Shown in pieces: positions 1-37,169 of a DNA stretch of 37,169 bases. Location of the stretch: NCBI GenBank assembly GCA_025361425.1, contig JANYAH010000208.1, positions 1-37,169 on the forward strand. Reading direction: 5' to 3'. This DNA comes from Candidatus Solibacter sp. GTDB lineage: Bacteria > Acidobacteriota > Terriglobia > Bryobacterales > Bryobacteraceae. Position 1 is the stretch's first letter. Every line of letters starts with the position of its first letter. Below the pieces are notes generated by a model that was not told the origin of the DNA, searched no databases, and worked only from the letters and a program-made list of their open reading frames with translations. The translations under genes and the position numbers were made by a program.

Positions 1-237
1 GGCTTCCTGCGCCTGACGCTTGGTGCCCACGAAGAGGACATTCTTGCCCTGCGCAGCCATCTCGCCCACAAACCGGGCGGCGTCCTTGAACATCTTCAGG
101 GTTTTCTGAAGGTCAATGATGTAAATGCCGTTGCGTTCGCCGAAGATGTATTCTTTCATCTTCGGATTCCAGCGCTTGGTCTGGTGCCCGAAGTGAACGC
201 CAGCTTCGAGCAACTCCTTCATTGAGATTGCAGGCAA
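1..237 (-). CDS. rpsB: 30S ribosomal protein S2, N-terminal part (cut by window edge)
   Basis: S2 is a small-subunit ribosomal protein needed for S1 binding and translation initiation. The 79 visible codons carry the typical N-terminus ([13 protein letters not shown], then [22 protein letters not shown] and [10 protein letters not shown]). The C-terminus lies beyond the left edge. The start is taken as TTG at 237, giving [10 protein letters not shown], because AGGAG (243-247 on the other strand) sits 5 nt upstream of it; an in-frame ATG at 222 would be 20 nt from that Shine-Dalgarno. It follows rplM and rpsI in the same direction after 142 nt, and a weak promoter at 327-355 may give it extra transcription. 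Confidence 0.96.
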
Positions 238-326
238 AATAACTCCTAAAAGTAAACGTGCTCAATCACAGGCCGCGTGGTCCAAAGCGAGATTTACGCG
301 ACGGATTGGAGCCGGATTCCGGTTGA

Positions 327-355
327 AAGATAGCAAGGCCGGGAAAGCCAACCAA
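327..355 (-). promoter_or_regulatory. Possible internal promoter for rpsB
   Basis: On the minus strand TTGGTT (350-355) and TATCTT (327-332) are separated by 17 nt, about 90 nt upstream of the rpsB start, in the gap after rpsI. Three -35 bases and four -10 bases match consensus. This is a sequence match only. Confidence 0.35.
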
Positions 356-379
356 CAGCCTTCCAGGCCTCGCGGGGAC

Positions 380-778
380 TTAACGTTTGGAGAACTGGAA
401 CCGCTTGCGGGCGCCCTTTTGACCGTACTTCTTGCGCTCGTGTTGCCGCGGGTCGCGAGTCAAGAAGCCAAGCTTCTTCAAGCGTCCGCGCAGTTCCGCG
501 TTAAACTCCACTAAAGCCCGGGAAATTCCCAGACGGCATGCGCCCGCCTGTCCGGCGACGCCTCCGCCGTTGGCGAGTATCAGGAGATCGAACTTGTCCG
601 TGGTCTCGGTGGCAGCCAGCGCCTGCCGAACCACGAAGCGCGTACTTTCCGTGGGAAAGTAATTCTCGAACGCGCGATTGTTGACCTTAATCTCGCCCGT
701 ACCGGGCCGTAAGAACACGCGAGCCACCGATCTCTTCCGGCGACCCGTACCCAAATATTGAACTAAAGTAGCTGCCAC
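380..778 (-). CDS. rpsI: 30S ribosomal protein S9
   Basis: Small-subunit protein whose basic C-terminal tail reaches the P-site tRNA. The 132-residue product has the full family layout: [16 protein letters not shown] near the N-terminus, [33 protein letters not shown] in the middle, and the conserved [17 protein letters not shown] end with terminal SKR. Length is normal for the family. It lies 21 nt downstream of rplM in the same direction, the usual rplM-rpsI pair, and is expected to be co-transcribed and co-regulated with L13. Confidence 0.98.
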
Positions 779-799
779 TAACGGTTACCTTCCTGCTCG

Positions 800-1231
800 C
801 TATTTGATAGTCAACGCGACGGGTTGTTGCGCCGCGTGCGGATGCTGGTCACCCGCGTAAACATTCAGTTTCCGGAACATCTGCTTGCCGAGCTTGTTCT
901 TGGGAAGCATGCCAGCGATCGCATCCTCAATAATGCGGGTGGGCTTTTCGGCGCGTACCCGCTTCAGGCTCTTTTCCACCAGCCCGCCGGGATATCCGGT
1001 GAAATGGCGGTACAGCTTGTCCTCTTCCTTGCGGCCCGTTACCTTCACCTTGGCGGCGTTGATCACGATCACGTGATCGCCGGTATCGATGAACGGGGTG
1101 TAAATGGGTTTTGTCTTACCCATCAACACCATAGCGGCCTTGCTAGCCAGTTTGCCCAACACTACGTCCTGGGCATCGATCAGATGCCACTGGCGGTTAA
1201 TCCCATTCTTTGTGGGGAAATCGGTACTCAT
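800..1231 (-). CDS. rplM: 50S ribosomal protein L13
   Basis: Early-assembling large-subunit protein. Family signatures are WHLIDAQDVVLGKLAS, GKTKPIYTPFIDTGDHVIVINA and HFTGYPGG, and the length (143 residues from this start) is normal. ATG at 1231 is preferred because GGAG (1242-1245 on the opposite strand) lies 10 nt upstream. An in-frame GTG two codons earlier (1237) is only 4 nt from it and cannot be excluded. It is the first gene of the rplM-rpsI-rpsB unit, behind the strong promoter at 1271-1300. Confidence 0.97.
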   Translation of the reverse strand: MSTDFPTKNGINRQWHLIDAQDVVLGKLASKAAMVLMGKTKPIYTPFIDTGDHVIVINAAKVKVTGRKEEDKLYRHFTGYPGGLVEKSLKRVRAEKPTRIIEDAIAGMLPKNKLGKQMFRKLNVYAGDQHPHAAQQPVALTIK

Positions 1232-1270
1232 TGACACACATCTCCAGCTGTTCGCGGTTGCAAAGTACTT

Positions 1271-1300
1271 AGTTTAGGGCGTTTGGGGTTTCATTGTCAA
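1271..1300 (-). promoter_or_regulatory. Sigma-70-type promoter of the ribosomal operon
   Basis: On the minus strand a perfect -35 TTGACA (1295-1300) is followed after 18 nt by TAAACT (1271-1276). Transcription should begin near 1264, about 33 nt ahead of the rplM start and leaving room for its GGAG. It is the best -35/-10 pair in the window and points at the expected housekeeping operon. Confidence 0.75.
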
Positions 1301-1451
1301 ATCGAGTTACAAAGCTCAACCGATTATTCAACCGCTGCACACTACCCCGTCCGCCCGCGCGTTGCGCTTCCTTCCGCAGAGTAGCAGATTTCCTGGCTTC
1401 AATATAGGCTAGGATCGAAGCATCGCCGCCAACTGGAAAAATAATCTGCGC

Positions 1452-2147
1452 GTGGTCCTGGTGTCGACGCGCAACCCGCTCAACATCGGCGCCGCCGCGC
1501 GTGCCATGGCCAACTTCGGCTTCTCACGCCTCTGCGTGGTCAGCCCCTACGATGTGGCTTTCCGCGAGGCGCGGTCCGCCGTGGGCGCGGCGCCGCTGCT
1601 GCAAAAAGCGGAGGAATTCGCCAGCCTCGCCGAGGCGGTCTCTGGTTGCCGGCTGGTGGTGGGCACTACCAGCGTGGGTCACCGCGAGTTGCAGCACCCC
1701 CTCCGCCGCCTGGAGTATGGCGCGCGACTGATGCTGCGGGAGCTACCCACGGCGCCGGTCGCGCTCGTCTTCGGCAGCGAGAAGTTCGGCCTCTCTAACG
1801 AAGATCTCAGCCACTGTCAATGGCTGATGCGCGTCCCGACGGTGGGCCAGGACCTTTCCATGAACCTGGGTCAGGCGGTCGCGCTCTGCCTGTACGAGAT
1901 GGCGCGCGATCCCAAAGCGGCCGCGGCACGCCCGGGGAAGATTCGCTCCGCCACCGCTGCCGAAACCGAGCAGATCACTTTGCGCCTGCTTGATGCGCTG
2001 GGCAAGAGCGGCTACGTGAACCCAGTCACCGCCGTCTCCACTGACGAAAAAGTGCGCCGCCTCATCCGCCGCCTGGAAATCCCCGCCCGCGACGTCCACG
2101 TGATTCTGGGGATGCTGCGGCAGATTCTGTGGAAACTCGAGGAGTAG
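1452..2147 (+). CDS. trmJ: SpoU/TrmH-family RNA methyltransferase (TrmJ-like)
   Basis: SPOUT-class enzyme that 2'-O-methylates an RNA ribose using S-adenosylmethionine; TrmJ acts on position 32 of tRNA. Motifs are VLVSTRNPLNIGAAARAM (motif 1), LVFGSEKFGLSNEDLSHC (motif 2) and the knot-forming DLSMNLGQAVALCLYE (motif 3), followed by a helical C-terminal part as in TrmJ. The 231-residue length is close to TrmJ. The true start is uncertain: from GTG 1452 the protein begins inside the first beta strand, while the frame is open back to 1413 and encodes family-like residues (ANWKNNLR) with no ATG, GTG or TTG. See the finding on this start. Target RNA cannot be told from sequence alone. Confidence 0.85.
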   Translation: MVLVSTRNPLNIGAAARAMANFGFSRLCVVSPYDVAFREARSAVGAAPLLQKAEEFASLAEAVSGCRLVVGTTSVGHRELQHPLRRLEYGARLMLRELPTAPVALVFGSEKFGLSNEDLSHCQWLMRVPTVGQDLSMNLGQAVALCLYEMARDPKAAAARPGKIRSATAAETEQITLRLLDALGKSGYVNPVTAVSTDEKVRRLIRRLEIPARDVHVILGMLRQILWKLEE

Positions 2148-2187
2148 GATAGGCCTCCTGGCGCGTCCCGTGCAGGTTTCGGCTCAT

Positions 2188-3570
2188 TCAGCGATCGCCC
2201 CCGCGCCCACCCCGCCCTGGACGTCCGGGCTGCTTCGTGGGGTCTTCCCCCGTGAACGTCAGCGTGACGTCCGCCGTGTGCTTCCGCGCATCCACCTTCA
2301 GTTCCGCTTTGGTTGCCCCCACGCCCTCAAACAGCCCCTCTTCCTTAATTCGATTGAGGAAATGATCGGGATACTCCGGGTTCAGCGTCTTACCTTCCTT
2401 CAAGGTCCAGATGCGCGTGATCTCCGCCTCGCCGTTCAGATCCAGCCCCACGATGGTCAGCTTGCCCATCGTGTACTGCGCGCCGGGCTCGATGTGGACC
2501 GCCACGTCCACGGCCTTCTTTGTGTCATTGATGCTGCGCTCCGACGTCACTTTCACGTCCAGGTACCCGGCGCGCCGGATGGCCTTGCGAATCTTCTCCA
2601 GCCCCACGTTCACGCGTTCGAAATTGGCCACGTCGCCGGTTTTGAAATCGCCGGCCTTGATCAGCGAGGCGGCGTCCACCGGGCTTGGCCCCGCGATTGC
2701 GACCTTGCCCAGTTCGTAGCTCTGGCCTTCGTCGATCTTGACGAAGACGTGTACGCCCTCGACATCGCTCGCCGGCTCGACGCGAATCTCCGTGAACGAC
2801 ATGCGAACCCGGCCGCGCTGTTCGTACACCGGACGCACCGCATTGTTCAGCAGCTCGCGGAAGCCGCTCTCGGTGTAAGGCGAGCCGATCGCGGTCCCTT
2901 GGACGGCTTCGCGCAATACGCCCTGCGGCACCACCTGATTCCCCTGAAAGGTCACCTGCGCCACCGCCGGCAGATTGCGCGCCGGACGAAAGACGATGGC
3001 GAACTGTTCGACGCCAAGCTGAGTCACCTTGCCCACGATCTTTTCGGTGAGCCCCTTCGACGCCAGGAATTCCTGAATCCAGTTTGTGTAGCGGTCGATC
3101 ACCGGCTTGGTGGCGGGGAGTTTAGCCGAAGAGTACAGGGAGTCCTTGGCGCGCAGCAGGCTCTCGATTTCCTTCTCGGGCACGCCCAATTCCTCAAAGC
3201 GCATGGGGTAGGCAGGTTCGACCTCAGTCACCTGAATGGAGGCGACGAAGCCTTGTTTATTCGGTCCCGGCGCGAACTTGTAACCCACAGTCTCGAACAC
3301 TCCGGTGGCGGTCAGCCGGTCGCGGGCCGCCTCGAACTCCGGCTTGCCCGCCAGTTGCCCCACCTTGAGTCCGGCGACCGCCAGCACCTGCTCGCGGGTG
3401 TAGTTGCGGTTGCCTTCGACGGTGAGCGTTTCAACGGGCCACTTGGATGGCGCGGACTCGGCCGGCGCGGGGTTCTTGGGCACGGCGGCCTTCTTGGCCG
3501 GCGCGCGCTTGATCGGCGTCTGCGCGAACCCCGTCCCGAAGAGTAGGAGGAAAACCAGCCACAACTTCAT
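2188..3570 (-). CDS. Secreted POTRA-repeat protein, BamA-like but without a barrel
   Basis: The 460-residue product begins with a clear signal peptide (MKLWLVFLLLFGTGFA, probable cut before Q17) and a Lys/Pro/Ala-rich linker. It continues with repeated POTRA-like units: VETLTVEGNRNYTREQVL, then AQVTFQGNQVVPQGVLREAV, YELGKVAIAGPSPVDAASL and TMGKLTIVGLDLNGEAEI. POTRA domains in BamA, TamA and Toc75 capture unfolded outer-membrane proteins in the periplasm. Here the protein ends in a Gly/Arg-rich tail (GRPGRGGRGGDR) about where a BamA barrel would begin, so it may act as a soluble or partner chaperone. The start is supported by the signal peptide and by a -10-like TACCAT 7 nt upstream. It converges on the methyltransferase gene with a 40-nt gap. 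Confidence 0.8.
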   Translation of the reverse strand: MKLWLVFLLLFGTGFAQTPIKRAPAKKAAVPKNPAPAESAPSKWPVETLTVEGNRNYTREQVLAVAGLKVGQLAGKPEFEAARDRLTATGVFETVGYKFAPGPNKQGFVASIQVTEVEPAYPMRFEELGVPEKEIESLLRAKDSLYSSAKLPATKPVIDRYTNWIQEFLASKGLTEKIVGKVTQLGVEQFAIVFRPARNLPAVAQVTFQGNQVVPQGVLREAVQGTAIGSPYTESGFRELLNNAVRPVYEQRGRVRMSFTEIRVEPASDVEGVHVFVKIDEGQSYELGKVAIAGPSPVDAASLIKAGDFKTGDVANFERVNVGLEKIRKAIRRAGYLDVKVTSERSINDTKKAVDVAVHIEPGAQYTMGKLTIVGLDLNGEAEITRIWTLKEGKTLNPEYPDHFLNRIKEEGLFEGVGATKAELKVDARKHTADVTLTFTGEDPTKQPGRPGRGGRGGDR

Positions 3571-3893
3571 ATTCCCTATGGTAGACGCGCGGGAATGCGG
3601 CTGGATTACCAGATTGCGAGCCCGCGATTCGCCGGCGGGGCATTCGGAATCGGACCGATCTGAGCCTGTCCCATTGCGCCGTGGCGCAGACTGGTCGGTG
3701 CCTGGAAAGTTATTGTTGCGTGGTCCCTACGAACGTGGTGGATGCGACCGCCGCATACTTCTTCGACCAGTCACGCCCTGAACGGATTCGCCTGCACCTG
3801 GTCCGCGACCAGATCTTGTCCGCAGCATGAAGACGGCTTGCCCCGCACATGCCGTATCCAGCCATTTCCCATTCGTCCGGTAGAATAGGGGGA
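3571..3893. other. 323-nt divergent intergenic region without a convincing gene
   Basis: This gap separates the diverging POTRA gene and lpdA. It holds a perfect 6-2-6 palindrome (TGCGCC-GT-GGCGCA, 3675-3688), the 28-nt dispersed repeat at 3698-3725, a 6-3-6 inverted repeat (CTGGTC-CGC-GACCAG, 3798-3812), and -10-like boxes next to both flanking start codons. One frame is open from about 3660 to a stop near 3830, but it has no start codon with a ribosome site and no recognisable family, so no gene is called. A gene remnant is possible. Confidence 0.5.
3698..3725 (+). repeat. Dispersed 28-nt repeat, copy 1
   Basis: This 28-nt stretch (beginning GTGCCTGGAAAG and ending GCGTGGTC) recurs in reverse orientation at 11948-11975 with 26 of 28 positions identical. 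Both copies are intergenic and both lie close to a GTGGCGCAG motif. Confidence 0.7.
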
Positions 3894-5288
3894 GTGCCCT
3901 ACGATCTCATCGTCATCGGGAGTGGCCCCGGCGGCTACTCCGCGGCTATCCGCGCCGGCCAATACGGATTGAAAACCGCGCTCGTCGAAAAGCAGGCTAA
4001 ACTCGGCGGGACCTGTCTCCTGGTGGGATGTATCCCTACCAAGAGCCTGCTCCACACCGCCGATGTGTGGGAACACTTCGTACACGCCGACGCCGAAGGC
4101 ATCCACGTCGAAAACCCGCGTCTGGATTACCCGAAGGTGAAGGAGCGCAAGGACGGCATCGTCGATAAGCACTCCAAAGGCGTCGAGATGCTGCTGAAGC
4201 GCGCCAAGGTAGAACGCGTCGCGGGCTACGCCACGCTCAAGGGCGGCGGCAAGGTGGAAGTGCGGACCGAGGCCGGGGTGCAGACGCTCGAAGCGAAGAA
4301 CATCATCATCGCCACCGGCAGCGAAGCGCGCATGATCCCGGGCCTCGAACCAGACCCCGAGTTCATCCTTACCAACGTTGAGATTCTAAACCTCACCGCG
4401 GTGCCCAAGAGCCTGATCATTATCGGCGCGGGCGCGGTGGGAGTGGAGTTCGCCTCCATCTTCAAACGTTTCGGCGCGGATGTCACGGTGATTGAGATGC
4501 TGCCACGCGTGGTACCGGTGGAGGACGAGGATATTTCCAAGGAACTAGAGCGCCTCTTCAAGAAACAGAAGATCCGCGTGGAAACCGGGGCGCGCGCCGA
4601 GAACATCGAGAAGACCGGCAGCGGCGTCAAACTCACCATGACCACCAAGGACGGCAAGCAGGAACAGCTCCAAGCCGAGAAACTACTGGTGGCAGTGGGC
4701 CGCAAGCCCAACACGGACAAGATCGGCCTCGAAAACACGCAAGTGCAACTGGACCGCGGCTTCATCAAGGTGGATTCTCACCAGCAGACCGATGAGCCCG
4801 GCGTGTACGCCATCGGCGACGTGGTGGCGGGGACGCCGCAACTGGCCCACGTGGCGACGCGCGAGGGCATGATCGCGGTGGCCCATATGGCGGGCAAACC
4901 GGCCCAGCCGATCAACCGGAATCGCATCCCGGGCGCCACTTACACCCAGCCGGGCATCGGCAGCGTGGGGCTCACCGAGGCCCAGGCGCGCGCCCAAGGC
5001 TTCAAGGTGAAGGTGGGCCGCTTTCCGTTCGCCGGCGATAGCCGCGCCACCATCCTGGGCCATCACGAAGGCTTCATAAAAGTGGTGGCCGACGAAACCT
5101 ACGGCGAAATTCTCGGCGTGCACATCATCGGCCCCGAGGGCTTCGAACTGATCGCCGAGGCGGTGGCCGCCATGGAAGCCGAGGCCACGGTCGAAGTCAT
5201 GATGCAGACCATTCACGCCCACCCCACCCTGTACGAGGCACTGGGCGAAGCATTTAACGCCGTCTACGGTCTTTCCATCAATGCATAG
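3894..5288 (+). CDS. lpdA: Dihydrolipoamide dehydrogenase (E3)
   Basis: FAD flavoprotein that reoxidises dihydrolipoyl groups of 2-oxo acid dehydrogenase complexes, and of the glycine cleavage system, with NAD+. It has the N-terminal FAD fingerprint GSGPGGYSAA (9-18), the redox disulfide motif GGTCLLVGCIPTK (C41 and C46), the second Rossmann motif IIGAGAVGVEF, the FAD-binding AIGDV, and the C-terminal HAHPTLYEA with the catalytic His/Glu pair. GTG at 3894 gives a normal 464-residue protein starting MPYDLIVIG. An in-frame ATG at 3849 would add 15 unconserved residues. TAGAAT at 3881-3886 lies only 7 nt upstream of the GTG, so the message may be nearly leaderless. The stop overlaps the lipB start by 8 nt. 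Confidence 0.95.
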   Translation: MPYDLIVIGSGPGGYSAAIRAGQYGLKTALVEKQAKLGGTCLLVGCIPTKSLLHTADVWEHFVHADAEGIHVENPRLDYPKVKERKDGIVDKHSKGVEMLLKRAKVERVAGYATLKGGGKVEVRTEAGVQTLEAKNIIIATGSEARMIPGLEPDPEFILTNVEILNLTAVPKSLIIIGAGAVGVEFASIFKRFGADVTVIEMLPRVVPVEDEDISKELERLFKKQKIRVETGARAENIEKTGSGVKLTMTTKDGKQEQLQAEKLLVAVGRKPNTDKIGLENTQVQLDRGFIKVDSHQQTDEPGVYAIGDVVAGTPQLAHVATREGMIAVAHMAGKPAQPINRNRIPGATYTQPGIGSVGLTEAQARAQGFKVKVGRFPFAGDSRATILGHHEGFIKVVADETYGEILGVHIIGPEGFELIAEAVAAMEAEATVEVMMQTIHAHPTLYEALGEAFNAVYGLSINA

Positions 5289-5964
5289 CTGCTGCCTGCG
5301 CCAACTCGGGCGAGTCGATTACGCAAGCGCGCTGCAACTTCAGCAGCAGCTCGCGGCAGATCGCAAGCAGGGTCTGATTGCGGATCAACTGCTGCTGCTG
5401 GAGCACCCGCACGTGATCACGCTGGGGCGCAACGGCAATCTGGAAAATCTGTTGGCCGGCGACGACATTCTGGCGCGCGCCGGCATCGGCTTCTATCCCA
5501 CCGATCGCGGCGGCGACGTGACCTATCACGGTCCCGGACAACTGGTGGGCTATCCGATCCTGGATCTGCGCGATTGGAAGCGCGACGTGGGAGCGTATAT
5601 GCGCGCGGTCGAAGAGACCATCATCGCGACTCTGGCGGAGTACGGCATTGAGGCCGGCCGGATTCCCAAGCTGACCGGCGTGTGGGTGGGCGAGAGCAAG
5701 ATCGCCGCCATCGGAGTGCACCTGAGCCGCTGGGTCACGTCGCACGGCTTCGCGCTCAACGTGTCCACCGACCTGAGCTATTTCCAGTACATTATTCCCT
5801 GCGGATTAACCAAGCCCGTGACCTCGATGGCCGCGCTGGGCGTCCGTGCAAGCCTTGACGAGGTGGGCGCAAAACTCGCCGTTCACTTCGCCCGGATTTT
5901 CGATTGCGAGATGCTGGAAGAAATTCCGGCACTGGCAGCTTCGCTAGCTGAAAGTGAGAACTGA
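5281..5964 (+). CDS. lipB: Octanoyl-[acyl-carrier-protein]:protein octanoyltransferase
   Basis: LipB moves octanoate from acyl carrier protein to the lipoyl-domain lysine, the first step of de novo lipoylation; LipA then inserts sulfur. The 227-residue protein carries the signature RGGDVTYHGPGQLVGYPI (76-93), the catalytic lysine in GESKIAAIGVH (K140) and the catalytic cysteine in IIPCGL (C174). Its start overlaps the lpdA stop by 8 nt and its stop lies 1 nt before the preferred E2 start, so the three genes are almost surely one operon. lipA is not in the window. Confidence 0.96.
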   Translation: MHSCCLRQLGRVDYASALQLQQQLAADRKQGLIADQLLLLEHPHVITLGRNGNLENLLAGDDILARAGIGFYPTDRGGDVTYHGPGQLVGYPILDLRDWKRDVGAYMRAVEETIIATLAEYGIEAGRIPKLTGVWVGESKIAAIGVHLSRWVTSHGFALNVSTDLSYFQYIIPCGLTKPVTSMAALGVRASLDEVGAKLAVHFARIFDCEMLEEIPALAASLAESEN

Positions 5965-5965
5965 A

Positions 5966-7258
5966 ATGACCGACGTCGTCATGCCCCAAATGGGCGAAAG
6001 CATTGTGGAAGGCACGCTGACCAAATGGCTCAAAAAGCCCGGCGAGCGCATTGAGCGCGATGAGCCGCTCTTTGAGATCTCTACCGACAAGGTGGACACG
6101 GAGATTCCGTCGCCGGCCGCCGGCACGCTTTCCGAGATCCTGGTGGAGGAAGGCAAGACAGTCGGCATCAATACCATAGTCGCGCGCATTGATGAAGCCG
6201 GCGGCGCTGCCGTGGCGGCCCAGCCCGCTACCGCCGCAGTCCCCGCCGCAGCGCCGCGAACCGCGCCCGAACCCCCCGTTCCGGCCGCTGCCCCACCGGC
6301 AGCGCAGGTGGCAGCGCCGAAGCCGCCGCCGGAGCCAGCTGAGCCCGCCGGTCCGCTCTCTCCGCTGGTCCGCAAGATGGCGCGCGAACTCAATCTCGAT
6401 CTGACACAGGTGCAGGGCTCTGGCGCCGGTGGCCGGATTACCAAGCAGGACGTGGAAGCTTACGTCGCGGCGCAGTCGCAGCCGGCAGCTCCGCCACCCG
6501 CGCCGCGCCCGCCCGCCGCTGCCGCACCCGCGCCCGCGGTGGCTCCGCTGCCGCCCGCCGGACAAGCCAAAACGCGCGTCGAGCCGCTGAGTACGATGCG
6601 CATCAAGATCGCCGAGCACATGGTGATGTCCCAGCGAACGTCCGCGCACGTCACCACCATCCATCGCGTGGACATGACCAAAGTGGCCAAGCTGCGCGAA
6701 CGCCATAAGGCGCAGTTCCTGGCGGCTTACGGTTTCGGCCTCACCTACCTGCCGTTCGTCACGCGCGCCGCGGTGGCGGGCCTGCGCCAGTATCCGCTGC
6801 TCAATGCCTCACTGGATAACAACAACATCATTTACCACAATGAGATCCATGTCGGGATCGCGGTCGCCCTCGATAACGGCCTGATCGTCCCCGTAATTCG
6901 GGGCGCCGATGAGAAGAACGTGCTCGGCTTGCAGCGCTCCATTGTCGATCTGGCGGCGCGCGCCCGCTCCCGGCAGCTCAAGCCAGACGAGGTGACCGGC
7001 GGCACATTCTCCATCACCAACTTCGGCAGTTTCGGCAGTTTGACCGGCACGCCGGTGATCAATCAACCGCAAGTCGCCATCATGGGCGTCGGCACGGTGG
7101 ATAAGACGCCGGTGGTGATCGAGGACGCCATCGCGATTCGCAGCATCTGCCACCTCTCGCTGAGCTTCGACCATCGCCTGATCGACGGCGCGCTGGCGGA
7201 TCAATTCATGACGAAGGTCAAGCAGGTTCTCGAAAACTGGTCCGAAGAAGTTCTGTAG
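5966..7258 (+). CDS. 2-oxo acid dehydrogenase E2 (dihydrolipoyl acyltransferase)
   Basis: E2 core of a 2-oxo acid dehydrogenase complex, which moves the acyl group from E1 to coenzyme A via a swinging lipoyl arm. Domains in order: one lipoyl domain with the modified lysine in STDKVDTE (K42), a long Ala/Pro linker (about 80-130), a peripheral-subunit-binding domain (SPLVRKMARELNLDL to TKQDVEAYV, about 131-167), a second Ala/Pro linker, and the catalytic domain ending in SFDHRLIDG (catalytic H403). ATG at 5966 gives MTDVVMPQMGES; an in-frame GTG at 5954 would overlap lipB. No E1 is nearby, so the substrate (pyruvate, 2-oxoglutarate or branched-chain) cannot be fixed. The operon links E3, the lipoylation enzyme and the lipoylated subunit. 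Confidence 0.93.
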   Translation: MTDVVMPQMGESIVEGTLTKWLKKPGERIERDEPLFEISTDKVDTEIPSPAAGTLSEILVEEGKTVGINTIVARIDEAGGAAVAAQPATAAVPAAAPRTAPEPPVPAAAPPAAQVAAPKPPPEPAEPAGPLSPLVRKMARELNLDLTQVQGSGAGGRITKQDVEAYVAAQSQPAAPPPAPRPPAAAAPAPAVAPLPPAGQAKTRVEPLSTMRIKIAEHMVMSQRTSAHVTTIHRVDMTKVAKLRERHKAQFLAAYGFGLTYLPFVTRAAVAGLRQYPLLNASLDNNNIIYHNEIHVGIAVALDNGLIVPVIRGADEKNVLGLQRSIVDLAARARSRQLKPDEVTGGTFSITNFGSFGSLTGTPVINQPQVAIMGVGTVDKTPVVIEDAIAIRSICHLSLSFDHRLIDGALADQFMTKVKQVLENWSEEVL

Positions 7259-7331
7259 CGAGAGAAACCTTCAGGCGTGTCCCTGGAGTTTCTGCATTTT
7301 TCTGCAATTTTCCACCCGTCTACGCACAGAC

Positions 7332-7360
7332 GTGGGGGACGGGCGCTTTCGCCAGCCCAC
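7332..7360. repeat. GC-rich hairpin element (CTTT loop)
   Basis: GTGGG (7332-7336) and CCCAC (7356-7360) flank an inner GGCG-CTTT-CGCC stem-loop, in the gap between the E2 gene and the small minus-strand gene. It resembles the hairpin at 27122-27141, which also has a CTTT loop. There is no T-run, so it is not called a terminator. Confidence 0.5.
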
Positions 7361-7407
7361 CCGTTCTGTTCTAGCGCGGAGCTGCCGCTCACGGGTGTGC
7401 CTCGCCG

Positions 7408-7677
7408 CTAGCGCTTGTGGGCTGAGAACTTTCCAGTCGCGGGGGTGTAGGTGAACGTATAGAGGACCTGGGTCGCGTTCAGGATCATGACGCGTTTCCA
7501 GGCCGCCTCAATGTCATGGGCGGCCGTGGGGTCCAGGGCGACAAAGTGGCCGGTGACGTCTTCCGGCATGTCCCGGATTACATCCGGGAGCGTGGCCTCG
7601 CCATCGAGTTCCACCAACTCCGGCATCGGCTTCAGTGCGTTGTTCAGATAAACGGAAATGCTTTGAGGCACCATCAT
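7408..7677 (-). CDS. Small protein of unknown function
   Basis: I do not recognise this 89-residue product. It is probably cytosolic, with no signal peptide or membrane segment. It begins MMVPQSISVYLNNALKP, has an acidic middle, and ends TYTPATGKFSAHKR. That it is a real gene is supported by AGGAGG (7685-7690 on the opposite strand) 7 nt upstream of ATG 7677, and by a promoter-like module at 7701-7730 that is shared with the siroheme gene at 11.9 kb. A longer frame starting at 7710 would run over that promoter and is rejected. It is followed by the hairpin at 7332-7360 and converges on the E2 gene. Confidence 0.7.
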   Translation of the reverse strand: MMVPQSISVYLNNALKPMPELVELDGEATLPDVIRDMPEDVTGHFVALDPTAAHDIEAAWKRVMILNATQVLYTFTYTPATGKFSAHKR

Positions 7678-7700
7678 GACAGGGCCTCCTTCGGTCAGTG

Positions 7701-7730
7701 AGTGTAGCACGCGGGATCGAGCGAGGCCAG
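7701..7730 (-). promoter_or_regulatory. Promoter-like module, copy 1 (shared with 11901-11930)
   Basis: On the minus strand CTGGCC (7725-7730), 18 nt, then TACACT (7701-7706) preceded by TGC (extended -10 form). The predicted start is near 7695, giving an 18-nt leader that contains AGGAGG ahead of the gene at 7677. The second copy has the same spacing and 21 identical positions in two blocks over 28 nt. Confidence 0.5.
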
Positions 7731-7788
7731 CGGTCGAATTGGGTCAATTGGGTTCGATGTGACCTGGCAGCCCAGCCGGGTTGCCTAC

Positions 7789-8673
7789 CTACAGCGTGAG
7801 ACCCTTCAAGTACTCGCGGAAGGGGCCGCCCAGGTCGTGACGGCGCAGGGCGAATTCCACCGTCGCTTTCAGGAAGCCGAGCTTGTCGCCAGCGTCGTAG
7901 CGCGTACCTTCGAAGCGATAGGCGTAGATCGGGCGGCTGCGCAACAGGTGCCGCAGGGCGTCGGTGAGTTGGATTTCGCCGCCGCTGCCGGGGTCGATTG
8001 CCTGTAGCGAACCGAAGATCTCCGGCGTCAGAACGTAGCGTCCGATAATTGCGAGGTTGGATGGTGCTTCGCTTTGCTTAGGCTTTTCCACCAGGTTGCG
8101 GATGCGGTAGACGCGGTCGCTGTGGCCGTTGTGCATCACCGGCTCGGCGTCGATGCAACCGTAGGAAGAGATGCTCTCCGGCGGCACTTCCATGACGGCC
8201 AGCACGGGGGCGCAGAAGAAGCTGTAGATGTCCAGCAACTGGCGCAGGCAAGGCGTTTCGGCCTCGATGACGTCGTCGGCCAGCACCACGGCGAAAGGCT
8301 CTTCGCCCACCAGTTCCTTGGCACGAAGCACCGCATGGCCCAGCCCCAGTGCCTCCCTCTGGCGCACGTAGGAGACATCGATCATGTCGGAAATGTTGCG
8401 CACGATGGCCAGTAAATCTTTTTTCTTGCGCGTTTCCAGCAGGTACTCCAGTTCGAAGCTGACATCGAAGTGGTCCTCGATGGCGGTCTTGCCCCGGCCG
8501 GTCACGATGATGATGTTCTGAATGCCGGAATGAATCGCCTCCTCGACTCCGTACTGAATGATGGGCTTGTCGACGATGGGCAGCATCTCTTTCGGCTGCG
8601 CCTTGGTGGCGGGCAGAAAGCGCGTCCCGAGGCCTGCGGCGGGGAAAACGGCTTTGCGGACTTTAGCCGGCAT
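7789..8673 (-). CDS. galU: UTP-glucose-1-phosphate uridylyltransferase
   Basis: Makes UDP-glucose from UTP and glucose 1-phosphate for polysaccharide and envelope synthesis. The N-terminal nucleotide-binding signature AAGLGTRFLPATKAQPKEM is intact, followed by VDKPIIQYGVEEA, the VRQREALGLGHAV segment, FAVVLADDVI, and LVEKPK then IGRYVLTPEIF, as in bacterial GalU. The length, 294 residues, is normal for the family. The start ATG 8673 is directly ahead of the conserved N-terminus (MPAKVRKAVFPAAG). It diverges from the ferredoxin gene, with a 97-nt gap that must carry both promoters. Confidence 0.95.
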   Translation of the reverse strand: MPAKVRKAVFPAAGLGTRFLPATKAQPKEMLPIVDKPIIQYGVEEAIHSGIQNIIIVTGRGKTAIEDHFDVSFELEYLLETRKKKDLLAIVRNISDMIDVSYVRQREALGLGHAVLRAKELVGEEPFAVVLADDVIEAETPCLRQLLDIYSFFCAPVLAVMEVPPESISSYGCIDAEPVMHNGHSDRVYRIRNLVEKPKQSEAPSNLAIIGRYVLTPEIFGSLQAIDPGSGGEIQLTDALRHLLRSRPIYAYRFEGTRYDAGDKLGFLKATVEFALRRHDLGGPFREYLKGLTL

Positions 8674-8718
8674 AAACTACAGTTTGGTGCAGCGGAGGGC
8701 CCATTGGCAACTGATCAA

Positions 8719-8747
8719 TTGTATTTCCCCGTCCGCTGTGTTATGTA
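8719..8747 (+). promoter_or_regulatory. Possible promoter of the ferredoxin gene
   Basis: TTGTAT (8719-8724), 17 nt, then TATGTA (8742-8747), about 24 nt ahead of the ferredoxin ATG. The -10 match is poor; the call rests mostly on position and spacing. Confidence 0.25.
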
Positions 8748-8770
8748 TTGGTACCTGGGAAAAAACGCCA

Positions 8771-9031
8771 ATGGCATACGTAATTGCTGAACCCTGTATT
8801 GGAACCAAAGATACTGCCTGCGTCGACGCCTGCCCGGTCGATTGCATTCACCCGAAGAAGGACGAGCCCGCCTACGCGGACGCGGAACTGCTCTACATCG
8901 ACCCCGTAGAGTGTATCGACTGCGGCGCCTGCGTCCCGGTGTGCCCCGTGTCGGCCATCTTCGCTCTAGACGATCTGCCGGAGAAATGGTCGGAGTTCAC
9001 CGCAAAGAACGCGGCGTATTACGGAAAGTAG
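8771..9031 (+). CDS. 7Fe-type ferredoxin (FdxA-like)
   Basis: Small soluble electron carrier of 86 residues. Cysteines are C9, C17, C21, C25 and then C48, C51, C54, C58 in CIDCGACVPVCP. The position that would complete a CxxC pair after C9 is Thr12, the usual change in [3Fe-4S]/[4Fe-4S] ferredoxins such as FdxA, so one 3Fe and one 4Fe cluster is the likely content. The start ATG 8771 gives MAYVIAEPCIG, typical of the family; only a weak GGGA precedes it. A longer in-frame extension upstream has no family character. Partner enzymes cannot be named from the neighbours. Confidence 0.9.
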   Translation: MAYVIAEPCIGTKDTACVDACPVDCIHPKKDEPAYADAELLYIDPVECIDCGACVPVCPVSAIFALDDLPEKWSEFTAKNAAYYGK

Positions 9032-9052
9032 AGTTCTCGCCTCACGCGGAGT

Positions 9053-9074
9053 GGACAGGCCAGGGAGCCTGTCC
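9053..9074. terminator. Hairpin between converging ferredoxin and queD genes
   Basis: Perfect 8-bp stem GGACAGGC (9053-9060) and GCCTGTCC (9067-9074) around a 6-nt loop. It sits 21 nt after the ferredoxin stop and touches the queD stop. No strong T-run follows, so termination is inferred from position. The same sequence type recurs at 36506-36525, so it may instead be a repeat. Confidence 0.45.
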
Positions 9075-9448
9075 TACTTTTCGCGGTAGGTGGCGCTTGC
9101 CGTGTCGGTTTCCCAGAGCTTGACTGCGCCCACGCGCACGCCATCCCGGATACTCAAGCCCAGTTTGACTTCGTCGTGGATGTACTTGGCCATATTCTCG
9201 GCCGACGGGTTGAGCACATCGAACGGCGGGAAATCGTTGAGCCACTGATGGTCCATGCGGTCGAGCACGGAGTGGACCACGCGCTTCATTTCCACGAAAT
9301 CCACCAGCAGCCCGATGGCATCGAGCAGGTCGCCCTCCAGGGTGACTTGGCAGCGATAATTGTGGCCGTGTACGTTCTCGCATTTCCCGCGATAATTTCG
9401 CAGGGCGTGGCCGGCGGCGAATGTCTCTTCGATGGTGACTTCAAACAT
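9074..9448 (-). CDS. queD: 6-carboxy-5,6,7,8-tetrahydropterin synthase (QueD)
   Basis: Zinc enzyme of the PTPS family that converts dihydroneopterin triphosphate to 6-carboxytetrahydropterin in queuosine and deazapurine synthesis. The 124-residue protein shows EETFAAGHALRNY with a zinc histidine, GKCENVHGHNY with the catalytic cysteine and two more zinc histidines, DFVEMKRVV, LDRMDHQWLND, and the final glutamate motif WETDTASATY. ATG 9448 overlaps the helicase stop by 8 nt, so it is translated with the upstream dinG-like gene. Eukaryotic-type PTPS lacks this cysteine arrangement. Other queuosine genes are not in the window. Confidence 0.93.
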   Translation of the reverse strand: MFEVTIEETFAAGHALRNYRGKCENVHGHNYRCQVTLEGDLLDAIGLLVDFVEMKRVVHSVLDRMDHQWLNDFPPFDVLNPSAENMAKYIHDEVKLGLSIRDGVRVGAVKLWETDTASATYREK

Positions 9449-11372
9449 TGAAAAACTTCTCCACATCTGCCAATTTGGTGGTGAATCCGTAATCCGGTAA
9501 GCTGTCGAAAAAGACCTGGCCGTATCTCTGCTTGGTGATCCGGTTATCCAGCAGGACCAGCACACCGCGGTCGCTCCTGCTGCGAATCAGCCGTCCAAAT
9601 CCCTGTTTCAAGGCGATCGCCGCCTGCGGGATCTGGTAGTCGTAAAACGGATTTCCCCCGGCTTTGCGGATATCTTCAATGCGCGCGTTCACCACGGGAT
9701 CGTTGGGTACCGCAAAGGGCAGTTTATCTATGATAACGCAGCTCAACTGTTCACCCGGGACATCCACGCCCTGCCAGAAGGAGGAGGTAGCGAAAAGCAC
9801 GCAATTTGGCGTGGCTCGGAACTCCTCCAGCAGCGCGTTGCGTGGCCCCGTGCCCTGCATCAGGGTGGGGTAATCGATTTCGAGGGACACCATCTCGTAC
9901 ACCAGGCGCATCTGCTGATAGCTGGTGAAGAGGACGAAGGCGCGGCCGAGGCTGTGTTCCAGAATCTTGACCACTTCCTCAGCGGCCATCTTGGTAAAGG
10001 CGGGATTCTTCGGTTCCGGCAACTGCTGGGGGACATAGAGCAGCGCCTGCTTCTGGTAATCGAAGTGGCCGGCCACCACCAGGGTGCGCGCGTTCTCCAG
10101 CCCGAGGCGTTTTTCCGTGAATTCGAAACCGCCCGACACGGCGAGCGTGGCGCTGGTGAGCACCACGGTATCCACTTGGCGGAACAGGCGTTGGGAAACG
10201 ATGCCGGACACGTCAATGGGGGTGGCCTGGAGGAAGCAGCCCCGGCCGCGCTTATCCACCCAGTAGACGAAATTCTCGTCGTTTTCCTCCATGAGGAAGC
10301 GCAGTGCCTGGTTCAGTTCCTGGGTGCGGCGAAACAGCGGATTGATCTCCTCCGGCGGATTCTGCAGCAGCCTGAGGTGGGAGCCGATGAGTTCGAGCGC
10401 GGTGAGCAGGTTTGTGTAAACCTCCACATTTTCCTCGCGGAACGCGCCGCGGCCGGTGAAGGCGACGCGCCGGTCGCCCTCGCCGAAGAGGCCAAAGAAC
10501 TGCGTGGTCAACTCGTCCAGACGCTGTAGGATGCGGTCCAACTCCGGCGTGCCGAACTTCTTCATCCGGCTGATAAGGCCGAGATCGCGGCGCAGGTCCT
10601 GGATGCGGTAATTGCTGATGGCGACGCCGAAATACTGGCCCACCACGTCTTCGATTTCGTGGGCTTCGTCGAACACCACGGCATGATAGGCGGGCAGAAT
10701 TCCGCCCTCGTAGTTCTCATCCTTCAGCGAGAGATCGGCGAAGAAGAGGTGGTGGTTGACAATGATGATGTCGCTCTCAAGCGCGCGCTGGTGCATCAGG
10801 GTGATGAAGCAGCGGTCGTAGTTGGGGCACTTCTGGCCGCTGCACAGTTCGGTGCGGGCGTCCACCTTGGCCCAGGCGGTGGTGGACTCGGGGAGGTTCT
10901 TGATTTCGGAGCGGTCGCCGAACTCGCTGGTCTTTTCCCATTCGCGGATGATCTCGAAATCGGCGACCTCCTCGAGGCCGGTGAGCACCGGGGTGTTTTC
11001 GGCGTCGTAGATCTTCTGGCGGCAGGCGTAATTATTGCGCCCCTTCATGTAGCAGACCTTGAGGGGGCGCGCGAAGTGCTGCTGGAGGAAGGGGACGTCC
11101 TTGAAAAAAAGTTGCTCCTGGAGGGTCTTGGTCCCGGTGGAGACGATGATGCGCTTGCCGGAGAGCAGGGCGGGCACAAGGTAGGCGAGCGTCTTGCCGG
11201 TGCCGGTGCCGGCCTCGACGATGAGGTGGCGTTTATCGGCGAGGGCGGATTCGACGGCTTCGGCCATCTTCACCTGGCCGGAACGGAACTCGTAATTGGG
11301 GTGCCATTTGGACAGCGTCCCGCCCCGGCCAAAAAATTGACGGGCGTTGGCGGTACGGGCCTGAGTGGGCAT
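9441..11372 (-). CDS. dinG: DinG/YoaA-like Fe-S superfamily-2 DNA helicase
   Basis: ATP-dependent 5'-3' DNA helicase of the XPD/DinG type, acting on forked, looped or damaged DNA. Walker A is EAGTGTGKT (53-61), Walker B/motif II is DEAH (235-238), and four cysteines between them (C117, C177, C182, C188) fit the [4Fe-4S] cluster. C-terminal helicase motifs include VVLTSATL, FVLFTSYQQM, SSFWQGVDVPGE and QGFGRLIRSRSDRG. The length, 643 residues, is typical of DinG without an exonuclease domain. TAGAAT lies 12 nt upstream of the start. queD overlaps its end by 8 nt. YoaA is an equally fair name. Confidence 0.92.
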   Translation of the reverse strand: MPTQARTANARQFFGRGGTLSKWHPNYEFRSGQVKMAEAVESALADKRHLIVEAGTGTGKTLAYLVPALLSGKRIIVSTGTKTLQEQLFFKDVPFLQQHFARPLKVCYMKGRNNYACRQKIYDAENTPVLTGLEEVADFEIIREWEKTSEFGDRSEIKNLPESTTAWAKVDARTELCSGQKCPNYDRCFITLMHQRALESDIIIVNHHLFFADLSLKDENYEGGILPAYHAVVFDEAHEIEDVVGQYFGVAISNYRIQDLRRDLGLISRMKKFGTPELDRILQRLDELTTQFFGLFGEGDRRVAFTGRGAFREENVEVYTNLLTALELIGSHLRLLQNPPEEINPLFRRTQELNQALRFLMEENDENFVYWVDKRGRGCFLQATPIDVSGIVSQRLFRQVDTVVLTSATLAVSGGFEFTEKRLGLENARTLVVAGHFDYQKQALLYVPQQLPEPKNPAFTKMAAEEVVKILEHSLGRAFVLFTSYQQMRLVYEMVSLEIDYPTLMQGTGPRNALLEEFRATPNCVLFATSSFWQGVDVPGEQLSCVIIDKLPFAVPNDPVVNARIEDIRKAGGNPFYDYQIPQAAIALKQGFGRLIRSRSDRGVLVLLDNRITKQRYGQVFFDSLPDYGFTTKLADVEKFFNV

Positions 11373-11462
11373 CGGGATGGTTTGATTCTAACAAGACAGC
11401 GCCTGGACTTCGTTTAGGATAGAGCACTGCCGCTGGGAATGATCGGCGGAAGCGCGCCAAAG

Positions 11463-11894
11463 CTATAGGATGTCTTCGAGTTTCCTGCGCAATTCGGCGG
11501 TGAGGCGCGGACTTTGCCCGCCAGTGGAAATGGCAATGTGCACATCGCCGCGATGCACCCGGGCGGGCACCAGGAAGCCGCACTCTTCGGCGGAATCGGC
11601 GATGTTGGCGAAGAGTCCGCGGCCCTTGGCGGCAATGGCGATGCGGTGGTTGGTCAGCCGGTCGTTGGTGGCGGCGAAGACCAGTACCGCGCTCGCCAGG
11701 TCGGAGGCGCGGAAGCGGCGCCGCACCAACCGTACCGGCAGATCTTCGAATTCGGGCTCGCAAACCGGTGCGACCACGGTGATGCGCGCGCCGGCTTCCA
11801 GAAGTCCTCTGGTTTTGCGCAACGCGACCTTGCCGGCGCCCACTACGAGCACCGGGCGGTCTTTCAGATCGAGAAAGACGGGGTAGTGTTTCAA
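11463..11894 (-). CDS. Short siroheme synthase N-terminal protein (precorrin-2 dehydrogenase)
   Basis: Resembles the CysG N-terminal/Met8 family, which oxidises precorrin-2 with NAD+ and inserts iron to make siroheme. The Rossmann motif VLVVGAGKVALRKTRGLL is clear, followed by VVAPVCEPEFEDL, VFAATNDRLTN, and the ending HIAISTGGQSPRLTAELRRKLE. The protein stops there at about 143 residues, without the helical C-terminal part of longer members. TTG 11894 is chosen because it gives the family-like MKHYPVFLDLKDRP and lies 6 nt after TACATT. An ATG at 11930 is open but would translate the shared promoter module. Residues for ferrochelatase activity cannot be judged. Confidence 0.8.
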   Translation of the reverse strand: MKHYPVFLDLKDRPVLVVGAGKVALRKTRGLLEAGARITVVAPVCEPEFEDLPVRLVRRRFRASDLASAVLVFAATNDRLTNHRIAIAAKGRGLFANIADSAEECGFLVPARVHRGDVHIAISTGGQSPRLTAELRRKLEDIL

Positions 11895-11900
11895 TTTCAA

Positions 11901-11930
11901 AATGTAGCACGCGGCGGATAGCGAGGCCAA
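11901..11930 (-). promoter_or_regulatory. Promoter-like module, copy 2 (shared with 7701-7730)
   Basis: On the minus strand TTGGCC (11925-11930), 18 nt, then TACATT (11901-11906) preceded by TGC. Position and spacing match the copy upstream of the 7.4-kb gene. The TTG start of the siroheme gene is 6 nt downstream of the -10, so the transcript would be leaderless or nearly so. Confidence 0.5.
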
Positions 11931-11947
11931 TGGAGCGGTTGCTTAGA

Positions 11948-12052
11948 GACCACGCACCAATAACTTTTCAGGCACGGTCGTGGCGCAGCCGGCGCGGGGG
12001 CCGGCGCCACATAGCCGACGCAGCCGATGTGAAGCGATTATTGCGTGGTTCC
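11948..12052. repeat. Structured intergenic repeat containing the 28-nt dispersed repeat
   Basis: 11948-11975 is the inverted second copy of the 3.7-kb repeat (26 of 28 identical). 12038-12052 carries a partial opposite-facing copy of its end (TTATTGCGTGGTTCC). Between them a GC-rich stem-loop forms: GTGGC, bulge GCA, GCCGGC, loop GCGGGG, GCCGGC, GCCAC. The whole can fold into one long imperfect hairpin. It lies between the diverging siroheme and PSD1 genes. Confidence 0.6.
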
Positions 12053-12084
12053 TTGGTACAAGGTATCAGAGGCCGCCAACGTAT

Positions 12085-12113
12085 TTGATTTCGGCACCGA
12101 ATTGAATGACAAT
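12085..12113 (+). promoter_or_regulatory. Possible sigma-70 promoter of the PSD1 cassette
   Basis: TTGATT (12085-12090) and GACAAT (12108-12113) are 17 nt apart, each with four consensus bases. Transcription would start near 12120 and leave a 30-nt leader that contains the GGAGGGGAG ribosome site of the gene at 12151. Confidence 0.4.
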
Positions 12114-12150
12114 CTAAACAATGTATTCCATTCGGGAGGGGAGTCGAGCT

Positions 12151-14502
12151 GTGTCCCACTGGACCGCTCTAGCCCTGTTTACTGTTGCCGCTTTGCCGTG
12201 GAGCGCGGCCTGGCCGCAGACCGCGAGTCCGCGCGCCGCCGCTGCTACCGTTCCGCGTCCGCTGCTCGACCAGTATTGCGTTGGGTGTCACAACCAGAAG
12301 AACGCGACGGCCGGAGTGGCACTAAACGGTATCGACGTCGCCAATGCGGGTGGCAACGCCGCGATCCTCGAAAAGGTGCTGCGTAAGGTCCGCACGGGCG
12401 AGATGCCTCCGGCCGGCATGCCGCGTCCGGCGGCGCCCGCATCGGCTGCATTCACGAAATCCCTGGAGGGCGCACTCGACCGGGCCGCGGCGGCCAATCC
12501 CAATCCCGGACGGCCCGCCGTGCATCGCCTGAATCGCGTGGAGTATAGCAATGCGATCCGCGATGTACTGGCGCTGGACGTACAGCCGGGGTGGTCGCTC
12601 CCGGTGGACGATTCGGGTTACGGCTTCGACAACATCGGCGACGTGCTGTCGGTCTCTCCAGCTCTGCTGGAAAAGTACATGTCGGTGGCGCGCATGGTCA
12701 GCCGTATGGCCGTTGGGAACACGAACATCAAACCCTCGGTGGAAGATCTCCCCTCGAATCGCGACGGTCCGGGCGGCGGCGGGCGGGACAGAAATGAGCG
12801 GGCCAGCGACGATCTTCCCTTCGATTCGCGCGGCGGTTTTGCGCTGCGATACTACTTCCCGGTGGATGCCGAATACGTCATCCGCGTCAGGTTGAACGGC
12901 GGCGGTGATCGCCGTCTGGAAATTCGCCAGCCTGTGCCAGCGGGCTTGCGGACCATCGGGGTGACGTTCCTGCGGGAATCCTCGAAAGCCGAAGTGGCGC
13001 TCCTTGCGGGGGGGCGCGGCGGGGGGGCGCCTCCGGCGGGCCAACAGGCAGGCAGAGGGGCGGCGCCGATGGCCGAACTGGATCTGCGTTTGGATGGCGC
13101 GAAGCTGCAGCGCTTCCAAGTCCCGGAGGGCAACAATCGGCCGCAGGTTGCAGGGGTCACGATCTCCGGACCTTACAACGTCACGGGCCCCGGCGACACG
13201 CCCAGCCGCGCCCGGATCTTTGTCTGCCGCCCGGCCTCCCAGAATGATGAAGAACCTTGCGCCCGCACCATCCTGGCCGGTGTGGGACGCCGCGCCTTTC
13301 GCCGGCCGCTGGCCGACGCCGATCTGAGACCCCTGCTAACGTTTTACCGGAGCGGCCGCGAGGAGCGGGATTTTGACTTCGGCATCGAGAAAGCGCTGCG
13401 CGCGCTGTTGGTTTCTCCCGACTTCCTCTTCCGCATCGAGCAGGACCCGGAGGGCAGCGCGCCCGGCAGCGTGTATCGCATCAGCGATCTGGAACTGGCG
13501 TCGCGGCTCTCCTTCTTCCTGTGGAGCTCTGTTCCAGACGACCAGTTGCTGCTGCTGGCGGAGCAGGGCAAGTTGAAGGACCCCGCCGTGCTGGACCAGC
13601 AGGTGCGCCGCCTGCTCGAGGACCCGCGCGCGGAATCGCTGGTCGCGAATTTTGCCGGGCAGTGGCTCTACATCCGCAATCTCGCGCAACAGAAGCCGGA
13701 TCCGGATATCTTCCCCGAGTTTGACGAAAGTTTGCGGCAGAGCTTCCAGCGGGAAACCGAACTGTTCTTCCAGAACATTCTACGTGAGGACCACAGTGTG
13801 ATGGAACTGCTGGATGCCAACTATTCGTTCCTTAACCAGCGTCTGGCGGAACATTACGGAATCCCGAATATTTACGGCGCGCAATTCCGCAAGGTGACGA
13901 TGACCGACCCCAACCGCGGCGGCTTGTTGGGGCAGGGCAGCATGCTGACCACGACATCCTATCCCAACCGGACTTCGGTGGTGCAGCGCGGCAAGTGGAT
14001 TCTGGACAACCTGCTGGGCACGCCGCCTCCGCCGCCTCCGCCGGACATTCCGGAACTGGTGGCGCACGCCAAGGATGGCAGGCTGCTGACCGCGCGCGAA
14101 CAGCTTGAGCAGCACCGGTCCAATCCGGTTTGCTCCTCCTGCCATGCCCGCATGGACCCGATCGGGTTCGCGCTGGAGAACTTTGACGGCGTGGGCAAGT
14201 GGCGCGACCGGGACGGCGGCAGCGCGATCGACGCTTCGGGTAAACTTCCCGGCGGCATCCAATTTGAAAAGGCGTCCGGGCTGAAGAAGATTCTGGTGTC
14301 GGACTACCGCGACCAGTTCGAGAACACGGTCACTGAAAAGTTGCTGACCTATGCTCTGGGCCGCGGCGTGGAATATCATGACAAGCCGGCCGTGCGTTCC
14401 ATCATGCGGCAGGCCGCGCGCGACAATTTCCGTATCTCGGCGCTGATTGGCGCCATCGTAAACAGCACCCCGTTTCAAATGAGGAGGACTCCGGAACCAT
14501 GA
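12151..14502 (+). CDS. Exported PSD1-type cytochrome (DUF1587-1595-1592-1588-1585)
   Basis: Large secreted protein of the planctomycete-cytochrome/PSD1 type, common in Planctomycetes and Acidobacteria; its reaction is not established. A signal peptide (SHWTALALFTVAALPWSAAW) precedes a CVGCH haem-c motif (43-47). The DUF1587-like HRLNRVEYSNAIRDVLALD follows, then the central DUF1595/1592 region (LASRLSFFLWSSVPDDQLL), DUF1588 with a second haem-like CSSCH (661-665) in SSCHARMDPIGFALENFDG, and C-terminal DUF1585 (TEKLLTYALGRGVEY). GTG 12151 is chosen because GGAGGGGAG (12135-12143) lies 7 nt upstream and the signal peptide begins at once; an ATG at 12121 lies before that site. A Gly/Arg-rich low-complexity stretch sits near residues 285-305. 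Its last 4 nt overlap the DUF1552 gene. Confidence 0.9.
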   Translation: MSHWTALALFTVAALPWSAAWPQTASPRAAAATVPRPLLDQYCVGCHNQKNATAGVALNGIDVANAGGNAAILEKVLRKVRTGEMPPAGMPRPAAPASAAFTKSLEGALDRAAAANPNPGRPAVHRLNRVEYSNAIRDVLALDVQPGWSLPVDDSGYGFDNIGDVLSVSPALLEKYMSVARMVSRMAVGNTNIKPSVEDLPSNRDGPGGGGRDRNERASDDLPFDSRGGFALRYYFPVDAEYVIRVRLNGGGDRRLEIRQPVPAGLRTIGVTFLRESSKAEVALLAGGRGGGAPPAGQQAGRGAAPMAELDLRLDGAKLQRFQVPEGNNRPQVAGVTISGPYNVTGPGDTPSRARIFVCRPASQNDEEPCARTILAGVGRRAFRRPLADADLRPLLTFYRSGREERDFDFGIEKALRALLVSPDFLFRIEQDPEGSAPGSVYRISDLELASRLSFFLWSSVPDDQLLLLAEQGKLKDPAVLDQQVRRLLEDPRAESLVANFAGQWLYIRNLAQQKPDPDIFPEFDESLRQSFQRETELFFQNILREDHSVMELLDANYSFLNQRLAEHYGIPNIYGAQFRKVTMTDPNRGGLLGQGSMLTTTSYPNRTSVVQRGKWILDNLLGTPPPPPPPDIPELVAHAKDGRLLTAREQLEQHRSNPVCSSCHARMDPIGFALENFDGVGKWRDRDGGSAIDASGKLPGGIQFEKASGLKKILVSDYRDQFENTVTEKLLTYALGRGVEYHDKPAVRSIMRQAARDNFRISALIGAIVNSTPFQMRRTPEP

Positions 14503-15848
14503 TCGTCACCAGGAAGTTTCTGCCGCGCCGCGCGTTTCTGCGCGGTCTCGGCACCACATTGGCCCTGCCCCTGCTAGACTCCATGATTCCGGCGCTGGCC
14601 GTGGCCGGTGCGGCCAAACCCGTGGTCCGCCTGGGATTTGTTTATCACCCGGTCGGCATGATTCTGGACAAGTGGATGCCTATCACGGAAGGCACGGGCT
14701 TCGAGTTCACGCCCACCATGAAGGCGCTGGAACCGTTCCGCGAACACCTCACCGTATTCACCGGCCTGGCGCAGGTGAACGGCAGGGCGTTGGGCGATGG
14801 CGCGGGCGACCATGCGCGCGAGGGCGCCACCTGGCTGACCGGCGTGCATCCCAAGAAGACTGAAGGCGTCGGCATCCGCGCGGGGATCTCCGCCGACCAA
14901 CTGGCCGCGCGCGAGTTGGGCAAGAGCACGCAACTGGCTTCGCTCGAACTGGGCCTGGAGGGTCCGTCGCTGGCGGGAGGGTGCGACTCGGGGTATAGCT
15001 GCGCGTACACGAATACGGTCTCCTGGCGCGGCACCACCACGCCGCTACCGGTGGAAGTCAATCCCCGCGCCGTGTTCGAACGCCTCTTCGGCGATGGCGA
15101 GAGCACAGACCCGGCGGCACGGCTGGCGGCGCTCAAGGAGCAGCGTAGCATTCTCGACTACGTTTCCGGCAGCATCGACCGCCTGGAAACCAAGATTGGC
15201 ACCCGCGACCGCCACAAGCTCAGCGAATACCTGGAAGCCATCCGCGACATCGAACGGCGGATACAGAAAGCCGAGCAGCAGAGCGCCGAGGTGAAAATCC
15301 CGTCGATGGAGCGGCCCGGTTCCGCCCCCGAGGCGTTCGAAGATCATGCCAAGCTCATGATGGACCTGCAAGTCATGGCGTTCCAGACGGACATGACGCG
15401 TGTGATTTCGTTCATGCTGGGGCGCGCCGGCAGCAACCGGCCGTATCGCCAGATCGGCATCTCAGACGGGCACCACTCCATCACGCATCACCAGAACGAT
15501 CCGGTGAAGATCGCTAATGTCGCCAAGATCGACGCGTACCTGGTGCAGACGTTCGCGTACTTCCTGCAGAAGCTGAAAGACACGCCCGATGGCGACGGCA
15601 GCCTGCTGGATCACAGCCTGATTCTCTACGGCAGCGGTCTGGGCGACGCCAATGTCCACACGCACCACGAACTGCCCACCGCCGTGTTGGGCGGCGGCGC
15701 GGGCCAACTGAAGGGCGGAAGGCACCTCAAGTACCCGAAGGACACTCCGCTGAACAACCTGTTGGTGAGCCTGCTGCACAAGGGCGGTGTGTCCACGGAG
15801 AATTTCGGCGACGCCACGGGCGAACTCGAACATCTCTCCGGCACCTAA
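14499..15848 (+). CDS. DUF1552 protein with Tat-like signal
   Basis: Usual partner of PSD1-type cytochromes; function unproven. It starts with a twin-arginine-like signal (LPRRAFLRGLGTTLALPLL) and continues with family segments VRLGFVYHPVGM, LTVFTGLAQVNG, DHAREGATWLTGVHPKKTEG, LELGLEGPSLAGGCDSGYSCAY, and near the C-terminus ISDGHHSITHHQND and LILYGSGLGDANVHTHHELPT. The 449-residue length is normal. The start ATG overlaps the PSD1 stop (ATGA) and has AGGAGGA 12 nt upstream, so the two are translated together. The histidine-rich C-terminal part suggests a metal site, by inference only. Confidence 0.9.
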   Translation: MIVTRKFLPRRAFLRGLGTTLALPLLDSMIPALAVAGAAKPVVRLGFVYHPVGMILDKWMPITEGTGFEFTPTMKALEPFREHLTVFTGLAQVNGRALGDGAGDHAREGATWLTGVHPKKTEGVGIRAGISADQLAARELGKSTQLASLELGLEGPSLAGGCDSGYSCAYTNTVSWRGTTTPLPVEVNPRAVFERLFGDGESTDPAARLAALKEQRSILDYVSGSIDRLETKIGTRDRHKLSEYLEAIRDIERRIQKAEQQSAEVKIPSMERPGSAPEAFEDHAKLMMDLQVMAFQTDMTRVISFMLGRAGSNRPYRQIGISDGHHSITHHQNDPVKIANVAKIDAYLVQTFAYFLQKLKDTPDGDGSLLDHSLILYGSGLGDANVHTHHELPTAVLGGGAGQLKGGRHLKYPKDTPLNNLLVSLLHKGGVSTENFGDATGELEHLSGT

Positions 15849-15873
15849 GGGCGCGGCGGTTCAGGGGGCACTC

Positions 15874-17232
15874 ATGCGATTGAGAACTTGGGCGCGGCAC
15901 GGCGTGGCGGCAGTCCTGGCCGCGGCGGCCGCTTGGGCGGCGAGCGATATTCGCTTGGCGGAGGCGATCAAACGCCGCGACGGTAAGGCCGTCACTTCGT
16001 TGCTTGCGCAGCATGCCGATGTCAACGCGGCGCAGCCCGACGGCGCTACCGCCCTGGCGTGGGCCGCCTATCTGGACGACCGCGCGTCGGCAGACCTCCT
16101 GCTGGCCGCCGGCGCCAACGTGAAGACCGCCGATGAGTATGGCGAAACGCCGCTCACGCTGGCCGCGGCCAACGGAAACGCCGTTCTCGTCGAGAAGCTG
16201 CTGAAGGCAGGGGCGGACGCCGATGCCGCCCGTTGGGACGGCGAGACGGCGCTCATGATTGCCGCCAACGCGGGCAGCGCCGAAGTGGTGAAGCAACTGA
16301 TCGCGCGCGGTGCCGATGTCAACGCGGCGGAATCGCGCAAAGGGCAGACCGCGCTGATGTGGGCGGCGGCGGAAGGGCATCCGGACGTGGTACAAGTCCT
16401 GATCGAGCACAAAGCGGATATCCATGCCGCATCGAAAAGCGGTTTTACCCCCCTGGTGTTTGCCGCCGTCAAGAACGATGCAAAATCTGTGCGGCAGTTG
16501 CTGGCCGTGGGCGCGGATGCGAACTTCGCTCTCCCCGATGGCACCAGAGTCCTGCTGGTGGCGGTGTCCCACAAGAGCGCGCTCGCCGCGGGCGCGCTGG
16601 CGGATGGCGGAGCCGATCCGAATGTGGCCGATCGCGGTGGCAATACGCCGCTGCACACCGCCGCGCAGGCGGGCGACGTGGAACTCGTGAAGAAACTGTT
16701 GGCGAAGGGCGCCGATGCCAACGCGCGTACGGCGAAAGCCGCTGCAGGCGGCGGGCGGGGCGGCGGTGGCGGCGGCTTTTTCCGGCAAGTCGCCGGAGAA
16801 CAGACGCCCCTGATGGTGGCCGCCAAAGCCAATCGCCCCGAAGCCATGCGCGCGCTGGTGGCCGGCGGCGCCGACGCCAGGCTCAAGGCCCAGGATGGCA
16901 CCACGCTGCTGATGTCCGCCGCTGGCAGCGGTCACGTGGAAGTGGTCCTCTATGCCTACGAACTGGACCCGGATGTGAAGGCGATGAACGCCACCAACGC
17001 CACGGTGATGCACGCCTCGGTGTCCGGCACCATGCAGAACTCCACCCAGGCGGAAATCTGCAAGGTCATCCAGTTCCTGGCCGACAAAGGCGCGCCGCTC
17101 GACGAGAAGGATGGCCGCGGCAGAACCCCGATCGATGTGGCCGATGGCCAGCCGATCGATAAGGCCGTGGATCTGCTGGCCGAGCTGATTAAGAAGAGCG
17201 GGGCCACCCCCAAGACGCCGTCGAAGCGGTGA
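15874..17232 (+). CDS. Exported ankyrin-repeat protein
   Basis: 452 residues with a signal peptide (HGVAAVLAAAAAWAA, cut near residue 23) followed by about eleven ankyrin repeats through most of the length (for example DGATALAWAAYLDDRASADLL, EYGETPLTLAAANGNAVLVEK, KGQTALMWAAAEGHPDVVQVL). Ankyrin repeats bind other proteins, so a scaffold role for the two proteins upstream is a reasonable inference. A Gly-rich insert (GGGRGGGGGGFF, about residues 292-303) interrupts the array. ATG 15874 is chosen because the signal peptide begins there and AGGGGG lies just upstream; the frame is open further up but overlaps DUF1552. It starts 25 nt after the DUF1552 stop. Confidence 0.88.
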   Translation: MRLRTWARHGVAAVLAAAAAWAASDIRLAEAIKRRDGKAVTSLLAQHADVNAAQPDGATALAWAAYLDDRASADLLLAAGANVKTADEYGETPLTLAAANGNAVLVEKLLKAGADADAARWDGETALMIAANAGSAEVVKQLIARGADVNAAESRKGQTALMWAAAEGHPDVVQVLIEHKADIHAASKSGFTPLVFAAVKNDAKSVRQLLAVGADANFALPDGTRVLLVAVSHKSALAAGALADGGADPNVADRGGNTPLHTAAQAGDVELVKKLLAKGADANARTAKAAAGGGRGGGGGGFFRQVAGEQTPLMVAAKANRPEAMRALVAGGADARLKAQDGTTLLMSAAGSGHVEVVLYAYELDPDVKAMNATNATVMHASVSGTMQNSTQAEICKVIQFLADKGAPLDEKDGRGRTPIDVADGQPIDKAVDLLAELIKKSGATPKTPSKR

Positions 17233-17252
17233 GGTAGGACAGACGGTCGCCG

Positions 17253-18566
17253 CTACGCGTGTACTAACTGCTTTACACCGCGTTCGGCGATCGGCACAAA
17301 GTCGCGGACTTCCTCGCCGGAGTACACCTGCCGCGGGCGCGCGATCTTGGTGTCGGGGTCCTGCAACATTTCCTGCCACTGCGCCAGCCAGCCGACGGTT
17401 CGTGGAATCCCGAACAGAACGGTGAACTGGTCCGGCGTGAATCCCATGGCCTGGTAGATGATGCCCGAGTAGAAATCCACGTTGGGGTAGAGCTTGCGTT
17501 TGATGAAATACTCGTCGGAGAGGGCGATCTTCTCCAATGCCAGGGCGATGTCGATCTTTGGATTGCGGCCCGTCACCTCGAAGACTTCCTCGGCCACCTT
17601 CTTGATGATGCGCGCGCGCGGGTCGTAGTTCTTATACACGCGGTGCCCGAAGCCCATCAGCTTACGCTTGCCGTCCTTCACCTGCTGGATGAAACCCGGA
17701 ATGTTGTCGTTGGACCCGATCTCGCCCAGCATGCGGAGCACTTCCTCGTTGGCGCCGCCGTGCAGCGGGCCGGAGAGTGCGGCGATCGCCGCCGCGGCGG
17801 TGACGAAGGGGTCGGCATGGGAACTGCCGACGGCGCGCATCGTGCTGGTGCTGCAGTTCTGTTCGTGATCGGCGTGCAGGATGAAGAGCACCTCCAGAGC
17901 GCGCGCCAATACCGGGTTGGCGGCGTACTTGGGCTCGGTGCGCTTCCACAGCATGTTCATGTAGTTCTTGGTGTAGCCCAGTTCCGGATCGGGGGCGATG
18001 TAGGGCAGACCCAGCCGGTGGCGGTAGGCGTAGGCCGCCAGCGTCGGTATCTTGCCGATCAACCGGACGATCTGTTTGTCCCGGGACTTGGGATCGTTGA
18101 TGTTTTTGGCCTCAGGATAGAAGGTGGAGAGCGCGGCCACGGTAGAGATTAGGATGCCCATCGGGTGGGCATCATAGTGGAAGCCGTCCATGAACTTCTT
18201 CACGTTTTCGTGAGTCATGGTGTGGCGCATCACCTTGCACTGCCAGTATTCGAGTTGGTTAGCCGTGGGCAGTTCGCCGTTCAACAGCAGGTAGGCCACT
18301 TCCAGGAAACTACACTGCTCAGCCAGTTGTTCGATCGGGTAGCCGCGATAGCGCAGGATGCCCTTGTCCCCGTCGAGGTAGGTGATCGCGCTCTGGCAGG
18401 AGGCGGTGTTCATGAAGGCCGGATCGTACGTCATCAGGCCGAAATCGTCGGGGCCAGTTTTGATTTGCCGCAGATCCAGGGCGCGGACCGTGCCGCGGTA
18501 GATCGGGATAGTGTATGACTGCTGGGTGCGGTTGTCGGTAATGGTGAGGGTTTGGTTGTCCGTCAT
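17253..18566 (-). CDS. gltA: Citrate synthase
   Basis: Condenses acetyl-CoA and oxaloacetate into citrate at the entry of the TCA cycle. Catalytic residues are visible: the His in SGPLHGGANEEV, the His in MGFGHRVYKNYDPRA, and the Asp in YPNVDFYSG. The N-terminal ITYLDGDKGILRYRGYPIEQLAE and the 437-residue length fit the type II hexameric bacterial form, usually NADH-sensitive. AGGAGG lies just upstream of ATG 18566. It converges on the ankyrin gene with a 20-nt gap and diverges from the UxuA-like gene. An inverted repeat (GGGATT and AATCCC) lies in the 185-nt divergent region. Confidence 0.97.
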   Translation of the reverse strand: MTDNQTLTITDNRTQQSYTIPIYRGTVRALDLRQIKTGPDDFGLMTYDPAFMNTASCQSAITYLDGDKGILRYRGYPIEQLAEQCSFLEVAYLLLNGELPTANQLEYWQCKVMRHTMTHENVKKFMDGFHYDAHPMGILISTVAALSTFYPEAKNINDPKSRDKQIVRLIGKIPTLAAYAYRHRLGLPYIAPDPELGYTKNYMNMLWKRTEPKYAANPVLARALEVLFILHADHEQNCSTSTMRAVGSSHADPFVTAAAAIAALSGPLHGGANEEVLRMLGEIGSNDNIPGFIQQVKDGKRKLMGFGHRVYKNYDPRARIIKKVAEEVFEVTGRNPKIDIALALEKIALSDEYFIKRKLYPNVDFYSGIIYQAMGFTPDQFTVLFGIPRTVGWLAQWQEMLQDPDTKIARPRQVYSGEEVRDFVPIAERGVKQLVHA

Positions 18567-18751
18567 GCAATCCTCCTGGAAGCTCAGGCGGCATGATGCA
18601 CGTGGGATTCCATATCCAAGTGTCTGAAATCCCTACAAATTGTGGAAGTTTCCGGCGATTTTATCACATCTTGAGCCACCATCAAGGGGCTTTTCACGCA
18701 AACTGGGTGGGCGAACCCCCCCAAACCCTGCCGGGCGATATACTGTCCACC

Positions 18752-19846
18752 ATGAACCGTAGGAGATTCATTGCCTCTTCGGGCGCTGGGGCCGTAGCGC
18801 TCGGCAGTACCCTGGCGCCGCAACGGGCGTCCGCGGCGGCGCCGCCCGCTCTCATGAAGCTCGGGTGCCAGAGCGCTCCCACCAATGAGACGCACCTCAA
18901 GTACTTTGCCCGCTACGGCATCCGTAACATCTGCGGCTATCCGCAGATCGCCGACGGCCGCCTGTACGCCACGGTGGACGAACTCAAGACGATGCGCGAT
19001 TTGGCGGAGAAGAACGGCATCAGCGTCGATTGTCTGGCGCCGCCGTTCCTGAGTTCCAGCCACATCGATCGCGAAAAGCACGGCGCCATCATGCTGGCGC
19101 AGAGCCCGGAGCGCGACCGCGATATCGAGGGCGTGCAGACCCTGATCCGCAATTGCGCCGCTGCCGGCATTCCGTCCATCAAGTACAACATGAGCATCCT
19201 GGGGGTGCTCCGCACCGGGCGCTCGCCGGGTCGCGGCGATGCCGTCTACAGCACGTGGACGCTCAAGGACGGCCATCCCGATCCACCCCTGACGCGCGCC
19301 GGCCGCGTGACCGCGGACATGTTCTGGGAACGCATTACCTATTTCCTGGAACGCATCATTCCCGTGGCGGAAGAGAACAAGATCCGCATGGCCTGCCATC
19401 CGCACGATCCAGGTGTGCCGCCCGAGGGCTATCAGGGAGTGACGCGGGTGCTGGGCACGGTGGACGGACTGAAGAAGTTCATCGCCATCAAGGAGAGTCC
19501 TTACCACGGGCTCAACTTCTGCCAGGGCACGGTATCGGAGATGCTCGCGGACCCGGGCAAGGAAATCTACGATACGATCCGCTACTTCGGCTCGCGGAAG
19601 AAGATATTCAACGTGCATTTCCGCAACATCCGCGGTCGCCGCGACGAGTTTGTGGAGACCTACCCGGATGACGGCGACGTCGATTTGGTCAAAGCCATCC
19701 AGACGTATAAAGAGGTGGGCTACCCCTACTTACTGATGCCGGACCACGTGCCCACGGCGCCCGGCGACCCCGGCGGGCTGCAATCCTTCGCTTTCTGTTA
19801 CGGTTATATCCGCGCGCTGATTCAGGCGGTGGATCGGTTGGCGTAA
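18752..19846 (+). CDS. Tat-exported UxuA-like (mannonate dehydratase family) protein
   Basis: Resembles mannonate dehydratase and related xylose-isomerase-like TIM barrels: SIKYNMSILGVLRTGRS, KIRMACHPHDPGVPPEGYQG, SPYHGLNFCQGTVSEM, IFNVHFRNIRG, ETYPDDGDVDLVKAI and the final LMPDHVP, all regions that carry metal ligands in UxuA. Unlike cytoplasmic UxuA it begins with a twin-arginine signal (MNRRRFIASSGAGAVALG, cut near AAAPP). The 364 residues are near family length. ATG 18752 is chosen because it starts the signal; the frame is open 159 nt further up without support. TATACT (18739-18744) is 7 nt upstream, so the transcript may be leaderless. Substrate in the periplasm is unknown. Confidence 0.8.
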   Translation: MNRRRFIASSGAGAVALGSTLAPQRASAAAPPALMKLGCQSAPTNETHLKYFARYGIRNICGYPQIADGRLYATVDELKTMRDLAEKNGISVDCLAPPFLSSSHIDREKHGAIMLAQSPERDRDIEGVQTLIRNCAAAGIPSIKYNMSILGVLRTGRSPGRGDAVYSTWTLKDGHPDPPLTRAGRVTADMFWERITYFLERIIPVAEENKIRMACHPHDPGVPPEGYQGVTRVLGTVDGLKKFIAIKESPYHGLNFCQGTVSEMLADPGKEIYDTIRYFGSRKKIFNVHFRNIRGRRDEFVETYPDDGDVDLVKAIQTYKEVGYPYLLMPDHVPTAPGDPGGLQSFAFCYGYIRALIQAVDRLA

Positions 19847-20036
19847 GGGGCGCGAGCCCGCCACCAGCCTCGGAGGACTGGGGCTTACTCTCAGTAAACT
19901 ACGGCAGTATCCACGACCGTCGCCATCGCTCATCACCGAAGATGCAGGGGCCGATCGTCGTTGATAGCTGAGAAGCGGCTGATCTCAGGCATGCGTGAAT
20001 CATCTTTTCGCGGGCCATGCTCCGCGCCCGCGCGTC

Positions 20037-20354
20037 TTACTTTTCCGACTCCGCCTCAGCCTCGGTCGCCGCGTCTGGCCCCGCGGCTTGCGCCTGTTCG
20101 ATCAACTCTTCGGCCTCTTTGACCTTGCCGCGTGGCACCTTCACCTCGAACCCCAAGTTGGGGTACTGTGAAGCTCCCACCACCAACACGGGAATGTCAT
20201 TCGACTCCAGAACTCCCCGGATCATATCCGCTTCCATTTCGGCCGTCACTGTGCCGGAACTCCACAGTGTCACCATATCGAGGGCATGCGACGTAAGCAA
20301 CTCGTCCTGGCCTTGTTGTTCTTGACCGTCTTCACGTTCGGGATCTTGCGCCAT
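20037..20354 (-). CDS. DUF2007-type small protein
   Basis: 105 residues. The middle part (TLWSSGTVTAEMEADMIRG, then LESNDIPVLVVGASQYPNL and FEVKVPRGKVKEAEELIEQA) fits the DUF2007 fold, a small alpha/beta domain seen alone or fused to zinc ribbons and thought to sense a ligand or protein; its role is not established. Both ends are acidic and low-complexity (DPEREDGQEQQGQDE, ATEAEAESEK). ATG 20354 has GAGG 1 nt upstream, poor spacing; an internal ATG about 26 codons in would start right at the domain. It diverges from the YtxH gene with only 42 nt between them. Confidence 0.7.
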   Translation of the reverse strand: MAQDPEREDGQEQQGQDELLTSHALDMVTLWSSGTVTAEMEADMIRGVLESNDIPVLVVGASQYPNLGFEVKVPRGKVKEAEELIEQAQAAGPDAATEAEAESEK

Positions 20355-20396
20355 GCCTCAAGGATATCGCAGAATACTATTAAGGAGCCCTATCAT

Positions 20397-20690
20397 ATGC
20401 CGGACGAACGCGCGGAAACAGACCAGTCCCAGAGCCAGGCGACCAGCGACATTGCATGGTTTCTGACGGGTGCTTTCATTGGCGCCGCGGCAGCCATCCT
20501 CTACGCCCCCAAGAGCGGCAAGGACACGCGTAAGTATCTTTCCGACAAGACCCAGCACGGCCGCGAAGCCGTCGAATCTGCCAGCCAGGACATCGCCGAC
20601 GCCAGCAAGGACATGTTCGAACGCGGCCGCAAACTGGTGGATGATGCCGCCGACCTTTTCGATCGCGGCCGCAAGCTGGTCAAAGGTTGA
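20397..20690 (+). CDS. YtxH-like small membrane protein, probably frameshifted near its end
   Basis: 97 residues: a Gln/Ser-rich start, one membrane segment (IAWFLTGAFIGAAAAILYA, about 18-36), the YtxH hallmark APKSGKDTRKYLSDK just after it, then a long charged helix with repeated RGRKLV units. YtxH proteins are small envelope or stress proteins without a defined reaction. ATG 20397 has AAGGAG (20382-20387) 9 nt upstream; an upstream ATG at 20286 overlaps the diverging gene and is rejected. The stop at 20690 cuts a coding-like stretch: moving to the next frame at 20685 adds a 25-residue acidic helix and ends at 20763. A one-base insertion is likely. Confidence 0.82.
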   Translation: MPDERAETDQSQSQATSDIAWFLTGAFIGAAAAILYAPKSGKDTRKYLSDKTQHGREAVESASQDIADASKDMFERGRKLVDDAADLFDRGRKLVKG

Positions 20691-20784
20691 GTGGTTGGCG
20701 CCCGCTTTGGCTGCCCTCAGCGAAGAAGTCGACGAGCTAAACCAACGCGCCCCTCCGCCGTAGTGTGCTTACCCGCACATCCGC

Positions 20785-20790
20785 TATAAT
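20785..20790 (+). promoter_or_regulatory. TATAAT box upstream of the penicillin-binding protein gene
   Basis: Perfect -10 hexamer TATAAT 26 nt upstream of the ATG at 20817. No good -35 is found at 16-18 nt, so this is a half-promoter call. Confidence 0.4.
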
Positions 20791-20816
20791 AATTTGGTCA
20801 TACAACGCCGCATGCA

Positions 20817-21935
20817 ATGAAGAGATTTTTCCTGATCCCATGTGTCGCCTTTACTTTGCTGCAACTTGTCGGCATCGCCGCCCCGTCGCAGCAGAAAAAG
20901 ACCAATCGTGCACGCAAGAAAAAACTGCCTTACAAAGCCAAAGTCCCCGGTGTCGACCCCACCATGGGCGATAACGTCGATGGCGACGACCTCGTCATCC
21001 GCCGCGCCGCTGTCGCCGCCCTGGGAACCTTCGCCGGCAGCGTCGTCGTGGTCGATCCCACCAGTGGACGCATCCTCAGTATAGTCAACCAGAAGCTGGC
21101 CCTCAAGACTGGGTTCGTTCCGTGTTCTACCATCAAGCTGGTGACCGCGCTCGCCGCGCTGACCGAAGGCGTGGTCAGTAAGAACACCACCATTTTTACC
21201 GGTCGCTACACCAGTTACAATTTGACTCAGGCGCTGGCCCGCTCCAACAATCAATATTTCAATATACTGGGCACCCGCCTCGGCTTCGACCGCGTTCGCC
21301 ACTACGCCGAAATGCTCGGACTCGGCGAGAAAGCCGGCCTCAATATCACTGGCGAACAGCCCGGCTACCTCCCCCTCGAAGTCCCCAAGAACGGGGGCGT
21401 CGGTATGATGACCAGCTTCGGTACCGGCATTTCCATGACGCCCTTGGAACTCGCCGCCCTGCTGGGCGCCATCGCCAACGGCGGCACCATGTACTATCTG
21501 CAATACCCGCGCACGCAGGATGACGTGGAGCGCTTCACTCCCAAGGTGAAACACGCGCTCCAGCTCGCCCCCACCGGCATCGAGGATATCAAGTTCGGCA
21601 TGCGCGGCGCGGTCGATTTCGGCACCGCCCGCCGTGCCGGGTACGATGCCTCCGAGCCCATCCTCGGCAAGACCGGCACCTGTACGGATTTCCAGACCGC
21701 TAGCCATATGGGTTGGTTCGGTTCGTTCAACGAGGTGGGAGCGCATCGTCTGGTGGTGGTCGTCATGCTCACCGGCGGAAGCAACGTCAGCGGCCCCATC
21801 GCCGCCGGCGTCGCCGGTAGCATCTACCGCCGCCTGTCCGCCGAACGCTACTTCGTCGCGGACGCCACTGAAAAAAAGAGGTCAGACCTGCCCGAAATCA
21901 TCACCACCATGCCCTGCTGCGGGGTTAGCCACTAG
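20817..21935 (+). CDS. Single-domain penicillin-binding transpeptidase
   Basis: Serine acyl-enzyme of the penicillin-binding/class D family. The three active-site motifs are in order: STIK (S104, K107), SNN (143-145) and KTG (285-287). An N-terminal hydrophobic segment (FFLIPCVAFTLLQLVGIAA) acts as signal or anchor, followed by a very basic linker (KKTNRARKKKLPYKAK). At 372 residues it lacks the large dimerisation domain of high-molecular-weight class B enzymes. It may be a small D,D-transpeptidase or a BlaR1-like binding module; sequence alone does not decide. TATAAT lies 26 nt upstream, with a poor ribosome site. It converges on the glycerophosphodiesterase gene. Confidence 0.85.
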   Translation: MKRFFLIPCVAFTLLQLVGIAAPSQQKKTNRARKKKLPYKAKVPGVDPTMGDNVDGDDLVIRRAAVAALGTFAGSVVVVDPTSGRILSIVNQKLALKTGFVPCSTIKLVTALAALTEGVVSKNTTIFTGRYTSYNLTQALARSNNQYFNILGTRLGFDRVRHYAEMLGLGEKAGLNITGEQPGYLPLEVPKNGGVGMMTSFGTGISMTPLELAALLGAIANGGTMYYLQYPRTQDDVERFTPKVKHALQLAPTGIEDIKFGMRGAVDFGTARRAGYDASEPILGKTGTCTDFQTASHMGWFGSFNEVGAHRLVVVVMLTGGSNVSGPIAAGVAGSIYRRLSAERYFVADATEKKRSDLPEIITTMPCCGVSH

Positions 21936-21950
21936 CAAAAAACAGATTCA

Positions 21951-21996
21951 GCCGCCGATAAGCACCCTTAGTTTTCCATCTGCGTCGGTCGGCGGC
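21951..21996. terminator. Inverted repeat between converging genes, possible terminator
   Basis: GCCGCCGA (21951-21958) and TCGGCGGC (21989-21996) form a perfect 8-bp stem around a 30-nt loop, in the 74-nt gap between the converging penicillin-binding protein and glycerophosphodiesterase genes. Only short T stretches follow (ATCGTTTTCC). The function is inferred from position. Confidence 0.35.
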
Positions 21997-22009
21997 CAAT
22001 CGTTTTCCG

Positions 22010-22843
22010 CTATCGCTTCCCTTTCGCCTTCAGCCACGCGATCAGCGCCGCCGGGTCGTCGGAGATGATTCCGTCCACGCCCGCATTCACCAGCCGTTCC
22101 CACTCCAGCTGTGTGTTCACCGTCCAGGGCAGCACTTCGATGCCCGCCGCGTGCGCCGCCTTCACCTGCTGCGCTGTCACCAACAGGGAAACCGGCGACA
22201 CAATCCCCGCGCCGGCTTCCTTGCCGATCGCCACGAAATCCTTCGCAGGCCCAGAGTACAGCGCCGAGAGCTTGATCTCCGGAGCCAGCTTCTTCATCGC
22301 AATCAGCGTGCGGAAATCGAAGGATTGCAGCACCACGCGCGCTTCCAGACGATGCTTGCGAATGGCCGCCAGCACCATGCGCGCGAACTCCTCAGGCGGC
22401 GGCGTCAACTCCGGCTTCTGCGCAAAAATTTTGGTCTCGATATTGAATAAAAATTTTCCCTTGGGCGCCAGCGCGAAGACTTCGTCCAGCGTCGGCATCC
22501 TGGTCCCCGGCATGGCCTGTTGCTTAGGGAACCCGGGATTCTGCGTCGCCCCGCAATCCCACTTGCGAACCTCGGCCAGCGTCAATTCGCGGATCACCGC
22601 CTTCTCGCCCGGCCCCGTGCAGACCGGCGCCCGCAACACCGGGTCGTGCGACACCACGATCACGTTGTCCTTGGTGACCGCCATGTCCAGTTCCAGCGCG
22701 TCCACGCCCTGCGCGATGGCGTACTCGAACGCCGGCAGCGTGTTCTCCGGGCGCATCGCCCGCGCCCCGCGGTGTCCGTGCACCTGAATGGTCTGCCCGA
22801 ACCCGCCGCAGGCAAATATGCTCAACACCAGTAGCCTCTTCAT
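22010..22843 (-). CDS. Secreted glycerophosphodiester phosphodiesterase
   Basis: Hydrolyses glycerophosphodiesters to glycerol 3-phosphate and an alcohol (GDPD/UgpQ family). A signal peptide (MKRLLVLSIFACGGFG) precedes the conserved VHGHRGARAMRPENT with catalytic His, Arg, Glu and Asn. ALELDMAVTKDNVIVVSHDP follows with metal-binding Glu/Asp and the second catalytic His, then FLFNIETK, VVLQSFDFRTL, VLPWTVN and GVDGIISDDP. The length, 277 residues, is normal, and a periplasmic or secreted location is inferred from the signal. TAGACT (22851-22856) lies 7 nt upstream of the ATG. It diverges from mazG across a 146-nt region with a 28-bp palindrome. Confidence 0.9.
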   Translation of the reverse strand: MKRLLVLSIFACGGFGQTIQVHGHRGARAMRPENTLPAFEYAIAQGVDALELDMAVTKDNVIVVSHDPVLRAPVCTGPGEKAVIRELTLAEVRKWDCGATQNPGFPKQQAMPGTRMPTLDEVFALAPKGKFLFNIETKIFAQKPELTPPPEEFARMVLAAIRKHRLEARVVLQSFDFRTLIAMKKLAPEIKLSALYSGPAKDFVAIGKEAGAGIVSPVSLLVTAQQVKAAHAAGIEVLPWTVNTQLEWERLVNAGVDGIISDDPAALIAWLKAKGKR

Positions 22844-22927
22844 CGCAACCAGTCTACCTTCCGTACCCTTGAACAGCAGAATGACACTCGCACTGTAGCC
22901 GAATGTTCACCGTTTTGCAATCGGCTT

Positions 22928-22955
22928 ATATCAAGCATGTCAGCATACTTGATAT
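22928..22955. promoter_or_regulatory. 28-bp near-perfect palindrome, probable operator
   Basis: ATATCAAGCATG (22928-22939) and CATACTTGATAT (22944-22955) match as inverted repeats at 11 of 12 positions around a 4-nt centre (TCAG). It is AT-rich in a GC-rich context and sits 35 nt upstream of mazG, between two diverging genes, as expected for a dimeric repressor site. The regulator is not identified. Confidence 0.6.
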
Positions 22956-22989
22956 GTTACATTGAGGGAAATCGCTCCCCCCTAACAGA

Positions 22990-23784
22990 ATGAATCAAGA
23001 GACAGCCGGCGAGAAGTTTCAACAACTGGTCGCGATCATGGCCCGCTTGCGCGGCCCGGGCGGTTGCCCGTGGGACCGCGAACAGACCTTCGACAGCATC
23101 AAGCCCTTCACGCTCGAAGAAACCTACGAGGTGCTGGACGCCATCGACCATCGCGATTGGGGGGAACTCACCCAGGAATTGGGCGATTTTATACTTCAAG
23201 CGGTGTTCTACGCCCAAATAGCGTCGGAACAGCAGTTGTTTCGCATCGAGGACGTGCTCGATGCCATTAATCAAAAGCTGGTGCGCCGCCATCCGCACGT
23301 CTTCGGCGAGGAATCGGCGGGGTCGGCCGACGAGGTTTTGTCGATCTGGGGCCGCGTCAAGGACGCCGAGCCCAAGGCCGAGCGCAAGCGCACCACCGGC
23401 CTGCTCGGAGGGGTGCCCCGTGCGCTGCCCGCCCTGATGGAAGCGCAGCAGATCGCCTCCCGCGCCGCTCGCGTGGGCTTCGATTGGGAGAACCCCGAGC
23501 AAGTGCTCGATAAGCTTCACGAGGAATTGGCCGAGTTTGCCCAGGCGCGCCGCAACGCCGTGCAGGACGAACTGGAGGACGAACTCGGCGACATGCTGTT
23601 CGTCCTGGTCAACCTGGCGCGCTTCGTCAAAGTGGATCCGGAGCAGGCCCTGCGCCGCACCAACGCGAAATTCCGCACCCGCTGGAGCCATATCGAAGCC
23701 CGCCTGAGTGAACAGGGCCGCAAACCGGAAGACGCGACCATCGACGAAATGGAGGCTCTGTGGCAGGAAGCGAAGCGCTTGTAG
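22990..23784 (+). CDS. mazG: Nucleoside triphosphate pyrophosphohydrolase MazG
   Basis: Hydrolyses non-canonical or excess nucleoside triphosphates to monophosphates and pyrophosphate. The 264-residue protein has the tandem two-domain layout of E. coli MazG. The first unit carries GGCPWDREQTFDSIKPFTLEE, the EETYEVLDAI metal motif and ELGDFILQAVFYAQ. The second carries AARVGFDWENPEQVLDKLHEE and DELEDELGDMLFVLVNLARF. A C-terminal TRWSHIEARL follows, as in family members. ATG 22990 immediately precedes the conserved start; no strong ribosome site is visible. The GNAT gene begins 25 nt before its stop, so the two are probably co-translated. Confidence 0.95.
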   Translation: MNQETAGEKFQQLVAIMARLRGPGGCPWDREQTFDSIKPFTLEETYEVLDAIDHRDWGELTQELGDFILQAVFYAQIASEQQLFRIEDVLDAINQKLVRRHPHVFGEESAGSADEVLSIWGRVKDAEPKAERKRTTGLLGGVPRALPALMEAQQIASRAARVGFDWENPEQVLDKLHEELAEFAQARRNAVQDELEDELGDMLFVLVNLARFVKVDPEQALRRTNAKFRTRWSHIEARLSEQGRKPEDATIDEMEALWQEAKRL

Positions 23785-24515
23785 CGCCCATTGAAATTCG
23801 CCAATTGTTCGATCTCGAGGAGTTCGATGACATTTTCGAGATGCAGAAAACCATCTGGAGCTACGCCGATCGCGAACTCATTCCGATGCGTTTTCTGGCC
23901 GTGGTGGCCAAAGTGGGTGGGCATGTATTTGGCGCCTATGAGGGCTCCCGGATGATCGGCTTCTGCTTCGCCATCCCCGGCATCAAGCCGGACGGGCACC
24001 CTTACCTGCACAGTCACATGTTGGGCGTGCTGCCTGCGTATCGCAACGCGCAGATCGGCCTCCGCCTCAAGCTCCGCCAGCGTGACGATGCCCTGGCGCG
24101 CGGCATCGCCCTCATCGAGTGGACCTTCGATCCCCTGGAACTCAAGAATGCTTTCTTCAACATCGAAAAGCTAGGCGCCATCGTGCGCGTCTATAAGGAA
24201 AACCAGTACGGCACCACCACCAGCCCCTTGCATGGCGGTCTGCCCACCGACCGCTGCACCGCCGAATGGTGGATCGATTCGCCCCGCGTCCACTCCCTTT
24301 TCAGTGGGCCACGGTCCCGGCCCGCCGCGTCCGCGGAACGCATCTCCTACCCCGCCGATATCGCCGTCATCCGCCAGCACGACAACGTCCGCGCGCGCGA
24401 AATCCAGCAAACCAACGCCCGTTTTTTCCTCGACGCCTTCTCTCGCTCTCTCGCCGTCACCGGCTTTGCGCGCACCGAAACCGAAGGCGCCTACCTCCTG
24501 GAGCCGTGGCAATGA
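23760..24515 (+). CDS. GNAT-superfamily acyltransferase (COG3375-like)
   Basis: 251 residues. The N-terminal half has GNAT features (IEIRQLFDLEEFDDIFEMQ, GSRMIGFCFAIPGIKPDG, and the acyl-CoA loop region SHMLGVLPAYRNAQIGLRLK), followed by a family-specific part (IEWTFDPLELKNAFFNIEKLG, TDRCTAEWWIDS). Such proteins are often encoded beside a MenC/N-acylamino-acid racemase gene, and here that gene overlaps by 4 nt. In Geobacillus a GNAT succinyltransferase works with N-succinylamino-acid racemase to turn D- into L-amino acids, so N-acylation of amino acids is the favoured guess. GTG 23760 has GGAGG 4 nt upstream and overlaps mazG by 25 nt. Confidence 0.8.
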   Translation: MAGSEALVAPIEIRQLFDLEEFDDIFEMQKTIWSYADRELIPMRFLAVVAKVGGHVFGAYEGSRMIGFCFAIPGIKPDGHPYLHSHMLGVLPAYRNAQIGLRLKLRQRDDALARGIALIEWTFDPLELKNAFFNIEKLGAIVRVYKENQYGTTTSPLHGGLPTDRCTAEWWIDSPRVHSLFSGPRSRPAASAERISYPADIAVIRQHDNVRAREIQQTNARFFLDAFSRSLAVTGFARTETEGAYLLEPWQ

Positions 24516-25621
24516 AACTCGACCGAATCACCCTGCGCCAGATCCGCATGCCTCTGGTGCACTTCTTCGAAACCAGCTTTTCCCGCACCTATAGCCGAGA
24601 CATCATTCTGGTGGAAGTCTCCGCCGATGGCGTCACCGGCTGGGGTGAAGTCACCGCCGGCGAAAACCCCTTCTACAACGAGGAGTGGACCGCCTCCGCC
24701 TGGGGCATTCTCCACGATTACGTCGCCCCGCGGGTGCTCGGCAAACCGCTCGCCACCGCCGAAGACGTCTTCCCCTTGACCGCTCATATCCGGGGCCACA
24801 ACATGGCGCGCGGCGGATTGGAAGCTGCCGTCTGGGACTTGGAAGCGCGTATGCACGGTGTCCCGCTGTGGCAGCAGATCGGCGCCGGCGCGCGCCGCGA
24901 GATTCCCTGCGGCGTCTCCATCGGCATACAGGATTCGGTGGAGCAGTTGTTCGAAAAAATCGAGGTCGAACTCGCCGCGGGCTATCAGCGCATCAAGATG
25001 AAGATCAAGCCCGGCTGGGACGTGGACGTGGTCCGCCGCGTGCGCGAACGCTTTCCCGCCATCAAGCTGATGGCGGACGCCAACTCCGCCTACACCTTGG
25101 CCGATACCGACCACCTGCGCAAGCTGGACGATTTTTACCTGATGATGATTGAGCAGCCGCTGGATCACCACGACATCATTGACCACGCCACGCTGCAAGC
25201 CAAGCTGCAAACCCCCATCTGTCTGGACGAGTGCATTCGCACCGTGCGCCACGCCGAGCAGGCCATCCAACTGCGCGCCTGCGGCATCATCAACATCAAA
25301 CTCGGCCGGGTTGCCGGATTCAGCCAGGCCAAACGGATACACGATATCGCCCAGGCGGCTGGTATCCCGGTCTGGTGCGGCGGCATGTTGGAGGCCGGCA
25401 TCGGGCGCGCCCACAACGTCGCGCTGGCCAGCCTGCCCAACTTCGTGCTGCCCGGCGACGTCTCCGCCAGCAAGCGATACTGGAAGCGGGACGTCATCCA
25501 GCCCGCCGTCGAAACCACGCCGCACGGCACCATTGCGCTGCGCGACGAACCCGGTTTCGGCTACGCCGTCGATCTCGATTTCATCCGCAGCATCACGGTG
25601 AGGGAAGAGGCCCTGGGTTGA
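24512..25621 (+). CDS. Enolase-superfamily enzyme: N-acylamino-acid racemase / MenC type
   Basis: Mg-dependent enolase-superfamily member of the OSBS/NSAR group, 369 residues. Catalytic pattern: KMK (K162, K164) on one face, metal ligands D189 (MADANSAY), E214 (IEQPL) and D239 (CLDE), and K263 in NIKLGRVAG on the other face, followed by the family-typical WCGGMLEAGIGRAHNVALASLPN. Members make o-succinylbenzoate for menaquinone, racemise N-succinylamino acids, or both. Because mqnE of the futalosine menaquinone route lies in this window and the gene overlaps a GNAT gene, racemase is preferred. ATG 24512 overlaps the GNAT stop by 4 nt; the frame is open farther up but inside the GNAT gene. Confidence 0.87.
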   Translation: MKLDRITLRQIRMPLVHFFETSFSRTYSRDIILVEVSADGVTGWGEVTAGENPFYNEEWTASAWGILHDYVAPRVLGKPLATAEDVFPLTAHIRGHNMARGGLEAAVWDLEARMHGVPLWQQIGAGARREIPCGVSIGIQDSVEQLFEKIEVELAAGYQRIKMKIKPGWDVDVVRRVRERFPAIKLMADANSAYTLADTDHLRKLDDFYLMMIEQPLDHHDIIDHATLQAKLQTPICLDECIRTVRHAEQAIQLRACGIINIKLGRVAGFSQAKRIHDIAQAAGIPVWCGGMLEAGIGRAHNVALASLPNFVLPGDVSASKRYWKRDVIQPAVETTPHGTIALRDEPGFGYAVDLDFIRSITVREEALG

Positions 25622-25650
25622 GGGAGTGCTGGACGAATCCGGCCGAAAGG

Positions 25651-25769
25651 GTGGGGCGGACCCCCTGGTCCGCGCGGGTTCCCCTGAACCCGCTTCTGGA
25701 ACATTGGCATCCGCATCGGTGCAAGAGGCCGACGGGGGCGTCGGTCGCGGACCGGGGGGTCCGCCCCAC
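25651..25769. repeat. Nested palindromic intergenic element, 119 bp
   Basis: Two 24-nt arms, 25651-25674 and 25746-25769, are inverted copies with one mismatch. Each arm is itself a hairpin (GCGGACC, 4-nt loop, GGTCCGC). Between them lie further small hairpins (CGGGTT..AACCCG and CCGACG-GGGG-CGTCGG). It fills the gap between the racemase and MFS genes and could fold as one cruciform. It looks like a REP/MITE-type repeat. Confidence 0.7.
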
Positions 25770-25796
25770 GCGGGCGCCGCAAATGCCAGGCACACG

Positions 25797-27092
25797 ATGA
25801 ACCCGTTCCTCTCCCTGCTGCGCCGCAACCACAACTACCGCAATACGTGGATCGGCCAGGTGGTGAGTGAGATTGGCGACCACTTCAACAACGTCGCCGT
25901 CTTCGGCCTGGTGTTGGCCCAAACTCACAGCGGAATGGTGGTCACCGGCGTGATGCTGGCACGCGCCATCCCGGCGATGCTGGCCGGACCGCTGGCCGGA
26001 GTCCTGCTGGACCGCTTCGACCGCAAACGCATGATGATCGCGAGCGACTTGGTGCGCGCCGTGGTTGCGCTGGGATTCATCTTTACGGTGGACCGCACCG
26101 AGACCTGGCTGGTCTACCTGCTGAGCGGATTGTTGATGCTGGCCTCGCCGTTTTTCACCAGCGGCCGCGCCGCCATTCTGCCTTCCATCGCCACCAGAGA
26201 GGAACTGAACACCGCCAATTCGCTGACCCAGACCACGCAGTGGACCACGCTCTCCCTCGGCGCGTTTCTGGGCGGCGCCGTGGTGACCCAGTTCGGTTTC
26301 CGATTCGCCTTCGTCGTAAATTCGCTCTCCTTTCTAATTTCCGCGTTCTGCATTTCGCGGCTGTTCCTGCCCGGCCGCGGCTTTCGCCCGCCGCGCGCAT
26401 CCGTCACCGAAGCCGAAGTGGTACGCCCCTGGCATGAATACGTTGAAGGTCTGCGCTACATGCGCAGCCGCCCGCTGATTCTGGGCATCGGGATGATCGC
26501 CGTGGGCTGGGCCACCGGCGGCGGCGCAGCGCAGATTCTATTCAGCATCTTCGGAGAAATGGTCTTCAATCGCGGCCCCGCCGGTATCGGCATCATCTGG
26601 GGCTGCGCCGGCATCGGCCTCCTGATCGGCGGCGCCATCTCCTACAAAATCGGCCCGCGCCTGAGTTTCCAAAATTACAAACGCACCATCGTGATCTGCT
26701 ACATCTGTCACGGCGTTTCGTACATCGTGTTCAGCCAGATGCGCAATTTCGCCATGGCGCTGGTCTTCATCGCGATCTCGCGCGTCGCGGTCGGCGTCAG
26801 CGCCACGCTAAACATGATGCAGCTTTTGCGTAACGTCGCCGACGAGTATCGCGGCCGCGTCTTTGCCACCATCGAATCCGTGCAGTGGAGTGTCATGATG
26901 GTGTCCATGGCCCTGGCCGGAATCGCCAGCCAGCACTGGGACCCGCGCACTATCGGCGCCATCGCGGGCGCGCTGAGTTCCACGACCGCGATATTCTGGG
27001 GCTGGGCCCACGCCACCGGCCGCCTGCCCGAACCCGCCCGCGAAGGCGTGGAACCCGAGGAGATCGAAGTCCATGGCGAACCGACGGCGTAG
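25797..27092 (+). CDS. MFS transporter (MFS_3/EntS-like)
   Basis: 431-residue integral membrane protein with about twelve hydrophobic segments. The N-terminal NYRNTWIGQVVSEIGDHF and the loop 2-3 signature GVLLDRFDRKRMM with LARAIPAMLAGPLAG match the MFS_3 group of proton-driven exporters such as EntS. SGRAAILPSIATREELNTAN is also typical. The substrate is unknown. ATG 25797 starts the family N-terminus; the frame runs back to 25626 through the palindromic repeat, translating it into GADPLVR-like residues, which is not credible as protein. It lies 175 nt after the racemase, so co-transcription is uncertain. Confidence 0.88.
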   Translation: MNPFLSLLRRNHNYRNTWIGQVVSEIGDHFNNVAVFGLVLAQTHSGMVVTGVMLARAIPAMLAGPLAGVLLDRFDRKRMMIASDLVRAVVALGFIFTVDRTETWLVYLLSGLLMLASPFFTSGRAAILPSIATREELNTANSLTQTTQWTTLSLGAFLGGAVVTQFGFRFAFVVNSLSFLISAFCISRLFLPGRGFRPPRASVTEAEVVRPWHEYVEGLRYMRSRPLILGIGMIAVGWATGGGAAQILFSIFGEMVFNRGPAGIGIIWGCAGIGLLIGGAISYKIGPRLSFQNYKRTIVICYICHGVSYIVFSQMRNFAMALVFIAISRVAVGVSATLNMMQLLRNVADEYRGRVFATIESVQWSVMMVSMALAGIASQHWDPRTIGAIAGALSSTTAIFWGWAHATGRLPEPAREGVEPEEIEVHGEPTA

Positions 27093-27121
27093 GGGCAGCC
27101 GAGACAACCGCTCCGATGTGG

Positions 27122-27141
27122 GACAGACGCTTTCGTCTGTC
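27122..27141. repeat. GC-rich hairpin element
   Basis: Perfect 8-bp stem GACAGACG (27122-27129) and CGTCTGTC (27134-27141) with CTTT loop, 30 nt after the MFS stop. It shares loop and flanks with 7332-7360. It could aid termination, but no T-run follows directly. Confidence 0.55.
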
Positions 27142-27175
27142 AACCCGGTGATCTCGGCGATTTTTTCACAGCTTC

Positions 27176-27197
27176 TGATGCAGTGGTTTTTGCATCA
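27176..27197. promoter_or_regulatory. Inverted repeat ahead of the dehydrogenase start
   Basis: TGATGCA (27176-27182) and TGCATCA (27191-27197) are perfect inverted 7-mers separated by 8 nt, ending just before the GGAG ribosome site of the gene at 27209. It may be an operator or an RNA hairpin influencing initiation. Confidence 0.4.
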
Positions 27198-27208
27198 TTT
27201 GGAGAATC

Positions 27209-27934
27209 ATGAACCCTTCCAGCCTTACCGGTAAAACTATCCTCGTGACCGGCGCCGCCAAACGCATCGGCCGCGGCATCGCGCTGCGTCTCGCCGAAGA
27301 AGGCGCGCGCGTCGCCATACACTATCACCACTCGGAAGCCGAAGCGCGCCGCACCGCCGAGGAGTGCGGCGGCGCCGAACTCTTCCGCGCCAATCTGGAA
27401 TCCGTACCGGAGATCCAGCGCATGTTCGGCGATGTGGAGCAGCGCCTGGGACACCTCGACGGCCTGGTCAACAACGCCGCCCGCTTCACCCGCGTCGACC
27501 CGCTCGAAATCACCGAGAAGGATTGGGACTTCATCCACTCCGTCAACCTGAAGGCTGTCTTCTTCTGCTGCCAGCAGGCCGCGCGAATCATGAAGCGGCA
27601 GGGCGATGGACGCATCGTCAACATCAGTTCGTTGGGCGGCATCCGTCCGTGGGCGGAGCACGCGCACTACTGCACGTCAAAGGCCGGCGTCATCATGCTC
27701 ACTCGCGCGCTTTCCAAGGCCTTCGCTCCCGAAATCACGGTGAACTCCGTGGCTCCGGGCGTGATCCCCTTCGAAGACATCGACCAGCGCGGCAAACGTA
27801 TGATCGAGAACACCCCCGCACAGCGTGGGGGCACTCCCGCAGAAGTCGCCGAAGCCGTAGTGTATTTCCTGAAAGCGTCGAATTTCATTACAGGTCAAAT
27901 TCTTACAGTGGACGGCGGGCTGAGCCAAAAATAG
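27209..27934 (+). CDS. Short-chain dehydrogenase/reductase (pteridine-reductase/FabG-like)
   Basis: Classical SDR of 241 residues. The NADPH-binding TGAAKRIGRGIA near the N-terminus has the A/G-K-R-I-G form common in pteridine reductases, followed by VNNAARF, the catalytic serine in NISSLGG, YCTSKAG with catalytic Tyr and Lys, VNSVAPGVI, and the C-terminal FITGQILTVDGGLSQK. Substrate is not determined. ATG 27209 has GGAG a few nt upstream, preceded by an inverted repeat. Its last 120 nt have a diverged second copy at about 30526-30645, left by the tandem duplication. Confidence 0.93.
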   Translation: MNPSSLTGKTILVTGAAKRIGRGIALRLAEEGARVAIHYHHSEAEARRTAEECGGAELFRANLESVPEIQRMFGDVEQRLGHLDGLVNNAARFTRVDPLEITEKDWDFIHSVNLKAVFFCCQQAARIMKRQGDGRIVNISSLGGIRPWAEHAHYCTSKAGVIMLTRALSKAFAPEITVNSVAPGVIPFEDIDQRGKRMIENTPAQRGGTPAEVAEAVVYFLKASNFITGQILTVDGGLSQK

Positions 27935-27945
27935 CGGGTAATCGG

Positions 27946-27974
27946 TAGACGTGGGTTCGTGCTTGCGGTAAACT
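27946..27974 (+). promoter_or_regulatory. Promoter of the intact TIGR03437 gene
   Basis: TAGACG (27946-27951), 17 nt, TAAACT (27969-27974). The same pair with the same spacing lies ahead of the broken copy at 30658-30686, although the spacer has diverged, which supports function. It predicts a leader of about 90 nt. Confidence 0.55.
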
Positions 27975-28071
27975 CTTGAAGTTATCCTGGGGAACGGGGT
28001 ACCGGCGCGGGCTTGATGAGCCAAGTTTCCCCGAATTCGCGCTTCTAAGAGTGGAGGACTCTAATAGATCT

Positions 28072-30210
28072 ATGAAACGGACATTTTCGACTTTACCTTT
28101 GGTGCTGCTGCTTTGCGTGGCGGCTCCGGCAGCTACTATCCCTACCAAGGTCACGGTGAACGCCACCGCGGCCGCCAACGCAACATTTACGGCCTTCAAC
28201 CTTGCCGGTACGGCGAACTTCACGGGGGGCATCGGTAACGGAAGCTTCGTGAGTAGCATCTCTCTTGCCTCTCTAGACAACACCATCGCGGTTGCCGACT
28301 ACACTATCACCCTGGCGGCGGGAGGGACTCTGACCGGAAGACTGTCGGTCCCGGTTGCGGTGCTGACTGGCGGCGACACGGCGTCCGCCAGCGTCTCAAT
28401 GACCGTCACCGGTGGGACCGGGACGTACGTTGCCGCGACCAGTGGCACGATTCCTATCACTCTCACCGGCAGCGTCACGGGTGACTTGTTGGGCGGGTTC
28501 AAACTCATCAACTTCACTGGCGACGGCACGATTGTCACCGGTGGCGCCCCGCCGCCTGCCGTGCCCACCATCACCGAAGTACTGAATGCGGCGAGCAATA
28601 CCGCGGGCATTGCGCAGGGCGCGATCTTCATCATCAAGGGCTCGAACCTGAGTACCAACGGGTACACTCCGTTCGCGCCGCCGCGTCCTACCGTTTCCAG
28701 TGGCGTCAAGGTCACCTTCACACCCACCGGGGGCGGCGCCGGCACCGACGCGTATCTGGTCTACCTCTACAACCAAGGCAGCGTGAATCAACTGGCGGCG
28801 ATTCTGCCATCTACGGTACTTGTCGGCACCTACAACGTGACCGTCACCAACGGTACCGTCAGCACCCCGTTTGCGGCCCAAGTCGTGGCCAATAAGGTCG
28901 GCTTGTTCACGCAAGACTCCAGTGGCAGTGGACTCGCTTCGGTTCAGAACTACATCTCGGCTTCGGTTGTCGATTTGAACCGCTTGACTACTGGCTCGCT
29001 TAGCGGCACCACCATTTCTCCCGCCAAGCCCGGACAGTACATGCTGGCCTACGGAACCGGCCTCGGCGCCTACGGCGCGGGTGACAATACGACCTCGCCT
29101 GCCTTTGACTTTAGCAAGACCCTGAACATTCAGGCCGTCGTCGCGGGCGTCTCCATCCCGGTAGCCTACGCCGGCCGCGCCGGTTACGCTGGCCAAGATC
29201 AGATCAACTTCGTCCTGCCCACCAACATTCAGACGGGATGCTCGGTACCTTTCCAGTTGTCGGTCAATGGCGTGCTTAGCAATTCCACATTCATTGCCAT
29301 CGCGCCGGATGCTTCCGCGACCGCGTGCATCGTCCCCGGCTTCACCACGGAGCAGTTGAAGAATTTCGATGGTGGTGGAACCTACACGACCGGCGCTTTC
29401 ACGTTGACGCAGTTCTCGTTAACAGATCCAGCATTCGGGACCGTGAAATTGGAGTCGGCTGCGGGAGCGTTCACGCGGTTGACCGGCTTTCAACTCTCAG
29501 GCGCAGCGGCGCAGGATCAGAGCAAAGCGACGAACTCCTGCCAGGTCAATCGCACCGTGACCACCGCGGGCGATATGCCGACGGGCTCCGTCGTGAACCT
29601 GGATGCCGGAGCTATCACTCTCAACGGTCCTGGGGGTTCGAATATCACCAACCTGGCACTCACGCAGGACCCGACTTACAACAGCTACTCTGCCTTGCTC
29701 GGCAACTTCGGCATACCGGGCCAGACGGCAGGCGGCACAATCGTGCCCGGTACCTACACCCTGAGAGGCGTAGGGGGGAAGGGCGTCGGAGCCTTCAATG
29801 CTTCGGTTACCCTCGGGCCCACGCTCACGGTAAGCCCCGCCTTGCCCTCCACCGTGCTTCGCAGTGCGGGTTTGACCGTGAACTGGACGGGCGGAAACGC
29901 CTCCGATCTGGTGGAGATCCTCGGCTCTTCCAGTACCACATCCGGGACTGGCCTCAAGCAGACCGTCACTTCGGCGACGTTCGTTTGCACCACCACGGCG
30001 GGCAATCGGACGTTCACCGTGCCTGCCTCGATCCTGACGCAGCTGCCGGCCTCGACCGACGCGAACGGTGGTTTCCTGGCAGTCGCTTCCGCGGGGACCC
30101 CGACTAACGGAAACGGCCTGTTTACGGCTCCCTTGACCGCCGGCGGATCGATTGATGCCGGTTTCTTCCTGGGCTTTGTCGGCGTGGGCGCCACGGCCAA
30201 CTATCAGTAG
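28072..30210 (+). CDS. Secreted TIGR03437-domain (Solibacter-type) protein, intact copy
   Basis: 712 residues beginning with a signal peptide (MKRTFSTLPLVLLLCVAAPAA). An N-terminal Gly/Thr/Ala-rich beta region is followed by the TIGR03437 region: EVLNAASNTAGIAQGAIFIIKGSNL, then YLYNQGSVNQLAAILPSTV, PGQYMLAYGTGLGAYG, and YAGQDQINFVLPTNIQTGC. A Ser/Thr-rich C-terminal part follows. The domain is abundant in Solibacter and resembles IPT/TIG surface domains; function is unknown, adhesion being a guess. ATG 28072 matches the start of the broken copy. GGAGG (28053-28057) is 14 nt upstream, an unusually long gap, and lies in the loop of a small hairpin. A strong inverted repeat with T-run follows the stop. 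Confidence 0.88.
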   Translation: MKRTFSTLPLVLLLCVAAPAATIPTKVTVNATAAANATFTAFNLAGTANFTGGIGNGSFVSSISLASLDNTIAVADYTITLAAGGTLTGRLSVPVAVLTGGDTASASVSMTVTGGTGTYVAATSGTIPITLTGSVTGDLLGGFKLINFTGDGTIVTGGAPPPAVPTITEVLNAASNTAGIAQGAIFIIKGSNLSTNGYTPFAPPRPTVSSGVKVTFTPTGGGAGTDAYLVYLYNQGSVNQLAAILPSTVLVGTYNVTVTNGTVSTPFAAQVVANKVGLFTQDSSGSGLASVQNYISASVVDLNRLTTGSLSGTTISPAKPGQYMLAYGTGLGAYGAGDNTTSPAFDFSKTLNIQAVVAGVSIPVAYAGRAGYAGQDQINFVLPTNIQTGCSVPFQLSVNGVLSNSTFIAIAPDASATACIVPGFTTEQLKNFDGGGTYTTGAFTLTQFSLTDPAFGTVKLESAAGAFTRLTGFQLSGAAAQDQSKATNSCQVNRTVTTAGDMPTGSVVNLDAGAITLNGPGGSNITNLALTQDPTYNSYSALLGNFGIPGQTAGGTIVPGTYTLRGVGGKGVGAFNASVTLGPTLTVSPALPSTVLRSAGLTVNWTGGNASDLVEILGSSSTTSGTGLKQTVTSATFVCTTTAGNRTFTVPASILTQLPASTDANGGFLAVASAGTPTNGNGLFTAPLTAGGSIDAGFFLGFVGVGATANYQ

Positions 30211-30212
30211 CC

Positions 30213-30265
30213 GGAAGCGCACTTCCCCTCTCGCTACACTGAGGGAGAAGTGCGCTTCCCTTTTT
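30213..30265 (+). terminator. Intrinsic-terminator-like hairpin behind the intact TIGR03437 gene
   Basis: GGAAGCGCACTTC (30213-30225) pairs perfectly with GAAGTGCGCTTCC (30247-30259), with further CCTC/GAGG pairing inside, and is followed by TTTTT (30261-30265). It starts 3 nt after the stop codon. The right arm and T-run are the first codons of the dead kinase copy. Confidence 0.65.
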
Positions 30266-30645
30266 CGCCTGGCCTGGAACAGTACGGCGTCTTACCGGGG
30301 CCTGCCGGCGACCTCCTTCGGCGTTGCCCTCTTCGTCACCTACATCTTCGGCCCGCGGATCAACGACTACGCTTACGACAGCATGTTTCGCGCCTTTCGG
30401 CCCCGAAACTCGTCCAGATCCGCCTGCTTACCTCCGTCAAACCCAAGGCTGTGGCGGTCGACGTCATCCTGGCCGACTGCGGCGACCCCGCTGAAGGTGC
30501 CGCGCTCGCCCGTGCCTTTCAGCCACCCCCAACGCATGGCGGAACGCCGGCCGAAGTCGCCGATGCGGTAGTGTACTTTCTAAAAGCGTCGAATTTCGTG
30601 ACAGGTCAAATTCTCGCCATTGACGTAGGACTAAGCCAAAGATAG
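30250..30645 (+). pseudogene. Fusion relic: kinase 5' fragment joined to dehydrogenase 3' fragment
   Basis: 30250-30525 is a damaged copy of the start of the CHASE2 kinase gene (32241 onward). In the shifted frame it still encodes LAWNSTASY, SFGVALFVTYIFGPRINDYAYDSMFRAF, with an extra base in the early T-run and a deletion of about 90 nt. From about 30526 it becomes a diverged copy of the dehydrogenase gene tail (AEVADAVVYFLKASNFVTGQIL, ending SQR). The join lies at CCACCCCC, shared by both parents. It is open in one frame by chance but has no domain and is not expected to make a functional protein. It marks the junction of a tandem duplication. Confidence 0.85.
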
Positions 30646-30657
30646 TGGGGATCGGGA

Positions 30658-30686
30658 TAGACCGGGGCCGGTGCCAGAGGTAAACT
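30658..30686 (+). promoter_or_regulatory. Promoter ahead of the broken TIGR03437 copy
   Basis: TAGACC (30658-30663), 17 nt, TAAACT (30681-30686), equivalent to 27946-27974 ahead of the intact copy. The leader that follows is also strongly conserved between the two copies. Confidence 0.45.
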
Positions 30687-30782
30687 CCTGAAGTTTGTCC
30701 GCCAGACGGGGACCGGCGTGAGCTTGATGAGCCAAGTTTCCCCGAATTCTCGCTTTTAATAGTGGAGAACTCTAACAAACCT

Positions 30783-32166
30783 ATGAAACGGACATCTTCG
30801 ACTTTAGCTTTGGCGCTATTCCTTTGCGCAGTGGCATCGGCGGCCATCACCAATATCCCTACCACGTTGACAGTGAATGCGACTTTATCCACGGACTTCA
30901 AGACCTTCGTGGTTGACGGTACGGCGAACTTTACGGGCAGCATCGGTAACGGCCGCGCTCTATCCGAAACTAAGGAAACTACTGCGGCCGCCTTCACCAT
31001 CAAGCTGACGGCGGGCGGGACTCTGACCGGAGACCTCTCGGTTCCGGTTTCGTTGCTGGTGGGCAGCTCCGACACGGGCTTGGCGGGAGAAATTGTGATG
31101 CCGCTGACCGAGCTGGTGGTCAGGCGGTTCAAATCGACGACCCCCGGACCCATGTAGTTCTGAAGGGAAGCCTGGCCGCTGATCAGATTAACTTCACCCT
31201 TCCCACCAACGTCCCGACCGGCTGCGCCGTCCCTCTACAGATTTCCGTGAACGGCCAACTCAGCGCCGCCACGTCTATCTCCATCGCCCCCGATGCCAAC
31301 TCCAGCGCCTGTGTCATGCCCGGTTATACGTCCGCGCAATTGCAGCACTTCGATCAGGGCGGAACTGTCACCAGCGGCGCGTTCTCCATCACGCAGTTTG
31401 CGATATCCGTGTCTCCGGCCGGCACGCAGAAGATCAATTCCATTGCCGGTGGTTTCACCAAGGTCACTGGCATGCAATTGGCGGCTGCCGCTCAAGGGAA
31501 TGTGTCCCTCATCCAGTCCGGAAGCTGCATGGTGATTCAAACGACCACTACCGGCACCGGCACCGCCTCCACCGGCAGTCAGACTTTCCTGGACGCCGGG
31601 GTAGTTACTATAGACGAGCCCCCCGCTTCCGGCCTGACCAATCAGGCCCTCACTAAGTCTGACAACAGCTACTCCCTCACCAGTATCGAAGGCTTCAGCC
31701 TTGGCGGGGTGCCCTTCTCGCTGCCCGCTGAAAGTACACCTTGAAAGGCGCCGCTGGCGACGACGTCGGATCGTTCAGCACCTCGCTCACTCTCGCTTCT
31801 CCGCTCACCATTACCGGTGATTTGCCCGCCACCATCACCCGTAGCGCGGGGCTGACTCTCAACTGGAACGGCGGCAATCCGTCGGATATGGTAGAGATCA
31901 TCGGCAACTCCGGGACTACTACCGGTACCGGCAGCAGCGCGGTCACCAACACGTCCTCGTTCATCTGTATAACTACGGCCGGCCAGAGGACGTTCACCGT
32001 GCCGGCCTCGATTCTTAACCAGTTGCCTGCCACGCCTACGGGATTCCTCATCGTCGCCTCGGGTGTCACCCCCGCCAAGTTCACGGCCTCCTGGAAGGCT
32101 GGCGGCTCGATCGACGGTTATTTCAGCAGCTTCCTCGGTATCGGCAGCGCGCCCGCATATCGGTAG
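30783..32166 (+). pseudogene. Second TIGR03437 gene, broken by deletions, an inversion and a frameshift
   Basis: It begins like the intact copy (MKRTSSTLALALFLC signal peptide, then TANFTGSIGNG and GGTLTGDLSVPV). After about 31073, roughly 590 nt of the intact gene are missing. 31075-31138 matches the intact gene in reverse orientation, and the first frame stops at 31157. Similarity resumes near 31165 (ADQINFTLPTNVPTGC) after a second loss of about 150 nt and continues to the end. A one-base loss near 31727 shifts the frame, which stops at 31744 while the other frame carries YTLKG through to GSAPAYR and stop at 32166. The start fragment could still give a 125-residue secreted peptide. Confidence 0.88.
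31075..31138 (-). other. 64-bp inverted block inside the pseudogene
   Basis: Reverse complement of this block matches 28969-29032 of the intact gene at about 56 of 64 positions and encodes VDLNRLTTSSVSGITISPAKP on the minus strand. It is flanked on both sides by deletions relative to the intact copy. Confidence 0.85.
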
Positions 32167-32173
32167 TAAATGG

Positions 32174-32212
32174 GTGGGCAGGCGCGGCGCCCTCTGGCCC
32201 CGCCTGCCCCAC
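32174..32212. repeat. GC-rich hairpin present in only one duplicated copy
   Basis: GTGGGCAGGCG (32174-32184) pairs with CGCCTGCCCCAC (32201-32212) with one bulge. The equivalent intergenic stretch in the first copy (30211-30250) lacks it, and the gap here is 35 nt longer. No T-run follows. Confidence 0.6.
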
Positions 32213-32240
32213 TAACTCGTCTCGCTATACTGAGGGGGAA

Positions 32241-34148
32241 GTGCGCGTCCCTTTTCGTCTGGCCTGGAACAGTACGGCGTCTTACCTGGCCCTGCTTGCG
32301 GCCTCCTTCGGCGTTGCCCTCTTCGTTAGCTACATCTTCGGCCCGCAGATCAACGACTACGCTTACGACAGCATGTTCCGCGCCTACCGGCCGCCGAAGC
32401 CCGCGCAGCCGGAATCCGTGGTGCTCGCCATCGATGAGTTGACCCTGATGGATTGCGGCGGAATTCGCGGGATCCGGCGGCCCATCGCGCAGGCGATGCG
32501 CCTGCTGGCGCCAGTCAAACCGAAAGTGGTGGCGGTAGACGTCATCCTTGCCGACAGCGGCAACCCCGCGGAGGATGCCGCGCTCGCCGAGGCCTTCCAC
32601 GCCACCCCTAATCTGGTCCTCTCCACCGAACTGATCGACGGCGGCCGCATCTGGGAAGATCCGCGCCCCGAGTTCGCCGGCGGCGCCAGGCTGGGACACG
32701 TCTCCACGCTAATGGACAAGGATGGCGTGACGCGTTCCATCCTGATCGACCAGCACAACGCCCGGGTGCAGCGGCGGGCGCTGGCGCTCGAAGCCTTCCT
32801 GCTGAGCCGCGGCGGGCGCACGCCGCGCGAATCGCTCACCTTCACGCGCTTCCGCGGCGGCCTGGTCAGTGCGGAAATTCAGGTGGGCGAGGTCACCGTC
32901 CCGGTGCTGGAGGACCGCCGCGAACATCGCCGCCTGATGCGCGTTCGCTACTTCCCCCCGGACCTGACGGTGGCCCCCGTCTCCATGAAACGGCTGCTGG
33001 ACGATCCCTCGCTGGCCGCCCAATTCGCCGGCAAAGTGGTCTTCGTGGGCGTCACCGCCAATTCGGAGATCCACGACCGTCTGTTCACTCCCTTCGGCCT
33101 GACCCCGGGAACCGAAATCAATGCGGCCGCCTTCGAAACCATGGCGCAGGGGATGTTTCTCACCGACGTGGGGACGCTGTGGGAGAACCTGATCTCTCTC
33201 GGCCTGCTGGTGGCCATCGGTCTGGCCTTCCGTCACCTGCCCGGATGGTGGGCTTACGGCACGGGTGGGTTGCTGCTGCTCGGCGCGATCCTCATTCCGT
33301 ATCTCTTTTTCCTCAACCTGCGCGTCTTTCCCTTTGCGACTTTGTTCCTGGTGGCATGGCTGGGCACGTTGACGGCCGCGTCTTACTATCACCTGGTGGT
33401 GCGCCGCAACCTGCGGATTGAGCAGGCGTCGCGCGAACGCTATCAGCAGGCCATGCACTTTGTAACTCACGAAATGCGCACGCCGCTCTCCGCCATCCAG
33501 GGATCTAGCGAACTGATTTCCCGCTACCTGTTGACCGAAGAGAAGCGCAAGCAGATCGCCTTGTTGATCAACTCCGAATCCAAGCGCCTGGCGCGGATGG
33601 TGGAGATCTTTCTCAACGTGGAGCGTCTTTCCGCCGGGCAGATGGAGCTTAAGCAGGAGGCCATTTCAGTGAAGCAGATGATGGAGCTCTGCGTGGAGCG
33701 CGTGAGCCCGCTAGCCGAGCGCAAGCACATCGTTATCACGCTGGAACCGGTGCCCGAAGAGCTCAATCTTACCGGCGACCGCGAACTGGTGGAGTACGCT
33801 TGCTACAATTTACTTACTAACGCGGTGAAGTATTCACCCCAACGTACCGCGGTAACTGCCTCTGCCTGGAAGGACGATAGCTGGATTCATATCGCAGTCA
33901 AGGATCAGGGGATTGGTATGGACCAGAAGGAAGTGAAGCATATCTTCCAGAAGTTCTACCGTACGAAAAAGGCGGAAGAATCCGGGGAGGCCGGCACCGG
34001 AATCGGGTTGTCTATTGTCCAACAGATCGTGGACCAGCACGGCGGGCGTATTGACGTGACCAGCAGGCCGGGGGCCGGCAGTTGTTTCACGGTGGTTATG
34101 GCGGCCCGCGTGGCTGCCGGCGTACCTGCCGCGGCGAAACGAGATTGA
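32241..34148 (+). CDS. CHASE2-domain sensor histidine kinase
   Basis: 635 residues. An N-terminal membrane segment (LALLAASFGVALFVSYIFG) is followed by an extracytoplasmic CHASE2 sensor domain (about 40-300; VVLAIDELTLMDCGG, VDVILADSGNPAEDAALAEA, GKVVFVGVTA) and three membrane segments (about 310-390). HisKA with phosphorylated H410 in VTHEMRTPLSAIQ comes next, then HATPase_c with NLLTNAVKYS, DQGIGMD and GTGIGLSIV. The ligand is unknown. GTG 32241 is chosen by comparison with the duplicate at 30250; TATACT (32226-32231) is 9 nt upstream, so a very short leader is likely. It overlaps the regulator gene by 1 nt (TGATG), so this is a co-translated two-component pair. Confidence 0.93.
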   Translation: MRVPFRLAWNSTASYLALLAASFGVALFVSYIFGPQINDYAYDSMFRAYRPPKPAQPESVVLAIDELTLMDCGGIRGIRRPIAQAMRLLAPVKPKVVAVDVILADSGNPAEDAALAEAFHATPNLVLSTELIDGGRIWEDPRPEFAGGARLGHVSTLMDKDGVTRSILIDQHNARVQRRALALEAFLLSRGGRTPRESLTFTRFRGGLVSAEIQVGEVTVPVLEDRREHRRLMRVRYFPPDLTVAPVSMKRLLDDPSLAAQFAGKVVFVGVTANSEIHDRLFTPFGLTPGTEINAAAFETMAQGMFLTDVGTLWENLISLGLLVAIGLAFRHLPGWWAYGTGGLLLLGAILIPYLFFLNLRVFPFATLFLVAWLGTLTAASYYHLVVRRNLRIEQASRERYQQAMHFVTHEMRTPLSAIQGSSELISRYLLTEEKRKQIALLINSESKRLARMVEIFLNVERLSAGQMELKQEAISVKQMMELCVERVSPLAERKHIVITLEPVPEELNLTGDRELVEYACYNLLTNAVKYSPQRTAVTASAWKDDSWIHIAVKDQGIGMDQKEVKHIFQKFYRTKKAEESGEAGTGIGLSIVQQIVDQHGGRIDVTSRPGAGSCFTVVMAARVAAGVPAAAKRD

Positions 34149-35452
34149 TGCAGAAACTACTCCTAGTCGAAGACGATCTGAACTTGCAGTTCACCATCCT
34201 CACGGCGCTAGAGGCGCAGGGCTATTCGGTGGATGCCGTATCCACCACCGGCGAGGCCCTGGAGCGTCTGAGCGATAACGCCTACCCCGTCGTCCTCACC
34301 GATATCTATATCGATGAGCGCACGGGCCTCGACGTGCTTGATGCCGCCAAGCGCAAGGACCCGCGCTGCGCCGTCATCCTCATGACCGGCCGCGGGACCG
34401 TGGAAACCGTCATGGCCGCCACCAGCGGCGGGGCATTCGAGTATATCGCCAAGCCCTTCGACCTCGACACCCTGTTCGATGCCCTCATTCGGGCCGAGGC
34501 CTCGCGCAACGATACCGAGGCCGAAGCCGAGGAAGAGGAACTGCCCGAGAGCGTGATGATCGGCAGTTCCCCCGCCATGGTCGAAATTTATAAGAAGGTG
34601 GCGCTGGTCGCCCCCACCGACGCCACCGTGGTGATCGAGGGCGAAACTGGCACCGGCAAGGAACTGGTGGCGCGCATGATCCATCGCTTCAGCCCGCGCG
34701 CCAAGCAGGCTTTCGTGCCGGTGGATTGCGCCGCCATCGCGCCTTCGCTGCTGGAAAGCGAACTCTTTGGCGCCATGCGCGGCGCCTTTACGGGAGCCGA
34801 CCGAGACCGCGCCGGCGTCTTCGAGGCCGCCAACCGGGGCACCGTTTTCCTGGATGAAATCGGCGAGATCGATAAGAGCTTCCAGGCCAATTTGCTGCGC
34901 TTCCTCCAGGAGCATGAGATCCGCCCCCTGGGCGCTTCCCGGCCCAAGGAGGTGGATGTCCGCGTGATTTGCGCCACCAATCGCGAGTTGCAACGCCTGG
35001 TGGATGAAGGCAAGTTCCGCGACGACCTCTGGTACCGTTTGAACACCGTGCGCATCGTCATGCCGCCGTTGCGCGAACGGCGCGACGATATCCCCCTGCT
35101 GGCGCGATTCTACGTCAATAAGTACAACGGGCTGTACCATCGCTCAGCCAAGCTGATGGATTCTGGCGTACACGCGTTGCAGGATTATACCTGGCCGGGG
35201 AACGTGCGCCAGTTGCAGCACGTGATCGCACGCCTCGTCATCCTGGCCGGCCGCGTCGACCGCGAAACCGTCTTTGAAGCGCTTACCTCCATGGAATCGC
35301 GCGAGAAACCGGTGGATACGCTGGCGGATGTGCAGGAAGACAAGATCCGCGAGGTGCTGGCCGCCACCGGCGGTAACAAGAGCAAGGCCGCCCAAATCCT
35401 GGGCATCGAACGCAAGACCCTCTATCGTAAACTGGAGCGTATGAAGGTATAG
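34148..35452 (+). CDS. NtrC-type sigma-54-dependent response regulator
   Basis: 434 residues: a receiver domain with phospho-acceptor D52 (VVLTDIYID) and acidic pocket EDD (8-10); a AAA+ sigma-54 activator domain with Walker A GETGTGKE (165-172), intact sigma-54-contact loop GAFTGA (212-217) and Walker B FLDEIGEI; and a C-terminal Fis-type helix-turn-helix (GGNKSKAAQILGIERKTLYRKL). It should turn on sigma-54 promoters when phosphorylated by the kinase just upstream. ATG 34148 gives MQKLLLVEDD; the frame is open farther up within the kinase gene. Target promoters were not recognised in the window. Confidence 0.95.
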   Translation: MQKLLLVEDDLNLQFTILTALEAQGYSVDAVSTTGEALERLSDNAYPVVLTDIYIDERTGLDVLDAAKRKDPRCAVILMTGRGTVETVMAATSGGAFEYIAKPFDLDTLFDALIRAEASRNDTEAEAEEEELPESVMIGSSPAMVEIYKKVALVAPTDATVVIEGETGTGKELVARMIHRFSPRAKQAFVPVDCAAIAPSLLESELFGAMRGAFTGADRDRAGVFEAANRGTVFLDEIGEIDKSFQANLLRFLQEHEIRPLGASRPKEVDVRVICATNRELQRLVDEGKFRDDLWYRLNTVRIVMPPLRERRDDIPLLARFYVNKYNGLYHRSAKLMDSGVHALQDYTWPGNVRQLQHVIARLVILAGRVDRETVFEALTSMESREKPVDTLADVQEDKIREVLAATGGNKSKAAQILGIERKTLYRKLERMKV

Positions 35453-35491
35453 CAGCTATGGTACTTTGGTGCCGCCAGGTTTGCCTGCCCC

Positions 35492-36247
35492 ATGATCGAC
35501 ATCCATAGCCACATCCTCCCCGGCCTGGACGACGGTTCCAAGAGTCTGGAGGAGTCCGTCGCCATGCTGCGTCAGGCGGCTGCCGCCGGTACCACCGATA
35601 TTGTGGCTAGCCCGCATGCCAACCAGGAGTACGCCTTCGATCCGCTGGTGGTGGAGCGCAAGATCGGCGAACTGCAGGCGGCGGTGGGCGATGCTCCGCG
35701 GATTCACTACGGCTGCGATTTCCACCTCACGCTGGAGAATATCGAGGACGCCCTTCGCTCGCCCGGCAAGTACTCCATCAACCATCGCGGGTATCTGCTG
35801 GTGGAATTCTCCGATTTTCTGATTCCCAAGACTACCGGCCAGCTCTTCGCCAGCATGAGGAAAGCGGGTCTGCGTCCCATCGTGACCCATCCGGAGCGGA
35901 ATCAGTTGTTGCAGTACCGTCTGCCGGAGTTGGAGGCGTGGGTGGCAGAGGGCGCCCATTTGCAGGTGACGGCGCAATCCCTGTTGGGCCGTTTCGGCAG
36001 GACCGCCAGGAAATGCGCGCATGAGTTGTTGGGGCGTGGCTTGGTGTATTTTCTGGCCAGCGATGCCCACGACACCAGGTGGCGCACCACCGCGCTGGAT
36101 GAATCCAGGCGGTACGTGGAAAAGCGCTTTGGCCCCGAAGCGGCGTTGCGGCTGTTCGTGGAAAACCCGCGTTCGGCTCTGGCCGGGGTGCCCCTAACCG
36201 CGGTTCCGCTCCCCATCCGGCGCAAACCGTGGTACGCGTCCTTTTAG
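35492..36247 (+). CDS. CpsB/YwqE-type tyrosine-protein phosphatase (PHP fold)
   Basis: Metal-dependent PHP-fold phosphatase of 251 residues. In capsule and exopolysaccharide systems such enzymes dephosphorylate the bacterial tyrosine kinase that controls chain length. Metal motifs are MIDIHSHILPGLDDGS, IVASPHANQEY, GCDFHLT, PIVTHPERNQ and the C-terminal FLASDAHDTRWR. Length and motif order match CpsB/YwqE. It lies 40 nt downstream of the sigma-54 regulator in the same direction and may share its transcript. No tyrosine kinase or export gene is in the window, so the polysaccharide link is an inference. Confidence 0.9.
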   Translation: MIDIHSHILPGLDDGSKSLEESVAMLRQAAAAGTTDIVASPHANQEYAFDPLVVERKIGELQAAVGDAPRIHYGCDFHLTLENIEDALRSPGKYSINHRGYLLVEFSDFLIPKTTGQLFASMRKAGLRPIVTHPERNQLLQYRLPELEAWVAEGAHLQVTAQSLLGRFGRTARKCAHELLGRGLVYFLASDAHDTRWRTTALDESRRYVEKRFGPEAALRLFVENPRSALAGVPLTAVPLPIRRKPWYASF

Positions 36248-36344
36248 GCCGGTTTACTCCAGCTTGCGGACCAGCCCACCCGTCGGCAAATTGCGTCCCG
36301 CGGCTAATGGTTTCGCGCGTACTGCCGATAGAGCATTTAGTGAT

Positions 36345-36497
36345 CGACACAGGGCCTTCACTGTCGCGAAGGCTCGTACGGGTCACAGGGATTCTGCTTG
36401 CGATTGCCACCGTGGCGGTGCTTTCGCCTGTCGCTGAGTTTGAGTTTTGTGTCGTCCTATTGTGGGCTCCGGGGAATCTTTCCGGAGCCTTTTTTTT
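36345..36497 (+). ncRNA. Candidate small RNA or structured 3' end with terminator
   Basis: The stretch can fold as a closed unit: CGACACA (36345-36351) pairs with TGTGTCG (36448-36454), enclosing GCCTTC..GAAGGC (36354-36373) and a GGCG..CGCC stem, and ends at a strong intrinsic terminator. No convincing promoter was found, and it does not match an RNA family I can name. It may simply be the 3' untranslated region of the phosphatase transcript. Confidence 0.25.
36465..36497 (+). terminator. Strong intrinsic terminator
   Basis: GGCTCCGG (36465-36472) pairs perfectly with CCGGAGCC (36482-36489) around a 9-nt loop and is followed directly by eight T (36490-36497). It is the clearest rho-independent terminator in the window and would end transcripts of the kinase-regulator-phosphatase group. 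Confidence 0.85.
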
Positions 36498-36505
36498 CAA
36501 TGCGA

Positions 36506-36525
36506 GACAGGCTGGGAGGCCTGTC
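36506..36525. repeat. GC-rich hairpin element
   Basis: GACAGGC (36506-36512), 6-nt loop, GCCTGTC (36519-36525), with TAC 1 nt further on, the same type as 9053-9074. It lies 4 nt from the mqnE stop and just downstream of the strong terminator. Confidence 0.55.
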
Positions 36526-36529
36526 CTAC

Positions 36530-37169
36530 CTACACCAGAACGGTGAAAGTGGATTCGGTGCGCTGAACGGGCCGGTAAAGGGTGTCGCGTTCGATGGGTT
36601 CGCGGCCCGCCTTGCGGATCAACTGCAGAAGCTCATTGCGCCGCAGTCCCTGGGCGGTGGTCGCGCCGGCATCGTGGTAAATACGCTCTTCGACAATCGT
36701 GCCGTCGAGGTCGTCGGCCCCAAACTTGAGCGCGATCTGGGCCATCCGCGGCGTCATCATGACCCAGTAGGCCTTGATGTGCGAAATGTTGTCCAGCATC
36801 AGGCGGGCCACGGCGATATTCTTGATGTCGCTAAACCCTGTGGTCTTTGGGATGTGCTGCAACGCCGTATTGTCGGGATGGAACGCCAACGGAATGTAGG
36901 TGACAAAACCGTGCGTTTCATCCTGCAATGCCCGCAGGCGCACCAGGTGGTCGGCCCGGTCCTCGTCATTCTCCAAGTGGCCGTACAGCATGGTGCAGTT
37001 GGAGCGCAGGCCCAACTGGTGGGCGATACGCGCCGTCTCCAGCCATTCGTTGCCGTCGATCTTGTGATCGCAGATGATGCGCCGTACGCGCTCGTTGAAG
37101 ATCTCGGCGCCACCCCCGGGCAGGGAATCCATGCCGGCGTCGCGCATCCGCTCCAGGGTCTCGCGGATG
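36530..37169 (-). CDS. mqnE: Aminofutalosine synthase, C-terminal part (cut by window edge)
   Basis: Radical-SAM enzyme of the futalosine menaquinone route that joins the chorismate-derived enolpyruvyl benzoate to the S-adenosylmethionine adenosyl group. About 213 codons are visible; the N-terminus with the CxxxCxxC cluster lies beyond the right edge. Diagnostic segments are AGMDSLPGGGAEIF, LGLRSNCTMLYGHLENDEDR, LQDETHGFVTYIPLAFHPDN, IKAYWVMMTPRMAQIALKFG and ADDLDGTIVEERIYHDAGA. MqnC is a relative, but GGGAEIF with DDLDGTIVEE fits MqnE better. The stop at 36530 lies next to a small hairpin. Confidence 0.9.
   Translation of the reverse strand, partial: IRETLERMRDAGMDSLPGGGAEIFNERVRRIICDHKIDGNEWLETARIAHQLGLRSNCTMLYGHLENDEDRADHLVRLRALQDETHGFVTYIPLAFHPDNTALQHIPKTTGFSDIKNIAVARLMLDNISHIKAYWVMMTPRMAQIALKFGADDLDGTIVEERIYHDAGATTAQGLRRNELLQLIRKAGREPIERDTLYRPVQRTESTFTVLV

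Follow-up and report, generated by a model that had tools for sequence, protein, structure and literature searches.

How did a short stretch of a gene come to lie on the opposite strand, with the sequence that once flanked it missing on both sides? The question arises from two copies of a gene lying one behind the other in the window, by which we mean the whole stretch of DNA that was analysed (37,169 nucleotides). An earlier note had described an inverted island between two deletions in the broken copy, and the antisense alignments reported here bear this out, with corrected limits. Below, we set out the surroundings of the two copies, the limits of the island, the condition of the gene that carries it, and the events that may have produced it.

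A tandem duplication with gene fragments at its ends

The genes of this locus, all on the plus strand, run in the order SDR oxidoreductase, copy 1, CHASE2 5' fragment, SDR 3' fragment, copy 2 and intact CHASE2 kinase. The first of these is an intact SDR-family oxidoreductase (27209..27934; Pfam adh_short_C2, 3.4e-56), whose 3' end opens the duplicated unit on its left side. Copy 1 (28072..30210), the reference for copy 2, is intact and encodes 712 aa with a Soli_cterm domain (NCBIfam TIGR03437, 1.9e-41; 142.3 bits, over the curated NCBIfam cut-off of 29.05). It is followed by a decayed 5' fragment of a CHASE2 histidine kinase gene (30250..30540), the right end of the first unit, which is 85.3% identical to the genome's own full gene at 32241 and carries a 1-nt insertion and an internal deletion of ~87 nt. 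At the duplication junction, ~30540, the kinase fragment gives way to the SDR 3' fragment (30541..30645), the left end of the second unit, which is 71-84% identical to the SDR 3' ends of congeners and, together with the spacer, 78% identical to the SDR gene of the same genome. Beyond copy 2 lies the intact CHASE2 sensor histidine kinase gene (32241..34148; PF05226, 3.5e-33; HATPase_c, 1.8e-27).

The unit that was duplicated in tandem therefore consists of the SDR 3' end, the TIGR03437/Soli_cterm gene and the 5' end of the CHASE2 kinase gene. With partial neighbour genes at the junction and a single copy in relatives, the arrangement is a tandem segmental duplication, and this origin of the entire cassette goes beyond what the earlier note had described.

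The relatives came from a public collection, under titles such as Candidatus Solibacter and Bryobacterales, and all are MAGs. In each of the five congeners with a complete locus (G001, G002, G004, G007 and G008), a single gene, open over its full length and in direct orientation, lies between the SDR and kinase genes, and none of the five has the same tandem duplication. In G002, the contig with the gene stops ~46 nt into the kinase gene, the remainder of which is on another contig. The same SDR gene lies upstream in the congeners, at a DNA identity of 82-90% (75% in G004), and one further locus (L057) has an SDR gene, a single gene and CHASE2 in the same order. The other loci are incomplete: the contigs of G003 and G006 end within the gene, and that of G005 ends near the spacer. 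The G005 gene upstream of CHASE2 (locus L047, 151-2154) is much more divergent, as if replaced, with 31-35% protein identity across the Soli_cterm and C-terminal parts. A search for relatives in plasmid records gave no match. Because the five congeners carry a single direct gene, the direct orientation is ancestral and the scar arose on copy 2, so that the direction of change is clear.

The inverted island and its limits

The reverse complement of 31075-31138 matches 28969-29032 of copy 1 at 56 of 64 positions, ungapped (E = 9.7e-19 in the 37-kb window), where the earlier note had counted about 56, and the rest of the window holds no other match to this block stronger than E 0.23. While the inversion itself is upheld, the island is longer than the 64 bp first assigned to it. 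By BLAST, the antisense match to copy 1 continues over 31075-31171 (97 nt, 81% across 100 columns with 6 gap positions); against congener G001 (locus L043), antisense identity is 79.4% across all 107 nt of 31075-31181; and the final eight bases of the flipped block, GGCCGCTG, are identical to the flipped sequence of G008. The island at 31075..31181 (minus strand, 107 bp) corresponds, in reverse complement, to 28926-29032 of copy 1. Its right edge lies between 31171 and 31181, an uncertainty of ~10 nt.

Alignment against both strands, the check proposed at the outset, gave a clear answer. For 31078-31181 against copy 1, the antisense score is 99 and the direct score 19, while the highest score among the controls, 200 codon-shuffled sequences, is 32. 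When copy 1 and G001 are taken together, antisense scores of 99-102 stand against direct scores of 17-19 and shuffle maxima of 30-32; the block has no direct-orientation homology to either above the shuffle level.

Three ordered blocks, direct, antisense and direct, account for copy 2. The 5' part (30783..31077, plus strand) is direct and in frame and aligns to 28072-28381 of copy 1 at 67% in a multiple alignment. The 3' part (31181..32166, plus strand) is again direct and is 75-77% identical to G001, G002 and G007. Between them, in copy 1 coordinates, ~545 nt are missing to the left of the island (28382-28925) and 164 nt to its right (29033-29196). The loss on both sides had been recognised before, but the sizes then given, about 590 and 150 nt, need revision; the left gap is smaller than first given because the inverted block is longer than had been assumed. 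In all, copy 2 has lost ~815 bp and holds in their place 107 bp from within that same stretch, in reverse complement.

Could the island be a fault of assembly, or a chimera? The assembly is of the metagenome type and fragmented (5.32 Mb in 377 contigs, with the window on contig C108), and the congeners that were found are MAGs. However, the block differs by ~20% from its nearest homologues and occurs once, with no copy elsewhere in the genome assembly except that in copy 1, and the window contains no N characters. Since the block is unique and the junctions share only 1-3 bp, the assembler had no repeat on which to flip it. Moreover, the kinase fragment left by the duplication also shows decay, which is what real DNA of some age should show. 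We give an artefact only the slimmest of chances.

State of the second copy

The scar brings an in-frame TAG into copy 2, within the island (31155..31157, plus strand), which closes the frame 124 codons after the ATG at 30783 (ORF 30762-31157). Further on, a single 1-nt deletion near 31735 cuts the 3' part into two frames, with ORFs at 31247-31744 and 31741-32166. Copy 2 is thereby broken twice, and in its rearranged form it is a null allele, with no evidence of any function for the result. A 229-aa antisense ORF (30464-31153, minus strand), beginning VVDLNRLTT...ISPAKP, spans copy 2 and the flipped block; it is unlikely to be a gene, and is a product of the inversion and of G+C-rich coding sequence.

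Differences between the 3' part of copy 2 and G007 fall at codon positions 1/2/3 as 80/49/110, compared with 101/58/112 for the functional pair G001 and G007. The nearness of the two patterns argues that the loss of copy 2 is probably recent and that the gene had been maintained through most of its history.

This condition bears on whether the scar accumulated piecemeal, with an inversion first and one or two deletions afterwards, in a gene by then free to decay. Other lesions do exist, namely the 1-nt deletion in copy 2 and the ~87-nt deletion in the kinase fragment. Yet ~1.4 kb of copy 2 contain only that one frame lesion besides the scar, the 3' part keeps the codon pattern of a selected gene, and a deletion would have to meet the inverted remnant at both its edges. 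Independent events of this kind appear unlikely.

Junctions and mechanism

At the left junction, 3 bp (CGG, 31075-31077) are common to the island, the left flank and both templates; at the right junction, ~1 bp is shared, the G at 31181 being common to the island and the right flank. There are no inverted repeats at the block ends in the interval 31000-31260, nor any bounding the equivalent segment of copy 1 or of L043. The absence of inverted repeats from the block ends and the minimal sharing of bases at the junctions argue against repeat-mediated or site-specific inversion, including a phase-variable switch.

To invert DNA, synthesis must cross to the opposite strand, or the DNA must break and be rejoined flipped. 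Replication slippage, which the earlier note had offered alongside repair, is insufficient alone, as simple slippage cannot invert DNA, while an origin in a repair or replication error is the best explanation. In copy 1 coordinates, the four switch points fall in the order 1<3<2<4 (28381 < 28926 < 29032 < 29197), with the block reversed relative to the ancestral sequence and ancestral sequence lost from both flanks; this is the pattern termed del-INV-del or 1-3-2-4. In the 1-3-2-4 class of template switch, a larger region is replaced by a shorter reverse complement, and an inter-strand switch is needed wherever point 2 is ahead of point 1 (PMC7954356). In E. coli, template switching is an established source of mutation (PMC7202029, PMC6357072).

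As a single event, the most economical account is one local rearrangement in copy 2, a microhomology-primed inter-strand template switch, to which we assign a probability of about one half. The growing strand, ending in CGG, would come off its template at the equivalent of 28381, copy the opposite strand between 29032 and ~28926, starting from 29032, and rejoin the original template at 29197. That there was one event, and that it took place during replication, is our inference. A difficulty is the length: such fragments are usually short, and the template-switch model has an expected length of ~10 nt (PMC7954356), against the 107 nt and the skips of 545 and 164 nt seen here. In addition, microhomologies of 3 and 1 bp are not clearly more than chance.

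The strongest competitor is end joining: two double-strand breaks free a short fragment, the ends are trimmed, and joining of the Ku/LigD type reinserts the fragment flipped. Shared sequence of 1-3 bp at the junctions is typical of end joining, and the junctions here share just that; the genome assembly also encodes a Ku family protein (E 4.6e-46). On the other hand, two breaks and two joins close together are required, and nothing in the sequence favours end joining over a template switch. Either route yields an identical product, and the sequence is compatible with both. While end joining is a possibility to be taken seriously, we prefer the template switch because it needs only one episode.

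Source of the flipped block

If copy 1 lies nearby with the same segment intact, was the block copied from it? Identity of the block over 97 nt stands at 80.4% with copy 1, 79.4% with G001 and 74.2% with G008; with G007, G002 and G004, whose allele there is of another type, it drops to 58-63%. Of the sites that distinguish copy 1 from G001, the block agrees with copy 1 at ~7 and with G001 at ~8, and only 2 sites are common to copy 2 and copy 1 alone. Being equally near to copy 1 and to G001, the block was not recently copied from copy 1; recent antisense copying would have left it far nearer to that gene. On its sequence, the simplest reading is that the flipped block looks like copy 2's own segment.

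The opposing view is that an ectopic template switch between the tandem copies placed a segment of copy 1 in antisense into copy 2, so that the island records an exchange between paralogues. The 64-nt core is nearest to copy 1 (87.5%, against 82.8% for G001), while the direct part just downstream of the block is closest to G001 (79.9%, against 67.6% for copy 1). This leaning of the core makes an older copying event conceivable, but the equal distances over 97 nt and the scarcity of exclusive sites count against it, and we regard an origin in copy 1 as improbable. More doubtful still is the wider proposal that antisense copying of copy 1 into copy 2, as inter-paralogue, inter-strand template switching over >100 nt, lets tandem Soli_cterm genes exchange sequence.

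Copy 1 itself has a mosaic look: identity to G007 is 84% over the first 310 nt but 65% over 28936-29032, where identity to G001 is 86%. Over the last kb, its identity to the relatives compared is only 60-67% (45% for G005), below the 75-77% of copy 2 to G001, G002 and G007. Two allele types, VVDLNRLTT and QLDIDRFTT, are scattered over the genus, a distribution suggestive of exchange between species. Alleles of the Soli_cterm domain that look mosaic between species are a context for any reading of exchange between paralogues.

Comparison with known classes of rearrangement

The scar, a real but ordinary one of repair or copying, adds a new case to a mutation class that is already known. The earlier note had called the signature one seldom caught in a paralogue pair. 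The pattern already has names in the literature (del-INV-del, and the 1-3-2-4 template switch), and the mechanism is therefore nothing out of the ordinary. A literature search on microinversions in bacterial genomes found nothing close. What the locus offers is a clearly resolved small del-INV-del in a bacterium: one can read the ancestral state, the two junctions and the segment from which the block came. Such scars are easily missed because aligners tend to show nothing but a deletion and some unmatched filler. For Acidobacteriota, the locus is a single further data point on template switching or the end joining of a flipped fragment, and it has no bearing on any new system.

Inverted-repeat-mediated inversion of spacers (PMC8604942) and quasipalindrome mutations in E. 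coli (PMC7202029) share with this scar the principle that template switching can invert a short segment; here, however, the block ends carry no inverted repeats and the flanking sequence was lost. The delINVdel complex structural variants of human nomenclature (PMC5338099) likewise have an inversion with a deletion on each side, but they are of larger scale and come from long-insert genome sequencing, whereas the present case lies in a bacterial gene and spans hundreds of bases. The closest likeness is to the short-range 1-3-2-4 template switch in the four-point model of Loytynoja and Goldman (PMC7954356). There, as here, a larger region bounded by points 1 and 4 is lost, the inner segment 3-2 stands in its place as a reverse complement, and with point 2 ahead of point 1 only an inter-strand switch fits. 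The flipped segment, at 107 nt, is much above the ~10 nt of that model, and it lies in the pseudogene of a bacterial tandem duplicate, whereas the model was applied to an ape genome.
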